64,000 nucleotides of DNA from Schleiferiaceae bacterium (lineage in GTDB: Bacteria; Bacteroidota; Bacteroidia; Flavobacteriales; Schleiferiaceae): positions 1 to 64,000 of the forward strand of contig JAURGG010000002.1 of assembly GCA_030833905.1 (NCBI GenBank). Direction: 5' to 3'. The notes below the pieces were generated by a model that saw nothing but the letters and a program-made list of their open reading frames with translations, was not told the DNA's origin and searched no databases. Shown here piece by piece: positions 1 through 64,000 of the stretch. The position numbers and the translations under genes are program-made. Numbering within the stretch: position 1 is the first letter of the stretch; every line of letters starts with the position of its first letter.

Positions 1-175
1 CGAACGCCAGCGCCTGGTCTTTCAGCTGCGCTACTTTGACGAGCTGCCCTATGCCGACATCGCGAGCGTGCTGGGCACCCGCGAGGGCGGACTCAAAGCC
101 AACTACCACCACGCGGTGGCCAAAATCAAAAAACAGCTCGCGGAATTAAACCTCGACGCCATTGAGGCATCCTAA
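1..175 (+). CDS. ECF-type sigma-70 factor, C-terminal end (partial)
   Basis: The gene is cut by the left window edge; the reading frame starts at base 2 and ends with TAA at 173-175. The 57 visible residues look like sigma-70 region 4, the helix-turn-helix that reads the -33/-35 element: they run ERQRLVFQLRYFDELPYADI, then ASVLGTREGGLKANYHHAVA, then a basic tail. The spacing LPYADIASVLGTREGGLKAN matches the ECF region 4.2 helix-turn-helix. Only 2 bases separate the stop from the next ATG, so the two genes are probably co-transcribed. The next two products look like a membrane-bound partner and a periplasmic sensor, a common ECF arrangement in Bacteroidota. The regulon cannot be told from this fragment. 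Confidence 0.85.
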   Translation, partial: ERQRLVFQLRYFDELPYADIASVLGTREGGLKANYHHAVAKIKKQLAELNLDAIEAS

Positions 176-177
176 GC

Positions 178-540
178 ATGAACGCCATGAAAACCAATCC
201 CTCAACCCCCGGACCGCGCGACGGAATCCACGTGCCCGCCGACTTCGCGGCGGACCTTGCCGCCCGCGCAAGCGCGAAGGCCTTGTCGGCCCAGTCGACT
301 CCGGCCCGCACCGTGACCCATCCGCGCTGGCGCCGCATTCTGTGGACCGCCGCCTCGGCAGCAGCCGTTGCCGCCGGAGTGTTTATGTTTCGCACCTCGG
401 AACAGGGTCCCGCGAACCCAACTCCGCCCGCAACCCTGAGCGCCGACGACGCCTGGACCGCCCTCGACGAAGGCCAAGTAACCCTAACTGACGACGAACT
501 CTTTGAACTCGCCGAAACCCACGGAATCACCACCCTTTAG
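178..540 (+). CDS. Small single-pass membrane protein, probable anti-sigma partner
   Basis: This 120-residue protein begins 2 bases after the sigma factor stop. Residues 1-50 are polar and basic (cytoplasmic side). Residues 53-71 form one hydrophobic alanine-rich helix, and the rest is a short acidic exported tail ending in ALDEGQVTLTDDELFELAE. No zinc-binding anti-sigma motif (HxxxCxxC) is visible. The role as anti-sigma factor or sigma-associated membrane protein is inferred from position and topology only. An alternative ATG lies at 187. Expression is probably coupled to the sigma gene. Confidence 0.6.
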   Translation: MNAMKTNPSTPGPRDGIHVPADFAADLAARASAKALSAQSTPARTVTHPRWRRILWTAASAAAVAAGVFMFRTSEQGPANPTPPATLSADDAWTALDEGQVTLTDDELFELAETHGITTL

Positions 541-564
541 TCCCACTCAACCCCGATTAACCCC

Positions 565-1086
565 ATGAAAAACCTGCTTTTTGCCTTGGCCCTGCTCAGC
601 CTGACGGCCGTGGCCCAAACCCGCCCCCAGGGCGCGCCCCGCGAAGGCCGCGAACGCCTGGAGTCCGCCAAAATCGCCTTCATCACGCGCGAACTCGACC
701 TGACTCCGAGCGAAGCCCAGGCCTTTTGGCCCGTCTACAACGCTATGGAGGCCGAAATGAAGAAGGCGCAGCGCGACCCCATTCGCGAATCGATGAAGAC
801 CATGAAGGCCGAGGGCGGAATCGACAACCTGACCGACGCCCAAGCCCGCGAAGTGCTGGCCAACCTGGAGAAGGTGGCCGCCGAGCGCGAAGCGGTCCGG
901 CGGAAGTACCAAAAGGAGTTCCTCAAGGTGCTCCCCGCCAAGAAGGTGCTGAAGCTCCACCTCGCCGAGCGCAAGTTCAAGCAAGAGGTCCTGGAGCGCC
1001 TCAAAGAAGGCCGCCCTCCGCGCGAAGGCGCACGCCCCCCAGGCGGACGACCCCCCGGCGGACGCCCTCCCCAGTTCGAGGAATGA
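565..1086 (+). CDS. Periplasmic Spy/CpxP-like protein of a sigma-factor operon
   Basis: The 173-residue product has a clear signal peptide (MKNLLFALALLSLTAVAQ) and then an almost entirely helical, charged body. The stretch ELDLTPSEAQAFWPVY near residues 43-58 resembles the LTxxQ-type helices of Spy/CpxP and of proteins often labelled 'sensor of ECF-type sigma factor' in Bacteroidota. The last 25 residues are a Gly-Pro-Arg repeat (GGRPP twice). It follows the sigma factor and its membrane partner in the same direction and is followed directly by a terminator, so it is the last gene of that operon. A role in sensing envelope stress or metals is inferred, not shown. Confidence 0.65.
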   Translation: MKNLLFALALLSLTAVAQTRPQGAPREGRERLESAKIAFITRELDLTPSEAQAFWPVYNAMEAEMKKAQRDPIRESMKTMKAEGGIDNLTDAQAREVLANLEKVAAEREAVRRKYQKEFLKVLPAKKVLKLHLAERKFKQEVLERLKEGRPPREGARPPGGRPPGGRPPQFEE

Positions 1087-1092
1087 AATACT

Positions 1093-1119
1093 AAATCCGG
1101 TTATACCCGGATTTTTTTT
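1093..1119 (+). terminator. Rho-independent terminator of the sigma-factor operon
   Basis: An 8-bp perfect stem (AAATCCGG / CCGGATTT) with a 6-base loop is followed by a run of T. It starts 6 bases after the stop of the sensor-like gene. Its left arm and loop are part of a 17-base sequence found again at 50877-50893. Confidence 0.85.
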
Positions 1120-1180
1120 GTGCCGCCCCACGCCGGGTGTTCGGTTATAACCGGATTCCGCAAAACCCAAACACCCCCCG

Positions 1181-1188
1181 TACCTTAG
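1181..1188 (+). promoter_or_regulatory. Possible -7 element of the aminotransferase gene
   Basis: TACCTTAG resembles the Bacteroidota sigma-A -7 consensus TAnnTTTG. It ends 4 bases before the ATG at 1193, which would leave almost no 5' leader. No clear -33 element was seen, so this is tentative. Confidence 0.4.
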
Positions 1189-1192
1189 CGGA

Positions 1193-2386
1193 ATGGACGT
1201 TCGCCAAGGTTTTTTGCACCACCTCGCCCCCACCACCTTCAGCCCCTTGGCCCTAGAATTTGTGCGGGCTGAGGGCGTCTACCTCTACGACCCCCAGGGC
1301 AAGGCCCACATGGACCTCATTTCGGGCATCGGCGTGGCCAACCTCGGACACAGCCATCCCGAAATCGTCGCGGCAGTCCAGCACCAGGCCGCCCAGCACA
1401 TGCACCTCATGGTCTACGGCGAATACGCCCAGCTGCCCCAGGTCGCCTACGCAGAAGCCCTGCTGGCGGCCCTTCCGGCCTCGCTCGACCAAATTTACTG
1501 GGGCAATTCCGGAGCCGAAGCCGTCGACGGCGCCCTCAAACTGGCCAAGCGCGCCACCGGCCGCAGCGAAATCATCTCGTTCGTCGGGTCCTACCACGGA
1601 TCGACCACCGGCCCCCTCTCGGCCATGGGCAACGAGTGCATGAAGTCAGCCTACCGCCCGCTGGTGCCGGGCCACCGAATCCTTCCGTTCAACAGCAGCC
1701 AATCCCTCAGCGCCGTCGGCCCCCACACCGCCGCCGTCCTGGTCGAAGTCATTCAATCTGAATCCGGCTACGTGCCCGCCGACTTCGCCTGGTTGCGCGC
1801 CCTCGAGGCGCGGTGCCGCGCGGCCGGAGCCCTGCTCATCGTCGACGAAATCCAAACCGGCTTCGGCCGCAGCGGCGAGGCCTTCGCCTTCACCGCGGCC
1901 GGAATCACCCCCGACGTCCTCTGCCTGGCGAAGGCCTTGGGCGGCGGCATGCCCCTCGGGGCCTTTGCCGCCAACCGCACCCTCATGGCCACCTTAGCCG
2001 AACACCCCATGCTGGGCCACCTTACCACCTTTGGCGGACACCCCGTGAGCTGCGCGGCCGGCCTGGCGGCCTGGACCATCCTGGCGCGCGACCGCTTCGC
2101 GCTGCGCGCCCCCGCCCTCGAGACCCAGTTTCGCCGCGGCCTCCAAGACCACCCCGCCGTGCGCGAAATCCGCGGCCGCGGCGCCCTCCTCGCCGTCGTG
2201 CTCGACTCCTTTGACCGCGTCCTGGCCGTCCAGCAGCACCTCATTGCCGCAGGCTACCTTACGGACTGGTTCCTCTTTGAAAACCGCGCACTCCGGCTCG
2301 CTCCGCCACTAACCCTAACGAACGACCAAGCCGAACAAGCCGTTCAAGCCATCCGAACTGCACTCAACCAAACAATCAGTAACTAG
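1193..2386 (+). CDS. Class III PLP-dependent aminotransferase
   Basis: The 397-residue protein is a fold-type I, class III aminotransferase (acetylornithine, ornithine, 4-aminobutyrate family). Visible features are the N-terminal SGIGVANLGHSHPEIVAAV, the cofactor-binding turn NSGAEAVDGALKLAKRATGR at about 105-124, and VDEIQTGFGRSG with Asp218. The Schiff-base lysine is Lys247 in LAKALGGGMPLGAF. Length is normal for the family. The substrate cannot be fixed from sequence, and no arginine or GABA pathway genes are adjacent. The ATG at 1193 gives the right N-terminus. It may be transcribed alone, as it lies between a terminator and a repeat-bearing gap. Confidence 0.85.
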   Translation: MDVRQGFLHHLAPTTFSPLALEFVRAEGVYLYDPQGKAHMDLISGIGVANLGHSHPEIVAAVQHQAAQHMHLMVYGEYAQLPQVAYAEALLAALPASLDQIYWGNSGAEAVDGALKLAKRATGRSEIISFVGSYHGSTTGPLSAMGNECMKSAYRPLVPGHRILPFNSSQSLSAVGPHTAAVLVEVIQSESGYVPADFAWLRALEARCRAAGALLIVDEIQTGFGRSGEAFAFTAAGITPDVLCLAKALGGGMPLGAFAANRTLMATLAEHPMLGHLTTFGGHPVSCAAGLAAWTILARDRFALRAPALETQFRRGLQDHPAVREIRGRGALLAVVLDSFDRVLAVQQHLIAAGYLTDWFLFENRALRLAPPLTLTNDQAEQAVQAIRTALNQTISN

Positions 2387-2466
2387 TTACTAGCGACTCG
2401 TTACTAGCTAATGAGCAAACCTCGCCAACGAGCTATCCTTGCCAACCTTGCTAGCCTTGCTAAAAC
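2376..2466. repeat. Intergenic short-repeat cluster, copy A
   Basis: The end of the aminotransferase gene and the 52-base gap hold imperfect repeats of two kinds. One is CAGTAACTAGTTACTAGC followed by GACTCGTTACTAGCTA. The other is CTTGCCAACCTTGC with variants. Similar words recur at 3686-3715 and 51086-51180. The repeat runs into the start of the acyltransferase gene. Confidence 0.6.
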
Positions 2467-3476
2467 ACCTCCTCCCCCACGACGGACGCCCCGGCCACCA
2501 GCCCGAACTCGACGGATTCCGTGGGCTCGCGGTGGCGATTGTGCTGCTAGCGCACAGCAGTAATGCGGGCTACCCGCTCTTTGGCGTTGTGGACTTTCAC
2601 CACTACGGAAGCGTCGGCGTCTACCTCTTCTTCGTCCTGTCGGCCTACCTGATCGACCGTCAAATCATCAATGCGCTCGAACAGGGTAACGCAAACTTCC
2701 AATTTTGGATCCGCTTTGCCCTGCGCCGCTTTTTGCGCATCTACCCGCTCTACCTCGTGGCCTTGCTGCTCAACTGGGCGCTCTCGGCCCAAGGGCTTCA
2801 GAGCCCCATTCACAGTGCGTCGGACGTGCTTCGTCACCTCGCCCTGCTCGAGGGCCGGCAGGTCTTTTGGACGATTCCCGTCGAATTTCTATACTACATC
2901 CTTTCACCGCTGGTACTGGCCCTCCTTTGGCCGCTCTACCGTCGGCGACCGAACTTGGCCATCGCGGTACTTGCAACGGCCCTTGCGAGCCTTTGGTACC
3001 TGCGCCTGCAGCACGTCGCCATGCCCATCTTCTTGCGCTTCCTGCCGGTTCTCGGCTGCGGAACCCTTTTGGCCCTCACCCAGCGCCGCCTGCGCCTTCC
3101 GGGCGGAATCGGGCTCGCCCTGCTCGCCCTCGTCCTCACGACGGTTCCGACCCTCGCTCGACTCATCTACGGAACCTCATCGTTTCACGGACACAGCTTC
3201 ACCCTCGCCTACGGAATCGCCTGGGCCCTCATCCTCTACCAGGCCCTGAACCACGAAATCGCGCTCTCAGCCCTCGGTCGGTGGCTTCCGCTTCGACTGC
3301 TCGGCGCCCTCAGCTTTAGCGTCTACCTTCTTCATAAGCCCGTGCTCGCCCTCGCCCAGCACTACCTGCCAGAACCTTGGGCCTTGCCCGCATTCTTGGC
3401 CGGAACCCTTGCGGTATCCCTCCTCACCTATACCTTCGTAGAACGGCCGTTGGCCCAACTGAAATTTCGACTATGA
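2439..3476 (+). CDS. Acyltransferase 3 family membrane protein (OafA-like)
   Basis: This 345-residue integral membrane protein has about ten hydrophobic segments. The acyltransferase-3 signature appears near the N-terminus as ELDGFRGLAVAIVLLAHS, with the expected Arg and His. Family members O-acylate lipopolysaccharide, exopolysaccharide or peptidoglycan sugars at the inner membrane. The start is a problem: no in-frame ATG exists upstream before a stop, so translation must begin at a TTG (2439, or 2448 or 2457), all inside a short intergenic repeat. The stop overlaps the next ATG (ATGA), so the two genes are translationally coupled. The acceptor substrate is unknown. Confidence 0.8.
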   Translation: MPTLLALLKHLLPHDGRPGHQPELDGFRGLAVAIVLLAHSSNAGYPLFGVVDFHHYGSVGVYLFFVLSAYLIDRQIINALEQGNANFQFWIRFALRRFLRIYPLYLVALLLNWALSAQGLQSPIHSASDVLRHLALLEGRQVFWTIPVEFLYYILSPLVLALLWPLYRRRPNLAIAVLATALASLWYLRLQHVAMPIFLRFLPVLGCGTLLALTQRRLRLPGGIGLALLALVLTTVPTLARLIYGTSSFHGHSFTLAYGIAWALILYQALNHEIALSALGRWLPLRLLGALSFSVYLLHKPVLALAQHYLPEPWALPAFLAGTLAVSLLTYTFVERPLAQLKFRL

Positions 3477-3685
3477 ATCCCAAAATCCTTCGCGGCATTG
3501 TGTGGCTTTCGGCCTCCTTCCCCTTCATGTTTGGAGGACCTGCCTTCTTCTACTGGATTGCTGGACCCGCCCTTCAGGAGGGCAATTGGATTCCCGCGGC
3601 ATTCATCGTCACCGCGATGTTCGTAGGCGTCGGAGTTCTCGTGCGCGGAATCGGAATCCTACTCGACGGCTTCTTCGGCCGATAG
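3473..3685 (+). CDS. DUF6095-like small membrane protein
   Basis: A 70-residue product starts at the ATG that overlaps the acyltransferase stop (ATGA). Two hydrophobic helices are separated by a short polar turn: about residues 8-31 (IVWLSASFPFMFGGPAFFYW) and 41-63. The pattern (basic start, FMFGGP in helix 1, GxGxxxRGI near the end of helix 2) resembles the flavobacterial DUF6095 family of unknown function. An upstream in-frame extension exists but lies inside the acyltransferase gene, and coupling makes 3473 the better start. Confidence 0.7.
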   Translation: MNPKILRGIVWLSASFPFMFGGPAFFYWIAGPALQEGNWIPAAFIVTAMFVGVGVLVRGIGILLDGFFGR

Positions 3686-3715
3686 CCAGCAGCTAGTTAC
3701 TCGCAACTGGCTAAA
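3686..3715. repeat. Intergenic short-repeat cluster, copy B
   Basis: The words CAGCTAGTTACTCGCAACTGG and GGCTAAACGC match the style of the repeat at 2376-2410. The block lies between the DUF6095-like gene and the terminator at 3721. Confidence 0.45.
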
Positions 3716-3720
3716 CGCAA

Positions 3721-3748
3721 AAAGCCACCGGCGCAAGCCGGTGGCTTT
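3721..3748. terminator. Bidirectional terminator between DUF6095-like and DUF3467 genes
   Basis: A perfect 11-bp stem (AAAGCCACCGG / CCGGTGGCTTT) closes a 6-base loop. On the minus strand it is followed by a T-rich tract after the DUF3467 gene, so it ends the rpoB-rpoC transcript. The flanking A and T runs suggest it also stops plus-strand transcripts. Confidence 0.85.
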
Positions 3749-3767
3749 CACATTCTAAAACCTTCGA

Positions 3768-4076
3768 TTAGGCCTGTCCCGCGGGTCCGCCGAAGTGAAT
3801 CGGCATTCCGGGAAGTTCCGTATCCGCAATCTCGCCGTGCGTCGCTTCGTAGCGGCTCACATTGTCTGCGAGCGCGCGCACCAAGCGCTTGGCATGCTGC
3901 GGAGTCAAGATCACCCGAGACTTCACCTTTGCCTTCGGCAAGCCGGGCATCATCTGGATGAAGTCCACCACAAACTCACTGTTCGAGTGGTTGATGATAG
4001 CCAGATTGGAATAAATCCCATCGGCCATCTCGGGCGAAAGCTCAATCTGAAGTTGGTTCGGATCCTGATCGCTCAC
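3768..4076 (-). CDS. DUF3467 domain protein downstream of rpoC
   Basis: The 102-residue soluble protein has the DUF3467 pattern: QIELSPEMADGIYSNLAIIN at 9-28, HSNSEFVVDFIQMMPGLPKA at 30-49, then KSRVILTPQHAKRLVRAL. Its start codon overlaps the last base of the rpoC stop region (rpoC ends at 4076), so it is the last gene of the rpoB-rpoC transcript. This neighbour is common in Bacteroidota, but its role is not known. Its strict linkage to RNA polymerase suggests a link to transcription, which is inference only. Confidence 0.85.
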   Translation of the reverse strand: MSDQDPNQLQIELSPEMADGIYSNLAIINHSNSEFVVDFIQMMPGLPKAKVKSRVILTPQHAKRLVRALADNVSRYEATHGEIADTELPGMPIHFGGPAGQA

Positions 4077-7000
4077 TACTCCGCTGCTTCAATATCGACT
4101 GACTTGGCCGCCATCATGCGGTCGTACTCGTCCTTGTTGCCAACTACTGAATCGTAGTAGTGCTTCAAGCCCGTTCCGGCCGGAATGCGGTGACCCACAA
4201 TCACATTCTCCTTAAGACCCTCAAGGCCGTCGCTCTTACCTGCGATTGCGGCTTCGTTGAGGACTTTGGTCGTCTCCTGGAACGATGCCGCAGAAACCCA
4301 CGACTTCGTCTGAAGTGATGCACGAGTGATACCCTGAAGTACCAACTTGGCCGTTGCCGAGCGCGCGTCGCGTGCATCAACCAATGCCTTGTCCGAGCGC
4401 TTCAGTAGAGAGTTCTCGTCGCGGAGCTGGCGTGAAGTAATCATTTGACCTTCTTTGAGGCTCTCGCTGTCGCCAGCGCTCACCACCACTTTCTTGTCAA
4501 ATACACGGTCGTTCTCGTGGATGAAGTCACCCACGTGCTCGTAGTGTCCTTCGAGGAACATGGTGTCGCCACCGTCCACGATTTCAACCTTGCGCATCAT
4601 CTGGCGAACAATCACTTCAAAGTGCTTGTCGTTGATTTTCACACCCTGCAAGCGGTATACTTCCTGAATCTCGTTCACGAGGTACTCCTGAACTGCAGTA
4701 GGACCTTGAATCGCAAGAATGTCAGCCGGAGAAATGGCTCCGTCGCTCAACGGTGAACCCGCACGCACGAAGTCGTTCTCTTGAACCAGAATTTGCTTGC
4801 TCAAATTGATGAGGTAGCGGCGCTGCTCTCCGGTGCGGCTCTCGATTACGATCTCGCGGTTACCGCGCTTGATCTTACCGTAGGACACGGTGCCATCAAT
4901 CTCGGCCACGACAGCTGGGTTCGATGGGTTACGTGCTTCAAACAATTCTGTCACACGGGGAAGACCACCGGTGATGTCACCTGATTTTGCTCCGCGGCGT
5001 GGAATCTTCACAAGTACCTTACCGGCCTTGATCTCTTCGCCCTCGTCGACCATGAGGTGGGCACCCACCGGCAAGGTGTAGTGCTTGATCTCCTCACCCT
5101 TCTTCGTCAGGATTTGAATCATCGGCACCAACTTCTTGTTGCGCGCATCGCTGATCACCTTGTCCTGGAATCCAGTTTGCTCGTCAATCTCAACCTTGTA
5201 GCTCAGACCTTGAACGATGTCTTGGTATCCGACCACACCGGCGAATTCAGAGATGATCACCGCGTTGTACGGATCCCACGAACACAGTGAGTCACCTTTG
5301 GCCACTTTCTGACCGTGCTTCACCACGAGGTTAGAACCGTAGGGAACGTTACCGGTCATCACCGAAATTCCGGTCTTCTCATCTACGATTCGAAGTTCAC
5401 CGGTACGACCGATGACGATCGTCGACAGAGAACCATCTGAACCTTCTCCTTCTACAGTGCGAACCTCGTCGAGTTCAACGATTCCGTCAAACTTGGCGAT
5501 CAAACTGTTGACCTCAGAAATGTTACCGGCCGTACCACCCACGTGGAACGTACGAAGCGTCAACTGCGTACCCGGCTCACCAATGGACTGAGCGGCGATT
5601 ACACCAACTGCTTCACCCATCTGAACGCCCTTGGCCGTGGCCAAGTTGCGTCCGTAGCACTTCGCACAGATTCCGCGCTTGCTTTCGCACGTCAGAGCCG
5701 AGCGAACTTCAACCATTTCAACGGGCGAATTCTCGATTTTGCGTGCTGCATCGTCTGAAATCATTTCGCCGCGCTCCACGTACACTTCGCTGGTAAGCGG
5801 ATCAATCACGTCCTGAAGCGACACACGACCAGTGATTCGCTCGAACAGCGTCTCAACGACTTCTTCGTTCTTGCGCAAGGACGTTACTTCAAGACCGCGA
5901 AGCGTTCCGCAGTCTACCTCATTGATGATTACATCCTGAGCAACGTCGTGCAGACGGCGCGTCAAGTAGCCGGCGTCAGCCGTCTTCAAGGCCGTATCCG
6001 CCAGACCCTTACGGGCACCGTGGGTCGAAATGAAGTACTCCAAGATCGAGAGGCCCTCTTTAAAGTTCGAGATAATCGGGTTTTCGATGATCTCTCCGCC
6101 ACCTGAACCGGACTTCTGCGGCTTGGCCATAAGACCACGCATACCCGATAGCTGGCGAATCTGCTCTTTAGAACCCCGTGCACCCGAGTCAAGCATCATG
6201 TAGATCGGATTGAAGCCCTGACGGTCATTGATGAGCTGGCTCATCGCTGCTTGCGTCAGACGGGCATTCGTGTTCGTCCACACGTCAATGACTTGGTTGT
6301 AGCGCTCGTTGTTCGTGATCAGACCCATGTTGTAGTTGCCCAAAATGGCTTCTACCTCTTCGTTGGCCTCTTTGATCAGTGAATCCTTAGCTTCTGGAAC
6401 CGTGATGTCGCCCAATGAGAACGACAGACCACCACGGAATGCCGTGCTGTATCCAAGGTTCTTAATGTCGTCAAGGAACTTTGCAGTCGTCGGAACGTCG
6501 GTCTTCGTCAAGATGCGCGCGATGATGTCGCGAAGCGCCTTCTTGGTCAACAGCTCGTTGATGAATCCAACGGTCTCAGGAACTACTTTATTGAACAGTA
6601 CGCGGCCCACCGAAGTCTCGATAAGCTTTGTCACCAGTTCTCCTTGCTCGTTCTCTACGCGAGCACGAACCTTGACCACGGCACCAAGCTCTACGCGGCG
6701 CTCGTTAAAGGCAATCGTTACTTCTTCAGCAGAGTAGAACGTCATGCCCTCACCCATAACTGGGTCACCGGGCAGGTTGCGCTTGGGCTTGGTCATGTAG
6801 TACAGACCCAAGACCATGTCCTGTGACGGAACCGTAATCGGCGATCCGTTGGCAGGGTTCAAAATGTTGTGCGACGCGAGCATCAAGATCTGCGCCTCCA
6901 AGATGGCGGCGGGTCCGAGCGGCAAGTGCACGGCCATTTGGTCACCGTCAAAGTCAGCGTTGAAGGCCGTACAAGTCAACGGGTGCAGCTGGATGGCCTT

Positions 7001-8383
7001 ACCCTCGATCATGCGCGGCTGGAACGCTTGAATACCCAAGCGGTGGAGCGTCGGAGCTCGGTTCAGAAGCACCGGATGGCCCTTCATCACGTTCTCAAGA
7101 ATGTCCCAAACAACCGCTTCGCGCTTGTCGATGATTTTCTTCGCAGACTTCACCGTCTTAACGATTCCGCGCTCAATGAGCTTGCGAACCACAAACGGCT
7201 TGTAGAGTTCAGCGGCCATGTCCTTCGGAAGACCACACTCGTGCAGCTTCAAGTCAGGTCCGATAACGATTACCGAACGCGCAGAGTAGTCCACACGCTT
7301 ACCCAAAAGGTTTTGGCGGAATCGGCCCTGCTTGCCCTTAAGGCTGTCGCTCAGCGACTTCAGTGGGCGGTTGCTCTCGGTCTTCACAGCACTCGCCTTG
7401 CGGGTGTTGTCAAACAAGCTGTCAACAGACTCCTGAAGCATGCGCTTCTCGTTGCGAAGGATGACCTCAGGTGCCTTGATTTCGAGCAGGCGCTTCAAAC
7501 GGTTGTTGCGGATAATTACCCGACGGTACAAATCGTTCAAGTCGCTGGTCGCAAAACGGCCACCGTCCAAAGGCACGAGCGGACGCAGCTCGGGTGGAAT
7601 CACAGGAACTACCTTGATGATCATCCACTCGGGCTTGTTCTCCATGCGCTCATTAGCCTCTTTCATGGCCTCTACGACCTGAAGGCGCTTGAGGGCCTCT
7701 TGCTTGCGCTGCTGCGAAGTCTCGCGGTCCGCTTGTGCACGAAGCTCAAACGAAAGGGCCGGAAGGTCCAGACGCTGAAGCAGCATGTACAGAGCCTCGG
7801 CACCCATCTTGGCGATGAACTTGTTGGGGTCGTGGTCCTCGAGGTACTGGTTGTCTTGGGTCGGCAGGCGATCCAATGCATCCAGGTACTCTTCTTCGGT
7901 CAAGAACTGCAAGCGGGTAAACGGATTTCCTTCCGCGTCCGTAGCCAGACCCGTTTGAATCACGATGTAGCGCTCGTAGTAGATAATCATGTCGAGCTTC
8001 TTGGTCGGGATTCCGAGCAAGTAGCCGATTTTGTTCGGAAGCGAACGGAAGTACCAAATGTGCGCAACAGGAACCACGAGGCTGATGTGGCCTACGCGCT
8101 CACGGCGAACTTTCTTCTCGGTTACTTCGACGCCACAACGGTCGCACACGATGCCCTTGTAGCGAATGCGCTTGTACTTTCCGCACGCACACTCAAAGTC
8201 CTTTACGGGACCAAAAATGCGCTCACAGAACAGACCGTCACGCTCGGGCTTGTGGGTCCGGTAGTTGATGGTCTCTGGCTTGAGGATTTCGCCACTCGAC
8301 TTCTCGAGCAGGAACTCTGGCGAAGCCAGGCTGATGGTGATTTGATTGAAGCTACCTGTCGGAGCTTGTTCGTACTTTCTCAT
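4076..8383 (-). CDS. rpoC: DNA-directed RNA polymerase subunit beta'
   Basis: The 1435-residue beta' subunit carries the N-terminal zinc site (Cys65, Cys67, Cys80, Cys83 in [19 protein letters not shown]). The catalytic magnesium loop is [13 protein letters not shown] second zinc cluster is [15 protein letters not shown], followed by the bridge/trigger segment [20 protein letters not shown]. Length is normal for Bacteroidota. It follows rpoB with a 31-base gap on the same strand and is co-transcribed with it. Confidence 0.98.
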
Positions 8384-8414
8384 GTTCGTGTGAATTCGTC
8401 GTAATTCTAAATCC

Positions 8415-11400
8415 TTAGTCCAGTGACACTTTCAAGGCGAGACCTTGAAGTTCGTGGAGCAGTACGTTAAACGACTCAGGAATACCCGGTTCGGGCATGC
8501 GGTCGCCTTTGACTATCGCTTCGTAGGTCTTCGCGCGGCCCACAACGTCGTCAGACTTCACCGTGAGGATCTCGCGAAGGATGTTGGACGCACCGAATGC
8601 CTCGAGTGCCCAAACCTCCATCTCACCAAAACGCTGGCCACCAAATTGGGCCTTACCGCCAAGCGGCTGCTGCGTGATGAGTGAGTACGGTCCGATCGAA
8701 CGTGCGTGCATCTTGTCGTCAACCATGTGGCCGAGCTTGAGCATGTAGATGATACCTACCGTCGCTTTCTGGTGGAAGGCTTCGCCGGTACCGCCGTCGT
8801 ACAATTGGGTGTGTCCGTACTGCGGAATTCCAGCTTCTTCGGTATACTCGTTGATTTGGTCCATGCTAGCTCCGTCAAAAATTGGCGTAGCAAACTTGGT
8901 TCCGAGCTTCTTACCAGCCCATCCCAACACGGTTTCATAAATCTGACCGATGTTCATACGAGAAGGTACACCAAGCGGGTTGAGGACGATGTCCACCGGA
9001 GTTCCGTCCGCGAGGAACGGCATGTCCTCTTGGCGTACAATCTTGGCGACAATACCCTTGTTACCGTGGCGTCCTGCCATCTTATCACCCACCTTAAGCT
9101 TGCGCTTCTTGGCGATGATCACCTTGGCCATCTTGATGATGCCTGCGGGCAGCTCGTCACCTACGCTGATCGTGAACTTCTTGCGGCGGTTGACGCCCAT
9201 GATGTCGCTCACTTTAATCTTGTAGTTGTGCAAGAGCGCGTCGATAAGGACGTTCTTGTCGTCGTCAGTAGTCCAGGTTCCGCCCGTAAGGTGCGTGTAG
9301 TCCTCTACCGCATTCAGTACTTTAAGCGTGAACTTGGTTCCCTTCGGAATCACATCTTCGTTCAAGTCGTTGAATACGCCTTGGCAGGTCTTGCCGCTCA
9401 CCAACTTCGACAGTTTGTCGATGAAGATGTTGCGAACCTCCTCAAGCTGAGAAGCCAATTCGAGGTCTAGCTGCTCGAGCTCCTCCTTGTCGCGGCTGCG
9501 CTGGCGCTTGTCTTTCATGCTGCGGCTGAACAACTTCTTGTCGATGACCACACCGCCGATGCCCGGAGGCGTCTTGAGTGATGCATCCTTAACGTCGCCG
9601 GCCTTGTCGCCGAAGATGGCGCGGAGCAGCTTCTCTTCAGGTGACGGATCGCTCTCACCCTTTGGAGTGATCTTACCGATCATGATGTCGCCCGGTACGA
9701 TTTCGGCTCCGACGCGGATCAATCCGTTCTCGTCGAGGTCTTTGGTCGCTTCTTCGCTGACGTTTGGAATGTCTGCAGTAAGTTCTTCCATGCCCAACTT
9801 GGTGTCGCGCACGTCGAGTGAGTACTCGTCGATGTGAATGCTGGTAAAGATGTCTTCGCGAACGACGCGCTCGTTGATTACGATGGCATCCTCGAAGTTG
9901 TATCCCTTCCACGGCATGAAGGCAACCAGCAGGTTGCGGCCGAGCGCGAGCTCACCACCCTGAGTGGCATAGCCTTCACAAAGTACCTGGCCACGCTCTA
10001 CACGCTCGCCCTTGGTCACAATCGGCTTGAGGTTGATGGTCGTCGACTGATTGGTCTTCAAGAACTTAATGAGTGGGTACGACTTGGTCGCTGACTCGAA
10101 GCTCACGAGGTCCTGGTCTTCAGTGCGGTCGTATTCAATCACGATCTCGTTGGCGTCCACGTAGCGTACGGTACCTGAGCCTTCTGCATTAATCAGAACG
10201 CGGCTGTCACGTGCTACTTGCTGTTCGAGGCCAGTTCCAACAATTGGAGCTTCAGGACGGAGCAACGGCACCGCCTGGCGCATCATGTTCGATCCCATAA
10301 GTGCGCGGTTGGCGTCGTCGTGCTCGAGGAACGGAATCAACGAAGCCGAGATCGAAGCGATCTGGTTCGGAGCCACGTCCATCAGCTGTACATCTTGCGG
10401 TTCAAGCACCGGGAAGTCGCCCTTGTCGCGAACTTTTACACGCGGATTGACAAAGGTTCCGTCCGCGTTAATCGGAGCGTTAGCCTGAGCAATTACCTTT
10501 TCTTCTTCTTCTTCAGCGCTGAAGAACAAAGGTGCCCCTTCGAGCTTTACGCGTCCGTTGTCTACTTCGCGGTACGGAGTTTCGATGAAGCCCATCGAGT
10601 TCACCTTGGCGTACACACAGAGTGAAGAAATCAAACCGATGTTCGGACCTTCTGGAGTCTCAATAGGACACAGACGACCGTAGTGAGTGTAGTGAACGTC
10701 ACGGACCTCAAAGCCCGCGCGCTCGCGGCTCAGACCACCGGGTCCGAGGGCCGAAAGACGGCGCTTGTGGGTGATTTCAGCCAACGGGTTGGTCTGGTCC
10801 ATAAACTGGCTCAGCTGGTTGGTTCCGAAGAATGAATTGATCACTGAGCTCAACGTCTTCGCGTTGATCAAATCAATCGGAGTAAACACTTCGTTGTCGC
10901 GAACATTCATACGCTCCCGGATCGTGCGCGCCATACGGGCAAGACCTACACCAAACTGGTTGGCCATTTGCTCACCTACAGTACGGACACGACGGTTCGA
11001 AAGGTGGTCGATGTCGTCAATCTCTGCCTTTGAGTTGATCAATTCAATCAAGTACTTGACAATCATAATGATGTCCTTCTTAGTAAGTACTTGGCTTGAG
11101 TTGTCGATGTCGAGGCCGAGCTTTTTATTCAAACGGTAGCGACCCACCTCACCGAGGCTGTAGCGCTGCTCGCTGAAGAAGAGCTTGTCGATGATTCCGC
11201 GCGCTGTCTCCTCATCGGGTGGTTCGGCATTGCGAAGTTGGCGGTAGATGTGCTCCACGGCCTCAATCTCTGAGTTGGTGGGGTCCTTCTGCAGGGTGTT
11301 GTAGATGATCGAGAATTCGCCCTCAGCAATGTCTTCTTTGTGAAGAAGAATAGTGGCGACTTCGCTCTCTATGATGAGCTCCACATGCTCTTTCTCAAGA

Positions 11401-12221
11401 ACCGTATCGCGATCGAGAATAACCTCATTGCGCTCGATTGACACTACTTCTCCGGTGTCTTCGTCCACGAAATCTTCCATCCAAGACTTCAGTACACGTG
11501 CAGCCAACTTGCGTCCCACTACACGCTTCAGACCAGCCTTGCTCACTTTAACCTCCTCTGCGAGGTCAAAAATTTCGAGAATGTCCTTGTCGCGTTCGTA
11601 GCCGATGGCGCGGAACAAGGTGGTAACAGGTAACTTTTTCTTACGGTCAATGTACGCATACATTACTCCGTTAATATCGGTAGCGAATTCGATCCAGCTT
11701 CCTTTGAACGGAATAATACGCGCAGAGTACAGCTTCGTACCGTTCGCGTGGAAACTCTGACCAAAGAATACGCCAGGTGAGCGGTGCAGTTGGCTCACGA
11801 TCACGCGCTCGGCGCCATTGATGATGAACGTACCGCGAGGGGTCATGTAGGGAATCGTACCGAGGTACACGTCCTGTACGATGGTCTCAAAGTCCTCGTG
11901 CTCAGGGTCGGTACAGTACAGCTTCAAGCGCGCCTTTAGGGGCACCGAGAAGGTGAGTCCACGCTCAATGCACTCCATTTCAGAGTAGCGCGGGGGATCC
12001 ACAAAGTAGTCGAGAAACTCCAGCACGAATTGATTTCGGCTGTCCGTAATCGGAAAGTTCTCGTTAAAGGTTTTGAACAGGCCTTCATCACTGCGGTTTT
12101 CCGGCTTGGTGTCAATTTGGAAAAAATCGCGGAAGGACTTGATTTGGATGTCCAGAAAATCGGGGCAGTCCGCCTGAGCGAAGGTGCTCGAAAAATTGAT
12201 TCGCGGTTGTGCGTGCGCCAT
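8415..12221 (-). CDS. rpoB: DNA-directed RNA polymerase subunit beta
   Basis: The 1268-residue beta subunit begins [20 protein letters not shown]. Family features include the rifampicin-pocket region [20 protein letters not shown], the segment [16 protein letters not shown], and near the C-terminus [20 protein letters not shown]. An upstream ATG at 12263 would add 14 residues ([14 protein letters not shown]), but these do not resemble the family N-terminus and they run into a stem-loop, so 12221 is preferred. A strong hairpin at 12279-12300 separates it from rplL. Confidence 0.97.
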
Positions 12222-12278
12222 GGGGCTTGGACGTAATAGGATGGATGGAACTTGTGGAAACACGAAAAGGTCTAGGGC

Positions 12279-12300
12279 CCGGGGTCAAAATTGACCCCGG
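12279..12300 (-). promoter_or_regulatory. Stem-loop between rplL and rpoB
   Basis: A 9-bp perfect stem (CCGGGGTCA / TGACCCCGG) with a 4-base loop lies in the 110-base gap between rplL and rpoB. There is no immediate T-run, so it is not a simple terminator; a short TTTT occurs about 11 bases on. It could be an attenuator or an RNA processing site setting the ratio of ribosomal protein to polymerase mRNA, as the equivalent gap does in other bacteria. Confidence 0.55.
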
Positions 12301-12331
12301 ACACCTAAACCAGGTAGGTTAGGCGAGGCTC

Positions 12332-12709
12332 TTACTTGAGCTCAACCTCGGCACCAGCCTCTTCAAGCTGCTTTTTGAGGGCTTCTGCCTCGTCCTTAGA
12401 AACGCCTTCCTTGATCGGAGCAGGAGCTGCGTCAACCGCATCTTTTGCTTCCTTAAGACCAAGACCGGTCAGTTCCTTAACGACCTTAACAACAGCAAGC
12501 TTTTGTGCGCCTGCGCTCTTAAGGATTACGTCAAACGAAGTTTTTTCCTCAGCAGCAGCTTCACCGCCAGCAGCGGGACCAGCAGCAACAGCAACAGCTG
12601 CAGCAGCGGGCTCAATGCCGTAGGTTTCTTTGAGGTAGTCAGCGAGTTCTTTTACTTCTTTAACGGTGAGGTTCACCAAAGAATCGCCAAGTGATTGAAT
12701 ATCAGCCAT
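12332..12709 (-). CDS. rplL: 50S ribosomal protein bL12 (L7/L12)
   Basis: The 125-residue stalk protein has the N-terminal dimerisation helix ([20 protein letters not shown]), an Ala/Gly/Glu-rich hinge near 36-57, and the C-terminal factor-binding domain with [20 protein letters not shown]. It binds L10 and recruits translation GTPases to the ribosome. It is encoded 60 bases after rplJ in the usual order rplK-rplA-rplJ-rplL. Confidence 0.98.
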
Positions 12710-12769
12710 GATTGGGATATTGATTAAAAATGAAACAAATGCACAAGTTGGAAGCTGAGTGCGTAATCG

Positions 12770-13294
12770 TTAGGCGTTGCGCTCTTCAAGAGTTTTAAGC
12801 AAGCCTGCAATGGTTTGACCACCGCCGCCTTGAAGGGCCGAAATAACGTTCTTCATTGGGCTCTCCAGCAATAGGATGATGTCTCCAATGAGTTCGTTCT
12901 TCGACTTCAAGTTGACCAGGGCGTCAAGTTGGTTGTCCCCAACAAAGATGGCCTCTTCGATGTAGGCCCCCTTAAGGAGAGGTTTCGTTCCTTTCTTGCG
13001 GAAGTCCTTGATCAGTTTCGCAGGAGCATTGCTCACTTCAGAAATCATGATGCTGGAGTTTCCTTTGAGGGCTTCGTAGAGCTCGTCAAAATTCTTTGAC
13101 GAACGCTCCATAGCCTTCTTAAGAAGGGCGTTCTTTACTACCGTCATTTTGACGTCAGCCTTGAAGCACGCACGACGCAAGTCGCTGGTTTGCTCCGCAT
13201 TGAGGCCCGACGTGTCGGCAATGTAAATAGTGTTGGTCGCTTCAAGAACCTGCATAAGGTCCTCGATGTGCTGGTTTTTCTCTTCGCGCGTCAT
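12770..13294 (-). CDS. rplJ: 50S ribosomal protein uL10
   Basis: The 174-residue protein begins MTREEKNQHIEDLMQVLEAT. It has the uL10 RNA-binding domain, with the conserved stretch VKMTVVKNALLKKAMERSS at about 49-67, and a C-terminal helix that carries L12 dimers (ISALQGGGGQTIAGLLKTLE). It anchors the ribosomal stalk. It starts only 14 bases after rplA, leaving no room for the long L10 leader seen in some bacteria. Confidence 0.97.
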   Translation of the reverse strand: MTREEKNQHIEDLMQVLEATNTIYIADTSGLNAEQTSDLRRACFKADVKMTVVKNALLKKAMERSSKNFDELYEALKGNSSIMISEVSNAPAKLIKDFRKKGTKPLLKGAYIEEAIFVGDNQLDALVNLKSKNELIGDIILLLESPMKNVISALQGGGGQTIAGLLKTLEERNA

Positions 13295-13308
13295 GGGTAA
13301 AAATCTGC

Positions 13309-13998
13309 TTACGCGTTTTTAGGTTCAACCGGTACGCCAGGTCCCATAGTGGGGCTCAACGTAATGCTCTTAATGTAGGCGCCTTTAGCCGCTGAAGGCT
13401 TCATGCGAACCAGGGTCTTGAGTACCTCGTCAGCATTGTCGCGGAGGTTCTCAGCTGAGAACGACACCTTGCCAATACCGGCGTGAACGATACCGTAGCG
13501 GTCGACCTTAAAGTCAATTTTACCCGCCTTTACTTCGCGAACGGCCTTGCCCACTTCCATGGTCACTGTACCGGTCTTTGGGTTCGGCATCAAACCACGG
13601 GGACCGAGGACACGGCCCAAAGGACCAAGTTTACCCATCGCTGCGGGAACCGTAATGATTACGTCCACATCAGTCCAGCCGTTTTTGATTTTGTCGAGGT
13701 ACTCGTCCATACCGATAAAGTCTGCACCAGCCTCTTTGGCCTCAGCTTCTTTATCTGGAGTAACGAGGGCCAGTACACGGATGGTCTTACCCGTTCCGTG
13801 CGGAAGGCTTACCGTTCCACGAACCATTTGATTGGCTTTACGTGGGTCTACACCCAAGCGTACTGCCAAATCCACACTTCCGTCAAACTTGGTAGTGGAG
13901 ACTTCCTTCACAAGGGCCGAAGCCTCTTCGAGGTTGTAGAACTTGCCCGGCTGGATTTTCGCAACCGCGGCTTTCATCTTTTTCGTCATCGTTGCCAT
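13309..13998 (-). CDS. rplA: 50S ribosomal protein uL1
   Basis: The 229-residue protein shows the L1 signature [19 protein letters not shown] at about 127-145 and the N-terminal segment [21 protein letters not shown]1 binds 23S rRNA at the E-site arm and in many bacteria represses its own operon by binding the rplK-rplA mRNA. It starts 11 bases after the end of rplK. Confidence 0.98.
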
Positions 13999-14009
13999 AG
14001 TTATTCGGA

Positions 14010-14450
14010 TTAAGCTTGTGGCTTGGTACCGGTTACAATGAGACCCATGCTTCGTGCGGTACCAGCAACCATGCTCATGGCGCTGTCCATCGTGAAGCAG
14101 TTTAGGTCTACCATTTTGTCTTCGGCAATAGCCTTAACTTGTTCCCAAGTGACCTTGCCTACCTTGTTGCGGTTCGGAACACCCGATCCACTCTTAAGTT
14201 TTGTCGCTTCCAAAAGCTGAACTGCAACGGGCGGTTGCTTGATGATGAAGTCAAATGACTTATCAGTGTAAACCGTAATTACTACTGGAAGTAGCTTGCC
14301 CGGCTTATCTTGAGTACGCGCATTAAATTGCTTGCAGAACTCCATGATGTTGACACCCTTTGCACCAAGTGCGGGGCCAACGGGAGGAGACGGGTTCGCG
14401 GCGCCGCCACGTACCTGCAACTTAACCATCGCGCTGATTTCCTTTGCCAT
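14010..14450 (-). CDS. rplK: 50S ribosomal protein uL11
   Basis: The 146-residue protein contains the uL11 N-terminal motif [20 protein letters not shown] with its proline-rich linker, and the rRNA-binding C-terminal domain ending [13 protein letters not shown]. It sits at the base of the GTPase stalk. It follows nusG after a 77-base gap, the longest within this part of the cluster. Confidence 0.98.
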
Positions 14451-14527
14451 TGTTTGTTGATATTACTATTCTTTCTTGAGTGCCGCTGCGGTTGGAAGCT
14501 CCGCTTGGCTATCGGTTGCTCACACCG

Positions 14528-15079
14528 TTAGTTTTCTTTTTCTACTTGCATGAAACCGAGTTCAAGCGGAGTTTTACGTCCGAAGATCTTGACCATCACT
14601 TCAAGTTTGCGCTTGTCTTCAAGGATTTTCTCAACCGTGCCCACAAAATCGCGGAACGGTCCATCAATCACTTTCACACTTTCGCCGAGTACAAATGGTA
14701 CTGATACCTGCTCTGCACTCTCAGCTAATTCGTCTACCTTACCCAACATGCGGTTTACTTCTGAAGCACGCAGCGGAGTTGGATCGCCACCCTTGGTCTC
14801 ACCCAAGAATCCGATCACCCCTGGGATGTTCTTGAGCACGTGTACAAACTCACCGCTCAAAATGCCCTCAAGCATGATGTAACCAGGGAAAAAGTTGCGC
14901 TCTTTAAGTACTTTCTTTCCGTTGCGAATCTGGTAGACCTTCTCAGTGGGAATCAATACTTGACCCAAAAGTGAAGACATACCAGTGCGCTGAACTTCTT
15001 GCTCAATGTGCGCCTTGGTCTTGTTCTCTTGGCCGCTGATCGCGCGAACCACGTACCACTTCATTCCTTCAGTTGACAT
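14528..15079 (-). CDS. nusG: Transcription termination/antitermination factor NusG
   Basis: This 183-residue NusG begins MSTEGMKWYVVRAISGQENK. The NGN domain covers about 7-120, with FFPGYIMLEG inside it, and the KOW domain follows with LGESVKVIDGPFRDFVGTVE. The longer in-frame start at 15142 would add 21 residues read from inside secE, so 15079 (4 bases after the secE stop) is chosen. NusG binds the clamp of RNA polymerase and links transcription to ribosomes or Rho. Confidence 0.96.
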   Translation of the reverse strand: MSTEGMKWYVVRAISGQENKTKAHIEQEVQRTGMSSLLGQVLIPTEKVYQIRNGKKVLKERNFFPGYIMLEGILSGEFVHVLKNIPGVIGFLGETKGGDPTPLRASEVNRMLGKVDELAESAEQVSVPFVLGESVKVIDGPFRDFVGTVEKILEDKRKLEVMVKIFGRKTPLELGFMQVEKEN

Positions 15080-15083
15080 CGTA

Positions 15084-15278
15084 TCAGGCCAAAAGATTGT
15101 ACACAAAGTCGAGGACAGTCGAAAGACTCTTATCCATCGCAAAGACTAACAGCGCGAAGACAAGAGATGCGACGATCACCACCACAGTACTGCGTTGCAG
15201 ATTAAGCCACGTGGGCCACGTGGTATGGTGGGCAAATTCTTCCCAAGATTCGCGGAGGTAAGAGCGGAGCGCTTCCAT
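15084..15278 (-). CDS. secE: Preprotein translocase subunit SecE
   Basis: This 64-residue single-pass protein has the SecE pattern: an amphipathic N-terminal helix (SYLRESWEEFAHHTTWPTW) followed by one membrane helix (STVVVIVASLVFALLVFAMD). It clamps SecY in the inner membrane. It lies between tRNA-Trp and nusG, its usual place. Confidence 0.95.
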   Translation of the reverse strand: MEALRSYLRESWEEFAHHTTWPTWLNLQRSTVVVIVASLVFALLVFAMDKSLSTVLDFVYNLLA

Positions 15279-15312
15279 GCTTTGATTCGTTTCGTTCGTT
15301 AGTCAGCTTTTG

Positions 15313-15383
15313 CACGGGTGGAGAGATTCGAACTCCCATCAATGGTTTTGGAGACCACTATTCTACCCTTGAACTACACCCGT
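15313..15383 (-). tRNA. tRNA-Trp (CCA anticodon)
   Basis: The cloverleaf is complete on the minus strand. The acceptor stem is ACGGGTG/CACCCGT. The anticodon loop CTCCAAA is closed by GTGGT/ACCAT and has anticodon CCA. The T-arm is GGGAG-TTCGAAT-CTCTC. The discriminator is G and the 3' CCA is not encoded. It sits between tuf and secE. Confidence 0.95.
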
Positions 15384-15388
15384 AGACG

Positions 15389-15419
15389 AGAAAAGGTACC
15401 CCGGAATTCCGGGGCACCT
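15389..15419 (-). terminator. Hairpin between tuf and tRNA-Trp
   Basis: On the minus strand an 11-bp stem (AGGTGCCCCGG / CCGGGGTACCT, one G-T wobble) with an AATT loop is followed by TTTT within CCTTTTCT. It starts about 20 bases after the tuf stop. It may be a weak terminator or a processing site that sets tuf apart from the downstream tRNA and ribosomal genes. Confidence 0.65.
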
Positions 15420-15440
15420 CAAACCCGTAACAGAATCCTC

Positions 15441-16628
15441 TTAGTCGAGGAGTTCCGTGATCTGGCCAGCGCCTACGGTACGTCCACCCTCACGGATAGC
15501 GAAGCGAAGACCCTTGCTCAATGCTACTGGTGCGATGAGGTTTACCTCGATCGTCAAGTTGTCACCAGGCATCACCATCTCAGTTCCAGCAGGAAGCATG
15601 ATCTCGCCAGTTACATCCGTGGTACGGAGGTAGAACTGTGGACGGTACTTGTTGTGGAATGGAGTGTGGCGACCGCCTTCTTCCTTCTTAAGGATGTAGA
15701 CCTCAGCCTTAAACTTAGAGTGGGGCTTCTGAGAGTTCGTCTTGGCGATAACCATACCGCGACGGATGTCACTCTTTTCGATACCACGAAGGAGAAGTCC
15801 TACGTTGTCACCAGCCTCACCGCGGTCAAGGATCTTGCGGAACATCTCAACACCAGTAATGGTTGAAGTGAGCTTCTCGTCACCGAATCCGATGATGTCT
15901 ACACCGTCACCAGTGTTGGCAACACCCGTCTCGATACGACCAGTTGCTACCGTTCCACGACCTGTGATCGTGAATACGTCTTCGATAGGCATCAAGAAAT
16001 CCTTGTCCTTGTCGCGAACTGGCTCTTCGATCCAAACATCAACTGCGTTCATCAACTCCATTACGGTATCAACCCAAACCTGCTCGCCGTTCAAGCCACC
16101 AAGAGCTGAACCTTTGATAACTGGAGTGTTGTCGCCGTCGTACTTGTAAAACGAAAGAAGGTCTCGGATTTCCATTTCGACGAGCTCGAGGAGTTCCTCG
16201 TCGTCAACCATGTCAACCTTGTTCATGAATACTACGATACGGGGTACACCAACCTGACGGGCAAGCAGGATGTGCTCGCGAGTCTGTGGCATGGGTCCGT
16301 CAGTAGCTGCTACAACGAGGATTGCGCCGTCCATCTGGGCAGCACCTGTAACCATGTTCTTTACGTAGTCAGCGTGACCTGGACAGTCTACGTGAGCGTA
16401 GTGGCGGTTTGCGGTCTCGTATTCTACGTGAGCCGTATTGATGGTGATACCGCGCTCTTTCTCTTCAGGAGCAGCGTCGATAGAATCGAAGCTACGAGCC
16501 TTAGAAAGACCAGCGTTGGCCAATACCGTAGTGATAGCAGCCGTGAGGGTGGTTTTACCGTGGTCGACGTGACCAATGGTACCGATGTTGAGGTGCGGTT
16601 TGTTCCGCACGAAATTCTCCTTTGCCAT
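15441..16628 (-). CDS. tuf: Elongation factor Tu
   Basis: The 395-residue GTPase has G1 GHVDHGKT at 19-26, the switch-II motif [12 protein letters not shown], and G4 as NKVD. Beta-barrel domains 2 and 3 follow, ending [11 protein letters not shown]. It delivers aminoacyl-tRNA to the ribosome. Length is normal. It is preceded by four tRNA genes and followed by tRNA-Trp, the usual Bacteroidota arrangement. Confidence 0.99.
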
Positions 16629-16679
16629 TGCGTATTAGAGAGTTAAGAGAGATTAATAAAACCTGTACTGTGAACGTTG

Positions 16680-16751
16680 AGCCAATGGCGGGAATTGAAC
16701 CCGCGACCTTTTCCTTACCAAGGAAACGCTCTACCCCTGAGCTACATCGGC
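16680..16751 (-). tRNA. tRNA-Thr (GGT anticodon)
   Basis: The acceptor stem is GCCGATG/CATTGGC. The anticodon arm TTTCC-TTGGTAA-GGAAA gives anticodon GGT. The T-arm contains GCGGGTTCAATTCCCGC. The discriminator is T and the CCA end is not encoded. It is the last tRNA before tuf. Confidence 0.95.
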
Positions 16752-16753
16752 GG

Positions 16754-16829
16754 TGGAGCGGAAGACGGGATTCGAACCCGCGACCCTCAGCTTGGAAGGC
16801 TGATGCTCTACCAACTGAGCTACTTCCGC
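16754..16829 (-). tRNA. tRNA-Gly (TCC anticodon)
   Basis: The acceptor stem is GCGGAAG/CTTCCGC. The anticodon arm CAGCC-TTCCAAG-CTG region gives anticodon TCC in loop CTTCCAA. The T-loop is TTCGAAT. Unlike the other four tRNAs in this cluster, the 3' CCA is encoded. Only 2 bases separate it from tRNA-Thr(GGT). Confidence 0.95.
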
Positions 16830-16841
16830 GGTAAGCTGTTG

Positions 16842-16923
16842 TGGGAGTAGATGGACTCGAACCACCGATGCCGTTAGGCGACAGATTTACAGTCTGCTGC
16901 AATAGCCACTATGCGATACTCCC
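16842..16923 (-). tRNA. tRNA-Tyr (GTA anticodon)
   Basis: At 82 bases this is a class II tRNA with a long variable arm (CGCCTAACGGC region). The acceptor stem is GGGAGTA/TACTCCC. The anticodon loop CTGTAAA gives GTA. The discriminator is A and CCA is not encoded. Confidence 0.95.
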
Positions 16924-16968
16924 ATTGTACAGTTTAGTACATGTACTTCGCGCTCTGCAGTGCAGTTG

Positions 16969-17041
16969 AGCCAGCAGAGGGACTCGAACCCCCGACCTAC
17001 TGATTACAAATCAGTAGCTCTACCAACTGAGCTATGCTGGC
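16969..17041 (-). tRNA. tRNA-Thr (TGT anticodon)
   Basis: The acceptor stem is GCCAGCA/TGCTGGC. The anticodon loop TTTGTAA closed by CTGAT/ATCAG gives anticodon TGT. The T-arm is GGGGGTTCGAGTCCCTC. It is the first gene of the tRNA-tuf transcript and does not encode CCA. Confidence 0.95.
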
Positions 17042-17119
17042 CTAGGGGTTAAACACCCTGCAGTGCGCGAAAAAGAACGTTGCTGCCCGTGCAGCACGGC
17101 CGCTTTTTCAAACGGACTG

Positions 17120-17149
17120 CAAATGTAGACAAAAATCTGATTAATTCAA
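17120..17149 (-). promoter_or_regulatory. Sigma-A promoter of the tRNA-tuf cluster
   Basis: On the minus strand there is a -33 TTG (in TATTGAAT), exactly 19 bases, then TACATTTG (17120-17127), an ideal Bacteroidota -7 box. It lies just after the hpf stop and about 80 bases before tRNA-Thr(TGT), so it can drive the tRNAs, tuf and beyond. Confidence 0.75.
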
Positions 17150-17152
17150 TAC

Positions 17153-17464
17153 CTAACTAGCTCGTCGCAACTTTTTTGTCTTCGCCTTGGTTTCGCGGGC
17201 AATCCTACGGAGCCGGTCGACTGCCAAACTAAGTGCTTTCTCAAAGGTCTTAGCCTCTTTGCGTACAACGAGATCTTCACCAGGTATGTGTACAGTGACC
17301 TCCGCTATCTTATTCTCTGACAGATGATTGTTGTCGATACGAAAGAACACAGTTGCGTGCATTGCACGCTGGTAGACCTGGTTGATGCGCTCTAGGCGCT
17401 TGTGGGTAAAATCCACGAGGCGGTTGCTCGCTTTAAACTGAACCGCACGAACTTCTGTAACCAT
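17153..17464 (-). CDS. hpf: Ribosome hibernation-promoting factor, short form
   Basis: The 103-residue protein belongs to the HPF/RaiA family (beta-alpha-beta fold): VQFKASNRLVDFTHKRLERI at the start, IAEVTVHIPGEDLVVRKEAK in the middle, and a basic C-terminus. It binds the 30S decoding region in starved cells. It is the short form without the C-terminal dimerisation domain. It follows xerC after 26 bases on the same strand, as is usual in this phylum. Confidence 0.92.
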   Translation of the reverse strand: MVTEVRAVQFKASNRLVDFTHKRLERINQVYQRAMHATVFFRIDNNHLSENKIAEVTVHIPGEDLVVRKEAKTFEKALSLAVDRLRRIARETKAKTKKLRRAS

Positions 17465-17490
17465 AAATGGGATTTGTTAGGGCGCCTCCC

Positions 17491-18354
17491 CTACCGGCCG
17501 CGGGGATGGGCGCGTTGGTAGACCGATTTGAGTTGTTCCACCGACGCATGGGTGTAGACTTGCGTGGCCGATAAATTTGCGTGCCCAAGAAGCTCGCGAA
17601 TCACCGTAAGATCTGCTCCCATGTCAAGCAAGTGGGTGGCAAAGGTGTGCCGAAGGGCATGTGGACCTAAGCTATCCGCCGTGCTTGCTCTTTGAAGGTA
17701 CGACTTTACCACGGAATACACGCTACGAGGATCTAACTTTTTGCCCTTGGGCGTGCAAAAAACTAGGTCACTAATAGGCTCCCACTCTGCGCGGTGGCGC
17801 GCCAATGCCTCGGTCCACTCAGGGAGCAAAGGGAGCTCCCGCTCCTTGTTGCCCTTGCCGAGTACGCGAAGCGTGGTTCCGTGCACCTGAGCATAGGTCA
17901 ATTGAAGTAATTCCGAACGACGAAGGCCGGTAGCGTAAAGCGTCAGTAGGATAAACTGATCGCGGCGCCCCACCGCATCGTCTTCAAATGCACTGGGGTC
18001 TAGTAGCGCCTCTACCTCAGGAGCAGACAGTGCGCGCACAATTCTACTTGGCGTTCGCAAAAGGGGAACCCCCAGCGCAGGATTTGCACAGGTCGGATCC
18101 GCAGCAATACGCCAGTGATAAAAGGTACGCAATGCGCTCAACTTGCGGTTTACCGATCGGGCATTTGAACCTGTCTGAATGAGTTCGGACACCCATGAAC
18201 GCACATGGGAACGCTCTGCACCTTCTGCACCGGGCATGCCGAGGGCGTGCTCGGCAAAGAGAAGCCATTGGGCCACATCTGAAGCATAGGCCGTTACGGT
18301 GGCTTCGGAACGGCGACGTTCCCAGCGGAGGTAGTTCGTGAAGGATTCGAGCAT
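17491..18354 (-). CDS. xerC: Tyrosine recombinase XerC/XerD-type
   Basis: The 287-residue integrase family protein has an N-terminal SAM-like DNA-binding domain (1-85) and a catalytic domain with Arg145 (ATGLRRSEL), Lys167 in GKGNKER, His232 and Arg235 (HALRHTF), His258 (LGHANLS) and the nucleophile Tyr267 (TQVYTHAS). It resolves chromosome dimers at dif. Location between rpsU and hpf marks it as the housekeeping enzyme rather than a phage integrase. The ATG directly abuts the T-run of the rpsU terminator, so there is no leader after it. The start fits the family, and no nearby alternative Met exists. Confidence 0.92.
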   Translation of the reverse strand: MLESFTNYLRWERRRSEATVTAYASDVAQWLLFAEHALGMPGAEGAERSHVRSWVSELIQTGSNARSVNRKLSALRTFYHWRIAADPTCANPALGVPLLRTPSRIVRALSAPEVEALLDPSAFEDDAVGRRDQFILLTLYATGLRRSELLQLTYAQVHGTTLRVLGKGNKERELPLLPEWTEALARHRAEWEPISDLVFCTPKGKKLDPRSVYSVVKSYLQRASTADSLGPHALRHTFATHLLDMGADLTVIRELLGHANLSATQVYTHASVEQLKSVYQRAHPRGR

Positions 18355-18382
18355 AAAAAAAGCCCCGAGGGTTCTCGAGGCT
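18354..18382 (-). terminator. Terminator of rpsU abutting the xerC start
   Basis: On the minus strand AGCCTCGAG / CTCGGGGCT (9 bp, one wobble) is followed by seven T; the last of them is next to, and the run merges with, the xerC ATG. It should end the rpsU transcript and allow xerC and hpf expression mainly by read-through. Confidence 0.85.
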
Positions 18383-18403
18383 TAAATTAGGTCATGGACC
18401 AGC

Positions 18404-18598
18404 TTATTCGGCGTCTTTCAAACGAAGACCCTGAACGTAGGCTGCCTTGATAATTTCTTTGCGGCGGTTCACCGAAGTCTTGGTGAATTGCTGACGACTG
18501 CGCAGCTGGCGCATCGTGCCGGTTTTGTCGAACTTTCGCTTGTAACGCTTTAGCGCGCGATCAATTCCTTCACCTTCTTTAACTTGTACTACTAGCAT
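18404..18598 (-). CDS. rpsU: 30S ribosomal protein bS21
   Basis: The 64-residue protein MLVVQVKEGEGIDRALKRYK plus basic helices (RQLRSRQQFTKTSVNRRKEI) is bS21. A longer in-frame start at 18637 would pass through the Shine-Dalgarno and is rejected. In Bacteroidota, bS21 helps hide the 3' end of 16S rRNA, so most mRNAs are read without Shine-Dalgarno pairing. This gene is unusual here in having a strong one, which fits feedback control by bS21 level. It has its own -7 box and terminator. Confidence 0.95.
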   Translation of the reverse strand: MLVVQVKEGEGIDRALKRYKRKFDKTGTMRQLRSRQQFTKTSVNRRKEIIKAAYVQGLRLKDAE

Positions 18599-18606
18599 AA
18601 TGGGGA

Positions 18607-18614
18607 CACCTCCT
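18607..18614 (-). promoter_or_regulatory. Strong Shine-Dalgarno of rpsU
   Basis: AGGAGGTG lies 8 bases before the rpsU ATG on the minus strand and pairs fully with the 16S 3' tail. I saw no comparable site before the other genes checked. It decides the start at 18598. Confidence 0.85.
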
Positions 18615-18626
18615 CTCTTTGGGCTG

Positions 18627-18634
18627 CAAATGTA
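18627..18634 (-). promoter_or_regulatory. -7 element of the rpsU promoter
   Basis: TACATTTG on the minus strand lies 28 bases before the rpsU ATG, identical to the -7 box of the tRNA-tuf promoter. A -33 element in the overlapping end of the upstream gene is weak. Confidence 0.65.
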
Positions 18635-18637
18635 CAA

Positions 18638-19228
18638 CTAATTACCCACGTAGAAGTAGTTTGTTAATCGTGCCTTTTGTGCGGAATCGAAGGGAGCCAA
18701 GGCAAACACCTCGTCCCAGTTGCGCAACGGACGAACCCTACTGCGGAACCGGTGGACCGCGCGTACCTGAGGCGCCCGCCACAATGGGTGGGCATACAGT
18801 GCATCTTCTGAAATACTGTTTAGGTCGAGGGGACTTGGCGGGTACAGCAGCCAATCAAATTCCGAGCGGTTGTCCCATCGCGCGCACAGGGCGGAATCGA
18901 CACCCCCCCAACGCTCCCGATCGCGAACGAAGCCCTCTGCCTTCCACTGGGGCCACCCCTGGGCGCGCAGCCATTGGTCCGAAACCGTGTCTGAGGCAAC
19001 CACGGCCCGGGAGCGAACCATCTGTGGGGATTCCACGATGTGGCGATCCCATTTCTGATCGCGGGGCCATTGGGGTTCGTTGAACTCCGCTCGGGGCACT
19101 TCTGGAAACGAAGCCCAAATTGGCTCAGGTGCCGTTTGAATCGAGTGCCACCTGTAGTACACGAAAAGGGCGAGGAAGAACCCCGCCCATACGATGTCTG
19201 CAACCCAGGGTTTGGGTTGCCGCCCCAT
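18638..19228 (-). CDS. Helix-hairpin-helix membrane-anchored protein (ComEA/GspK-like HhH)
   Basis: The 196-residue product has one N-terminal membrane helix (DIVWAGFFLALFVYYRW, about 11-27) and then a Trp-rich, poorly conserved region. Near 130-175 it has a helix-hairpin-helix segment (PLDLNSISEDALYAHPLWRA then QVRAVHRFRSRVRPLRNWDE). This is the LDLNxA..L..hPgi pattern of ComEA-type DNA-binding or T2SS-K-like domains. Its ATG overlaps the TAA of the preceding 45-residue gene (TAATG), so translation is coupled. DNA binding outside the membrane or a structural role are both possible. Confidence 0.65.
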   Translation of the reverse strand: MGRQPKPWVADIVWAGFFLALFVYYRWHSIQTAPEPIWASFPEVPRAEFNEPQWPRDQKWDRHIVESPQMVRSRAVVASDTVSDQWLRAQGWPQWKAEGFVRDRERWGGVDSALCARWDNRSEFDWLLYPPSPLDLNSISEDALYAHPLWRAPQVRAVHRFRSRVRPLRNWDEVFALAPFDSAQKARLTNYFYVGN

Positions 19229-19365
19229 TACTCAGGGTCGTTCTGTGAAAAGGAATCCGGCTCTCCCTTAGGCGGAGTCCGAAGAACCTTAAAGAAAAAG
19301 TATGCGGTGATGACCGTAACCAAACCTTGGGTGGTGAGCATCATTGCCCATGCTGCTGTTGTCAT
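19228..19365 (-). CDS. Small MetS-like subunit next to a sodium symporter
   Basis: A 45-residue protein: MTTAAWAMMLTTQGLVTVIT, then AYFFFKVLRTPPKGEPDSF and a polar end. One membrane helix is followed by a short cytoplasmic tail with KVLRTPPKGEPD. Small one-helix proteins of this kind (MetS-type) pair with neurotransmitter:sodium symporter proteins. It starts 3 bases after the stop of that transporter gene on the same strand, and its stop overlaps the next ATG (TAATG). Size, topology and position support a real gene. The assignment to the MetS family is by analogy, not alignment. Confidence 0.75.
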   Translation of the reverse strand: MTTAAWAMMLTTQGLVTVITAYFFFKVLRTPPKGEPDSFSQNDPE

Positions 19366-19368
19366 GGC

Positions 19369-21174
19369 TTATGCGTTTTGAATTCGACGGCGGTTGGACG
19401 AGAACACGAGCACCGAAAGGAACACAAACAGTGCAACCAAGAGCAAACGCGCTAGGTGATTGTAGAAGATCTTATTGACAAAGAAGCCCGTGGCGATTTG
19501 ATCTCCGGCACGTACCACCTGCCCAGTGGAAACTGCAACTTCAATGTCGGCGGGCCACTCGTAGGCCGCGAAGCTTCCGTCCTCGGCGACAATGCGCACC
19601 GACGTGCGGTCACCCGCCCGCTGTACGTCTGCAACTCCGGCGACCTCAGATTCAAAGTAGTTGGCCCAAGCTTGACGGTTGTGTTTGATGTCCACGTTTT
19701 GAAGCTGGCCAATAATACTTGAGGAATCAAATTCCCAACCGTTGGTAATGGCTCCCTTCCAGTCGTTGCCTTTGGGCGAAATCAGGCTGAGTACGAAGAC
19801 CAACATTAAAATGGTCGGGGTAACGTACTTAAGGATCGGCTTGTAAATTTTAGGCAAGGTGATGTCGGAACCGCGGTTGATTTCTTCCCAGCCCTTGTCT
19901 ACGCCCCACACCCATGAGAAGAGGATGGCTTCGACCAGGCCGAAGAACACGAGTCCTACTGTACCAGCCCAGTAGTCGTATTGGTCAAAGACGCCTTCTT
20001 GGTAGAAGAGCACGGTAGGCATACCTACGATCAATGTGACCAGTCCAAACGACCAGGCGGCCTTGTTGAGGCTGAACTTGAACTCGTCTTGCATGAATCC
20101 GACCCACGGAGAGCCCATGGCGAGCGAACTTGTAATTCCGGCGAAGAAGAGGAGGCCAAACCACATGACGCCGGCTACGGTTCCGAGGACTGCACCCCAC
20201 TTGCCAAAAAGGAAGGGCATGGTCTGAAAGGCCATCGCAAAGCCAGCATTCTCTTTGACCCAATCTAGACCGAGGTAGCCTACAGCAATCGGAATTACGA
20301 TGCTTGCACCGAGAACGATTTCAACAAAGCCGTTCATCCAACCGGCTGCCATTGCGTTGAGGGCAATGTCGTCCTTGGGCTTGACGTAGGCGGCGTAGCA
20401 GTGAATCGTTCCCATTCCGACCGAAAGGGTAAAGAAGATTTGGCCCGCAGCCGCCAACCACACGTTGGGATTGCTGAGCGAGTCAAACTGCGGATTCCAC
20501 AAGAAGTTGAATCCGAGCATAGCGTCGCAATCGGCGCATCCAAGGGGAGCCCCAGAGTCGCCCAGGGTAAAGGCGCGGATGGCCAAGAAGACCCCAAATA
20601 TGAGCAGCAGTGGCATTCCAATTTTCGCCACGCGCTCGATTCCGCCCTCAAGACCGCGACTGAGAATCCATGTGTTGAGCGCAAGTACCAAAACGTAAAA
20701 TAGAACAGCCTCGTACGGAATCCCTGTAGTGCTGTGCCCAATGTCGACATAGCTTGTAAAGAAGTCGGCAACCTGCGACTGGCTTAGCCCACTAAACGTT
20801 TGTTTGAGGGAGTGAAAGACGTACGACATCGTCCACGACTCGATGTATGTGTAGTATGCAGCTACGGCAATATTGGTAAAGATTCCGAATACCCCGAAGT
20901 ACTTCCAAAAGCGCTTGCGCCCCATCGTGTCGAGGATGAACGGCGTGCTGTGGTCACCCCTTGAGCCACCAAAGCGGCCCGAAGACCACTCGATCCAAAG
21001 GAGCGGAATACCCAATAGAAGAAACGAAATGAGGTAGGGAATAATGAACGCCCCGCCACCGTTCTTCACGGCTTGGACGGGAAAACGCAAAAAGTTTCCG
21101 AGGCCGACGGCATTACCGGCCATGGCTAAAATGAGACCGACCCGGGTTCCCCAGGACTGTGTGTTGCTACTCAT
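19369..21174 (-). CDS. Neurotransmitter:sodium symporter family transporter
   Basis: The 601-residue protein has the NSS (LeuT/MetP) sodium-site motif WGTRVGLILAMAGNAVGLGN in helix 1 and about 12 hydrophobic segments. Two extra loops are notable. One follows helix 11 (about 470-560, SPKGNDWKGAITNGWEFDSS onward) and is a soluble lipoyl/biotinyl-like beta region with EDGSFAAYEWPADIEVAVST. The other, near 215-235, contains CADCD. It likely takes up an amino acid with Na+. A small partner gene follows 3 bases later. Confidence 0.9.
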   Translation of the reverse strand: MSSNTQSWGTRVGLILAMAGNAVGLGNFLRFPVQAVKNGGGAFIIPYLISFLLLGIPLLWIEWSSGRFGGSRGDHSTPFILDTMGRKRFWKYFGVFGIFTNIAVAAYYTYIESWTMSYVFHSLKQTFSGLSQSQVADFFTSYVDIGHSTTGIPYEAVLFYVLVLALNTWILSRGLEGGIERVAKIGMPLLLIFGVFLAIRAFTLGDSGAPLGCADCDAMLGFNFLWNPQFDSLSNPNVWLAAAGQIFFTLSVGMGTIHCYAAYVKPKDDIALNAMAAGWMNGFVEIVLGASIVIPIAVGYLGLDWVKENAGFAMAFQTMPFLFGKWGAVLGTVAGVMWFGLLFFAGITSSLAMGSPWVGFMQDEFKFSLNKAAWSFGLVTLIVGMPTVLFYQEGVFDQYDYWAGTVGLVFFGLVEAILFSWVWGVDKGWEEINRGSDITLPKIYKPILKYVTPTILMLVFVLSLISPKGNDWKGAITNGWEFDSSSIIGQLQNVDIKHNRQAWANYFESEVAGVADVQRAGDRTSVRIVAEDGSFAAYEWPADIEVAVSTGQVVRAGDQIATGFFVNKIFYNHLARLLLVALFVFLSVLVFSSNRRRIQNA

Positions 21175-21186
21175 TGGTGATTGGGC

Positions 21187-22131
21187 TTAGCTAAGATTCC
21201 CAAATATAGGTATCTCATCTAAGACCGCGCGGAACGAATGTGGATTGAAGTCCAATTCTTTTCGCGCCTTGCTGATGTCAAATCCAGTGACGGGCGGACG
21301 CTTCGCGGGCTGGCCCAAGGATTCGCTGCTCACCACGTCAATGAGGCTGGCATCGAGCTCTGCATGTTCTGCAACCTGTGTGACGAGTTCAAGGATGCTC
21401 ATGGTGTCTGGGCCGCTTAAGTGGTAGATACCTTCGGCTCCGCGTTCGGCAATGCGCAGGCAGCCCTCGGCGAGGTCCACGCTCCACGTTGGGCTGCGAA
21501 CTTGGTCGTCCACGACGCGGATGCGTTCGCCGCGCTGCAGGGCTCCGCGGGCCCACAGAATGATGTTAGAGCGGCTGAGCCCTGGGACGTATCCGATTAC
21601 CAGGACGGTGCGCGCAATAGTGTAGCGGGCGCCACTGGCCTTTACCGCTTCTTCGGCGTGCAGCTTGGACCACCCGTAGACACTGAGCGGAGCCGCATCG
21701 GCTTCTTCAGCATATGGGCCGTTTTTGCCATCAAAAATGAAGTCGGTACTGATGAAGATTAGGTGCACCCCGTGGCGCGCGCAGGCCTCGGCGCAGAAGC
21801 GCGCGGCATCCACATTGAGCAGGTGGCAGGTTTCGGGTTCCTTTTCGCAGTCGTCCACTTGGGTCATGGCTGCGGAATGGATCACGACGTCCGGCTTAAA
21901 CTCGGTCAGAACGCGTTCGAAGTCCTCGGGGCGGGTGGTGTCAAGTTCCGCATAGGGGAATCCGAAGTGGTTGCCCCGAGCCGGACCGCGACCGGTGGCA
22001 AGTAGTTCATGCCTACCCTGAGCCAGGTAGAGCAGGGACTGCCCAAGAAGGCCGTTGGCCCCAGTGACGAGGATGCGCAAAGGACCTTGCTTAACCACGG
22101 TAGGCTGTTTGGATTTCGCGGGCGAGGTCAT
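21187..22131 (-). CDS. RmlD-like SDR family NAD(P)-dependent sugar nucleotide reductase
   Basis: The 314-residue extended SDR has the Rossmann motif GANGLLG at 24-30, the catalytic YGWSK (Tyr and Lys), and STDFIFDG upstream of it. This pattern matches dTDP-4-dehydrorhamnose reductase-like proteins. The start is uncertain: an earlier ATG at 22179 lies deep in pyrF, and the one chosen at 22131 still overlaps the pyrF end by 41 bases. A non-ATG start nearer the Rossmann strand (LRILVTGANG) is possible. It is the last gene of the purM-prfA-pyrF operon, so its link to sugar metabolism is uncertain. Confidence 0.8.
   Translation of the reverse strand: MTSPAKSKQPTVVKQGPLRILVTGANGLLGQSLLYLAQGRHELLATGRGPARGNHFGFPYAELDTTRPEDFERVLTEFKPDVVIHSAAMTQVDDCEKEPETCHLLNVDAARFCAEACARHGVHLIFISTDFIFDGKNGPYAEEADAAPLSVYGWSKLHAEEAVKASGARYTIARTVLVIGYVPGLSRSNIILWARGALQRGERIRVVDDQVRSPTWSVDLAEGCLRIAERGAEGIYHLSGPDTMSILELVTQVAEHAELDASLIDVVSSESLGQPAKRPPVTGFDISKARKELDFNPHSFRAVLDEIPIFGNLS
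21201..21208 (-). promoter_or_regulatory. Possible -7 element for the sodium symporter gene
   Basis: TATATTTG on the minus strand lies 26 bases before the transporter ATG, inside the last codons of the SDR gene. It matches TAnnTTTG fully. No -33 element was confirmed. Confidence 0.5.
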
Positions 22132-22900
22132 CAGCTGCAGTCGCAGCGGCGGCTTGCCAATCCCGACCTGAGGATGCATACATGATGCTCCGTGAGGCGT
22201 TGATCAGCAGTCCCATGCCGGGCTTTCCGCGAAAAGAACCGTGGCGCACTACTTCGGCGGCACTGCCGCCTTGGGCTCCGACACCCGGAACCAAAAAGAA
22301 GGTATCTGGCATCCGGTCGCGCAGTGCCCCAAGTGCCTCAGGACGCGTGGCGCCTGCAACAACCATGAGGTTTTCATGCGATCCCCACTGCAGGTAGGTG
22401 TCAGCTACTGCCTCGTACACCTTGCGCCCGTCGCGAAGCTCGAGCTGCTGCAGGTCGTCGGCTCCAGGGTTGCTGGTAAGACCGAGTCCGACTACCCACT
22501 TGTCGGCGCGCATAAAGGGTTCGACGCTGTCTCGCCCCATGTAGGGAGCCACCGTAATCGCATCGTAGCCCATGACCTCAAGGATTCCCTGGGCGTAGCG
22601 GTTGGCGGTGTTTCCGATGTCTCCGCGCTTGGCGTCCGCAATGAGCAGGGGCTCCTGGGGCAGTTGGCGAAGGTGGGCGGTCACGGCATCGAGGGCGTCC
22701 CAACCCGGGCGACCGAGGGCCTCAAAGAAGGCAAAATTCGGCTTGTAGGCAATGGCCACATGGGCCGTGGCATCAATGATTCCGATGCAGAAGGACGCCA
22801 AATCGGTTCCTGCCGGCAGCTTGGACGGATCAGGGTCGAGGCCTACACAGAGTCCGTGGCCTGCGGTTTCAATACGTTGGGAGAGCGTGGTATAGTTCAT
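22091..22900 (-). CDS. pyrF: Orotidine 5'-phosphate decarboxylase
   Basis: The 269-residue enzyme converts OMP to UMP. It is of the longer type-2 class: the active-site motif is DAKRGDIGNT at 89-98 (Asp, Lys, Asp), and the phosphate loop is GVGAQGGSAAEVV. The start ATG overlaps the prfA stop by 4 bases (ATGA). The 3' end overlaps the SDR gene. Confidence 0.96.
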   Translation of the reverse strand: MNYTTLSQRIETAGHGLCVGLDPDPSKLPAGTDLASFCIGIIDATAHVAIAYKPNFAFFEALGRPGWDALDAVTAHLRQLPQEPLLIADAKRGDIGNTANRYAQGILEVMGYDAITVAPYMGRDSVEPFMRADKWVVGLGLTSNPGADDLQQLELRDGRKVYEAVADTYLQWGSHENLMVVAGATRPEALGALRDRMPDTFFLVPGVGAQGGSAAEVVRHGSFRGKPGMGLLINASRSIMYASSGRDWQAAAATAADDLAREIQTAYRG

Positions 22901-23976
22901 TCGTCAGCTCCTTGCTTGAGGCGCTCGGCGTGGTCGGCAACGCGCAAGCCCTCGATGAGGGTCTTGAGGTCGCCATTCATCACGTCGGGCAGGTTGTACA
23001 CGGTGAGGCCGATGCGGTGGTCTGTCACCCGGCTCTGCGGAAAGTTGTAGGTTCGGATCTTCGCACTTCGGTCTCCGGTGCTTACCAGCGTCTTGCGGTG
23101 TTCGGCAACAGCGGCGTCGCGTTCAGCGCGGGCCTTGTCCCAAATCCGCGCGCGAAGCACGGTAAGGGCGCGGTCGTAGTTCTGGTGCTGCGAACGGCCA
23201 TCTTGGCATTCCACTACAATACCGGTCGGAAAGTGCGTCAACCGAACGCCCGATTCGGTCTTGTTGACGTGCTGCCCCCCTGCCCCACTCGAGCGAAAGG
23301 TGTCTTTGCGAATGTCCACATCGCGGATTTGCACGTCGAGCTCGTCGGCTTCAGGCAGTACCGCTACCGTCGCTGCCGAAGTGTGCACGCGTCCTTGGCT
23401 TTCGGTGGCCGGAACCCGCTGCACTCGGTGCACTCCGCTCTCAAACTTGAGGATTCCGTATACCTGCTCGCCGCGAATTTGAACGCTGGCTTCTTTGATT
23501 CCGCCCACGGAACCTTCGGTGAGACTGAGCATTTCGGTGTTCCAGCCCTTTTCTTCGGCGAAGCGCAGGTAGGCGCGAAGCAGCTCGCCTGCGAAGAGTC
23601 CGGCTTCGTCCCCGCCCGTACCCGCGCGAACTTCAAGAACGGCATCCTTGGAATCCTCGGGGTCCTTGGGAATGAGTAGTTCTTTGATCTCGGTCTCAAG
23701 GGCTGTGATGCGCTGGCGGGCCGTATCGAATTCGTCTTGGGCCATCTCGCGCATTTCGGGATCCTTTTCGGATTCGAGCATGAGTTGGGCCTCGTCGCGG
23801 TTGGCGAGCGCCTCAAGGTAGCGCGCACGGGCCTGGACGAGCTCGTCGAGTTCTTTGTACTCGCGGTTGAGGCGAACAAACCGCGCAGGATCCGCCGCCA
23901 ACTCGGGAGTCATAAGCTGGTCGTGCACGTCCTGGTGCCGAATCCAGATGGCCTGGAGTTTCTCTACAAGATTCAT
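22897..23976 (-). CDS. prfA: Peptide chain release factor 1
   Basis: The 359-residue RF1 carries the stop-codon reading PAT at 189-191 (consensus PxT of RF1) and the catalytic GGQ at 233-235 in SSGAGGQHVNKTESGVRLTH. It releases peptides at UAA and UAG. Length is normal. Its start and stop both overlap neighbours by 4 bases, so purM, prfA and pyrF are translated as one unit. Confidence 0.98.
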   Translation of the reverse strand: MNLVEKLQAIWIRHQDVHDQLMTPELAADPARFVRLNREYKELDELVQARARYLEALANRDEAQLMLESEKDPEMREMAQDEFDTARQRITALETEIKELLIPKDPEDSKDAVLEVRAGTGGDEAGLFAGELLRAYLRFAEEKGWNTEMLSLTEGSVGGIKEASVQIRGEQVYGILKFESGVHRVQRVPATESQGRVHTSAATVAVLPEADELDVQIRDVDIRKDTFRSSGAGGQHVNKTESGVRLTHFPTGIVVECQDGRSQHQNYDRALTVLRARIWDKARAERDAAVAEHRKTLVSTGDRSAKIRTYNFPQSRVTDHRIGLTVYNLPDVMNGDLKTLIEGLRVADHAERLKQGADE

Positions 23977-25154
23977 GCGCGGCGGTAGGTGTGAATTCCG
24001 TCGGGCGCGTGCACCTCGACCTCGGGGGTTGCTGAGGCCTCCACGCGGCCTACGATTTGGGCATCGACGGCCATTTGCTTCGAAATAGCGATGACCTGCT
24101 CTGCTGCCTGAAGGCTGTCGACGTAGAGCTCCATGCGGTGTCCCATGTTAAAAACTTCGTACATCTGGCGCCACGGGGTCGCGGACTCCTTTTGAATCAG
24201 GTCAAACAAGGGCGGAACCGCAAAAAGCTGGTCCTTGACCACCTTGCCCTGCTTCAGAAAGTGCAGCACCTTGGTCTGGGCACCGCCGCTGCAGTGCACG
24301 GCTCCACGCAGCTGCGCTCCGAGCTCTTTAATGACCGGAATCATCACCGGTGCGTAGGTTCGGGTCGGAGAAAGCACCAATTTGCCGGCATCCAATGGGC
24401 TACCAACGACGGCGTCGGTGAGCTGCTTGGTCCCGGAATAAACGAGGGCCGAATCAGTCTCGGGCGCAAAGCTCTCTGGGTAACGCTGCGCCAAGAGGTT
24501 GCTAAATACGTCGTGGCGTGCTGAAGTGAGTCCATTCGAACCCATTCCACCGTTGTATTCGCGTTCGTAGGTGGCTTGGCCGTACGAGGCGAGGCCCACC
24601 ACGAATTGGCCGGGAGCAATGCGAGCATTGTCGATGACGTCACTGCGCTTCATCCGTGCCACTACCGTGCTGTCGACAATTACCGTGCGCACGAGGTCGC
24701 CCACGTCAGCAGTTTCGCCGCCCGTACTTTGAATGTCCATGCCTGCGTCTCGCAGGTCCTGAAGAACAGACTCGGTTCCCTCGATAAGTGCTTTAATTAC
24801 TTCGCCCGGAATCAAGTGCTTGTTGCGCCCTATCGTCGAGCTCAGCAAGATGGGCCCTGTAGCACCGACGCACAGCAAGTCGTCGGTGTTCATGACTACG
24901 GCGTCCTGGGCGATTCCGCGCCATACGCTGAGGTCACCTGTTTCCTTCCAGTAGAGGTAGGCGAGCGACGACTTGGTGCCCGCGCCGTCGGCATGCATGA
25001 CAAGGCAGTGGTCTGCCGAGCCGCTCAACGCGTCGGGAACAATTTTGCAAAACGCGTTCGGAAACAGCCCTTTGTCGATTGCGGCGATCGCCTGGTGAAC
25101 TTCTTCTTTGCCTGAGGAAACGCCCCGGCCGGCGTATCGGTTGCTCGAACTCAT
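23973..25154 (-). CDS. purM: Phosphoribosylformylglycinamidine cyclo-ligase (AIR synthetase)
   Basis: The 393-residue protein fits PurM: an N-terminal AYAGRGVSSGKEEVHQAI-type glycine-rich ATP segment (here RYAGRGVSSGKEEVHQAIAA), HADGAGTKSSLAYLYWKETG near 53-72, and STGGETADVGDLVRT. It makes AIR from FGAM in purine synthesis. It is about 45 residues longer than the E. coli enzyme, as is usual in Bacteroidota. Its ATG is 5 bases after a -7 box built into the terminator T-tract of the gene before it. Confidence 0.93.
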   Translation of the reverse strand: MSSSNRYAGRGVSSGKEEVHQAIAAIDKGLFPNAFCKIVPDALSGSADHCLVMHADGAGTKSSLAYLYWKETGDLSVWRGIAQDAVVMNTDDLLCVGATGPILLSSTIGRNKHLIPGEVIKALIEGTESVLQDLRDAGMDIQSTGGETADVGDLVRTVIVDSTVVARMKRSDVIDNARIAPGQFVVGLASYGQATYEREYNGGMGSNGLTSARHDVFSNLLAQRYPESFAPETDSALVYSGTKQLTDAVVGSPLDAGKLVLSPTRTYAPVMIPVIKELGAQLRGAVHCSGGAQTKVLHFLKQGKVVKDQLFAVPPLFDLIQKESATPWRQMYEVFNMGHRMELYVDSLQAAEQVIAISKQMAVDAQIVGRVEASATPEVEVHAPDGIHTYRRA

Positions 25155-25159
25155 AGGTG

Positions 25160-25167
25160 CAAAAATA
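25160..25167 (-). promoter_or_regulatory. -7 element of purM, inside a terminator T-tract
   Basis: TATTTTTG matches TAnnTTTG and ends 5 bases before the purM ATG. Its T bases belong to the run that follows the terminator stem at 25171-25198. Confidence 0.55.
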
Positions 25168-25198
25168 AAACTTCCCTTCGGCTCAGGCCGAAGGGAAG
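25161..25198 (-). terminator. Terminator of the PorE-like gene
   Basis: A perfect 12-bp stem (CTTCCCTTCGGC / GCCGAAGGGAAG) with a 4-base loop is followed on the minus strand by TTTTATTTTT. It begins 18 bases after the stop of the gene at 25216. Confidence 0.95.
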
Positions 25199-25215
25199 CT
25201 TAAAGGTTATCAACG

Positions 25216-27750
25216 CTACTTCGTGCGAATGTAGGTTCCGACGGGCGGGTCTACTTTCACCCACTCGGGGTTCAGCTCGCGTAGCTCCTTTTCTTTGACT
25301 CCGAGGTCCTTTGCCAACGTCTTCCACGTCTCTCCGAGGTTCACCTGGCGGTGCTTTGAATCAAACTCAGCGTAGTCACCATTCGGCGTAACCTTCAGGA
25401 TCATTCCAGGCTCAAGGCGCACACCACGTAGGCCACCGTTGAGCTTGCGCAGGTCAGTGATGCCGACGTTTGCGTTTCGGCAGACCGTGGCGAAGCTCTC
25501 CTTGTCTCCCACCGTGTACACTTCACCTTTAACGGGCTTCGCGGGCTCGGCGTTCTTGGCCTTCTCTCCCATCTCCTCAGCTAGGGCTGCAGTATCCACG
25601 GGCGGAGTGTAGTCGTCGCGGATTACGCGGAAGTCAGTACGGCGGTTGATCTGGTTGGCCGTCTCCTGCTGCGCAGAAGGCATCTTGCGGATGTTCGACT
25701 CCGTAAGTAGCGTGCCTGCCGGAAACAAATCTTTACCCAGTCCTTTGTAGTTCTGCGGAATCTCAAACGGCTGCGTTTCACCCATACCGAGCGACACGAG
25801 GCGCGCAGGATCGATGCCCTTGCTGATGAGGTACTTCACACAGGTATCAGCACGCTTTTGCGAAAGGGCCTGGTTCTTGTCGTCCGCATCGCGGTAGTCC
25901 GTGTGAGAGCGGAGCTCAATCACAATGTTCGGATTGAGCGCCAACGTACGGTAGACTGTATCGAGGGCCGCGCGTGACTTCTCGTTCAGGTCCCACTTAG
26001 CCAGTGCGAAGTAGAGCTCCGGAAGAATTACGGGGTACTCAATCGGCGCCATCGTAGCCGCAATGTCCATGGTATGGCGAAAGACGTTCTCGTTCTCTAC
26101 AAACACAAAGTTGTCAAGGTTCAATCCTACTGTATTGGCCTTGGCTCCGCCGTTCAAAAACTTTTTCTTTTCGAATGCAAACGAGTAGTTGACGTCAGCG
26201 CTCAACTTCTCATCGATCAGTTCAAATTTGCCCAACTTGTCGGTCATCACAGTGGCGTTAAAGCCGTCGCTGCCCGAAATTTTCACGGTGGCGTTGGCAA
26301 GCGGAGCTTGGTCTTTTTCACTCTTTAAGGTTCCGCGCAAGCCGTACTTCAACGGAACCTCGTAGATCGTCCAAATGTCGTCGCCGCCGGTTCCACCCTC
26401 GCGGTTCGTTACGAAGTAGCCATCGCGAAGTCCACCTGGACGCAAAATGATATTGAAGTCGTCCCCAGAACTATTGAGCGGTGACTTCAAGTTTTCGGGC
26501 TCACCCGTGGGCAGTCCGTCTTCACCCACAGCAACTCGAAAGAGGTCAAAACCCCCCATTCCTGGCAGGCCGTCGCTCGAGAAGTACAAGAAGCCATCGT
26601 CGTGAATGAACGGAAAGAGCTCGTCGCCTTTGGTATTGACGAGTGCTCCGAGGTTCACTGGATTGCTCCAGCTACGGCGGCGCTTGTCGTAGGTTGCGAC
26701 CCAAAGGTCCTTACCACCCACAGCACCTTGAAGGTCTCCTGCAAAGTAGAGCAACGTCTCGTCAGCGTTAATACTCGGGTGACCGACCGAGCGCGATGAG
26801 TCGCTGGTGAGTACCACAGGAGTTGGATCCTGCCACGTCTGGCCTGCGCGGCGGGTCACATAAATAGCACAGCCGAGCTGGGCACGCTTCACGTCCATAC
26901 AGCGCGTGAAGTACAAGTTGCGTCGCTTGCCGTCAAATGCAGGCGATCCCTCGTGGTCCATGGTGTTGATTACCTCGGGAAGGAGTTCAGGAGCCGAGAA
27001 CTTTTGCGCTCGTGCCGCTGTCGGATCGACTTTGGAAGCGCCACCCTTTGGCTTTTTGCCACCTCGAGCCGAACCGTCCGCATTAAGCCGCTTCGTCGTG
27101 TAGATATCTGCAAACTGCTGGCCGGTCCAGCCATCTTTGCGCTTACCGATTCCGCCTTCACGCGTCGAAGAAAACAAAAGCTCTTCGTAGGTATCCTGGC
27201 GTCCGTCAAAAGCCAATCCGTACTCGTGAGCCTTGGTATTTAAATCGGTGAGCGGTCCCACCTGGTAGCGGGTGGTTGCAGCCAACCAGGCTACAGCGGC
27301 CTTCGAGCTTTCGATCCCTTGCTTCGCGCGCTCGTCACCTGGAAATACTTTGGCCATGTCTTCGTAGGCCACAAGTGCGTCACTGTACTTGTCTTGGTAC
27401 TTGAGCATTTCAGCCACACCCAAATACGCCTCGGCCTGGGTGTAGCCCGCCTTGATCGCACGGCGGTACTGGGCTTCTGCAGCCTTGTACTGCGCGGTGT
27501 AGCGGTAGCACTCGCCGAGTCGGTAGCTGATCTCAGCCTTTTCAGGTCGCGACTTAACCTTACTGTAGGCCTTTCTATAGATTGCGATCGCCTTGCTGTA
27601 TTCTTTGCCCAAGTAGTAGTCGTCGCCTTGACGGGCTATTTTGGGTCGCTTGGGAGCGTCGTCGTCGGATGATTTTTGGGCCCACAATGGCGTCGCCACT
27701 ACCCCGAGGGCAAAGGCTAAACCGAGCGCAAAATGAGTTCGTTGTGTCAT
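25216..27750 (-). CDS. PorE-like OmpA/TPR/beta-propeller envelope protein with C-terminal LysM-like region
   Basis: The 844-residue exported protein has a signal peptide (GLAFALGVVATPLWAQ). TPR-like helices follow at about 36-155, then PD40/WD40-like propeller blades at about 190-470 (e.g. NADETLLYFAGDLQG, DGFLYFSSDGLPGMGGFDLF). A carboxypeptidase-regulatory beta sandwich lies at about 488-570, and an OmpA peptidoglycan-binding domain at about 585-715 (ELRSHTDYRDADDKNQALSQ). This order matches PorE of the type IX secretion system. The last 100 residues add two LysM-like stretches (YTVGDKESFATVC; VNLGETWKTLAKDLGVKEKE). I infer a peptidoglycan link for the T9SS, but a general OmpA role is possible. 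Confidence 0.85.
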   Translation of the reverse strand: MTQRTHFALGLAFALGVVATPLWAQKSSDDDAPKRPKIARQGDDYYLGKEYSKAIAIYRKAYSKVKSRPEKAEISYRLGECYRYTAQYKAAEAQYRRAIKAGYTQAEAYLGVAEMLKYQDKYSDALVAYEDMAKVFPGDERAKQGIESSKAAVAWLAATTRYQVGPLTDLNTKAHEYGLAFDGRQDTYEELLFSSTREGGIGKRKDGWTGQQFADIYTTKRLNADGSARGGKKPKGGASKVDPTAARAQKFSAPELLPEVINTMDHEGSPAFDGKRRNLYFTRCMDVKRAQLGCAIYVTRRAGQTWQDPTPVVLTSDSSRSVGHPSINADETLLYFAGDLQGAVGGKDLWVATYDKRRRSWSNPVNLGALVNTKGDELFPFIHDDGFLYFSSDGLPGMGGFDLFRVAVGEDGLPTGEPENLKSPLNSSGDDFNIILRPGGLRDGYFVTNREGGTGGDDIWTIYEVPLKYGLRGTLKSEKDQAPLANATVKISGSDGFNATVMTDKLGKFELIDEKLSADVNYSFAFEKKKFLNGGAKANTVGLNLDNFVFVENENVFRHTMDIAATMAPIEYPVILPELYFALAKWDLNEKSRAALDTVYRTLALNPNIVIELRSHTDYRDADDKNQALSQKRADTCVKYLISKGIDPARLVSLGMGETQPFEIPQNYKGLGKDLFPAGTLLTESNIRKMPSAQQETANQINRRTDFRVIRDDYTPPVDTAALAEEMGEKAKNAEPAKPVKGEVYTVGDKESFATVCRNANVGITDLRKLNGGLRGVRLEPGMILKVTPNGDYAEFDSKHRQVNLGETWKTLAKDLGVKEKELRELNPEWVKVDPPVGTYIRTK

Positions 27751-27813
27751 GAGGGAGGTGGCGTTTCAGGCGCTGAAGTCACGAAAATAACAAATGCTAG
27801 CGGATAAAACGAG

Positions 27814-27843
27814 AAAAGCCCCTCGCGCACTTGCACGAAGGGC
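27814..27843 (-). terminator. Terminator of the glutamine synthetase gene
   Basis: On the minus strand GCCCTTCG / CGAGGGGC (8 bp with a wobble) around a 10-base loop is followed by TTTT. It starts 25 bases after the glnA stop. Confidence 0.75.
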
Positions 27844-27868
27844 CACATTTCTCAAAATTTTATTGATT

Positions 27869-30058
27869 CTAGCGGATGTAGAGTAGTTCGCGGTACTTCG
27901 GAAGCGGCCACGTTTCGTTGTCTACAATCAGCTCCATTTTGTCTACTTCGTAGCGAATTGAAGACAAGAAGGGCTTCACGGTATCGCAGTACGCCAAGGC
28001 GCGCTCACGAGCAGATTCAATGGTGTTGGCCTTTTTGCGGGCCTCGGTCATTTCCTCTACATGGCGAAGCGCTTTTGAGATGCGCTCGCTGAGCTCTTCG
28101 ATAATGTCAAGTTGCTCTTTACACGTCTTCTTAAACGTAGCCTCGGGAAGCAGGGCCTTGAGTCGGAGTAAGTTTTCACTCATCACACTCTGGTACTTGA
28201 TGGCAGAAGGAATGATGTGGTTGTGCACCAAATCACCCAGGGTGCGGCTCTCAATCTGAAGGTGCTTGAAGTACTCCTCTTGCAGGATCTCGTAGCGGGC
28301 ATGCAGCTCTACTTTGCTGAGGACGCCGTGCTTCTCAAAGAGGCCCTCGGCATCTTTGGTCACCAAGAAATCCAAGGCACGCGGAGTGTCGGGCGTATTC
28401 TTCAGACCGCGCTTCTCAGCCTCTTCCTTCCAAGCGTCGCCGTAGCCGTCTCCTTCAAAACGAATCTTTTTAGAGGCCTTGATGTAGTCCTTGAGCACAT
28501 TAAAGATGGCGTCGTCCTTCTTCAAGCCTTGAGCAATTTGGGCGTCTACGTCCTTTTTAAACTGAATCAGTTGGTCGGTAACCATCAGGTTTAAAGTGGT
28601 CATGGCATGCGAACAGTTGGCCAACGAACCCACTGCGCGCAGCTCGAACTTGTTGCCCGTGAAGGCAAATGGCGAGGTGCGGTTGCGGTCGGTGTTGTCC
28701 AGCAGAATTTCTGGGATTTTGCCTACCACATTGAGCTTTAACTCGGTCTTCTTCTCGGGCGACATTTTGCCGCTCTCGAGCTTTTCGAGCTCGTCGAGCA
28801 CTTCTGTGAGCTGGCTACCGATGAACACTGAAATGATCGCCGGAGGGGCTTCGTTGGCACCAAGCCGGTGGTCGTTGCTGGCGGATGCAATGGCAGCACG
28901 AATAAGGTCAGCACGGTCGTGCATCGCCTTGATCGTGTTCACGAAAAAGCTCAAAAACAAGAGGTTGCGCTTCGGAGTAGAACCAGGAGCAAGCAAGTTG
29001 ATTCCGGTGTCTGTGGCCAGAGACCAGTTGTTGTGCTTTCCTGAACCATTCACACCTGCAAACGGCTTCTCGTGGAGGAGTACCCGGAAGTTGTGGCGCG
29101 AGGCCACCTTGTCGAGCAAGTCCATAAAGAGCGAGTTGTGATCTACTGCCACGTTCGCTTCTTCGAAAATGGGCGCAAACTCAAACTGGCCGGGAGCAAC
29201 CTCATTGTGGCGGGTTTTCACCGGAATTCCGAGAAGGTGGCTTTCAAACTCAATCTCGCGCATGAACTGAATGACCCGCTCGGGAATGCTGCCAAAGTAG
29301 TGGTCTTCCATTTGCTGCCCCTTGGCCGGAGAATGACCGACCAGAGTGCGGCCCGTCATCACGAGGTCAGGACGCGCATGGTACAGAGCCTCATCAATTA
29401 AAAAGTACTCCTGCTCCCAGCCCAACGTCGCGTGAACCTTGCCGATGTTCTTGTCAAAGTACTGGCACACAGAAGTCGCTGCATGATCAACCGCCTGGAG
29501 CGACCGCAGGAGTGGCGTTTTGTTGTCGAGTGCCTCACCCGTATAGGCCACGAATACAGTTGGAATACATAGGGTGTCTGCAAGCACAAATGCGGGAGAG
29601 GTTGGATCCCACGCGGTGTATCCGCGGGCCTCAAACGTATTTCGGATTCCGCCGTTGGGGAAGCTCGAAGCGTCGGGTTCAGCTTGCACAAGCATTCCAC
29701 CGTTGAACTTCTCGATGGCGTAGCCGTCGGCAGTTGGCTCAAAGAATGCATCGTGCTTCTCAGCAGTCGCACCGGTCAAGGGTTGAAACCAATGGGTGTA
29801 GTGGGACGCACCCTTTGCCATAGCCCATGCCTTCATTGCGGTCGCCACTTGGTCGGCGATTCCGCGGTCAATTTTGTCGCCGCGGTCAATGGCCTTCATG
29901 ACAGATTCAAACGCCTCTTTAGGCATGTACTCGCGCATGGCCTTTTGGTTGAAGACATTGGCTCCGAAGTACTCAGAGGCCTTACCTGCGGGCTTAGCAA
30001 ACACTGACGGTTTGTGGCTCAAGGCCGCCTCGAGGCCTAAATAACGAGAAGTGGGCAT
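27869..30058 (-). CDS. glnA: Glutamine synthetase type III
   Basis: The 729-residue enzyme is a GSIII, much longer than GSI (about 470), and makes glutamine from glutamate and ammonia. Motifs are WEQEYF at 214-219, NEVAPGQFEF at 285-294 (metal and substrate site) and KPFAGVNGSGKHNNWS at 331-346. GSIII is typical of Bacteroidota. It appears monocistronic, with its own promoter, an upstream palindrome at 30135-30158 and a terminator. Confidence 0.97.
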   Translation of the reverse strand: MPTSRYLGLEAALSHKPSVFAKPAGKASEYFGANVFNQKAMREYMPKEAFESVMKAIDRGDKIDRGIADQVATAMKAWAMAKGASHYTHWFQPLTGATAEKHDAFFEPTADGYAIEKFNGGMLVQAEPDASSFPNGGIRNTFEARGYTAWDPTSPAFVLADTLCIPTVFVAYTGEALDNKTPLLRSLQAVDHAATSVCQYFDKNIGKVHATLGWEQEYFLIDEALYHARPDLVMTGRTLVGHSPAKGQQMEDHYFGSIPERVIQFMREIEFESHLLGIPVKTRHNEVAPGQFEFAPIFEEANVAVDHNSLFMDLLDKVASRHNFRVLLHEKPFAGVNGSGKHNNWSLATDTGINLLAPGSTPKRNLLFLSFFVNTIKAMHDRADLIRAAIASASNDHRLGANEAPPAIISVFIGSQLTEVLDELEKLESGKMSPEKKTELKLNVVGKIPEILLDNTDRNRTSPFAFTGNKFELRAVGSLANCSHAMTTLNLMVTDQLIQFKKDVDAQIAQGLKKDDAIFNVLKDYIKASKKIRFEGDGYGDAWKEEAEKRGLKNTPDTPRALDFLVTKDAEGLFEKHGVLSKVELHARYEILQEEYFKHLQIESRTLGDLVHNHIIPSAIKYQSVMSENLLRLKALLPEATFKKTCKEQLDIIEELSERISKALRHVEEMTEARKKANTIESARERALAYCDTVKPFLSSIRYEVDKMELIVDNETWPLPKYRELLYIR

Positions 30059-30080
30059 AGCAAATTGGTTTTTGATGCCA

Positions 30081-30112
30081 CAAAACTACCAAAAATCCAC
30101 AACAAGCTGAAA
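30081..30112 (-). promoter_or_regulatory. Predicted glnA promoter
   Basis: On the minus strand TAGTTTTG (30081-30088) fits the -7 consensus, and 20 bases upstream is TTTC in place of TTTG. The ATG lies 22 bases downstream. Confidence 0.5.
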
Positions 30113-30134
30113 TAAAAACTATAATTTTTTATCA

Positions 30135-30158
30135 ACACCCCCTAAATTTTAGGGGTGT
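30135..30158. promoter_or_regulatory. Palindrome upstream of glnA
   Basis: ACACCCCCTAAATTTTAGGG continues as GTGT, an inverted repeat of about 24 bases (ACACCCC/GGGGTGT arms). It lies about 22 bases upstream of the predicted -33 element and has no T-run on either strand, so an operator is more likely than a terminator. Confidence 0.5.
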
Positions 30159-30170
30159 CGATGTGAAAAA

Positions 30171-30425
30171 CTACTTTTTTCGAGAAACCACCCCCTCTAT
30201 ATCGCTTTTAACCTCTTCAACTGCCTTAGAAACTTCCTTGAGTCCTGGTTGGTCTTCGGCCATCTTTGTCATTTGCTGGGTAAGGTCAGCCTGAGCATTC
30301 TTTACGGTGCGTATCCCCTTTGCGAGTGAACGCACGAATCCAGGAAGTCGGTCTGGCCCAAAAAGCATCAGCACCGCGAAAAGCAGAATAACTACTTCTC
30401 CGGTGCTGATAAAGAGCATGGTCAT
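30171..30425 (-). CDS. tatA: Twin-arginine translocase TatA/TatE-type subunit
   Basis: The 84-residue protein has the TatA layout: a short N-terminal membrane helix (TGEVVILLFAVLMLFGPDRL), the conserved FGP hinge (FGPDRLP), an amphipathic helix (GFVRSLAKGIRTVKNAQADL) and a charged tail. It forms the Tat pore for folded proteins. It starts 6 bases after secDF, so one transcript carries both export systems. A tatC gene is not in this window. Confidence 0.93.
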   Translation of the reverse strand: MTMLFISTGEVVILLFAVLMLFGPDRLPGFVRSLAKGIRTVKNAQADLTQQMTKMAEDQPGLKEVSKAVEEVKSDIEGVVSRKK

Positions 30426-30431
30426 AGAATC

Positions 30432-33422
30432 TTACTTCTTCTTCGAGCTGTCGTAAAGCACTGGTGAGGCGATGAACAGCGAAGAGTACGTACCAATTAC
30501 GATACCAAACAAGATGGCGAAGATGAATCCGCGAAGGACTTCACCACCCAAGAAGAAAATTACCAAGAGCACGACGATGGTCGTCATCGAAGTGTTGAAC
30601 GTACGGCTGAGCGTCGCATTCAATGCATTGTTGATGACCGTCTCGTCGGTGCGCGAACCCTTGTGGCCCGTGATGAACTCGCGAATACGGTCAAAGACGA
30701 CCACGGTATCGTTGAGCGAGTATCCAATTACGGTCAAAATGGCTGCAATAAAGGCCTGGTCAACCTCTAAAGAGAACGGTAAGATTCCGTCGAGGAGCGC
30801 AAAGGCTCCGAGGGTGATCACCACGTCGTGCACGAGTGCTGCCACCGCACCCAGAGAGTACTGCCAGCGGCTAAAGCGAACCAAAAGGTAGATAAAGATT
30901 CCGAGGAGTGAGAACAAGATTGCCCACACCGCTGAATTCGCAATGTCGTCGGCGACTGTTGGACCTACTTGGCGGTAGGCAACGATTCCCAATCCAGCTT
31001 CGCCGGGATTGTCAAACTCAGCCTCAGCAGGAGCTGACACATAGAATTCCTTGACTCCACCATAAAGTTGCGCACGAAGTGCTTCTTCTACTTCTGCACC
31101 AGACTCCGACACGCGGTAGTTGGTGGTGATGACCACCTGGTCAGGCGTGCCCAAGGTCTTGACAATCGGCGTGAATGACTTTCCGTTGGCGTCTACAAAA
31201 ACTTTGGACAAGCTCGAGCTCACCTTGGACACCTCAACCGATTGGTCAAAGCGAACTTGATAAGTGCGACCGCCCTCAAAGTCCACGCCGTAGCTCAATC
31301 CCTTGGTAAAAAGTACTACCACACTTGCGACAAGCAGCGCACCTGAGAACAAGTAGGCTTTCTTACGGCCGCCCAAGAAGTTGAACTTGGTATCCACAAA
31401 CCACTTCTCTGTGGTCTTGGTGGTGAAGTTTACGGTTCCACCTTTTGCCAAACGCCACTCGATGTACAAGCGGGTCACGAAGATGGCCGTAAAGAGCGAA
31501 GAGAGAATACCAATAATCAATGTGGTAGCAAAGCCCTTGATGGGACCAGTTCCGACCATGAAAAGAATGATTGCGGTCAGCAATGTGGTCGCGTTGGCAT
31601 CCAAGATGGCCCCGCGAGATCCACGGTAGCCGTCGGCCACTGCAGTCCGCACGTCCTTACCAGCAGCAAGCTCTTCGCGAATGCGATCAAAGATGAGTAC
31701 GTTGGCATCCACAGCCATACCAATCGTGAGCACGATACCCGCCATACCAGGAAGGGTCAGTACTGCCGAAATGGCGTCAAGAATACCAAAGATGAAGAAC
31801 ATGTTGACCAAAAGGGCGAGGTTTGCAGCGATGCCGCCACCCGAGTAGTAAAACACCATGTAGGCGAACACTACCAAAAACGCAATCAAGAACGAATTCA
31901 TGGACGCAGAGATGGCTTCTTTACCAAGGCTTGGACCGACTACGTCGGCTTGAATGATGCGGGCAGGAACTGGAAGCTTACCTGCCTTAAGAACATTGGC
32001 CAAGTCAGAGGCCTCGTCGAGACTAAATCCGCCTTCAATTTGTGTACGACCACCGGAAATCTCGTTGATGACACGCGGGTAGCTGTAGACCATGTTGTCC
32101 AGCACGACCGCAACGTGGCCCTTGGGATTCTTGGCACTTTCTTCGGCGGTAATGCGCTGCCAAATTTGTGCTCCGTAGCCGTTCATCGCCATGGTAACGA
32201 TTGGGTTGTTGCCCTGGTCGAATTCGCGGCGCGCGTCGACGATGACGCCTCCGTCGAGTTCGGGTTCCATGGTGCGGTTGCCATTCAGGGCAATCAAGAA
32301 GGTGATGCCTGCTTTGGGATCAGGACGGGTCCACGCAAAGCGCACGTAGCGCTTGTCACCGGGAATCAAACTTTTAACCACATCACTCTTGAGGTAGGCA
32401 TTGATGGTAGCCGTATCGCGCGGAAGGGCGAATCCGATGATGGGCCCTTCGAGCGGAGTGAAGGTTTGTGGGTCAACGTTGAGCTGGAAAATATTCAGCA
32501 GCGGATTGTGCTGAAGTGCACTCGAATCAGTTGCGGCCACAGCCGTTGATTCGGGACTCGTTACGTCGTCGGCATCAAGGGCGGTGGGAAGGTCGATCGC
32601 CTTAGGAGCATCGGACTTGACCGAGGACTTGTTCGGATCAGGAACTACGCTACGCAAGCGCTCGTTGGCGTCCACCATAAACTGCATCCATGCAGCACCG
32701 TAGTCGGCACGCCAAAATTCAAGGCGGGCAGTAGACTGAAGCAGGCGCTGTACGCGAGCTGGATCTTTTACGCCGGGAAGCTCCACGAGAATGCGACCCG
32801 TATTGCCAAGGCGCTGCAGGTTGGGTTGTACGACTCCGAACTGGTCAATACGAGCCTTGAGTACCGTGTACACGTTTTGAACCGACGCCTCAACATCTGA
32901 GCGAATGGCTGCTTGCACCTCATCGTCGGTTGCGTTGAAGCCGAGGCGGTCTGACATGTCTTTGGTTCCGAAAAGGCCGGGATCACTCCACGACTTTGCG
33001 CCGAGCTTGCTATCTAATGCTTTGATAAAGAGATCAATGTAGGCTTCGCCACTGTTCTCTTGCTCGGCATCGGCCGCCGCGAGTGCAGCATTCAATGTCG
33101 AATCGTTGGGGTTGGCCGCCAGACCTTTGATGACGTCGCGAACCGAAACCTCGAGGATTACGTTCATACCTCCACGCAGGTCAAGGCCAAGGTTCATCTC
33201 TTTTTCTTTCACTTCTTTGTACGTGAACGAAGCCACACCGAGGTTGTATACCTCTTGGCTGGCCAGCGAATCCAGCACGCGATTGAGCTTGGACGGGTCG
33301 TTTCCGGCTATCTCAAGCGCTTGTTTTTCAACGCGCTGCGCGATAAACGTAAAGGACAATTCATAAAGGGCCGCAAGCGCAAAAGCGACTGCAAACAGGC
33401 GGATTACCACTTTATTCTGCAT
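30432..33422 (-). CDS. secDF: Protein translocase SecDF fusion
   Basis: The 996-residue fused protein starts MQNKVVIRLFAVAFALAALY. The SecD half (to about 620) has LGLDLRGGMNVILEV, a large periplasmic region, then FLIAFLVVFAYMVFYY and GMAVDANVLIFDRIREEL. The SecF half has GVDFEGGRTYQVRF and GYSLNDTVVVFDRIREF. It helps pull proteins through SecYEG with the proton gradient. The longer start at 33590 would add 56 non-conserved residues inside the divergent gene and is rejected. Confidence 0.96.
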   Translation of the reverse strand: MQNKVVIRLFAVAFALAALYELSFTFIAQRVEKQALEIAGNDPSKLNRVLDSLASQEVYNLGVASFTYKEVKEKEMNLGLDLRGGMNVILEVSVRDVIKGLAANPNDSTLNAALAAADAEQENSGEAYIDLFIKALDSKLGAKSWSDPGLFGTKDMSDRLGFNATDDEVQAAIRSDVEASVQNVYTVLKARIDQFGVVQPNLQRLGNTGRILVELPGVKDPARVQRLLQSTARLEFWRADYGAAWMQFMVDANERLRSVVPDPNKSSVKSDAPKAIDLPTALDADDVTSPESTAVAATDSSALQHNPLLNIFQLNVDPQTFTPLEGPIIGFALPRDTATINAYLKSDVVKSLIPGDKRYVRFAWTRPDPKAGITFLIALNGNRTMEPELDGGVIVDARREFDQGNNPIVTMAMNGYGAQIWQRITAEESAKNPKGHVAVVLDNMVYSYPRVINEISGGRTQIEGGFSLDEASDLANVLKAGKLPVPARIIQADVVGPSLGKEAISASMNSFLIAFLVVFAYMVFYYSGGGIAANLALLVNMFFIFGILDAISAVLTLPGMAGIVLTIGMAVDANVLIFDRIREELAAGKDVRTAVADGYRGSRGAILDANATTLLTAIILFMVGTGPIKGFATTLIIGILSSLFTAIFVTRLYIEWRLAKGGTVNFTTKTTEKWFVDTKFNFLGGRKKAYLFSGALLVASVVVLFTKGLSYGVDFEGGRTYQVRFDQSVEVSKVSSSLSKVFVDANGKSFTPIVKTLGTPDQVVITTNYRVSESGAEVEEALRAQLYGGVKEFYVSAPAEAEFDNPGEAGLGIVAYRQVGPTVADDIANSAVWAILFSLLGIFIYLLVRFSRWQYSLGAVAALVHDVVITLGAFALLDGILPFSLEVDQAFIAAILTVIGYSLNDTVVVFDRIREFITGHKGSRTDETVINNALNATLSRTFNTSMTTIVVLLVIFFLGGEVLRGFIFAILFGIVIGTYSSLFIASPVLYDSSKKK

Positions 33423-33449
33423 AGTATGGGTGACTTTAGTACGAGGCGG

Positions 33450-33457
33450 CAAATATA
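33450..33457 (-). promoter_or_regulatory. -7 element of secDF
   Basis: TATATTTG on the minus strand lies 27 bases before the secDF ATG. It is only 7 bases from the divergent -7 box at 33465-33472, so the two promoters overlap. Confidence 0.6.
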
Positions 33458-33464
33458 GGTGAAT

Positions 33465-33472
33465 TACCTTTG
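33465..33472 (+). promoter_or_regulatory. -7 element of the FG-GAP gene
   Basis: TACCTTTG, a full TAnnTTTG match, ends 4 bases before the ATG at 33477. The usual start point about 6-7 bases downstream would fall on the ATG itself. Confidence 0.6.
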
Positions 33473-33476
33473 AGAA

Positions 33477-36134
33477 ATGCGCGCACTTCTTCGGACCGTC
33501 CTCATCCTGACCCTGTGGGCTGCTCTGCCCCACTCTGGGGCTTCTCAAGTAAACTGGTCGTTTTTTGCGACCAACTTGGCCGGAATTCAAAATTCCGCCG
33601 GTCAGCCGCTCACCCTAGGCACTTCGGGCGGCCTCAACAACCCACAAATGTTCAACGCCGATGTGGATGGAGACGGTAATGACGACCTCGTAGTCTTCGA
33701 CCGCGAAGGCGGACGCTGGCTGGCCTTTGAGCGTACCAACGGAGAGTGGGCCGAGCGTCCAGACTGGACCCATGGCTTCCCAAAAAACCAGCAATGGGTT
33801 CATGTTGCAGACTTTAACTGCGACGGCGTACCCGATATTTTTGGCTGGGTCATCAACGGAATCGGGGTCTGGCAAGGTACCCGAGTCGGGGGCGGTCTTC
33901 AGTTCAGCTGGGCTTTGGGCAACCAAACGGAGCTCAGGTCCGTGTACGTTCAAGGTAATCCGGCCTACAACCTCCAGGTAATTAGCGTAGACCGTCCATT
34001 CATCACCGACGTGGACCAAGACGGCGACGTGGACGTACTCACGTTTGATATGGGCGGAACCAAAATTGAGTGGCACCAAAATTCCGCACCCTGCGGATTG
34101 AATTTCGCGCTCGCCGACGGATGCTGGGGCGACTTCGAAGAGGGCGGATTGAGTAACGCCCTTCAAATTGATGCATGCACGGGTTCCCGGGTGGCGTCCC
34201 CTGCCCTTACTGAGGACATCAAGCACGCCGGGTCCACCGTGCTGATCCACGACCTCGACGGCAACGGGCTTCCCGATATTTTGCTAGGTGACGTGTCGTT
34301 TGCGACCGGCGTTGCGGGCTACAACGTAGGCAACTTGGCTGTAGCCAATGTAGAAAGTCAGGACAGCACCTGGCCTTCGGGCGGAACCCCGGTTAACCTA
34401 TGGTTTCCAGGGTTTTCACTGATCGACGCCAACGGAGATGGCATCAAAGACATCGTGGCCAGCCCTACAGAGCGCGTGGCCCAGTCTGATTCGTGTGTGT
34501 GGCTCTACCCAAATGGTGGTTCAACGACTTCGCCCAGCTGGCAACGGAGCCAAACCCAATTCCTGCAAGATGAAATGCTTGAACTGGGGTCGTATGTGGT
34601 TCCGTACGGTGGCGACTTAAATACCGACGGACTTCAGGATTTGATCCTGGGAAGCCGACTTGGGCTGCGCTACTACATTAATGTGGGCTCGGCTCCCAAC
34701 CCCGTGTGGCGCCATACCCTTGTTCCGTTTCCGAGCAATTTGACTCCCAACCCCACGTGGACCGCACCCTGCCTCGGCGACCTGAACGGAGACGGCCTAC
34801 TGGACCTCGTCGTGGGTCGCGCCGACGGCAAGGTGTACTCCACCTTGAATACCGGAAGCATTTTTGGACCCAACTTCAGCGGATCCGCCGTGCAGCTTGG
34901 CACGCACGACGTGGGACAAAATGCCAGCCCTGAGCTTTTTGACCTCGACGGAGACGGCGACCTCGATATGCTGGTGGGCAACGAACGCGGAGAAGTCGCT
35001 TATGTGCGCAACGATGCCGGCACTTGGGTGCTCGCCACCGAGCGCTTCGGGTCGGTAGACGTGGACACCGCGCGGACGTACAGCGGACGTGCGGTTCCGA
35101 GGGTGGTTGATAACCAAGGCAGCACGGAGCTCTGGGTGGGCAGTGCCTACGCCGGCGTGCTCGCGTACCCGAACATCTCTGGAATCATCAACCAACCCGC
35201 GGAGCTAACTCCGCAAATCGTGAATTCCGCCACCGCCACCGCGACGAGCACCACTTTGGGTACGCCTTTTGGGGGAAGTAAGCGGGCCGGACGCCACCAG
35301 TACCTGATTCGCGGAAGCGAACTGGCCGCCGCCGGAATCGTGGGCGCTACGCGTATTCAGGGACTTAAGGTCAACTGCGTAACGCCGAGTGCTCCGTACC
35401 TCAGTCAAGGGTTTACTGTGAGCATTCGCCAGACGTCCGATACCGTGCTTTCGGCGATGGGCCCCAACGGCGACGTGGCATTTGCCTACCTCGCGGTGCT
35501 GAGTCAGGGATGGAATTTGATTAGCTTTCAAAATGCGTTTGACTACGACGGAACATCAAATCTGGTGGTGGAGTTTTGCTTCAGTAAAAACCTTCCGAGT
35601 AGCGACGTGCACTTGGCGGCTCACCGCACTCCGTACCTGAGCCATGCGTTTGGCGACGTAGCGAACCACAACAGCATTTTGACCAATGGGTGCGCCATGC
35701 CGGGCCTTGGGTCCGATAGTTTGCGCATTGATTTGGAATTTGTGATGACCCCCCGCATGGTGGCCTCGGCGACTGTGGCACACGACGGCAACCTCAATGC
35801 TCCGTGGATCAAGGATTTGGACCAAGATGGGATTCCCGAAATGGTTTTGGGCCTGTCTACGGGCGGAATTCGCTTTATGAGCGCCGACACCAACCGCATC
35901 GGATTGCCCGAAGCGGATTTTGAGGTGGGCGATCTTGTGGTTTGGCCCAATCCCGGGGCTTCGGAGTTTTTTGTGGGGGGTACCGGAACCGTGCGTGTAC
36001 ACGGTTTGGACGGACGCTTCATGGGTCAGTTTGCAGCAGGAGCGCAGTCGCCGATCTCAACGCTCGGATGGGCTCCTGGGGTGTACGTGATTTCGAGTCC
36101 ATGGGGGCACGCGCGGTGGGTGAAGCTTCCGTAG
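33477..36134 (+). CDS. Secreted FG-GAP/VCBS repeat protein with T9SS sorting domain
   Basis: The 885-residue protein has a signal peptide (LLRTVLILTLWAALPHSGAS) and at least nine calcium-loop repeats of the form DxDxDGxxD. Examples are NADVDGDGNDDLVVFD, DVDQDGDVDVLTFD, DLDGNGLPDILLGD, DLNGDGLLDLVVGR and DLDQDGIPEMVLGL. A beta-sandwich region lies at about 575-765. The end has a type A T9SS sorting domain (VVWPNPGASEFFV ... APGVYVIS). It should be exported by the type IX system and held on or released from the surface, perhaps for adhesion. Partner unknown. Confidence 0.92.
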   Translation: MRALLRTVLILTLWAALPHSGASQVNWSFFATNLAGIQNSAGQPLTLGTSGGLNNPQMFNADVDGDGNDDLVVFDREGGRWLAFERTNGEWAERPDWTHGFPKNQQWVHVADFNCDGVPDIFGWVINGIGVWQGTRVGGGLQFSWALGNQTELRSVYVQGNPAYNLQVISVDRPFITDVDQDGDVDVLTFDMGGTKIEWHQNSAPCGLNFALADGCWGDFEEGGLSNALQIDACTGSRVASPALTEDIKHAGSTVLIHDLDGNGLPDILLGDVSFATGVAGYNVGNLAVANVESQDSTWPSGGTPVNLWFPGFSLIDANGDGIKDIVASPTERVAQSDSCVWLYPNGGSTTSPSWQRSQTQFLQDEMLELGSYVVPYGGDLNTDGLQDLILGSRLGLRYYINVGSAPNPVWRHTLVPFPSNLTPNPTWTAPCLGDLNGDGLLDLVVGRADGKVYSTLNTGSIFGPNFSGSAVQLGTHDVGQNASPELFDLDGDGDLDMLVGNERGEVAYVRNDAGTWVLATERFGSVDVDTARTYSGRAVPRVVDNQGSTELWVGSAYAGVLAYPNISGIINQPAELTPQIVNSATATATSTTLGTPFGGSKRAGRHQYLIRGSELAAAGIVGATRIQGLKVNCVTPSAPYLSQGFTVSIRQTSDTVLSAMGPNGDVAFAYLAVLSQGWNLISFQNAFDYDGTSNLVVEFCFSKNLPSSDVHLAAHRTPYLSHAFGDVANHNSILTNGCAMPGLGSDSLRIDLEFVMTPRMVASATVAHDGNLNAPWIKDLDQDGIPEMVLGLSTGGIRFMSADTNRIGLPEADFEVGDLVVWPNPGASEFFVGGTGTVRVHGLDGRFMGQFAAGAQSPISTLGWAPGVYVISSPWGHARWVKLP

Positions 36135-36544
36135 TCGGACCTCGGAGTACGTTGGTACTCTACGACGGTGACTGTGCGCTATGCCAGCGCTCGGTGCGGC
36201 TGCTGAATGCACTGGACCGAAATGGAGTACTGAGCTATGCGCCTCTTACCGATGAGTGGCGGCAGGCCTACCCTGGCGGAGTGGTTGTTTGGACGCATAC
36301 AGCGGTGTATTCAGGTGCCGACGCCGTAGTTAAAGCTCTTCAAGGTCTTGGCCCACGGGGGAGAGTGGTTGCCGCGTGGGTACGGTTCACCCCAGGGTAT
36401 AAAAAAATGTACCGGTGGGTTGCGGCCCACCGGTACCAGATTTTTGGACGCGCCAAGCAGGATCTTACAAGCTGTCCAGCACCGAGTTCATGGCGCGGAC
36501 GGCCGTTGCGCTTTTCGCAAACTCCGCCGCTTCCTCTGAGTTGA
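36101..36544 (+). CDS. DCC family (DUF393) thiol-disulfide-like protein
   Basis: The 147-residue product has the DCC signature LYDGDCALCQRSVRLL at 20-35, with the CxxC-like pair (Cys25, Cys28), and the C-terminal motif YRWVAAHRYQIFG at 104-116. Family members are thioredoxin-fold proteins of unknown substrate. The ATG at 36101 overlaps the end of the T9SS cargo gene by 34 bases. The gene runs 80 bases into the 3' end of mdh on the opposite strand and contains the mdh terminator. The last 25 residues are not family-like and result from that overlap. Confidence 0.75.
   Translation: MGARAVGEASVVGPRSTLVLYDGDCALCQRSVRLLNALDRNGVLSYAPLTDEWRQAYPGGVVVWTHTAVYSGADAVVKALQGLGPRGRVVAAWVRFTPGYKKMYRWVAAHRYQIFGRAKQDLTSCPAPSSWRGRPLRFSQTPPLPLS
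36401..36436 (-). terminator. Terminator of mdh inside the DCC gene
   Basis: A perfect 11-bp stem (GTACCGGTGGG / CCCACCGGTAC) with a 6-base loop is followed on the minus strand by ATTTTTTT. It starts 28 bases after the mdh stop. On the plus strand the same bases encode residues 104-112 of the DCC protein. Confidence 0.85.
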
Positions 36545-37394
36545 GCTGGTAGTCCACAATAGATTCCCAACCGTTGGCGCCAATCACTACGGGAACACCC
36601 ATGCAAATGTCAGATTCGCCGTACTCACCCTCGAGGTAGACCGAACAGGGGAACACCTTCTTTTGGTCGCGCACAATGCTCGCTGTCAAGGCAGCACCCG
36701 CTGCGCCTGGAGCATACCATGCTGAGGTTCCGATGAGGCCAGTAAGCGTTGCACCACCGACCATCGTCGATGCCTTTACCTCGGCCAACTTCTCGGCGCT
36801 GAGGTAGTTGCTCACGGGAGTGCTTTGGTAGGTTGCCAAGCGAGTCAACGGAATCATGGTGGTATCACCGTGCCCACCGACTACAGTCCCCTGAAGGTCG
36901 CTCGCAGGAACGTTCATTGCCTCTGACAGGTAGTACTTGAAGCGCGCTGAATCGAGGATTCCGCCCATACCGATGATGCGGTTTTTGGGAAGTCCGCTCT
37001 GCTTGGCCGCCAAGTAGGTCATCGTGTCCATCGGGTTCGAAATCACCACGATCACTGCATCAGGAGAGTACTTGAGCGCATTTTCAACCACGGACTTCAC
37101 AATGCCCGCATTGGTTCCGATGAGCTCTTCGCGGGTCATGCCGGGCTTGCGCGGAATTCCGCTCGTGATCACCACCACTTTTGAACCCGCCGTAGCAGCG
37201 TAGTCGTTGGTGACACCGCGAACCGTGCTGTCAAACCCGTGTAGGGTCGCCGTCTGGTTCATGTCCATGGCCTTGCCCTCGGCAAAGCCTTCTTTGATGT
37301 CGAGAAGAACGATTTCTTTGGCGAGTTCCATGCGAACCATCGCCTCGGCACACGTAGCACCTACGTTTCCTGCGCCTACAACGGTAATTTTCAT
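36465..37394 (-). CDS. mdh: Malate dehydrogenase (LDH-like)
   Basis: The 309-residue enzyme has NAD motif VGAGNVGATCAEAM at 5-18, the substrate loop PRKPGMTREEL (Arg where lactate dehydrogenases have Gln), VISNPMDTMTYL and the catalytic His in VVGGHGDTTMIP. It oxidises malate to oxaloacetate in the TCA cycle. It follows gyrB with a terminator between them, so it likely has a separate promoter, though none was clear. Confidence 0.96.
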   Translation of the reverse strand: MKITVVGAGNVGATCAEAMVRMELAKEIVLLDIKEGFAEGKAMDMNQTATLHGFDSTVRGVTNDYAATAGSKVVVITSGIPRKPGMTREELIGTNAGIVKSVVENALKYSPDAVIVVISNPMDTMTYLAAKQSGLPKNRIIGMGGILDSARFKYYLSEAMNVPASDLQGTVVGGHGDTTMIPLTRLATYQSTPVSNYLSAEKLAEVKASTMVGGATLTGLIGTSAWYAPGAAGAALTASIVRDQKKVFPCSVYLEGEYGESDICMGVPVVIGANGWESIVDYQLNSEEAAEFAKSATAVRAMNSVLDSL

Positions 37395-37407
37395 CAGTTT
37401 GGGGTAT

Positions 37408-37434
37408 TAAAAAAGGGCCGCCGAAGCGACCCTT
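37408..37434 (-). terminator. Terminator of gyrB
   Basis: On the minus strand AAGGGTCGC / GCGGCCCTT with a TTCG tetraloop is followed by TTTTTTAA. It begins 26 bases after the gyrB stop and 14 bases before the mdh ATG. Confidence 0.9.
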
Positions 37435-37460
37435 CAAAGGTAGTACGCAAACGCGTCGAC

Positions 37461-39470
<2,010 letters not shown>

Positions 39471-39545
39471 TTAGCCCCGTTTATCAACATTTTTTTCAAC
39501 AAGCCGCACGAACGGCAACCTGTTGAGTTCCGGAGCCCTAAACGC

Positions 39546-41222
39546 TTAAAACTTGTAAACCAGGCCCAAATTTGCGCGAATTCCCTGAACGGGGTAGCCC
39601 ATCCACCATTCGGCGCGCTGGTTGAGCAGGTTGTCGATGCGAATCACCGCGTCGAGTTGGCTGTTGTATCGGTATTGCGCTCCGAGTCGAACGTCCATAA
39701 ACGCGGGGAGGTCGTACTCCATCATCAATCCGCTTAACGTGGTGCGGGCGCCGCGAAGTACCATGGCTCCATCAAGGCGGATTTTGTCGCCAAAGTTGGC
39801 ACGCGCCTGAGCGCCCAATTCGTACTTGGGAAGGTGGTACACCGCCTTACCTCCCTCGTCTTGCACGGCAAAGCGCAGCACCCCGTGAAGGCGCACGTCC
39901 CAAACCTGCTTGAACTGAAAAGTGAGTTCTCCAGTCGGTTCGAGCGAGGTCACCTTGACGTACTGCATGCCGACACGGCCGCTGTCGTTCAAAATTCCGA
40001 AGTCTACGTCAGGACGAACGACCATAGGGTAGTTGTCCCAGGTCATAAATCGTCCCCCGAAGCGGTAACCGATAATGCGGCTCCAGCGACCAGTGGCTCC
40101 GCCGTAAATGCTACTGCTGCGAATGGCTTCGTACGCAACGGTTTCAGATAAGAACGGAACCGCGTCAACACGGGCGCGCATTCCGCCATTGTCCACGTGG
40201 CCATCCATTCCGCCATAGAGGTAGAGGACGTCGCGTACCAAAGGCACCTCGACATGGACGACAGGTGGAAAGTAAGGAAGCGTTTTTTGCCCCGGCCCAC
40301 CCGTCGCAATAATGTTGAGGCCGAAGCGGAACTTCACCCCCTTAATGCTGTCGGATAGGGACGGACTGAATTGCAGGGCCCAGGCGGCGCTCGAGGTGTC
40401 TGGTCGCACAGTGCCTTGGAGCTGATTGAACGAGGCATTAATCGGTAGGTTCAGCACCAAATTTTGCACGGGTAAGGCTGATTCCAGCTGCATGCGTCCT
40501 CCGGTCTCAAACTGGCGGCCACCCTGATCAATCCAATGGTGTCCCGAAAGCGATAGAGAGCGAAACGTTTGCGTACGGCGGTAGCGAGTGGCTTGGTAGC
40601 GTGCGCCAGCGGTGTAGGTCTGGATTCCGCGGCCGGGAGCGGCATTGGCGGTATCGGCATCGTTAAAGCCGATGGTGTGGCGCTGCCCATAGTAGGGAAT
40701 CCGATCCCATGCTCCACCCCCTTCGAGGCGCAAGCGACCCCGGTTAAAGATGCGCTCGTACGAGGCGTCTAGCTTGCTTTCGGACCACAGAAGGCGGTCG
40801 AACACCACGTAGTCTTTGTCGAATCCTCCGCGGGTGGAACGGTGGCTTCCGCGCACCGACCAGTGGTTGACCGCACTGCGCACGCTTCCGATCGCGGCCT
40901 CAGCCTCGATTGAGCCATAGTTGCCCGCAATGAGCGATACGTAGCGCGACGGCAGACGCTCGAGCTTGGTCTTGGTGATTTTCACGGGCGGAATCAGTTC
41001 CATTACCGGATCAACTGGAACCACCGAGGGACGCACCTGAATGCGAACCGGAAGCTTTTGGACTGTCGTGTCCGTCAAGCTCGGTTGGCCAGAGATCTTG
41101 ACTGCCTCTGCAACTTTTGCGCGGTACTTGTCGGTCACCGAAACCTCGACATCCCCTACTTGTGCGGCTGCGGCGTAGCTCGCAATCGCGAGGCCCAGCA
41201 TCCACTTCATCTTATTCTGCAT
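39546..41222 (-). CDS. Outer membrane beta-barrel protein, TonB-receptor-like without plug
   Basis: The 558-residue product has a signal peptide (MQNKMKWMLGLAIASYAAAA). A proline-rich periplasmic linker follows with VKITKTKLERLPSRYVSLIA, then alternating aromatic/polar beta strands that end in the typical outer membrane terminus LVYKF. No TonB plug motif is visible, and the length suits a bare barrel of the TonB-receptor superfamily. The start at 41222 overlaps the TPR gene stop by 11 bases; ATG 41210 is an alternative. It follows the long TPR protein in one operon, so the two may work together. Function unknown. Confidence 0.75.
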   Translation of the reverse strand: MQNKMKWMLGLAIASYAAAAQVGDVEVSVTDKYRAKVAEAVKISGQPSLTDTTVQKLPVRIQVRPSVVPVDPVMELIPPVKITKTKLERLPSRYVSLIAGNYGSIEAEAAIGSVRSAVNHWSVRGSHRSTRGGFDKDYVVFDRLLWSESKLDASYERIFNRGRLRLEGGGAWDRIPYYGQRHTIGFNDADTANAAPGRGIQTYTAGARYQATRYRRTQTFRSLSLSGHHWIDQGGRQFETGGRMQLESALPVQNLVLNLPINASFNQLQGTVRPDTSSAAWALQFSPSLSDSIKGVKFRFGLNIIATGGPGQKTLPYFPPVVHVEVPLVRDVLYLYGGMDGHVDNGGMRARVDAVPFLSETVAYEAIRSSSIYGGATGRWSRIIGYRFGGRFMTWDNYPMVVRPDVDFGILNDSGRVGMQYVKVTSLEPTGELTFQFKQVWDVRLHGVLRFAVQDEGGKAVYHLPKYELGAQARANFGDKIRLDGAMVLRGARTTLSGLMMEYDLPAFMDVRLGAQYRYNSQLDAVIRIDNLLNQRAEWWMGYPVQGIRANLGLVYKF

Positions 41223-44200
41223 CGTCTTCAGTTGTTTGGGGTGCGTTGGATTCGAGTTGGGCGGCATTGAATTCCGCGAGAAGGGCCTGCGCCTCACGCA
41301 CAAGCTCGTCTGAAGGATGCTCGGCAATCACAAAATCCAAGGTGTAGCGGGCCTGGAACCCATCGTTGAGGCTTGCATAGTTTCGCGCGAGCACAAGGAG
41401 TGCTTTAAAGCGCCAATCTTGCTGACCTGGGTAGTTGTCGAGCAAGGCAAACACCGCTTCGCTCGAAGCCGTGTACTGCCCACGAATGCGAAGGATGATC
41501 GCCTTGGCGTACATCGCTTCAGCCTGGATTCCGACGGAAGCCTCAGCCACGGCGTCTTCAGCAGCCTGCTTCCAGAGTCCGAGACGTACCGAATCAGCAG
41601 GCTGAGCGCGGTACTTTGACTCAAGGACACGAAGTCGCACCGCAAAGGCCTCACTGCGGTCTTCAGGCGACTGGCGCAAATCTGCGACAATCCCTTCAGC
41701 GTAGGTCAACGCTACATCCTCAGCTCCTTCGGCAAAGTGCGCGCGCATCATCGCACGGTTGGCCTCACTGCGCAAGCTCGCGTCCTCGGCCAAGGCAAGT
41801 AGGCGCTCGGCATAACGCTTGGTCTCGTTGCCGTCCTTGCGCTGTTCTGCATCACGTAGTAACCACTTATAGGCCGAAACCGTATTTGACCCCACGGGCT
41901 GGCGCACCACATTGCGGTAGTACGGAAGCGCGTTGGCCATCTGCCCGCTCATCCGTGCCGATTCTGCGGTTTGAAAATTTGCATCCGCAGCGAAGTATCC
42001 GTCGGGGAATCGCTTGAGGTACTTCACCAAAGCGTCGTAGGCAGCTTGATTTTGACCTTGGGCAAATTTGTCGTAGGCCGACATGTAGGCCACAGAGTCC
42101 AGTTCGCTTGCGCGGATTCCCGACGAAGGCATACCCTGTACCCACTCGAGGTAGTCGTCGATTCGGTTGGCCTCGTCGTAGACTGAGCGTGCCACCGAAA
42201 TCGCCTCACGCGCCTCAGGGGTCCCCGGGTAGTCCCGAACGACCGTTTGGAAGGTGGCGATGGACGCACTGAGGTCGCCGTCGTTGCGCTGAGCAAGGGC
42301 GATGTTTAAGCCCGCCCTACGGCCCTTTTCAGTATTGGGTTTTTTGCGCTGGTAGGCGGTGAATGCCTCGGCGGCCTCGCGGTTCCGCCCCATGCGAAGC
42401 AAGGTTTGGGCGCGTTCAAAAAGGGCATCGTCAGCTCGAGCAGACCCGCGCTGTTCGAGCTTGGCAAGCTGTTCGATTTTACCCGGATTGTCGCCGAGCA
42501 ATCCACGGCAGAGTGCCTGCTGAAAGCTGGCGTAGTCCACATCGGCACCGCCAAGCTTCACGATACGGCCGTAGTAGTCGCGCGCCAAAGCATGGCGACC
42601 GAGCAAGAAGTACAGGTCGGCCACACGCAGTTCGGCGTCCTCGCGGCGGCGGTCGTTCTTGGGTGCGTCCTCAAGAAACACGCGGAATGTGGCCGCAGCT
42701 TCCTCAAGTCGGTCAAGGCGGTAAAGTGCATAGGCCTTGTTGTACTGGGCGGCAGGACGCTCTGTGAGCGTAAAGCTTCCGGGGGTCTTCAAAAACAAAT
42801 CGGTTTCGGCGAGCGAAGTCCGGTAGTCACCCTGGCGGTAGGCCATTTCAGCCTTCCAAAAGTGCGCAAGTGCCTCGTATCCACGATCCAATGGGTAGCT
42901 TAGAGACTGGTCGAGGAGTTCCTCGGCCTTGGCCCACTGGGAAGCTTGGTAGAGTTCCACTGCGCGGAAGTAGGCCACCTTTTGGTAGGCTTCGCGCATG
43001 GCCATAGACCCCATACCCGTCTGCACAATCGCTTCGAGTGCACGACCGTAGTCGCGCGAAGTCAGGTACAAATTGGCCAAGTACTCGTTGGCCTCGCGTC
43101 GGTATTCGGTGCGCGGAAACTCGCGCAAAAACTGATTAAGCACCTGAATTGCGTCGCCAAATGGGCTTGCACTTCGGTAGGTCAACTTGGCGTACTGGTA
43201 GGCCGCCTGCTCGCGCGTTGCGTCGTCAGCTTTGCTCTGCCACACCGAGCGAAAGGCCGTTTGCGCCTCTTCCCAACGCTCGAGGCGTGAATAGCTATCG
43301 CCCAGCATCAAACGGGACTGGAGTGCCCAGTCCGCCGTACCCTCAGCGGGCAGTTGGTTGAAGGCCTTTACTGCGCCCTCGTAGTCCTGAGTTTGGTAGG
43401 CACAGACGCCCATCTGGTAGGCCACTTCGGGGGACATCTTTCCTCCCTTGGCGAGGTTGAATTCAAAATAGTCTTTAGCGTCCGAGTAGCGCTTCTTGCG
43501 GAACATGCTTTGGCCAATGAGCAGCGAAATCTCCGGTGCACGCTTCGCGCTCGCCTCCTTCATGAGTTTCTCGCCAAGTACGAGCAGCTCGTCGTCTTTG
43601 CCAGTGCGGGCGTAGATCTGCGCGAGGTAGTACGGTACCACTGGTCCAAACTCTTCGTGATTCTGAAGAGGCTCGAGGTTCTCGAGTGCCGTTTGGTCGG
43701 ACTTCTCGAGGTAGGCAATGTGTCCGTAGTAGTACTGGGCGGTCTTGGCGACGGCCGACTTGGACTTTTTAGCCTCAGCCAACTCGGCCTTAGCTTGGTC
43801 GAATTCATTCAGCAAAAAGTGCGCATAACCGAGCTTGAATTGGATTTCGGCGCGAAGATTTCGCGCGAGGTCGACTCCATCGAGCATACGCAACCAACGC
43901 TTCGCCTCTTGGTAGCGACGGCGGTTGAATGCTTGCTCTGCGGCGTCAAGAATAAGGTCAATTCGGCGCGACGACGACGGATAGGTTTGTAGAAATGACT
44001 CCGCAAACTCCTCAGAATCACGATGAAGCAAACGGATCGCACACAGGGCCTGGTAGTACATCGACTGCTCTGACCAGTCGCTTGCCACGGGAGTCACTGC
44101 GCGGACTTCGGCAAAGTATTCGTAGGCGGAACTGTAGAGCGCTCGGTCAAAGCGCGCGCGAGCTTCCGCAAAAAGTGCTTCTGGCTGACTGCCAGTGATG

Positions 44201-44259
44201 GGCTGTTGGGCGTACAGCGTGGCGCTCATCAAAAGCGCGGTTAGAATTCGAATCCTCAT
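41212..44259 (-). CDS. Large periplasmic TPR-repeat protein
   Basis: The 1015-residue protein has a signal peptide (MRIRILTALLMSATLYAQ) and then only helical TPR-like repeats to the end. Recurrent features are FWKAEMAYRQGDYRTSLAE, AYALYRLDRLEEAAATFRVF and GVCAYQTQDYEGAVKAFNQL. There is no lipobox Cys. The ATG 44259 is preferred over the TTG at 44268 because a TACTTTTG promoter element ends 6 bases before it. It is translated together with the downstream barrel gene (overlap). A scaffold role at the envelope is inferred. Confidence 0.85.
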   Translation of the reverse strand: MRIRILTALLMSATLYAQQPITGSQPEALFAEARARFDRALYSSAYEYFAEVRAVTPVASDWSEQSMYYQALCAIRLLHRDSEEFAESFLQTYPSSSRRIDLILDAAEQAFNRRRYQEAKRWLRMLDGVDLARNLRAEIQFKLGYAHFLLNEFDQAKAELAEAKKSKSAVAKTAQYYYGHIAYLEKSDQTALENLEPLQNHEEFGPVVPYYLAQIYARTGKDDELLVLGEKLMKEASAKRAPEISLLIGQSMFRKKRYSDAKDYFEFNLAKGGKMSPEVAYQMGVCAYQTQDYEGAVKAFNQLPAEGTADWALQSRLMLGDSYSRLERWEEAQTAFRSVWQSKADDATREQAAYQYAKLTYRSASPFGDAIQVLNQFLREFPRTEYRREANEYLANLYLTSRDYGRALEAIVQTGMGSMAMREAYQKVAYFRAVELYQASQWAKAEELLDQSLSYPLDRGYEALAHFWKAEMAYRQGDYRTSLAETDLFLKTPGSFTLTERPAAQYNKAYALYRLDRLEEAAATFRVFLEDAPKNDRRREDAELRVADLYFLLGRHALARDYYGRIVKLGGADVDYASFQQALCRGLLGDNPGKIEQLAKLEQRGSARADDALFERAQTLLRMGRNREAAEAFTAYQRKKPNTEKGRRAGLNIALAQRNDGDLSASIATFQTVVRDYPGTPEAREAISVARSVYDEANRIDDYLEWVQGMPSSGIRASELDSVAYMSAYDKFAQGQNQAAYDALVKYLKRFPDGYFAADANFQTAESARMSGQMANALPYYRNVVRQPVGSNTVSAYKWLLRDAEQRKDGNETKRYAERLLALAEDASLRSEANRAMMRAHFAEGAEDVALTYAEGIVADLRQSPEDRSEAFAVRLRVLESKYRAQPADSVRLGLWKQAAEDAVAEASVGIQAEAMYAKAIILRIRGQYTASSEAVFALLDNYPGQQDWRFKALLVLARNYASLNDGFQARYTLDFVIAEHPSDELVREAQALLAEFNAAQLESNAPQTTEDDAE

Positions 44260-44265
44260 GTTGTT

Positions 44266-44273
44266 CAAAAGTA
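44266..44273 (-). promoter_or_regulatory. -7 element of the TPR gene
   Basis: TACTTTTG on the minus strand, a full TAnnTTTG match, ends 6 bases before the ATG at 44259. The alternative TTG start at 44268 lies within it. Confidence 0.55.
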
Positions 44274-44320
44274 CATCGTGCCTTTGGTTCGTCTCTCGTT
44301 ACTTTGCACAAACTGTGCCC

Positions 44321-45007
44321 ATGGAATCTACTGCCGTCTTATCGCTTCGAAATGCAAGCATCCTTCAGGGTGACCACCGGGTGCTCAGCGACGTCAATCT
44401 TGAGATTGCCCCAGGAGAATTCATTTACGTGATTGGCGCCACGGGCTCGGGTAAATCCTCACTGCTCAAAACGCTCTACGCGGACCTACCCCTCGAATCT
44501 GGCGAAGGCAGCATCGTAGGCTACGACCTGCGCAACCTAAAGGAGCGCGATATTCCCTACTTACGCCGCCAATTGGGCATCGTATTTCAGGACTTTCAGC
44601 TTTTAATGGACCGAAGCGTGCGCGACAACCTCGACTTCGTACTTCGCGCAACAGGCCAAGAGAACCGCACTGAGAACGACGACCGCATTGACACCGTACT
44701 TCGCCGTGTCGGCATGCCCACCAAGGGCCACAAGATGCCGCACCAGTTGTCGGGCGGAGAACAGCAGCGCGTTTCGATTGCGCGTGCCCTGCTGAACGAC
44801 CCTCCCCTCATTTTGGCAGACGAGCCCACGGGCAACCTCGATCCGCACATGTCTGAAGAGCTGATGCACCTTTTGGAAGAAATTCGCGCAAGCGGCCGCA
44901 GCATTTTGATGGCAACGCACGACTACGCGCTGCTGCTCAAGTTTCCGCACACGACCTACCGCTGCGCGAACGGCACGCTCACGACGACCGTCCAGAAGAC
45001 GCTTTAA
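44321..45007 (+). CDS. ftsE: FtsE-like ABC transporter ATPase
   Basis: The 228-residue ATPase has Walker A GATGSGKSS at 39-47, the Q-loop Gln90, signature LSGGEQQ at 143-149, and Walker B LILADEPT at 163-170. It matches FtsE, which with FtsX controls cell-wall hydrolases at division. No ftsX is adjacent here, which is common in Bacteroidota. The ORF reaches back to 44195, but the ATG at 44321 gives the family start. A TTACTTTG box at 44299-44306 may be its promoter. It converges on the glycosyltransferase gene, and the two stops share TTAA. Confidence 0.9.
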   Translation: MESTAVLSLRNASILQGDHRVLSDVNLEIAPGEFIYVIGATGSGKSSLLKTLYADLPLESGEGSIVGYDLRNLKERDIPYLRRQLGIVFQDFQLLMDRSVRDNLDFVLRATGQENRTENDDRIDTVLRRVGMPTKGHKMPHQLSGGEQQRVSIARALLNDPPLILADEPTGNLDPHMSEELMHLLEEIRASGRSILMATHDYALLLKFPHTTYRCANGTLTTTVQKTL

Positions 45008-47184
45008 TTTGAGTGCGGAACCACGAATCGGGCCGCAACTTCTCTGGCACGCACGGCACATTCAGGGGTCCAGTGTTCTTCTTGGGCCTTGCGAATGAGT
45101 GCATAGGCCTCAGGCCACGTCGTATACGTCTGCACGCGACCTTCTAAGCCAAGTCCCTCAACCGCTTTGACGTGGGCTACAATATGGCGTCCCTGAAGCA
45201 ATGCTTGGATGAGTTTGAACTTGATTCCGAGGCTGTGCTCTGCATGCACCACGACAACTTGTGCATCCGCGTACAGTTGGTCGAGTTCAGTGTCTGTAGG
45301 GCGATCTATGTAGTGCGGCGTACCAGAAGGCGCATTGTGCCCCGCAAAGCACAGTGGAGCAATGGGGGGATTTGCAGCGAGCAAGCCCTTGATCGCCGCG
45401 GCATTCTCTTCGACGCTAAACTTACCTACCGCCAGTACCAGCGGCGTTGAAGCGGCGTCAACAGGCACCGACTGCGTAAAGGGGTGGTGTGGCGGAACCC
45501 AAACGGCCGACGAACGTGGGCTAAGGGCATTCCACGCGTCGGCGTCCAGCGGAGTAATCGCTGAAACCGGACCCGACCACGCTGCCGCCACATGCCGTTC
45601 CCAAAGGCGAAGGGCCCAGGTCTCGGCTACATAGTACCCCTTTTTAAGTCCGGATGCTTGATGTGCCAGACTGGCATAGTAGGCGGATTCGGGGTTGTGA
45701 AGCCGCAAGGTTCCGTCGGTCGAAAGCCCGCTGCAGTGAAGGCCGTGGTAGGTGACGGTTCCGCGCTGGATAGCGGCCTGGTGGCGCGCGATTCGGGTTT
45801 GACGGCTCTGCACGATCCATGGCCGTAGGCTGCGCGGGAACCGGGTACGTTGCAGGACGTTGGTGTGAACTTCGGCGAAGGGCGCATCGGATCCTAAGGC
45901 ATAGCGGGTAAAGGCGTGAACGACCACCTGTTGGCCCGTGGACGCTACAGCGCGAACGTGACCCAGAACCTCAAGGGTACCGCCGTAGCGGGGCGGCTCG
46001 AGGCGGTCCATGCTCCAAATGTGGTGCGTGGCGCGGCCCTCAAGTCGGTCGATCAGGCGGTGCCAAACTTGGCCTTCGTGGCCCCAGTGGTAGTGGTGGG
46101 CGGCCTGGCGGGCAGCTCGGGTTGCGGCGGCATAAGCAGTGGGCTGCATGAGCGCGCGGGCGGCATTTGAGATTGCGGCGGGGCTGAGCTGGTCGAGCAC
46201 GATTCCGGCACCGGAATCGCGCACCACTCGGGCTACTTCGATGAGGTCGCTTGCGACGACGGGGATTCCAGCCTGTAAGTAGTCAAAGAGCTTGTTGGGC
46301 AAGCTCCATCGGTAGTTCTGCGACTTGGGCTTGTCGAGGCTGAATCCAAGGTCGGCTGCTTGGGTGTAGCGCTGAAGTTGTTCACGCGGAACCCGGCCGA
46401 CAAAGTGCACATTGGACCATCCTTGGGCCGCAGCATGCTGCTGAAGTTGGGGAATGGCGTCGCCGCTACCGACCACCAAAAGTTCCACTTCGGGGCACTG
46501 GGCCGCAGCCTCCACGAGTTCCTCTGCACCGCGGTCGACATTGATTCCGGCACCTTGAAGGATCCAAATTGTTTGATCAAGGGGGAGTCCAAGGGATTCG
46601 CGCATCGCGCGCTTGTGCTCCTCGGCATCAGGCCGTTCTCCGTCAGTACCCCATGGCAGATCCGCGGCGAGGGGAACATTTCGGACGACGTCCCAGGTTC
46701 CGCCGTATTCACGAGCGTACTGGTCGGCAATGCTTTGGTTAACAGTGACCCGAAAATCAGTGCGCGGAATTCCGTAGCGTTCCACCAGACGCCACAGGCA
46801 CTGCACAATGGGGCGTGCCTCGAGTTCAGGGGCACCCAAAAAGTACTCGTGGCTGTCGTAGACAAGGGGCTTGGCGCGACGCATGGCCCACAAGGCATTG
46901 GGCGCCAAGGTATCAAGGTCGTTGGCAAGGTAGACGTCGGGCTGAAGTCGTTTTAGGGCGAACCACAGTCGGACCTGAAATTCCACGTAGAACAGAGGGC
47001 CTCGGTTCACGCGGCAGCTCATACGATGGGTTTCGTAGGAACGATCCAAAGGTGCTGGATTGGGGTAGGTTCGGCCCACCAGGACCACTCGGTATCCGCG
47101 CTCGGCCCAAAGCGTCGCCGTGCGGTGCACGCGCTGGTCGCTGTGCAGGTCGTTGATGACGCTCAGTACTACAGTTGGGCCCAT
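45004..47184 (-). CDS. Fused double glycosyltransferase
   Basis: The 726-residue protein appears to be two GT-B type glycosyltransferases joined. Domain 1 (about 1-385) has LSVINDLHSDQRVHRTATLW, YLANDLDTLAPNALWAM, DSHEYFLGAPE and the GT4-like donor region LQAGIPVVASDLIEVARVV. Domain 2 (about 390-726) begins HIWSMDRLEPPRYGGTLEVL and ends with LVLAVGKFSVEENAAAIKGL and a degenerate LIQALLQGRHIVAHVKAV. In related genomes I know these as separate neighbouring proteins. It probably builds a surface polysaccharide, with the acceptor unknown. There is no stop or frameshift at the junction. Confidence 0.8.
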   Translation of the reverse strand: MGPTVVLSVINDLHSDQRVHRTATLWAERGYRVVLVGRTYPNPAPLDRSYETHRMSCRVNRGPLFYVEFQVRLWFALKRLQPDVYLANDLDTLAPNALWAMRRAKPLVYDSHEYFLGAPELEARPIVQCLWRLVERYGIPRTDFRVTVNQSIADQYAREYGGTWDVVRNVPLAADLPWGTDGERPDAEEHKRAMRESLGLPLDQTIWILQGAGINVDRGAEELVEAAAQCPEVELLVVGSGDAIPQLQQHAAAQGWSNVHFVGRVPREQLQRYTQAADLGFSLDKPKSQNYRWSLPNKLFDYLQAGIPVVASDLIEVARVVRDSGAGIVLDQLSPAAISNAARALMQPTAYAAATRAARQAAHHYHWGHEGQVWHRLIDRLEGRATHHIWSMDRLEPPRYGGTLEVLGHVRAVASTGQQVVVHAFTRYALGSDAPFAEVHTNVLQRTRFPRSLRPWIVQSRQTRIARHQAAIQRGTVTYHGLHCSGLSTDGTLRLHNPESAYYASLAHQASGLKKGYYVAETWALRLWERHVAAAWSGPVSAITPLDADAWNALSPRSSAVWVPPHHPFTQSVPVDAASTPLVLAVGKFSVEENAAAIKGLLAANPPIAPLCFAGHNAPSGTPHYIDRPTDTELDQLYADAQVVVVHAEHSLGIKFKLIQALLQGRHIVAHVKAVEGLGLEGRVQTYTTWPEAYALIRKAQEEHWTPECAVRAREVAARFVVPHSN

Positions 47185-47188
47185 GAAG

Positions 47189-47196
47189 CGAAGGTA
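47189..47196 (-). promoter_or_regulatory. -7 element of the fused glycosyltransferase
   Basis: TACCTTCG on the minus strand is close to TAnnTTTG and ends 4 bases before the ATG at 47184. It faces away from the queA promoter. Confidence 0.45.
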
Positions 47197-47215
47197 GCGC
47201 AGGCATCTTTTGAAC

Positions 47216-47223
47216 GAACTTTG
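47216..47223 (+). promoter_or_regulatory. -7 element of queA
   Basis: GAACTTTG (TTTG part perfect) ends 5 bases before the queA ATG at 47229. It is 19 bases from the divergent box at 47189-47196. Confidence 0.45.
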
Positions 47224-47228
47224 CGGCT

Positions 47229-48617
47229 ATGACGACGGATCCACGCCACATTCGCATCACTGACTACGACTACCCCCTACCCGACCACCGCATCGCTCAA
47301 GAGCCCTGCAGCCCGCGGGATGCCGCAAAACTGCTGGTGTGGGACCGCGGAACGCTTCGCGACCTTGGGGTTCGCGATGCCCCGGATGTGGTCGCCAACT
47401 GGGGTCCCTATCGATTGGTGGTCAACGAAGCTCGGGTGGTTCCGGCGCGGATTTTTATTCCGCGACCCAGCGGAGAAGGACACTTCGAGCTCTTTTACCT
47501 CGACGCCGAGGGCCTCTCGGTCGAGCAGGCCATGGCCGAAACTTCTACGCTTCAGGCATGGTGCAAAGTCCGCCCCAGCAAAAAGTGGAAGGATGGAGTG
47601 ATGCTCGTGCACGAATGCGGGCTGACAGCGTCGCGACTGGCCCAGCGGGACGGTGAGTCCTTGGTTGAGTTCCGGTGGTCGTCGGGGCAGACTTGGGCTC
47701 AAATCTTGGGTGACGTGGGCCGAATACCCCTGCCACCCTACATGCACCGCGCCGATACTGAAGCCGACCGCGACCGCTACCAGTCCGTATTTGCACGCCA
47801 CGAAGGTTCGGTCGCAGCACCCACAGCAAGCCTGCACTGGACGCCAGAACTCATGGACCGCTGGCGCGAGGTATGTACCAATACCCAAGCGGTCACGCTG
47901 CACGTTGGAGCAGGCACCTTTCAGCCCGTCAGCGCCGACGCGGTAGGCGACCACCACATGCACGCCGAAGAGGTCGTGGTGGGACGCGCGGTCATTGAAT
48001 CTTTGGCCGACGGCCTCGCCGTGCTCGCCATGGGCACCACGGCCGCCCGCACCCTCGAGTCGCTCTACTGGTGGGCCCTCGACTGGCAGCGCAGCGGAAC
48101 CATGCCTACCTACGTGGACCAGTGGGCTCCCTACGCGGGGCTTCTGGCTCACGGTTTCTCGGCGCAAGGCGCGGAGCTGCCGGCTCACGGTTTCTCGCCG
48201 CAAGGCGCGGAGCTGCCGGCTCACGGTTTCTCGGCGCAAGGCGCGGAGCTGCCGGCTCACGGTTTCTCGGCGCAAGGCGCGGAGCTGCCGGTTTCTGGTT
48301 CGACGCCGCAGGGCCAGGCGGCTGCGGGGAGCGATTCACTGGATCCCGAAGTGTGCGCCTTGTTTGCGTGGGCCGCGCAGGAGATGGTAAAGCGAGGGCA
48401 AGACGTCGTTTCATTTCGGACGGCATTGATTATTGCTCCCGGCTATTCGTACAAAGTGGTTAAGGCGTTGATCACGAATTTTCACCAGCCCCAATCCACC
48501 CTTTTGCTGCTGATTGCCGCAGGCCTCGGAACCGAGTGGCGCGCGATCTACGAGCACGCGCTGGCGAACGACTACCGTTTTTTGAGCTACGGCGACGCGA
48601 ATCTTTACCGGTTCTAA
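47229..48617 (+). CDS. queA: S-adenosylmethionine:tRNA ribosyltransferase-isomerase with repeat insert
   Basis: The 462-residue enzyme makes epoxyqueuosine in tRNA from preQ1. Motifs include ITDYDYPLPDHRIAQEPCSP at the N-terminus, TLHVGAGTFQPVSAD, MHAEEVVV and, near the C-terminus, SFRTALIIAPGYSYKVVKAL with ITNFHQPQSTLLLLIAAGLG. It is over 100 residues longer than the E. coli enzyme. Part of that is a Bacteroidota-type insertion, here filled with four 12-residue repeats (AHGFSAQGAELP, residues 307-354) plus a degenerate fifth. The core before and after looks intact. Confidence 0.92.
   Translation: MTTDPRHIRITDYDYPLPDHRIAQEPCSPRDAAKLLVWDRGTLRDLGVRDAPDVVANWGPYRLVVNEARVVPARIFIPRPSGEGHFELFYLDAEGLSVEQAMAETSTLQAWCKVRPSKKWKDGVMLVHECGLTASRLAQRDGESLVEFRWSSGQTWAQILGDVGRIPLPPYMHRADTEADRDRYQSVFARHEGSVAAPTASLHWTPELMDRWREVCTNTQAVTLHVGAGTFQPVSADAVGDHHMHAEEVVVGRAVIESLADGLAVLAMGTTAARTLESLYWWALDWQRSGTMPTYVDQWAPYAGLLAHGFSAQGAELPAHGFSPQGAELPAHGFSAQGAELPAHGFSAQGAELPVSGSTPQGQAAAGSDSLDPEVCALFAWAAQEMVKRGQDVVSFRTALIIAPGYSYKVVKALITNFHQPQSTLLLLIAAGLGTEWRAIYEHALANDYRFLSYGDANLYRF
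48147..48326 (+). repeat. 36-bp tandem repeat inside queA
   Basis: Four adjacent 36-base copies at 48147, 48183, 48219 and 48255 encode AHGFSAQGAELP. Copies 1, 3 and 4 are identical, and copy 2 has one change (CCG for GCG, giving SPQ). A diverged fifth unit follows to about 48326 (VSGSTPQGQAA). The unit keeps the frame. Confidence 0.95.
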
Positions 48618-48652
48618 ACGTCTGCCCCGACTAAGGGTTGCAGCTTGCGGTC

Positions 48653-49699
48653 ATGAATCGCATGCTGGTTTGGTTGCTTTTGGGGAGCGGAATTTGGTGC
48701 GCCGACGGTCGGCTTGAGGCAAGTCATGGACCAAGGTGTGCCATTGCCTCCGGTTTTGATGGGTCTCACGGACTCCGTTGGATTGAGCAAAATACCGCTG
48801 CGAGTGACGGTATCCCGGCATTCCAAATCGAGGCCAGCCCATCAGACGGGTCAAGCACGTCAGATTCGTTGCTTTTTGTGTGGTGGAACCTTCAAAATTT
48901 GTTTGACACGGTGGCGAATTCAGGTCCAAGGGATCGGGATTTTTTGCCCGACGGGCCGTACAAGTGGGATTCGAAGCGGTACTTCACGAAGCTGTACGCG
49001 GTGGGCCGCGGCCTTGCCGCGGCCGGGGGCGGCCGCATCCCCGACGCGATCGGCGTGTGCGAGGTGGAGAACGCCGATGTACTCGACGACCTTGAGCGGA
49101 GGTGGCCGCCCTCATGGCGCCTGTGGCGCCTGCACCGCGACAGCCCTGACGGACGCGGAATCGACGTCGCCGTCTGGTACAACCCCGAGCGCCTGCGCGT
49201 GGACAGCGTCGCATGGATCCACCCGGGGCAAGACTATCCCACCCGCGAAGCCCTCTGGGTCCGCTGGAAACTCCCCGACGGAACACTACTCACTTGGCTC
49301 TGGCTCCACCTACCCTCGCAGCGTGCTCCCTCACCCAATGCGCGAACGTCTGCCTTATCTGCCGTCCTAAAACAGATCTCCGGACCCTTGGACGGCCTAA
49401 CTGGCGACCTCAATGAAGGATTAGATGGACCATTGGCCGAATGGCTCCGCACGAAGAAATTTCGCCCGCACTACCCCACCAATCTACCTGGTAGTTATGC
49501 GTACCGCGGTCGCCTCGAAGCCCTTGATGGAGTATGGACTCACACCGCAAGTCGTTGGACTTCAGACACTCGATCAGTTCCCTACGGGCTAAAGCACAAT
49601 AAAACCGGCTACCAAATCCGAGGAAGCTTTGAAGGCCTCAGATACCGCGGTGGCGCATCGGACCACCTTCCGCTTCGACTAACGATTGTTCGCAACTAA
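48653..49699 (+). CDS. Exported endonuclease/exonuclease/phosphatase family protein
   Basis: The 348-residue protein starts MNRMLVWLLLGSGIWCADG (signal peptide). It has the DNase I-like fold motifs FVWWNLQNLFDT (metal-site Asn), CEVEN (Glu), LTGDLNEGLDG (Asp, Asn) and SDHLPL (Asp-His). It could cleave nucleic acids or phosphodiesters outside the cell or in the periplasm. The TTG at 48638 would add five residues before the signal peptide, so the ATG is preferred. Residues 25-70 are not conserved. It follows queA by 35 bases. Confidence 0.85.
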   Translation: MNRMLVWLLLGSGIWCADGRLEASHGPRCAIASGFDGSHGLRWIEQNTAASDGIPAFQIEASPSDGSSTSDSLLFVWWNLQNLFDTVANSGPRDRDFLPDGPYKWDSKRYFTKLYAVGRGLAAAGGGRIPDAIGVCEVENADVLDDLERRWPPSWRLWRLHRDSPDGRGIDVAVWYNPERLRVDSVAWIHPGQDYPTREALWVRWKLPDGTLLTWLWLHLPSQRAPSPNARTSALSAVLKQISGPLDGLTGDLNEGLDGPLAEWLRTKKFRPHYPTNLPGSYAYRGRLEALDGVWTHTASRWTSDTRSVPYGLKHNKTGYQIRGSFEGLRYRGGASDHLPLRLTIVRN

Positions 49700-49715
49700 A
49701 AAGCACGTATTTTAG
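49686..49715 (+). promoter_or_regulatory. Promoter of the Omp28-like gene
   Basis: A -33 TTG (49686-49688), 19 bases, then TATTTTAG (49708-49715). The -33 lies inside the last codons of the previous gene. The ATG is 30 bases downstream. Confidence 0.6.
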
Positions 49716-49745
49716 CGCAACGATGGGATTAACCCCAAGTCATTT

Positions 49746-50714
49746 ATGAAACAACTCGCCTACCTCAGTCTCGCTGCAGTCGCCTTGGCCTCGTGCCGCA
49801 AGCCTGAACCCGAACCCATTCCCGAGGTCTACATCACGGATTCACTTACGGTAAATCCTGAGCAAAAAGTTCTTGTGATTGAAACCACCGGAACATGGTG
49901 CCAGTACTGCCCAAATGGTGCTGAGCTCATGCTCATGGCCCACAATATGTTCTATGATTCTGTCGCAGGAGAGTCAATGATCATTCCGTTTGCATCGCAC
50001 ACCGGCGACCTTTTTGAGACCAGTGTTCAGACCGGCCTCAATACCGCCTTTCCGACCACGGGTGTCCCTAACTTCTACGTTCAAAATTCTGATGCTGGCC
50101 AAGACATCCTTGGCCCCATCGCCGGAGCTCTTTTGAACGAGCCTAAAGTCGGCGTAACTCATGCATGGCAGTACAACGCAAGCGGCGACACCATCTACGT
50201 CTACCCAAAGGTTCAATTCTTTCAAAACGCCAAGGATGCGAAGTACTATGTTCAGTCGTACTTGATGGTCACGAACATTGACGCCAAAGAGTACAATGCT
50301 GCCGGAACACCTGTAAATCTGAACCAAGTCTCTTCAGTACCCATCGTCACGACGGGATCTGGAAACACCCCCACCCGTTGGACTTCGCAAGTCGATCCAC
50401 TTTCAGGTAAAGTAGGTGATGACATCTACCAGCACGACCACGTACCAATGGTAGCTGGTTTGACACAGAACCCATACGGAGTGGAGCTCGACAGCATCAA
50501 CCCACTGGGTGATGACTTCTTTGAAGGCGACATCTTCGGTTCAAAGTACACCCCGATTGTGATTAAAATCCCAGTACAGGGCAACGTTCAAATGCAGGTC
50601 GTCAAAGGTTTGATGCCCAATGTGAAAATAGAAATCGCCACCCTTCTTTGGGAGCCCCGCACCGACGGTGAGCTTGGTGTACTCTTCACCAACGGATTCA
50701 TCGACAAGAAGTAA
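49746..50714 (+). CDS. Omp28-related thioredoxin-fold lipoprotein
   Basis: The 322-residue product has a lipoprotein signal peptide with the lipobox LASC (Cys17). A thioredoxin-like domain follows with TTGTWCQYCPNGAELMLM (Cys52, Cys55). A beta-rich C-terminal half (about 150-322) follows, as in the Omp28/Omp28-related family of Porphyromonas and its relatives. It is likely anchored in the outer membrane. Redox activity is plausible from the CxxC pair but not proved. It is transcribed from its own promoter and ends at a terminator. Confidence 0.85.
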   Translation: MKQLAYLSLAAVALASCRKPEPEPIPEVYITDSLTVNPEQKVLVIETTGTWCQYCPNGAELMLMAHNMFYDSVAGESMIIPFASHTGDLFETSVQTGLNTAFPTTGVPNFYVQNSDAGQDILGPIAGALLNEPKVGVTHAWQYNASGDTIYVYPKVQFFQNAKDAKYYVQSYLMVTNIDAKEYNAAGTPVNLNQVSSVPIVTTGSGNTPTRWTSQVDPLSGKVGDDIYQHDHVPMVAGLTQNPYGVELDSINPLGDDFFEGDIFGSKYTPIVIKIPVQGNVQMQVVKGLMPNVKIEIATLLWEPRTDGELGVLFTNGFIDKK

Positions 50715-50734
50715 TTCACGTCCACTGACATTGA

Positions 50735-50759
50735 AGCCGGCCCTGTGCCGGCTTTTTTT
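50735..50759 (+). terminator. Terminator of the Omp28-like gene
   Basis: A 7-bp stem (AGCCGGC / GCCGGCT) with a 5-base loop is followed by TTTTTTT. It begins 20 bases after the stop. Confidence 0.9.
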
Positions 50760-51181
50760 GTGGGGTCAATGTTCACCTGATTGTCGTTTTTGATTGAACT
50801 CCCAATGGCGAACGCGTCGTGCATGGACGCACACAACGGGGAATTCCATACGTCTGCAGCATCAGTACAAAAAGTAAAATCCGGTTATACCCGTACAGCA
50901 CAAGTGAGGCATTGCCCTTCGCGCCTGCGGCGCTAGGGCTGTTTCGCGGCCGACCGCCTGCAGCGCTCGAGCTAAGACGCTATGTGCATTGAGCACTTCA
51001 CACACTTCGGTGCCAAACTACTTCAAGGCTTCACGCCTTGGCGCTCACGCCAGGGCGCTATTCACGTTCAGCGCCGCTGCGCGGCAACAAGAAACGAGTA
51101 GCAAGAAACAGAATTAAGCTTAGCAATGGCCAACAAGCTAACCTCGCCAACCTTGCCAAATGGCCAACCTTGCCAAACCGG
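50760..51181. repeat. Repeat- and hairpin-rich intergenic region
   Basis: I see no gene here. From 50877 to 50893 it has AAATCCGGTTATACCCG, identical to 1093-1109. From about 50900 to 51085 it has a chain of short hairpins, including AAGGC/GCCTT (51025-51039), TGGCG/CGCCA (51039-51052) and GCCGC/GCGGC (51073-51085). From 51086 to 51180 it has copies of the CTTGCCAACCTTGC-type repeat found at 2421-2466. Part of it may act as the yidC 3' end. Confidence 0.6.
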
Positions 51182-52903
51182 CTATTTACTGCGGCGCGCG
51201 CGGCGGTTGCCCGCCTCCTTGTTGGCTTCGAGCATGTCGTTCATCTTCTTGGCGAAGCGCGACTGGGATCCGCCCTTGGCCTTCGTTTCGTCGATCTTGG
51301 CGCGAATGGACTTCTCGTCGATGACAAACTCCTTAATGATCCACTGCTGGCCAAAAGTCAGGACGTTCGAGATGAAGTAGTAGTAAGACAGACCAGATGA
51401 GTAGTTGTTGAACCACACGAGCAGCATGAAGGGCATGAGGTACTGAATGATCATCATCTGCTGCTGCATCATACTGTTGCCAGAGGTGGGCGTCATTGAG
51501 TTGTTGAACTTGGTGTACAAGAACGTAGAAATGGCCATCAGCAGTGTGAACAGCGACACGTGGGCTCCATAGAAGGGAATTTCAAACGGAAGACTCAGGA
51601 TGCTGTCGTAGCTCGACAGGTCGTCGGCCCACAAGAAGGCCTGCTGGCGAAGTTCAATCGATACAGGGAAGAAGCGGAACATCGCAATCAGGATAGGCAG
51701 CGACAAGAGCTGGGGAATGCATCCACCGAGTGGGTTGACGCCGGCCTTCTGGTAGAGCGCCATGGTCTCCTGCTGCTTTTTGGCGGGGTCGGCATCTTTG
51801 AACTTCTCGTTGAGCTCGTCCATCTCGGGCTTGAGCACGCGCATCTTGGCCATGCTCTTGTAGCTCGTGAAGGTGAGCGGAGAAAGCACGAGTTTGATGA
51901 GGGCCGCCATCAGCAAGATGATCAAACCGTAGTTAAGGCCGTATCCGTCCAAGAAATTGAACAGTGGTGAAACCACGTACTTGCCGATCCATCCGAAGAT
52001 GCCCCATCCGAATGGAATAACTTGGTCGAAATTCTGGTCAAATGCCTTTAGAATTGCATATTGATTCGGGCCGTGGTACCAGATGCCCTGAGCTGAAACA
52101 ACGCCGTTTTCGCTCGCAAAAGTGAGCTTGGACTCGTAGTTCAGGGTGTGCGCCGTGTCAGACGCGACGCGAATTTGCATGTCAGCTTTTTGGATGCCCT
52201 GGTCGGCTTGAAGAATACTGCTGAAGTACTGCTGCTTGTGCGCAACCCACCCGAGGTTCTCTGCACTCTCGTCGTCGTCGCGGCCGTCACTCATACTGCT
52301 GCGGTCCTCGTCAGCGTTGCTGTAGTAGTACGTGCTCGAGTTGGTAGTCTCGTTGGTTTTGCTCTTTTCGTGGCGGATTCCCTGCTGCTTCCAGGTCAGC
52401 GTGAGGTCTGTAGCGCTTGGGGTTTGAAGCGCCCAGCGGAGGCCGTAGCCCTCGGCCGGGAGTTCATAGGTCCATGTGGTGCCTTGGTCGCTTGTCAACT
52501 GGAGCTTTGAGCCGTTCTGGCTCGCAATCATAGCATCATTGGTAGGTCCTTCAAGAACTTGGTTGCCATCTATGACGCGTAGCGGTTTGCCTTGCCAGTC
52601 AAGGTATTCCTTGAGCTCGGCGTACTTGATTTGGCCTCCTCGGTTGCTGATTACGTAGCGGACTTGGGCATTTTCAAGAGTGAATTCTTGCTCTGGACCA
52701 TAGGTGTCGCCGGCGGCGGCAGTGGAATCGACCACGGCAACTTCTGGTTGCGAGGCTGTCGAGGTAGAAGTAACTTCTTCGGTAGCCACGGGCTTTTCGG
52801 CGGGGTCCATGGTGCTGGCCCAGTACGAGGTTCCGAGTAAAATAGCCCCAATGAGGCCAAAACCGATCAGCTGGTTGCGATCCAAAAACGGACGTTGTTC
52901 CAT
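51182..52903 (-). CDS. yidC: Membrane protein insertase YidC
   Basis: The 573-residue insertase has an N-terminal membrane helix (LIGFGLIGAILLGTSYWAST), a large periplasmic beta domain to about 330, then the conserved membrane core. The core includes LGPLTFTSYKSMAKMRVLKP-like positioning (here LSPLTFTSYKSMAKMRVLKP) and QLLSLPILIAMFRFFPVSIE. It has a basic C-terminal tail (GNRRARRSK). It inserts and folds inner-membrane proteins alone or with SecYEG. It starts 3 bases after pyrG on the same strand, so they share a transcript. Confidence 0.96.
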   Translation of the reverse strand: MEQRPFLDRNQLIGFGLIGAILLGTSYWASTMDPAEKPVATEEVTSTSTASQPEVAVVDSTAAAGDTYGPEQEFTLENAQVRYVISNRGGQIKYAELKEYLDWQGKPLRVIDGNQVLEGPTNDAMIASQNGSKLQLTSDQGTTWTYELPAEGYGLRWALQTPSATDLTLTWKQQGIRHEKSKTNETTNSSTYYYSNADEDRSSMSDGRDDDESAENLGWVAHKQQYFSSILQADQGIQKADMQIRVASDTAHTLNYESKLTFASENGVVSAQGIWYHGPNQYAILKAFDQNFDQVIPFGWGIFGWIGKYVVSPLFNFLDGYGLNYGLIILLMAALIKLVLSPLTFTSYKSMAKMRVLKPEMDELNEKFKDADPAKKQQETMALYQKAGVNPLGGCIPQLLSLPILIAMFRFFPVSIELRQQAFLWADDLSSYDSILSLPFEIPFYGAHVSLFTLLMAISTFLYTKFNNSMTPTSGNSMMQQQMMIIQYLMPFMLLVWFNNYSSGLSYYYFISNVLTFGQQWIIKEFVIDEKSIRAKIDETKAKGGSQSRFAKKMNDMLEANKEAGNRRARRSK

Positions 52904-52906
52904 GAT

Positions 52907-54550
<1,644 letters not shown>

Positions 54551-56890
54551 TTAGAAGGCGTAGCTCAGCAACAACGTTGGCATAATTGGCAGCTGGTTGA
54601 CCCGCTGCGCCTTAGGGGTGTCGTAGTAGAAAATATTACGGCGGTTGTAGACGTTGGTGATGGCCAAAGAAGCCTCAAGGCGCTGGTGTTCTTTGAGGTC
54701 CCAAGCCTTTTTGGCGGTCAAGTCAAGGCGGTGGTAGTCGGGCAAGCGCTTGCTGTTGAGGTCGCCGTACAAAATGCCCATCTGGCCGTTTTCGGTGGGG
54801 TACGGAAAGTCAATGTACGGGCTACCGTCTGGGTTGGTGAACGGAAGCTGCTCGAAGTAGCCGCGAATCGGAGTAAAGGGGAATCCGCTACCGTAGTTCC
54901 AGCGAAGGTTGACCTCGAGCTGCTTGGCGAATTTGCGGGCAACCACAAAATTGGTGTTGTGGCGGCGGTCAAAAAACGGAGCATAGGTCTGCTCACCGTC
55001 GTAGCGGGTGCTGCGGCCCAATGAGTACACCGCCCAGAGGTACCACTTCTTGTCTTCGTAGGTCACCAGGGCGTCGATTCCGCGCGCCAAACCCCGTTCT
55101 ACCATGAAGTCCTTGCGAAGGCGCTCGGGCTGGCTGGCGTACTGCGGAATGTCGTCGTAGAGCTTGAAGCGGTTGACGTTGGTGATCATTCCAAAATTCT
55201 TGACGTAGGCCTCGAGCTCGACATTCCAGCGCGGAGCCGGGTTGAATTCCACGCCAAACACCGCGTGGTCGGCAGTTTGGAGCGTGCCTTGAACGTCCTC
55301 GTCGCCAATCTTACTGGGAAGGTCGATTCCGCCTCCGCTCAAGAATCCGTAGAAGAGGTTGACTACGTCGCGGTCGCTGTTTGCGGCAATCAAGTTCTGC
55401 GAGTACCGGCCCGCAGAGCCTTTGATGCGGAAGTTTTCGGTCGCGTTGTACTTGAACCCAAAGCGCGGCTCGATGCGCACGACACCCATGGTCGAGTAGT
55501 TGTGGAGGCGAATGCCGGGCTGAATCAGCCATCGACCCTGCTGGCGCTTGTAGTCGAAGTAGATTCCAAGCTCAGTGGTGTTGTCTTCTTGCTGCAGGCT
55601 GCGGCCCACCGTGTTGGTGAACTGGTAGTCAGTGTAGTACCCGATGAATTCAAGGCCGTACTTGAGCTCGTCCGCCTTGCGCAGCAGGTAGGTGAAATCC
55701 AATCCGCCATTGAATCCGTTGATGGTAGAGAAGCGCGGACGGTTCTCGATCTCAGTGGAGGTGATGGTGTACGAACTCTGGGCGAGGTGGCCCTGCAAGA
55801 TTGTGTTGGACGATGCGGGAACTACGGTAAAGTCGGTTCCGTAGCCCACTGAATTCCAGGCGATCGACTTGCCTCCGGCGAAGCGCACCGCGTCGCTAAA
55901 GTTGAATCCAAAAATATTGAGTTTGTTGCCGCCGTTGGATTCCACCGTGTACTTGCTAAAGATGTCGCGGAATTCAAATGGAAGGCCGTCGTACTCTGTG
56001 GCGACGTAGGGGTAAAAGATCGGCGCCGCTTGGTCCAGCAGTGATTCTTTGAACGAAACCAGAAGTGAGCTGGGGGCGATTCCGTTCTTTTTGCGGCCAA
56101 TCGGAACCTCAAGGAGCGCCTTCGCAAGGTAGGTCGAAGCACTTACCTTGCCCGAAATGCGGTCGCGGCGCCCGGTGCGGGTGCGAATGTCCATGACCGA
56201 CGAGGTGCGGCCGCCGTACTCGGCTCCGAAGCCCGCCGTGTAGACGTCTGCAGACTGCAGGATGTCGGTTTCAAACACCGAAAAGAATCCGATGCTGTGA
56301 AAGGGGTTGTACAGAATCATCCCGTCGAGTTTGACGAGGTTCTGAATGGGGGCGCCACCGCGAATGTAGAGCTGGCCACCCTGGTCACCCGTGGTAATTA
56401 CACCCGGCATCACCTGAAGGGCGCGTACGAGGTCGGGTTCGCCACCAATCGAGAAGGTGCCGATAGACTTGGGGTTGAGCTGTACCACTGCCGTCGAAAC
56501 CTTGGTCTGCTTCTCTTGCTTGCGGGCGTCAATCACCACGTCATCGAGCTCGATTACGGACTCTTTCATGGTGACCCGAGTAAAGGTGTTCTTATCTTCA
56601 GAAACCTTGATTTCAAGGGTTTGCGGAGCGTATCCGGCGCGGCTGAAGGTAACTTTATAGGTTCCGACAGGGATTGCGTTCACCTGATAAAAACCGTCGT
56701 TGTTGGTGTAGGATTCCTGGGACTTACCTGCAACGGTAAGGGAAACCTTGGCCAAATTGAGCGGAGACTGGTCGGCCTGATCGACCACGAGTCCACGAAG
56801 CCCACCAGTTTGAGCAGCAAGGCCAAGGCTGGCCAAAGTGAGTACGAGCGCAGTAAGCGCCTTAGTAAAGGATTTTGAACAGAAGCTCAT
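54551..56890 (-). CDS. TonB-dependent receptor with carboxypeptidase-like N-domain
   Basis: The 779-residue protein starts MSFCSKSFTKALTALVLTLA (signal peptide to LAAQ). A CarboxypepD-regulatory-like domain covers about 27-110 (TGGLRGLVVDQADQSPLNLA). A plug follows (PDLVRALQVMPGVITTGDQG, QLYIRGGAPIQNLVKLDGMI), then the outer-membrane barrel ending LLLSYAF. It resembles FecA/SusC-family transporters but is shorter than SusC, and no SusD is adjacent. The longer start at 57079 lies in holA; 56890 still overlaps the holA end by 29 bases. Substrate unknown. Confidence 0.92.
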   Translation of the reverse strand: MSFCSKSFTKALTALVLTLASLGLAAQTGGLRGLVVDQADQSPLNLAKVSLTVAGKSQESYTNNDGFYQVNAIPVGTYKVTFSRAGYAPQTLEIKVSEDKNTFTRVTMKESVIELDDVVIDARKQEKQTKVSTAVVQLNPKSIGTFSIGGEPDLVRALQVMPGVITTGDQGGQLYIRGGAPIQNLVKLDGMILYNPFHSIGFFSVFETDILQSADVYTAGFGAEYGGRTSSVMDIRTRTGRRDRISGKVSASTYLAKALLEVPIGRKKNGIAPSSLLVSFKESLLDQAAPIFYPYVATEYDGLPFEFRDIFSKYTVESNGGNKLNIFGFNFSDAVRFAGGKSIAWNSVGYGTDFTVVPASSNTILQGHLAQSSYTITSTEIENRPRFSTINGFNGGLDFTYLLRKADELKYGLEFIGYYTDYQFTNTVGRSLQQEDNTTELGIYFDYKRQQGRWLIQPGIRLHNYSTMGVVRIEPRFGFKYNATENFRIKGSAGRYSQNLIAANSDRDVVNLFYGFLSGGGIDLPSKIGDEDVQGTLQTADHAVFGVEFNPAPRWNVELEAYVKNFGMITNVNRFKLYDDIPQYASQPERLRKDFMVERGLARGIDALVTYEDKKWYLWAVYSLGRSTRYDGEQTYAPFFDRRHNTNFVVARKFAKQLEVNLRWNYGSGFPFTPIRGYFEQLPFTNPDGSPYIDFPYPTENGQMGILYGDLNSKRLPDYHRLDLTAKKAWDLKEHQRLEASLAITNVYNRRNIFYYDTPKAQRVNQLPIMPTLLLSYAF

Positions 56891-57869
56891 CGAGGATGTC
56901 GGAATCACGTAGGTTGGGCGACGCCATGCCTTTAGCTTGGCGATCAGCTTCGCGAAGATAACCCACGATGCGCGCCAAGTGCCCTCCCGAGTAGTTTTGG
57001 GCCGCTTTGGCGATGTCTCTGAGTGCAAATTCTGAGACACCGAGTTGTGCGGACGCTGTTTTAGGGTTGGGATGGGCACCCATGCCCTGGTAGATCAGGG
57101 CTTTGAAAAAGGTTCCGTAGAGCGTGGCAACGACCAAAATGAGCGGGCTCGAACGGCTGTGCTTCATCATGCTTCGGGCGATCATGTAGCTGCGCTCGGG
57201 GTTGTGGGCGACGAGGGCCCGCAAGAGTTCGAACTGGTTGTACTCGCGGCTCGAACCCGTGTACTTCTCAACCGTTGCAGCGGTGACTTCGCCGCCCTCG
57301 CCGAGCACCACGGCGTACTTGCCGAGCTCTTGGTCGATGGCCGAGAGGTCCACTCCCAGGCTTTCAACGAGGACCGAGGCGGCTTTTTCGCTGATTTTCA
57401 GCCCTCGCTGGCGTGCGAGTTCAGCGACGGTTCCGGTGATTTGGTATTCGGGGATGCGGTCGAACTGAAAATAGGTTTCGCCAGGTTTTAGGGTTTTGTA
57501 GAGGGCCTTGCGCTTGTCCAAGGCCTTGCCGGTAAGGCTAAGGAGCAGCACGGTCTGGGGCTGCGGGTTCTTGACGTAGGCCGCGAGGTCCTCGAGGTTG
57601 CGCAGGTCTTGGGCCTCGCGCACCACCACCACCGTCCGTTCGGCCATCATCGGGAAGCGCTTCGCTTCGGATTCCACGGCCCGAGCATCGACGTCGCGCC
57701 CGTAGAGCACCGACTGGTTGAATGCGCGGTCCGCTTCAGGAAGCGCCCGCTCGAGCAGCGCGTCGATCAGCGCATGCGCAAAAAAGGGCTCTTCGCCCCC
57801 TACGACGTAGACCGGGGCGAACTGCCCCTTGTCCCACTGGGCGATGAGTTTAGTGACGACCGACTGCAC
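56862..57869 (-). CDS. holA: DNA polymerase III subunit delta
   Basis: The 335-residue protein fits HolA: an N-terminal nucleotide-binding-like domain (VYVVGGEEPFFAHALIDALL), RFPMMAERTVVVVREAQDLR, and the C-terminal helical collar. It loads the sliding clamp. The start is GTG at 57869 (reverse CAC), since no ATG fits and a TAGGTTTG box ends 4 bases before it. Its 3' end overlaps the TonB receptor gene. Confidence 0.9.
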   Translation of the reverse strand: MQSVVTKLIAQWDKGQFAPVYVVGGEEPFFAHALIDALLERALPEADRAFNQSVLYGRDVDARAVESEAKRFPMMAERTVVVVREAQDLRNLEDLAAYVKNPQPQTVLLLSLTGKALDKRKALYKTLKPGETYFQFDRIPEYQITGTVAELARQRGLKISEKAASVLVESLGVDLSAIDQELGKYAVVLGEGGEVTAATVEKYTGSSREYNQFELLRALVAHNPERSYMIARSMMKHSRSSPLILVVATLYGTFFKALIYQGMGAHPNPKTASAQLGVSEFALRDIAKAAQNYSGGHLARIVGYLREADRQAKGMASPNLRDSDILDELLFKILY

Positions 57870-57873
57870 GGGG

Positions 57874-57881
57874 CAAACCTA
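57874..57881 (-). promoter_or_regulatory. -7 element of holA
   Basis: TAGGTTTG on the minus strand matches TAnnTTTG fully and ends 4 bases before the GTG start of holA, overlapping the space after rlmH. Confidence 0.5.
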
Positions 57882-57886
57882 CGAAT

Positions 57887-58315
57887 TCAACCCTCGTGGT
57901 GGTAGGGCTCGTTGCGCAAAATGCTGAGGGCGCGGTACAGCTGTTCGGCAAAAAGTACGCGTACCAGGTCGTGCGGAAACGTCATCTTGCTCAACGCCAG
58001 CTCGTACTGAGCTTGGGCGCGGAATTCCGCACTGAATCCGTAAGCGTCACCTACCGCAAACAGGATGCGCTTTGGGCCTGAATTCATCCACTTTTGGAGC
58101 CGCTGCGCGAGCTCGACAGACTTGAGGTGCTGCCCCCGCTCGTCAAGAAGGACCAAAAGATCACCGGGCTTTAAAAACGCGTGCTGGGCGGCGCGGTCGC
58201 GTACCGATTCCGTTCTGAATTTGGCGTAGTGATTAATGCGCTGCGCAAAGTCAGCCAATCCCGCCTTGGCGTAGTCCACTTGGGTGGGCCCGACGACTAA
58301 AAGAATGATCTCCAC
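57887..58315 (-). CDS. rlmH: 23S rRNA pseudouridine-1915 N3-methyltransferase (short form)
   Basis: The 142-residue SPOUT methyltransferase begins at GTG with VEIILLVVGPTQVDYAKAGL, and ends with the conserved LVRVLFAEQLYRALSILRNE and PYHHEG. It methylates 23S rRNA position 1915. It is shorter than the usual 155-159 residues, lacking about 14 around residues 35-50. The SAM loop reads AVGDAYGFS where GGAYG is usual (second Gly to Asp). Upstream in-frame codons exist to 58474 but lie across nadC and do not look like the family. Confidence 0.85.
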   Translation of the reverse strand: MEIILLVVGPTQVDYAKAGLADFAQRINHYAKFRTESVRDRAAQHAFLKPGDLLVLLDERGQHLKSVELAQRLQKWMNSGPKRILFAVGDAYGFSAEFRAQAQYELALSKMTFPHDLVRVLFAEQLYRALSILRNEPYHHEG

Positions 58316-58372
58316 GGCTGGCGTAAGTTTGGGTTCCGCTCCACGCACCTGTTGCGTGACGACGATGCAAAG

Positions 58373-59254
58373 ATGAAGCTGATCCGCGATTACCTGACCG
58401 AACCCGAGCTGGCTGCCCACATTCAGCGCAGCCTTGACGAGGATTTGGGCCGTGGCCCCGCATCTGGAGACCACTCTTCAGCGGCCAGCCTCGACCCTGA
58501 ACACCAAGGGATTGCTATGCTCCGCGCCAAAGAATCACTGGTATTTGCCGGGTGCGAAGTGGCTGAACAGGTGCTGCACGCGGTCGACCCTCGCCTCAGC
58601 ATTAAATGGGCGCACCGCGACGGCGAACACCTCGAACCCGGAACCGCCGTAGCCCACGTCGAAGGCCCGCTTCCCTCCTTGCTTCGCGCGGAGCGCACGC
58701 TTCTGAACTATGTGCAGCGCCTAAGTGGGGTGGCTACGATCACCCAAAGCTATTCCGCACTCATTGCCGACCTGCCCTGCCAGCTCTTGGATACGCGTAA
58801 AACGACTCCGGGCTGGCGCGCCCTCGAAAAATGGGCCGTGCACGTCGGCGGAGGCAGCAACCACCGGATCGGCCTGTACGATATGGTGATGCTCAAAGAC
58901 AACCACATCGACCTCGCGGGCGGAATCACCCAAGCCGTCCGCCGCACCGAGCGCTACTTGGCCGACCGCGGGCTCGACCTCGCCATTGAAGTGGAATGCC
59001 GCAGCTTGGCCGACGTCGAAGAGGCCCTTGGCCTCGAATCCGTCACGCGCATCATGCTCGACAACTTCACTCCGGCCCAGTGCCGCACTGCCGTAGAGCG
59101 CATTGCCGGCCGCAAAGAAACCGAGGCCAGCGGCGGAATCACCCGCGAAACCCTGCGCGCCTACGCCGAAACCGGCGTGACCTTCATTTCGGTGGGAGCC
59201 CTCACCCATTCCGCCCCCGCCGTCGACCTCAACTTCAAAGCCCGCCTGCTGTGA
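58373..59254 (+). CDS. nadC: Nicotinate-nucleotide pyrophosphorylase (quinolinate PRTase)
   Basis: The 293-residue enzyme converts quinolinate and PRPP to nicotinate mononucleotide. It has RAERTLLNYVQRLSGVAT, the LLDTRKTTPGWRALEKWAV core, HRIGLYDMVMLKDNHI, and IEVECRSLADVEEAL before ITREFL-like ASGGITRETLRAYAETGV. The ATG 58373 is preferred over the TTG at 58352. It is divergent from rlmH with 57 bases between starts. Its stop overlaps the next gene's GTG (GTGA). Confidence 0.95.
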   Translation: MKLIRDYLTEPELAAHIQRSLDEDLGRGPASGDHSSAASLDPEHQGIAMLRAKESLVFAGCEVAEQVLHAVDPRLSIKWAHRDGEHLEPGTAVAHVEGPLPSLLRAERTLLNYVQRLSGVATITQSYSALIADLPCQLLDTRKTTPGWRALEKWAVHVGGGSNHRIGLYDMVMLKDNHIDLAGGITQAVRRTERYLADRGLDLAIEVECRSLADVEEALGLESVTRIMLDNFTPAQCRTAVERIAGRKETEASGGITRETLRAYAETGVTFISVGALTHSAPAVDLNFKARLL

Positions 59255-60141
59255 AACGTTTGCTCGCACTGCTGCGTCGAAGCGCCCAAAAGATCACGCT
59301 CCCGCTGTTTGACGGGCTGAGCTTGTACGACGTCGCCATCTTTTTCTGGAAGGGGATCTACGAAGGCGCCGTCACCAGCCGCGCCGCCAGCATCAGTTTT
59401 AGCTTCTTCTTGGCGTTGTTTCCGGGGGTCATCTTTGTCTTTACCCTCATCCCCTTTATTCCGATTGATGGGTTCCAGCACGAACTCTTTCGCCTGCTGC
59501 GCGACGTCCTTCCGCCCAATAGCTTTGACGCCGCCTACTCCACGATTACCGACATTTTGACCATCAAACGCGGCGACCTGCTCGGTATTACGGTGGCGGC
59601 TGCGCTGTTTTTTGCCACCAACGGAACCTTAGCCCTTATCGGCAACTTCGGCCAAACCATTCACCACCTGAACGTGCGCGGATACTGGTCCCAGTACCTC
59701 GCGGCGTTCTGGCTCACCTTGGCATTGGCCCTACTCCTCATCGGCGGAATCGCCGTGCTGGCGCTCGGCGAAGTGTGGATTCCGTCGTTGGTACCCGGTG
59801 AAAACGGTATTTGGATTACCGCATTGGCCCGCTGGGTGGTGCTCTTGGGGCTCGTGCTCTTTGCGATTTCACTGCTGTTTTACTACGGCCCCATGCGCTC
59901 TGCCCCGTGGCGCTTCATATCACCTGGTGCCCTGCTCGCCACCGTCCTCGTGTGGCTAACCTCGTACTTATTCGGAATTTATGTGACCGACTTTAGCCGC
60001 TACAACCAACTCTACGGCTCGATCGGAACCCTCATTATCATCCAGCTTTGGATTTACGTGAACGCCATCGGACTCATCATTGGGTTCGAACTCAACGCGT
60101 CGATGGCTCGGGCAAAAAAAGATGTACATTTCGAGGCTTAA
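59251..60141 (+). CDS. YihY/BrkB family inner-membrane protein
   Basis: The 296-residue protein starts at GTG (59251), whose bases overlap the nadC TGA, so translation is coupled. About six membrane helices follow, with the family motifs AASISFSFFLALFPGVIFVF and a C-terminal YGSIGTLIIIQLWIYVNAIG plus LIIGFELNA. The family was once called ribonuclease BN, but its members are membrane proteins of unclear function. The upstream ORF to 58996 is a shadow of nadC. Confidence 0.85.
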   Translation: MKRLLALLRRSAQKITLPLFDGLSLYDVAIFFWKGIYEGAVTSRAASISFSFFLALFPGVIFVFTLIPFIPIDGFQHELFRLLRDVLPPNSFDAAYSTITDILTIKRGDLLGITVAAALFFATNGTLALIGNFGQTIHHLNVRGYWSQYLAAFWLTLALALLLIGGIAVLALGEVWIPSLVPGENGIWITALARWVVLLGLVLFAISLLFYYGPMRSAPWRFISPGALLATVLVWLTSYLFGIYVTDFSRYNQLYGSIGTLIIIQLWIYVNAIGLIIGFELNASMARAKKDVHFEA

Positions 60142-60152
60142 ATAAAAACCCT

Positions 60153-60602
60153 ATGTACCAAAAATTCCTCGGACTCGGCATCGGACTAGTGCTCAGTCTC
60201 ACCGCACTCGGCCAAACCTCTGAAGCCATTCTCGGAACCTGGTGGAACGCCGAAAAAGATGGCCAAGTTGAAGTCTACAAAGTGGGCTCAGAATACCGCG
60301 GCCGCATTGTATACGTCAAAGAAAACGTCAACCCCGACGGGAGCAGTCCCAAAAAAGACAACCTCAATCCGAACGAAAAGCTCCGCTCGCGAGTTCTCAT
60401 GGGGACGATTATTTTGACCGGTCTGAAGTTTGACACCGACGACAAAGAGTGGGCCGAGGGCACGATTTACGATACCAAGTCGGGCAATACCTACTCGTGC
60501 TACGCCAAGCTCAACGCCGACGGAACCCTGTTCTTTAAGGGCTACCTCATGGGAATGAGGTTTATCGGTAGGTCCACGACGTGGACGAGAGTCAAGAAAT
60601 AG
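60153..60602 (+). CDS. DUF2147 exported protein
   Basis: The 149-residue protein has a signal peptide (MYQKFLGLGIGLVLSLTALG). Then it has the DUF2147 pattern: EAILGTWWNAEKDGQVEVYK, EYRGRIVYVKENVNPDG, LRSRVLMGTIILTGLKFDTD and a repeating beta fold with GTIYDTKSGNTYSCYAKL. Function is not known; a lipocalin-like fold is likely. The longer ORF from 60048 overlaps the BrkB gene. Its stop overlaps the next, opposite gene by 11 bases. Confidence 0.85.
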   Translation: MYQKFLGLGIGLVLSLTALGQTSEAILGTWWNAEKDGQVEVYKVGSEYRGRIVYVKENVNPDGSSPKKDNLNPNEKLRSRVLMGTIILTGLKFDTDDKEWAEGTIYDTKSGNTYSCYAKLNADGTLFFKGYLMGMRFIGRSTTWTRVKK

Positions 60603-61350
60603 CCCTGTCGGCCTTGAGGTAGGTAAACTCCTCGTAGTGTGCAGAGTGCGCGACTAGCCAGTAGCCGGCGGCCACAAGTGCCTCATGTACCTCCTTGGAC
60701 GGAATTCCCTGAACCCAGCGGTCGTGAAACTCAATGAGAATTTGGTCGATCTCGATTCCGTCCGCGAGAAGTGCAGGCAGGACTTCGTACTCCGCGCCCT
60801 CAATGTCTATTTTGAGCACGTCCAAGCGAGTATGGCCCAATTGCTTCATGAGATCCTTGAGCGTACTGAGCTGAACCTCGATGGGTCGGGTGAGCGTTGA
60901 TTGCACTGAAGCATTAAGGCTTCCGCTCGTCGCTTTCTCGGATTCCGGCAGGTGAAAGGTCGCCGTGCCGGTATAGGTTCCGAGTCCGATGGCATGAAAA
61001 TCCATAAAATCAACCTCGGACTGGCGCTCAAACCACCGCTTTGATTTCGGCGTCGGATCAAAGCCATGTATGCGGCAACCCCATGCGCGGTGAAAGGCGC
61101 GGTCAAAACTGATATCTTGACCAATTCCGACTGAATACACCACCGCCTCGCCGCGATTTTGGGGCGGAACGGCATAAAAGCCGCCATAGCTGTTGCCGTA
61201 CCACTGGGCACGCGCATCGGGATGCACGACGAAATGAGAAACCTCTGAGCGGTCGAGGCTGCGAACGAGTTCTGCGTTGCGGGTTCGTGCTGCGCGGTCC
61301 TGCTTTGCTGCGGTATACCAGTCCTTAAGTCGTTGTATCATGATGCACAA
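60592..61350 (-). CDS. FkbM family methyltransferase
   Basis: The 252-residue SAM-dependent methyltransferase has GEAVVYSVGIGQDISFDRAF (SAM motif I), VDFMDFHAIGLGTYTGTATF and the family motif LDVLKIDIEGAEYEVLPALL. Such enzymes O-methylate sugars on surface polysaccharides. The second Met (61341) is an alternative start. It lies 6 bases after the GT2 gene on the same strand and is the last gene of the cluster. The 3' end overlaps the DUF2147 gene on the other strand. Confidence 0.88.
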   Translation of the reverse strand: MCIMIQRLKDWYTAAKQDRAARTRNAELVRSLDRSEVSHFVVHPDARAQWYGNSYGGFYAVPPQNRGEAVVYSVGIGQDISFDRAFHRAWGCRIHGFDPTPKSKRWFERQSEVDFMDFHAIGLGTYTGTATFHLPESEKATSGSLNASVQSTLTRPIEVQLSTLKDLMKQLGHTRLDVLKIDIEGAEYEVLPALLADGIEIDQILIEFHDRWVQGIPSKEVHEALVAAGYWLVAHSAHYEEFTYLKADRAIS

Positions 61351-61356
61351 TAGGGT

Positions 61357-62268
61357 TTATCCGAAGATCTGAACTCGTTTGCGAATCCAGTTTCCGCCGA
61401 CAAAGGTGGTCGCAAAATAGAAGATGACCGCAAGTGACCAGTCTGACCTCAGAAAGTGATGGCGGGCTTTAGCAAATTCGCCGACGGTGTACCAGTAGCG
61501 CCCGTAGCTGCCGTGCCAGCGGGCTCGCGAAACCTTGACTTCTGACGGGTATCGTAGCGCTAACTCATCTAAAGTTTGCTGGGCAAATTCAAAATCGCGA
61601 GCGCGGTAGGTCGAATTCAGAGAGAGGTTGCTCCCCTCAACGTGCCGAATGAACAGCGGACGGCACACTTCACGGGTAGCACAACCCTCAGTAACCCTTA
61701 AAAGCCAGTCAAAGTCCAATTGGCCATGGACTTCTTCAAAAAGGACGTGTGCACGATCTGAGCGGAGCAGCAGTCCACCGATGTACATATTTTGCCCCTT
61801 CTTATCGCGAAGCAAGCGCTGTAGGAACGCCTCATTAGGGGCAAAATTCCGTTCCCCTTGGGCGCACGAACGAACTTGATCTTGGCCCAACGTCGCGTTG
61901 CGCAAAATAAAACCAGAACTCAAAATGGGCACCCCTTCAGCATGCATCAATAGCGATTCAAGGCGGTCCACGACCCATTCGTCGTCGTGGTCGGCGATCG
62001 AAATCCAGTCCCCTTTTGCCTGGCGAAGGCCGCAATTCCGGCCCCAGTTCGGCCCTCCGGAATTGGTGGTGTTCACCACAGCAGCAACGCCCCGCTCTGC
62101 GAGAAGTGCCACCGTCTGGTCGCTTGAACCGTCGTCGAAGGCAAGAATTTCAAGTTCAAACTGGGTTCCGCGCCCTTTTTGACCCACAATAGAGTACAAC
62201 AAGCGCAGAATCGTGCGCTCAGATTGGTAGGTCGTGATAATGACGCTGATGAGCGGAATCGAGTTCAT
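61357..62268 (-). CDS. Family 2 glycosyltransferase
   Basis: The 303-residue GT-A enzyme begins MNSIPLISVIITTYQSERTI and has FDDGSSDQTVALLAERG, NTTNSGGPNWGRNCGLRQAK and the metal site IADHDDEW (DxD-like). It transfers sugars in surface glycan synthesis. The ORF from 62385 adds 39 residues inside the flippase gene, while the ATG at 62268 overlaps the flippase stop (ATGA), so 62268 is chosen. It is the middle gene of flippase-GT2-FkbM. Confidence 0.92.
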   Translation of the reverse strand: MNSIPLISVIITTYQSERTILRLLYSIVGQKGRGTQFELEILAFDDGSSDQTVALLAERGVAAVVNTTNSGGPNWGRNCGLRQAKGDWISIADHDDEWVVDRLESLLMHAEGVPILSSGFILRNATLGQDQVRSCAQGERNFAPNEAFLQRLLRDKKGQNMYIGGLLLRSDRAHVLFEEVHGQLDFDWLLRVTEGCATREVCRPLFIRHVEGSNLSLNSTYRARDFEFAQQTLDELALRYPSEVKVSRARWHGSYGRYWYTVGEFAKARHHFLRSDWSLAVIFYFATTFVGGNWIRKRVQIFG

Positions 62269-63806
62269 GACGCAAACCGAGCGATGAGGGATGGGACGCG
62301 AAGGTCCGGAGCAAAATTCAGCAGTGCATTTGCCACTACAAACAGCACACCTTGCACACTGAGCTCTAATCCTGCGGTATACCAAACGTCCATCCCTGCA
62401 CTAGGAAGAACCCAATGCAGTGCGGCCGCGGCACCCAACCACGGAAGGAACCTCCAAAACGTTTGGTCAAATGCTGAAATTTGAAACCACCTCCAGAGCT
62501 GAAGCATTCGAAAGCAGTTATAGATGAACGCAGCAGCTAAGAGTGACACCGCCATTCCGAGCGCTCCCCATTGGGGCACGGCCCAAGAGGCAAATCCCAC
62601 AGAGAGCACGATCATGATGACGTTGGCGTACCAATCGTGCCGAAACTTTTCGCTGGTGAGCAGGACCATTCCCGTGGCTCCCGTAGCGATATAGATCATT
62701 TGGGTTGCTCCAGCTACCGCAGCAACTAAAGGGCCCCGATCTTGGTAGGCCAAGGGTAAGAGTGTGTAAACTGCAGGAAGTACGGCGAGCATCAATGCAT
62801 ATAGTAAAAGGCTCAAGCCCCATTGGTTGCGCGAGCTTCTCAGCATGAGCGCACGAAGCTCTTCACGCTTTCCCTCAGCCCAGTACTGCGCGACAAAGGG
62901 GCGAATCGCCTGATTCATAGACTTAGAAGGGACGCCGAGTACGATTCCGATCTGAAAGGCAATACTATAGCGGGCGACTTCATCTAAACCTACCCAGCGA
63001 CCAAGTAGCAGCACATCTAGCTGACCAAAGACCATTTGTGTAGCCAGAGACCACAGTAACCAAAGGGCATACTTCTGTCCTTCAGGCTGGGCCTTTAGTG
63101 ATCCAAAGTGCTCACTCTCAGTACGATGATAAACCAATGCAAGTAGTGCAGTGAGCATCACAAACCACAACGCCAACGACAAAATCAAATACGGCAATTC
63201 AGGTTGCCAAATGAGGTACACCACCACGGCTATGAGCAGACTCGTCTTGCGACCAAAATCCTTCACTATTTGGGGAAGTGCAATCCGTCCTTTAGAAGTA
63301 AACCAAGCGAGGTACCACTCGTGAAGGGTAAATGCCGCAGCCATTAGAAGTACCGCAAGGCCAGTAGCTAAACCCAGTTCCGTGTCTAAGTTGAACCGAT
63401 CAAACCAAGGCCAAAGCCATAGCGTTACGGTTCCCGCCGCCACTGCTGTGAGGGCGAGGATCACGACCCATCCGTACGTAAAAAACTGGGCGCGCTGCAC
63501 CACATTCCATCGCGGAACAAACGTAATCACCGTCTGCGGAAGCCCCGCATGCAGCACAAGGCCCAAAATAGTGGCCACTGAGATGATCCAGCGCAAAAGA
63601 CCGTAGTCCTCAGGGCGATCGGGAAAGGCCAACGGGAGCAGCCAAAATGCCGTCAACGCAGCAACTCCGACCCCTGCGAGGCCAAAAATGCTTACTAGAC
63701 TGCTTTGACGGACGACAACACCCAAGGTTAACTTACTTAGTTCAAGTGCAAACTTAGGGGAATTAATCCGCGGAAGCTTAGTCTCACTGCGAATGTGGTC
63801 CACCAT
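62265..63806 (-). CDS. Polysaccharide flippase (Wzx/MATE-like)
   Basis: The 513-residue protein starts MVDHIRSETKLPRINSPKFA and has about 12-14 hydrophobic helices, with LTLGVVVRQSSLVSIFGLAG at the start and GRWVGLDEVARYSIAFQIGI in the middle. This pattern fits the MOP superfamily polysaccharide flippase. Its stop overlaps the GT2 start, so the cluster is coupled. Substrate unknown. It is only 21 bases from the divergent YfhO-like start. Confidence 0.85.
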   Translation of the reverse strand: MVDHIRSETKLPRINSPKFALELSKLTLGVVVRQSSLVSIFGLAGVGVAALTAFWLLPLAFPDRPEDYGLLRWIISVATILGLVLHAGLPQTVITFVPRWNVVQRAQFFTYGWVVILALTAVAAGTVTLWLWPWFDRFNLDTELGLATGLAVLLMAAAFTLHEWYLAWFTSKGRIALPQIVKDFGRKTSLLIAVVVYLIWQPELPYLILSLALWFVMLTALLALVYHRTESEHFGSLKAQPEGQKYALWLLWSLATQMVFGQLDVLLLGRWVGLDEVARYSIAFQIGIVLGVPSKSMNQAIRPFVAQYWAEGKREELRALMLRSSRNQWGLSLLLYALMLAVLPAVYTLLPLAYQDRGPLVAAVAGATQMIYIATGATGMVLLTSEKFRHDWYANVIMIVLSVGFASWAVPQWGALGMAVSLLAAAFIYNCFRMLQLWRWFQISAFDQTFWRFLPWLGAAAALHWVLPSAGMDVWYTAGLELSVQGVLFVVANALLNFAPDLRVPSLIARFAS

Positions 63807-63827
63807 TTTGCCGTAAACTTGCGCACT

Positions 63828-64000
63828 ATGAATGACGTTCTTCGAACTGCCAGCCGCTCGTGGCTCTATCCCGTCCTCGCACTTATTGCGGTCAACCTCA
63901 TCTACTTTGCTCCTGTGGTCTTTCAGGGCAAGCAAATTCCGCAAGACGACATTAAGTTGGGGATTGCCAAAGGCAAAGAAATCGTAGACTACCGGGCCGA
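63828..64000 (+). CDS. YfhO-like membrane protein, N-terminal fragment
   Basis: The start of a gene cut by the right window edge. The 57 visible residues begin MNDVLRTASRSWLYPVLALI, with one membrane helix (LYPVLALIAVNLIYFAPVVF), then QGKQIPQDDIKLGIAKGKEI. This matches the N-terminus of YfhO-type multi-pass membrane proteins (FSPVLxGKxIxQxDxxxxxG pattern). TAAACTTG at 63813-63820 may be its -7 box, ending 7 bases before the ATG. Confidence 0.7.
   Translation, partial: MNDVLRTASRSWLYPVLALIAVNLIYFAPVVFQGKQIPQDDIKLGIAKGKEIVDYRA

Follow-up and report, generated by a model that had tools for sequence, protein, structure and literature searches.

A conserved one-helix protein encoded beside LeuT-type sodium symporters is a probable accessory subunit

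In a stretch of 64,000 nucleotides from a Schleiferiaceae bacterium (contig JAURGG010000002.1; the whole stretch is called the window below) we found that a 45-codon open reading frame directly downstream of a symporter gene is a real gene, which is under purifying selection, strongly conserved and outside the current family databases. Across the sampled genomes this small gene accompanies the symporters of the LeuT clade, even where the two genes are unlinked. The encoded protein is probably a single-pass accessory subunit dedicated to the LeuT-type sodium symporter that is encoded upstream. The locus comprises the following features, numbered from the first letter of the window.

22179-21187, minus strand: rmlD
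19369-21174, minus strand: LeuT-type sodium:neurotransmitter symporter (NSS) of 601 aa (Pfam SNF, 166.8 bits; match to LeuT in the PDB)
19477-19668, minus strand: beta domain of the symporter, residues about 503-566, before its last helix (AlphaFold2 strands; sub-cut-off match to RPOC_hybrid)
19366-19371, minus strand: junction of symporter and small ORF, with the symporter stop codon (19371-19369), three bases and then the ATG starting at 19365
19228-19365, minus strand: small ORF of 45 aa, ATG to TAA, MTTAAWAMMLTTQGLVTVITAYFFFKVLRTPPKGEPDSFSQNDPE; its product is the proposed accessory subunit for the LeuT-type symporter
19279-19359, minus strand: predicted single transmembrane helix, residues 3-29 (AlphaFold2; charge counts)
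19231-19278, minus strand: acidic tail, residues 30-45, predicted to be cytoplasmic and containing the EPDS[YF] motif (AlphaFold2; motif count in the family)
19226-19230, minus strand: TAATG, in which one A belongs both to the small ORF's stop codon TAA (19230-19228), as its last base, and to the next ATG (19228-19226)
18638-19228, minus strand: 196-aa protein, a short relative of a longer, four-HHH_3 protein; regarded as a neighbour from outside the system
18601-18404, minus strand: rpsU
18354-17491, minus strand: xerC
17464-17153, minus strand: raiA

A preliminary description of this locus had placed a 45-residue reading frame between an NSS gene and a helix-hairpin-helix (HhH) gene, the strand being left unstated. 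The reading frame was confirmed and lies on the minus strand; likewise, the 3-base gap after the transporter and the TAATG overlap with the next start codon were both found on the DNA letters. The same description had held that a dN/dS ratio near 1 in relatives would speak against a gene. In the comparison with the closest relative (locus L060), codon positions 1, 2 and 3 differ by 0, 1 and 15 bases over the 45 codons, so that 15 of the 16 changes fall on third positions; with a dN of 0.01 and a dS of 0.77 the ratio is about 0.013, which identifies the reading frame as a protein-coding gene. When nine disjoint pairs of relatives with 45 codons are added up, the differences at the three codon positions amount to 66, 47 and 158. 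The dN/dS ratio is 0.013-0.123 in six of these pairs and 0.31-0.55 in the other three, all of which are distant pairs. The window protein matches no NCBIfam model at E<=10, and from Pfam it retrieves DUF3487 alone (E 0.042).

As had been suggested, small ORFs were searched for after the NSS genes of relatives. For this search 110 loci were picked by transporter similarity alone (L002-L031 and L060-L139, with species overlap between the two sets), and one of them, L120, runs off its contig. At all 109 readable loci a similar small ORF is present 3' of the transporter: 104 were detected with an automatic pattern, those of L062, L116, L118 and L138 by eye, and that of L026, situated 175 nt downstream of the transporter past a repeat, separately. 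The pattern-found ORFs represent 91 distinct DNA sequences; 87 of these start between -11 and +25 relative to the transporter stop codon and 52 start at -4 (ATGA). This 4-base ATGA overlap is the commonest junction in the relatives (56 of 99 distinct DNA sequences). By chance, an ATG-started, transmembrane-like ORF of 28-75 aa was encountered within 25 nt of random window positions in 139 of 20,000 trials.

The single membrane helix and the charged tail ascribed to the small protein in the preliminary description are borne out by the AlphaFold2 model, which has a helix from residue 3 to 29 (pLDDT 94, 98, and 95 for the 10-residue blocks of the helix region) with a basic flank, followed by an acidic tail of low confidence (67 and 60). 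From the small proteins we built two profiles, A1 with 75 members including the window type and A2 with 22 members. The A1 members are 33-56 aa long; M1 and A5 are invariant, M9, F23, F24, V27 and L28 are conserved in at least 90%, and the tail motif EPDS[YF] is found in 52 of the 75. Their lysine and arginine residues number 214 in residues 25-36 and 0 in residues 1-8; the positive-inside rule therefore predicts a cytoplasmic C-terminus and an N-terminus on the outside.

The transporter is nearer to LeuT than to MhsT or to the eukaryotic SLC6 proteins. In the PDB its best match is LeuT (407 bits, E 1e-120), compared with 145.7 bits for MhsT and at most 87.6 bits for the eukaryotic SLC6 proteins among the matches listed. 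A Foldseek search with the symporter model listed 50 matches, all of them LeuT or LeuT-derived chains. The window transporter differs from LeuT of Aquifex aeolicus by the extra beta domain. Neither the LeuT-type identity of the transporter nor the clade-wide companionship of the small gene had been foreseen in the preliminary description.

In a first tree of 61 rows LeuT nests with the partner-bearing transporters L216, L218 and L217 (support 97/84, 99/94 and 100/93); L169 is a flagged long branch in this tree. For a second tree more LeuT-type rows were added, and f45 (an NSS family described below), L212 and L214 were left out. Here a clade of 33 rows including LeuT is split from the MetS-type rows at 100/100. 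LeuT is a branch of uncertain placement inside this clade, and the small gene accompanies each of the clade's 32 other rows, either adjacent or detached. The nesting of LeuT among partner-bearing NSS was lost in this tree and was dropped as a claim; since the placement of LeuT is uncertain, we claim its membership in the clade alone. Thirty partner-bearing transporters are 44-56% identical to LeuT. On a plasmid record of Acetoanaerobium (Bacillota; L169), a similar ORF starts 14 nt past a LeuT-like transporter.

A class census was carried out on an even sample of 247 genomes, in which 53 transporter places were found at E<=1e-60, spread over 52 genomes. Fifty-one places were read, the two left out being fragments on G190:C115 and G174. 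An adjacent one-helix ORF is present at 42 and absent at 9 of the 51 places. Restricted to NSS at least 50% identical to that of the window, 44 places were read and 42 have the adjacent ORF, two of them (L198 and L199) with a weak fit to profile A1 (15.2 and 12.7 bits). The remaining two, L189 and L197, have NSS 51 and 56% identical to the window's and no adjacent ORF; their genomes contain detached matches (E 1.2e-5 and 1.6e-6), and on reading each match is a complete small ORF. In the f45 family, whose NSS share 37-41% identity with the window transporter, the small gene is not beside the NSS in any of seven genomes, which show no A1 match below E 0.2; a search of three of the seven with profile A2 gave no match at E<=1. 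The gene may truly have been lost here, or its absence may be older.

Linkage was followed further across the phylum with L218 as the query, which at 56% identity resembles LeuT more than any other transporter of the first tree set. At E<=1e-110 it matches 51 of 395 phylum genomes. Among the best 30 loci (44-56% identical to LeuT), a family member lies within about 300 nt 3' of the transporter in 23, many of these ORFs showing the variant pattern xxLTTxGIIFMxLAWGxI...CFxKVLK. For the other seven loci the genome contains a family member in another place (E 3.1e-19 to 1.7e-7), which in one case directly precedes the NSS gene; one of these seven detached copies (G500) belongs to the profile-building set. 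With the two from the class census, this makes nine genomes in which a family match lies elsewhere than directly after the NSS gene. The best family match in 16 control genomes without a LeuT-type NSS had an E-value of 0.00107.

Counted at E<=1e-3 with either profile, a small-family match occurs in 1 of 344 genomes without the NSS clade and in 51 of 51 with it. By construction, the latter figure is partly assured, as ORFs adjacent to the NSS genes in many of these genomes had gone into the profiles. The counts combine three scans, whose matching numbers indicate that the same 395 genomes were covered. Fisher's test, computed ignoring the relatedness of the genomes, gives a p of 9e-64. The count in NSS-negative genomes and the detached copies lie outside the concern about construction. 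In the sole genome with the small family alone (G273), the match is inside a 494-aa frame. Weak members in the 344 genomes could be missed since 18 candidates at most were scored per genome; a deeper scan of 16 NSS-negative genomes, with up to 150 candidates scored, again gave no match below E 1e-3. Extra copies of the small family adjoin a sulfate permease at L266 and lie close to a dicarboxylate symporter at L267, and therefore the helix may not be specific for NSS. In several genomes detached copies lie near a phosphofructokinase gene.

A small subunit is required in another NSS system, in which transport by MetP needs MetS. MetS is cited as the small subunit of the methionine/alanine importer MetPS in PMC2807442 and PMC5105988. 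Like the window protein, MetS of Corynebacterium glutamicum (NCBIfam NF033493; Pfam PF16951, MaAIMP_sms) is a tiny single-helix protein encoded directly after the NSS gene. The profiles of both families align without gaps from residue 1, and in both the helix is followed by basic residues. They differ in that 14 MetS-type sequences have WGG in the helix, whereas this motif is found in 0 of 75 A1 and 1 of 22 A2 members; the acidic EPDS[YF] tail, by contrast, is a feature of the window family. Moreover, the 14 MetS-type proteins examined partner NSS that group with MhsT, whereas the window family partners LeuT-type NSS.

Neither NF033493 nor PF16951 matches the window protein or any other part of its genome. 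NF033493 is the NCBIfam model that touches the family most, matching 23 of the 75 members at E<=1 (best 0.0022) and two of the 22 A2 members (best 0.018), and PF16951 matches two of the 75 (best 0.056); single members are matched at like E-values by models of unrelated membrane families (CyoA 0.0025, PsbN 0.0044). In an hhalign comparison of the small family with MetS-type ORFs, a 40-column alignment of a single helix, residues 1-40 were aligned without gaps at a probability of 93%. The score of 32.9 was reached in none of 150 column shuffles (maximum 25.8). This suggests that distant homology to MetS is possible, although so short an alignment of one helix is no proof of common descent. The preliminary description had likened the small protein to MetS-type subunits; the architecture (a short one-helix protein adjacent to an NSS gene) agrees with this and remote homology may exist, but formal membership does not stand. 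Since neither MetS model matches the window protein and the WGG motif is absent, we term the protein MetS-like and not MetS. A MetS model matched at E<=0.01 in 17 of the 247 genomes, in six of them over the cut-off; 14 of the 17 loci lie beside an NSS gene, and at the other three, all weak matches, no NSS gene was seen beside. Six genomes (G434, G481, G504, G565, G569 and G576) match both small families at separate places, four of the MetS matches in them being below the curated cut-off. Single-pass partners are also known for eukaryotic SLC6 transporters, namely collectrin and ACE2 with B0AT1 and SIT1. They are alike as one-helix partners of a transporter with the SLC6/NSS fold and differ in being much larger, with ectodomains; no homology is implied. 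In the literature searched, with subscription papers mostly outside reach, we found no report of a small subunit of a LeuT-type NSS, and PMC4227106 mentions neither leuT nor a transporter nor a small ORF.

The function that we propose would proceed as follows. The symporter and the small ORF would be read from one transcript, in the relatives mostly by way of the ATGA stop/start overlap. The small protein would insert with its N-terminus outside and with the basic flank and the acidic tail in the cytoplasm, and its helix may pack against the 12-helix symporter as a thirteenth. There it could stabilise, localise or tune the symporter, by analogy with the service of MetS to MetP. For a docking face we compared partner-bearing transporters with five partnerless NSS of the f45 family, using assumed helix limits, and no helix stands out. 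The columns conserved in the former and lost in the latter are spread, accounting for 20-50% of the conserved columns in TM2-TM11. For TM1 no conserved columns were counted, probably because many rows are incomplete there. LeuT has been studied as a lone protein; according to one such study (PMC5105988), LeuT reconstituted by itself mediates alanine uptake into proteoliposomes, and on this evidence a partner is not needed for the basic transport of LeuT in vitro.

This activity of lone LeuT (PMC5105988) would also fit an alternative, namely that the small protein serves several transporters as a general membrane factor with a single helix, acting in insertion, folding or as a degradation adaptor, and that its adjacency to NSS genes reflects convenience of expression and not a stoichiometric complex. 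The copies by the sulfate permease, the dicarboxylate symporter and the phosphofructokinase gene point the same way. A general factor should, however, also be found in genomes without the NSS clade, and the single match in 344 such genomes makes this reading unlikely. Two further alternatives deny the peptide a function altogether. That the ORF is a regulatory translated spacer coupling the symporter to the next gene would account for the tight junctions on both sides and the frequent ATGA overlap, but it is very improbable, given that the peptide sequence is conserved up to the invariant M1 and A5, that dN/dS is very low between near relatives and that the small gene persists when detached from the symporter. 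The shortness of the ORF and its absence from Pfam and NCBIfam might indicate a spurious reading frame between two genes; with the codon-position pattern of 0/1/15 and a similar ORF at every readable NSS-selected locus, the chance of this is practically negligible.

The small protein might finally partner the downstream protein instead of the transporter. On the minus strand the gene order is rmlD, symporter, small ORF, 196-aa protein, rpsU, xerC and raiA, and the preliminary description had seen in the TAATG overlap an odd coupling to a DNA-binding-type HhH protein. The 196-aa protein has no Pfam match of its own. In the same place L119 and L139 encode a longer protein (360 aa) with four HHH_3 stretches, and at a few loci weak matches link the short to the long form; for these reasons the window's 196-aa protein is likely to be HhH-related, in a shortened form. 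Searching by tblastn with the proteins of the window and of L119, which may miss distant ones, we found an HhH gene downstream at 48 of 90 distinct loci; rpsU lies within 4 kb at 18 of 49. The coupling is thus not specific and was rejected on this ground as a functional link. As a partner of the small protein, the HhH protein is favoured by the stop/start overlap and by these 48 loci; the small gene is nevertheless present at the 42 loci at which no downstream HhH gene was found, and its presence tracks the transporter, which leaves such a partnership scarcely probable at all. The HhH neighbour looks like an inherited, optional gene order and not like a sign of shared function.

A dedicated subunit of the LeuT-type symporter, as preferred here, would carry the principle known from MetS over to a further branch of the NSS transporters. 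The small ORFs also provide annotation pipelines with a widespread gene family that is missed by current models. More tentatively, the symporters of the LeuT clade may in general be two-component systems; it is possible, if somewhat doubtful, that LeuT of Aquifex, too, has a putative cognate one-helix partner in its genome. If so, many structures and kinetic studies of LeuT, the reference for the fold of the neurotransmitter transporters, would describe a transporter without its native subunit. The open disputes on LeuT, concerning a second substrate site, slow turnover and detergent effects, arose in studies of LeuT by itself; they would become testable with the native complex if members of its clade normally have a small helix subunit.

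In the window the gene of the HhH-type protein follows the 45-residue single-helix gene, and the transporter itself, a LeuT-type sodium symporter, carries an extra domain.

18638-19228, minus strand: HhH-type protein, shortened to 196 aa in the lineage of the window
19477-19668, minus strand: beta domain of about 65 residues (strands within residues 503-566) ahead of the last helix of the symporter, as predicted by AlphaFold2

The rpsU gene is found 771 nt past the transporter gene in the window, much closer than the 2.3-3.0 kb measured in several relatives whose HhH-type protein is of the long form. The beta domain matches the hybrid domain of RNA polymerase only at a score under the cut-off.

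In some Bacteroidia (loci L127, L129, L130, and L131) the small gene is directly followed by another membrane ORF of 51-53 aa, which is located at about +148 nt from the transporter stop codon. In the genome family f45 (L201-L206, L215) the LeuT-like transporters are evolving fast; the small partner was not detected in these seven genomes.

Additional members of the small family were found near genes of other transporters, which were identified by Pfam.

L266, 836-964, minus strand: additional member adjoining a sulfate permease gene
L267, 1204-1404, minus strand: additional member close to a dicarboxylate symporter gene

At L153 and L163 additional members are preceded by a membrane ORF of about 40 aa and an ORF of about 115 aa.

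Members detached from the transporter gene adjoin a phosphofructokinase gene in four genomes of the family f105, the neighbour being assigned by Pfam at L250 and L271 and by eye at L252 and L255. The site adjacent to phosphofructokinase is a second conserved location of the small family.

Follow-up and report, generated by a model that had tools for sequence, protein, structure and literature searches.

A putative QueA-like enzyme encoded in a Schleiferiaceae genome carries an in-frame tandem array of 36-bp units (Table 1), which probably represents a permissive, disordered linker that grew recently, through slippage or unequal recombination, and is largely neutral. The array lies within a stretch of 64 kb (in the following referred to as the window), and its setting was compared among congeneric genomes and among more distant orthologues of the gene.

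Results

Structure of the array

Tandem Repeats Finder recovers the array at 48134-48291 (period 36, 4.4 copies, 95% match, score 288); one other array, a small one with a score of 57, is present in the window. Self-identity at an offset of 36 amounts to 0.98 over 100 bp; among 300 codon-shuffled versions of the gene, the highest value was 0.48. The units are arranged head to tail, are near-identical and have a length divisible by three, and the 462 codons of the open reading frame contain no internal stop, as is characteristic of an in-frame minisatellite. The in-frame 36-bp repeat reported in the first-pass annotation is thus confirmed, and a unit-by-unit comparison bears out its count of four near-identical units, three of them identical, together with a decayed fifth. 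This fifth unit departs from the other four at 15-16 of its 36 bases, and its terminal part is similar to the last unit in the congeners G019 and G001.

No further copies of the unit were found in the 1.64-Mb genome (searched over 24 bases with as many as 3 mismatches), and an Rfam search of positions 46000-51500 for structured RNA gave no match. Hairpin formation by the DNA was considered as a driver of the expansion and rejected, since the array folds no better than shuffled sequences (z = 0.81). A long open reading frame on the minus strand overlaps the array and is taken as a shadow of the plus-strand gene.

Table 1. Coordinates of the gene, its variable linker and the repeat units in the window.
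Feature	Position	Strand	Description	Basis
ORF, QueA-family paralogue (long Bacteroidia type)	47229-48617	+	462 aa	PF02547
Variable linker	48135-48341	+	residues 303-371	alignments; AlphaFold2 pLDDT <50 at 310-365
36-bp unit 1	48147-48182	+	AHGFSAQGAELP	Tandem Repeats Finder, unit comparison
36-bp unit 2	48183-48218	+	single change at 48198 (G to C, Ala to Pro)	
36-bp unit 3	48219-48254	+	identical to unit 1	
36-bp unit 4	48255-48290	+	identical to unit 1	
Decayed unit 5	48291-48326	+	VSGSTPQGQAAA	

A second, long QueA-family gene

The window protein belongs to the superfamily PF02547 (282.6 bits, E = 5e-84, against a Pfam gathering score of 25) and narrowly misses both NCBIfam equivalog cut-offs for QueA (NF001140, 302.3 versus 324; TIGR00113, 261.4 versus 267.45). 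The array is not the reason for these low scores, because an orthologue with a single unit likewise remains below the cut-offs (304.0 and 262.2, respectively). The canonical QueA of the same genome, a protein of 351 aa encoded on contig C138 (32794-33849), clears both (419.5 and 363.3), and some of the long paralogues from Bacteroidales do so as well. The gene had been identified as queA; with the canonical gene located elsewhere, that name has to be withdrawn in favour of a second, longer QueA-family paralogue.

This long paralogue is widespread in Bacteroidia, and within the order its orthologues were seen solely in the window's own family (f1). Canonical QueA is also present in all ten tested Bacteroidia genomes that possess the long gene. 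FastTree places the long proteins apart from the canonical QueA of Flavobacteriales, with the exception of one divergent long protein (L066), whose placement hinges on the midpoint root. Within the collection of papers searched, none dealt with a QueA paralogue in Bacteroidetes.

Canonical QueA (tRNA preQ1(34) S-adenosylmethionine ribosyltransferase-isomerase) shares Pfam family and fold with the long paralogue, in which most of its motifs are kept (PPY, QS/TVFA..EGSVAAPTA, HVGAGTF, GTT..RTLES, TNFH, YRFLSYGDA). The long protein is nevertheless distinct, with an extra helical hairpin that bears the linker, and the two coexist in one genome. Queuosine synthesis is plausible in this organism, since a tRNA-guanine transglycosylase is encoded in its genome (C117); the window protein itself is regarded here as a putative QueA-like enzyme.

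Linker and predicted structure

The linker is situated between a helix ending in DQWAPY and a helix starting with DPEVC. It comprises 69 aa in the window protein versus 16-20 aa in one-unit congeners, so that the extra length amounts to about 49-53 residues, which falls within the 48-60 residues estimated earlier. An AlphaFold2 model of the window protein, built with 32 sequences, has a mean pLDDT of 82.6, with values above 90 across most of the core and residues 310-365 as the sole segment below 50. For the one-unit orthologue the mean pLDDT is 88.6, a segment below 50 is absent, and the order of helices and strands is identical to that of the core of the window protein. The four best fold matches of the predicted structure in Foldseek are QueA chains in the PDB (probability 1.00), and the QueA structures 1yy3, 1vky and 1wdi are among the closest folds.

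The first-pass annotation had expected an exposed, disordered loop flanked by conserved motifs and had proposed structure modelling to locate it. The low-confidence segment inside a confidently predicted QueA core supports this expectation, and in the model the loop joins two helices of that core. Low pLDDT is consistent with disorder and no proof of it, and we regard the linker as presumably disordered. As the one-unit orthologue has the same predicted core, the array appears to lengthen the loop and to leave the predicted core undisturbed. The further suggestion that the repeat may tune the enzyme found no evidence in this comparison.

Variation among congeners and age of the expansion

Across six congeneric species, each represented by one genome, the number of 12-aa units at the site varies from one to five: five in the window, three in G019 (SELLVDGSLPQG, AELTVSGSSGQG, AELLVSGSSARG), three in G001 (SELLIDGSTPQG, VELLVAGSSAQA, AELAVNGSSEQG), about two in G017, and one each in G020 and G002. 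In G005 and G007 the linker is unrelated, and in more distant congeners it is shorter. A variable copy number, which the first-pass annotation had expected among strains, is borne out among species. For the core of the protein, comparisons with G020, G001, G017, G002, G005 and G007 yield dN/dS ratios of 0.07-0.12 at dS values of 0.8-1.5, and on these sequence comparisons the core is under purifying selection. The comparison with G019 gives a dS of 0.55 and an inflated dN, the record having a run of Ns followed by a frame change.

The units of the window are 0-3% diverged, as opposed to a dS of at least 0.5 to the nearest congener, which supports the earlier claim of a recent expansion. Given that units 2-4 differ by no more than one base in 36, the near-identical units are judged to be younger, by origin or by homogenisation, than the divergence from any of the congeners sampled.

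A dispersed heptamer and its traces in the linker

Tandem heptamers of the form CTGGYTN occur in intergenic regions of the same genome. Genome-wide, 30 matches to the pattern CTGGYTNCTGGYTNCT were counted, compared with 0 for the reversed control. Eleven of 16 heptamer regions inspected are intergenic and five lie inside predicted genes, i.e. the repeat is dispersed and mostly intergenic; within the genus the pattern is present in nine of 22 genomes. In G001, G002, G017 and G020 the linker of the QueA paralogue itself matches CTGGYTNCTGGYTNCT and contains at least two perfect tandem heptamers, and these four perfect matches may go back to one event by descent. The window's linker lacks two perfect tandem heptamers, its best match being CCGGTTTCTGGTTC at the start of unit 5, and its array is consequently classed only as possibly descended from the heptamer repeat.

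Linkers were scored with a two-heptamer matrix trained on intergenic copies and compared with 400 sampled coding windows, in a post hoc test (the link was noticed after the linkers had been viewed) with non-independent orthologues and a coding background of about 178 kb. Scores as high as that of the linker were reached by none of these 400 in G020, G017 and G002, by one in G001, by four in G019 and by five for the window; in a larger sample, 1.4% of equal-length coding windows reach the score of the window's linker. The linkers of most other congeners have ordinary heptamer scores, with a weaker exception in G021 on the opposite strand, and strong matches are confined to genomes that harbour the heptamer elsewhere. 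The linker thus seems to bear traces of (CTGGYTN)n, a dispersed heptamer specific to this clade, with a weak match in the window itself.

Sampled genome sequence contains no general excess of 7-bp tandem doublets (199 versus 218 simulated), and the most frequent ones belong to the CT[AG]GTTN family, the same as the heptamer. Doublets of 9 bp are about threefold above simulation, and a second intergenic repeat family, with a unit of 9 bases (GCCAACCTC/T), is found at L120 473-526 and at about 51100-51184 of the window. Between two convergent genes (L195, 973-1007), two heptamer doublets are perfectly inverted with respect to each other (AACCAGAAACCAGAAACTGGTTTCTGGTT) and could form a terminator-like hairpin.

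The heptamer also occurs in the linkers of other genes. Of the five genic regions, one lies in the E2 subunit between the lipoyl and E3-binding domains, and another in an ABC transporter, in the linker that connects its membrane domain to the ATPase. The latter linker is variable in length, with three QQPAASN units in G017, similar units in G020 and shorter or plain linkers elsewhere. In-frame tracts were noted at L194 925-961, L198 954-969 and L208 1020-1205; the genes are that of the E2 acyltransferase just mentioned, one for an Fe-S protein and one for a DUF349 protein. The ABC transporter locus of the window's genome (L202; contig C116, about 72.4-73.5 kb) is located just outside the window, and its frame shifts at the heptamer tract, leaving an open frame of 367-389 codons with the ATPase in another frame. 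The congeners have a single frame of about 600 codons, and the frame change may be an assembly error, decay or a phase-variation-like switch.

Other repeats in the same linker of Prevotellaceae

Orthologues from Prevotellaceae carry four TTCACTC heptamers (L051, L103) or CTCCCTTTAAGGGAGGG-type palindromes (CTCCC..GGGAG; L060-L062) in the corresponding linker. Both repeats are dispersed in these genomes, with 5 to 59 matches of the heptamer and 4 to 57 of the palindrome in four genomes each, and none in the controls. As these unrelated dispersed repeats show, in-frame insertion into the linker is tolerated in separate lineages. In-frame fragments of intergenic dispersed repeats were found in the Prevotellaceae and related orthologues L060, L053, L058, L061, L062, L071 and L103, and in L060 (3001-4389) they occupy three separate loops of one protein.

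Discussion

We interpret the array as a minisatellite that lies in frame within a permissive and intrinsically disordered linker between two helices of the conserved QueA-like core. The four units of the window were duplicated (or homogenised) recently, because they are far more alike than the divergence between species would allow if they were old. Duplication would have proceeded by replication slippage or by unequal recombination between units, the frame would have been kept because only multiples of three survive in the gene, and the effect on catalysis would be little or none; the expanded linker is probably harmless padding.

A selected array, in which the enzyme is tuned, or a partner bound, through the length of the linker or its repeated AHGFSAQGAELP peptide, would agree with the fact that all changes are in frame and that the gene is intact in every readable congener. 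We nevertheless consider this improbable, as close relatives have linkers of 16 to 69 aa or unrelated ones alongside a strongly conserved core, free drift is seen among the units of G019 and G001, unit 2 has acquired a proline, and the array leaves the predicted core unchanged; selection on linker length is possible, though unsupported. Slightly more improbable still is an assembly artefact, by which the true number of units would differ from the assembled one. With its 193 contigs the genome has draft status, and tandem repeats are often misjudged in short-read assemblies (PMC6868369). The array is, however, anchored by unique positions at 48145, 48198 and 48292, and its unanchored identical stretch extends over at most about 94 bp, which a read of 100-150 bp should be able to cross; collapse or inflation by short reads is thus possible and not likely. 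Moreover, independent assemblies of congeners have one to three diverged units at the same site, which an artefact of a single assembly cannot explain. One unit more or fewer than assembled is possible, and a true genome with a single unit is very unlikely.

As to the origin of the 36-bp unit in the minisatellite, we lean slightly towards a scenario in which in-frame (CTGGYTN)n provided the seed of the ancestral linker in this clade and the unit then grew from a stretch with about two heptamers. This would have to accommodate that 36 is not a multiple of 7 and that no repeat clearly accounts for the G+C-rich half of the unit. The competing view, to which we grant a considerable though lesser chance, is that the unit is unrelated to the heptamer and resulted from the duplication of an ordinary linker encoding LVAGFS-like residues. 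It would fit the unit length and the resemblance to the heptamer, which is weak in the window and strong in four congeners that possibly share it by descent, and it is at odds with the limitation of strong matches to genomes with the heptamer elsewhere and with the occurrence of the same repeat in linkers of other genes. In a wider reading, which we find nearly as credible as not, clade-specific dispersed heptamers would repeatedly land in frame in linkers between helices or domains of conserved enzymes, namely the QueA paralogue, an ABC transporter and E2. There they would expand by slippage and supply disordered protein sequence on a continuing basis, and Flavobacteriales and Prevotellaceae would have made independent use of the linker of the QueA paralogue as a shared landing site.

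Intragenic repeats are known from several systems. Amino-acid tandem repeats in Borgs create disordered protein regions (PMC9879509), and small variable segments occur in frame within genes of bacterial genomes (PMC2884548). The array resembles both in its unit divisible by three, its near-identical units of recent formation, its predicted disorder and a length that varies between relatives; it differs in residing in a cytoplasmic enzyme of the RNA-modification type instead of a surface protein, and in that congeners of the window's chromosome have older, diverged units at the site. TAACTGA heptamer repeats have been described from Beggiatoaceae, Cyanobacteria and some Bacteroidetes (PMC4679880). 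Like them, the heptamer reported here is a seven-base direct repeat that is mostly intergenic, with a minority read through in open reading frames outside conserved domains. By contrast, it has a different sequence (CTGGYTN), belongs to another clade and lies in internal linkers of conserved enzymes, and its trace in the window is degenerate within a tandem unit of 36 bp. PARCELs, coding palindromic repeats that encode a 25-residue amphipathic domain (PMC2996958), are similar in that repeat DNA spread through a genome is translated as protein, whereas the linker of the window is predicted to be disordered, is Gly/Ala/Ser-rich and is devoid of a dyad-driven DNA structure (fold z-score 0.81).

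Taken alone, the array of the window is an ordinary in-frame minisatellite of a kind already known. With regard to the gene, the name is corrected: Bacteroidia have a canonical QueA and a second, long QueA-family gene of putative function. The value of the locus lies in the comparative set, with one to five units in six congeners around a core under purifying selection and with unrelated dispersed repeats in the same linker of distant orthologues. This set makes the question of how non-coding repeats become protein linkers directly testable by comparison.
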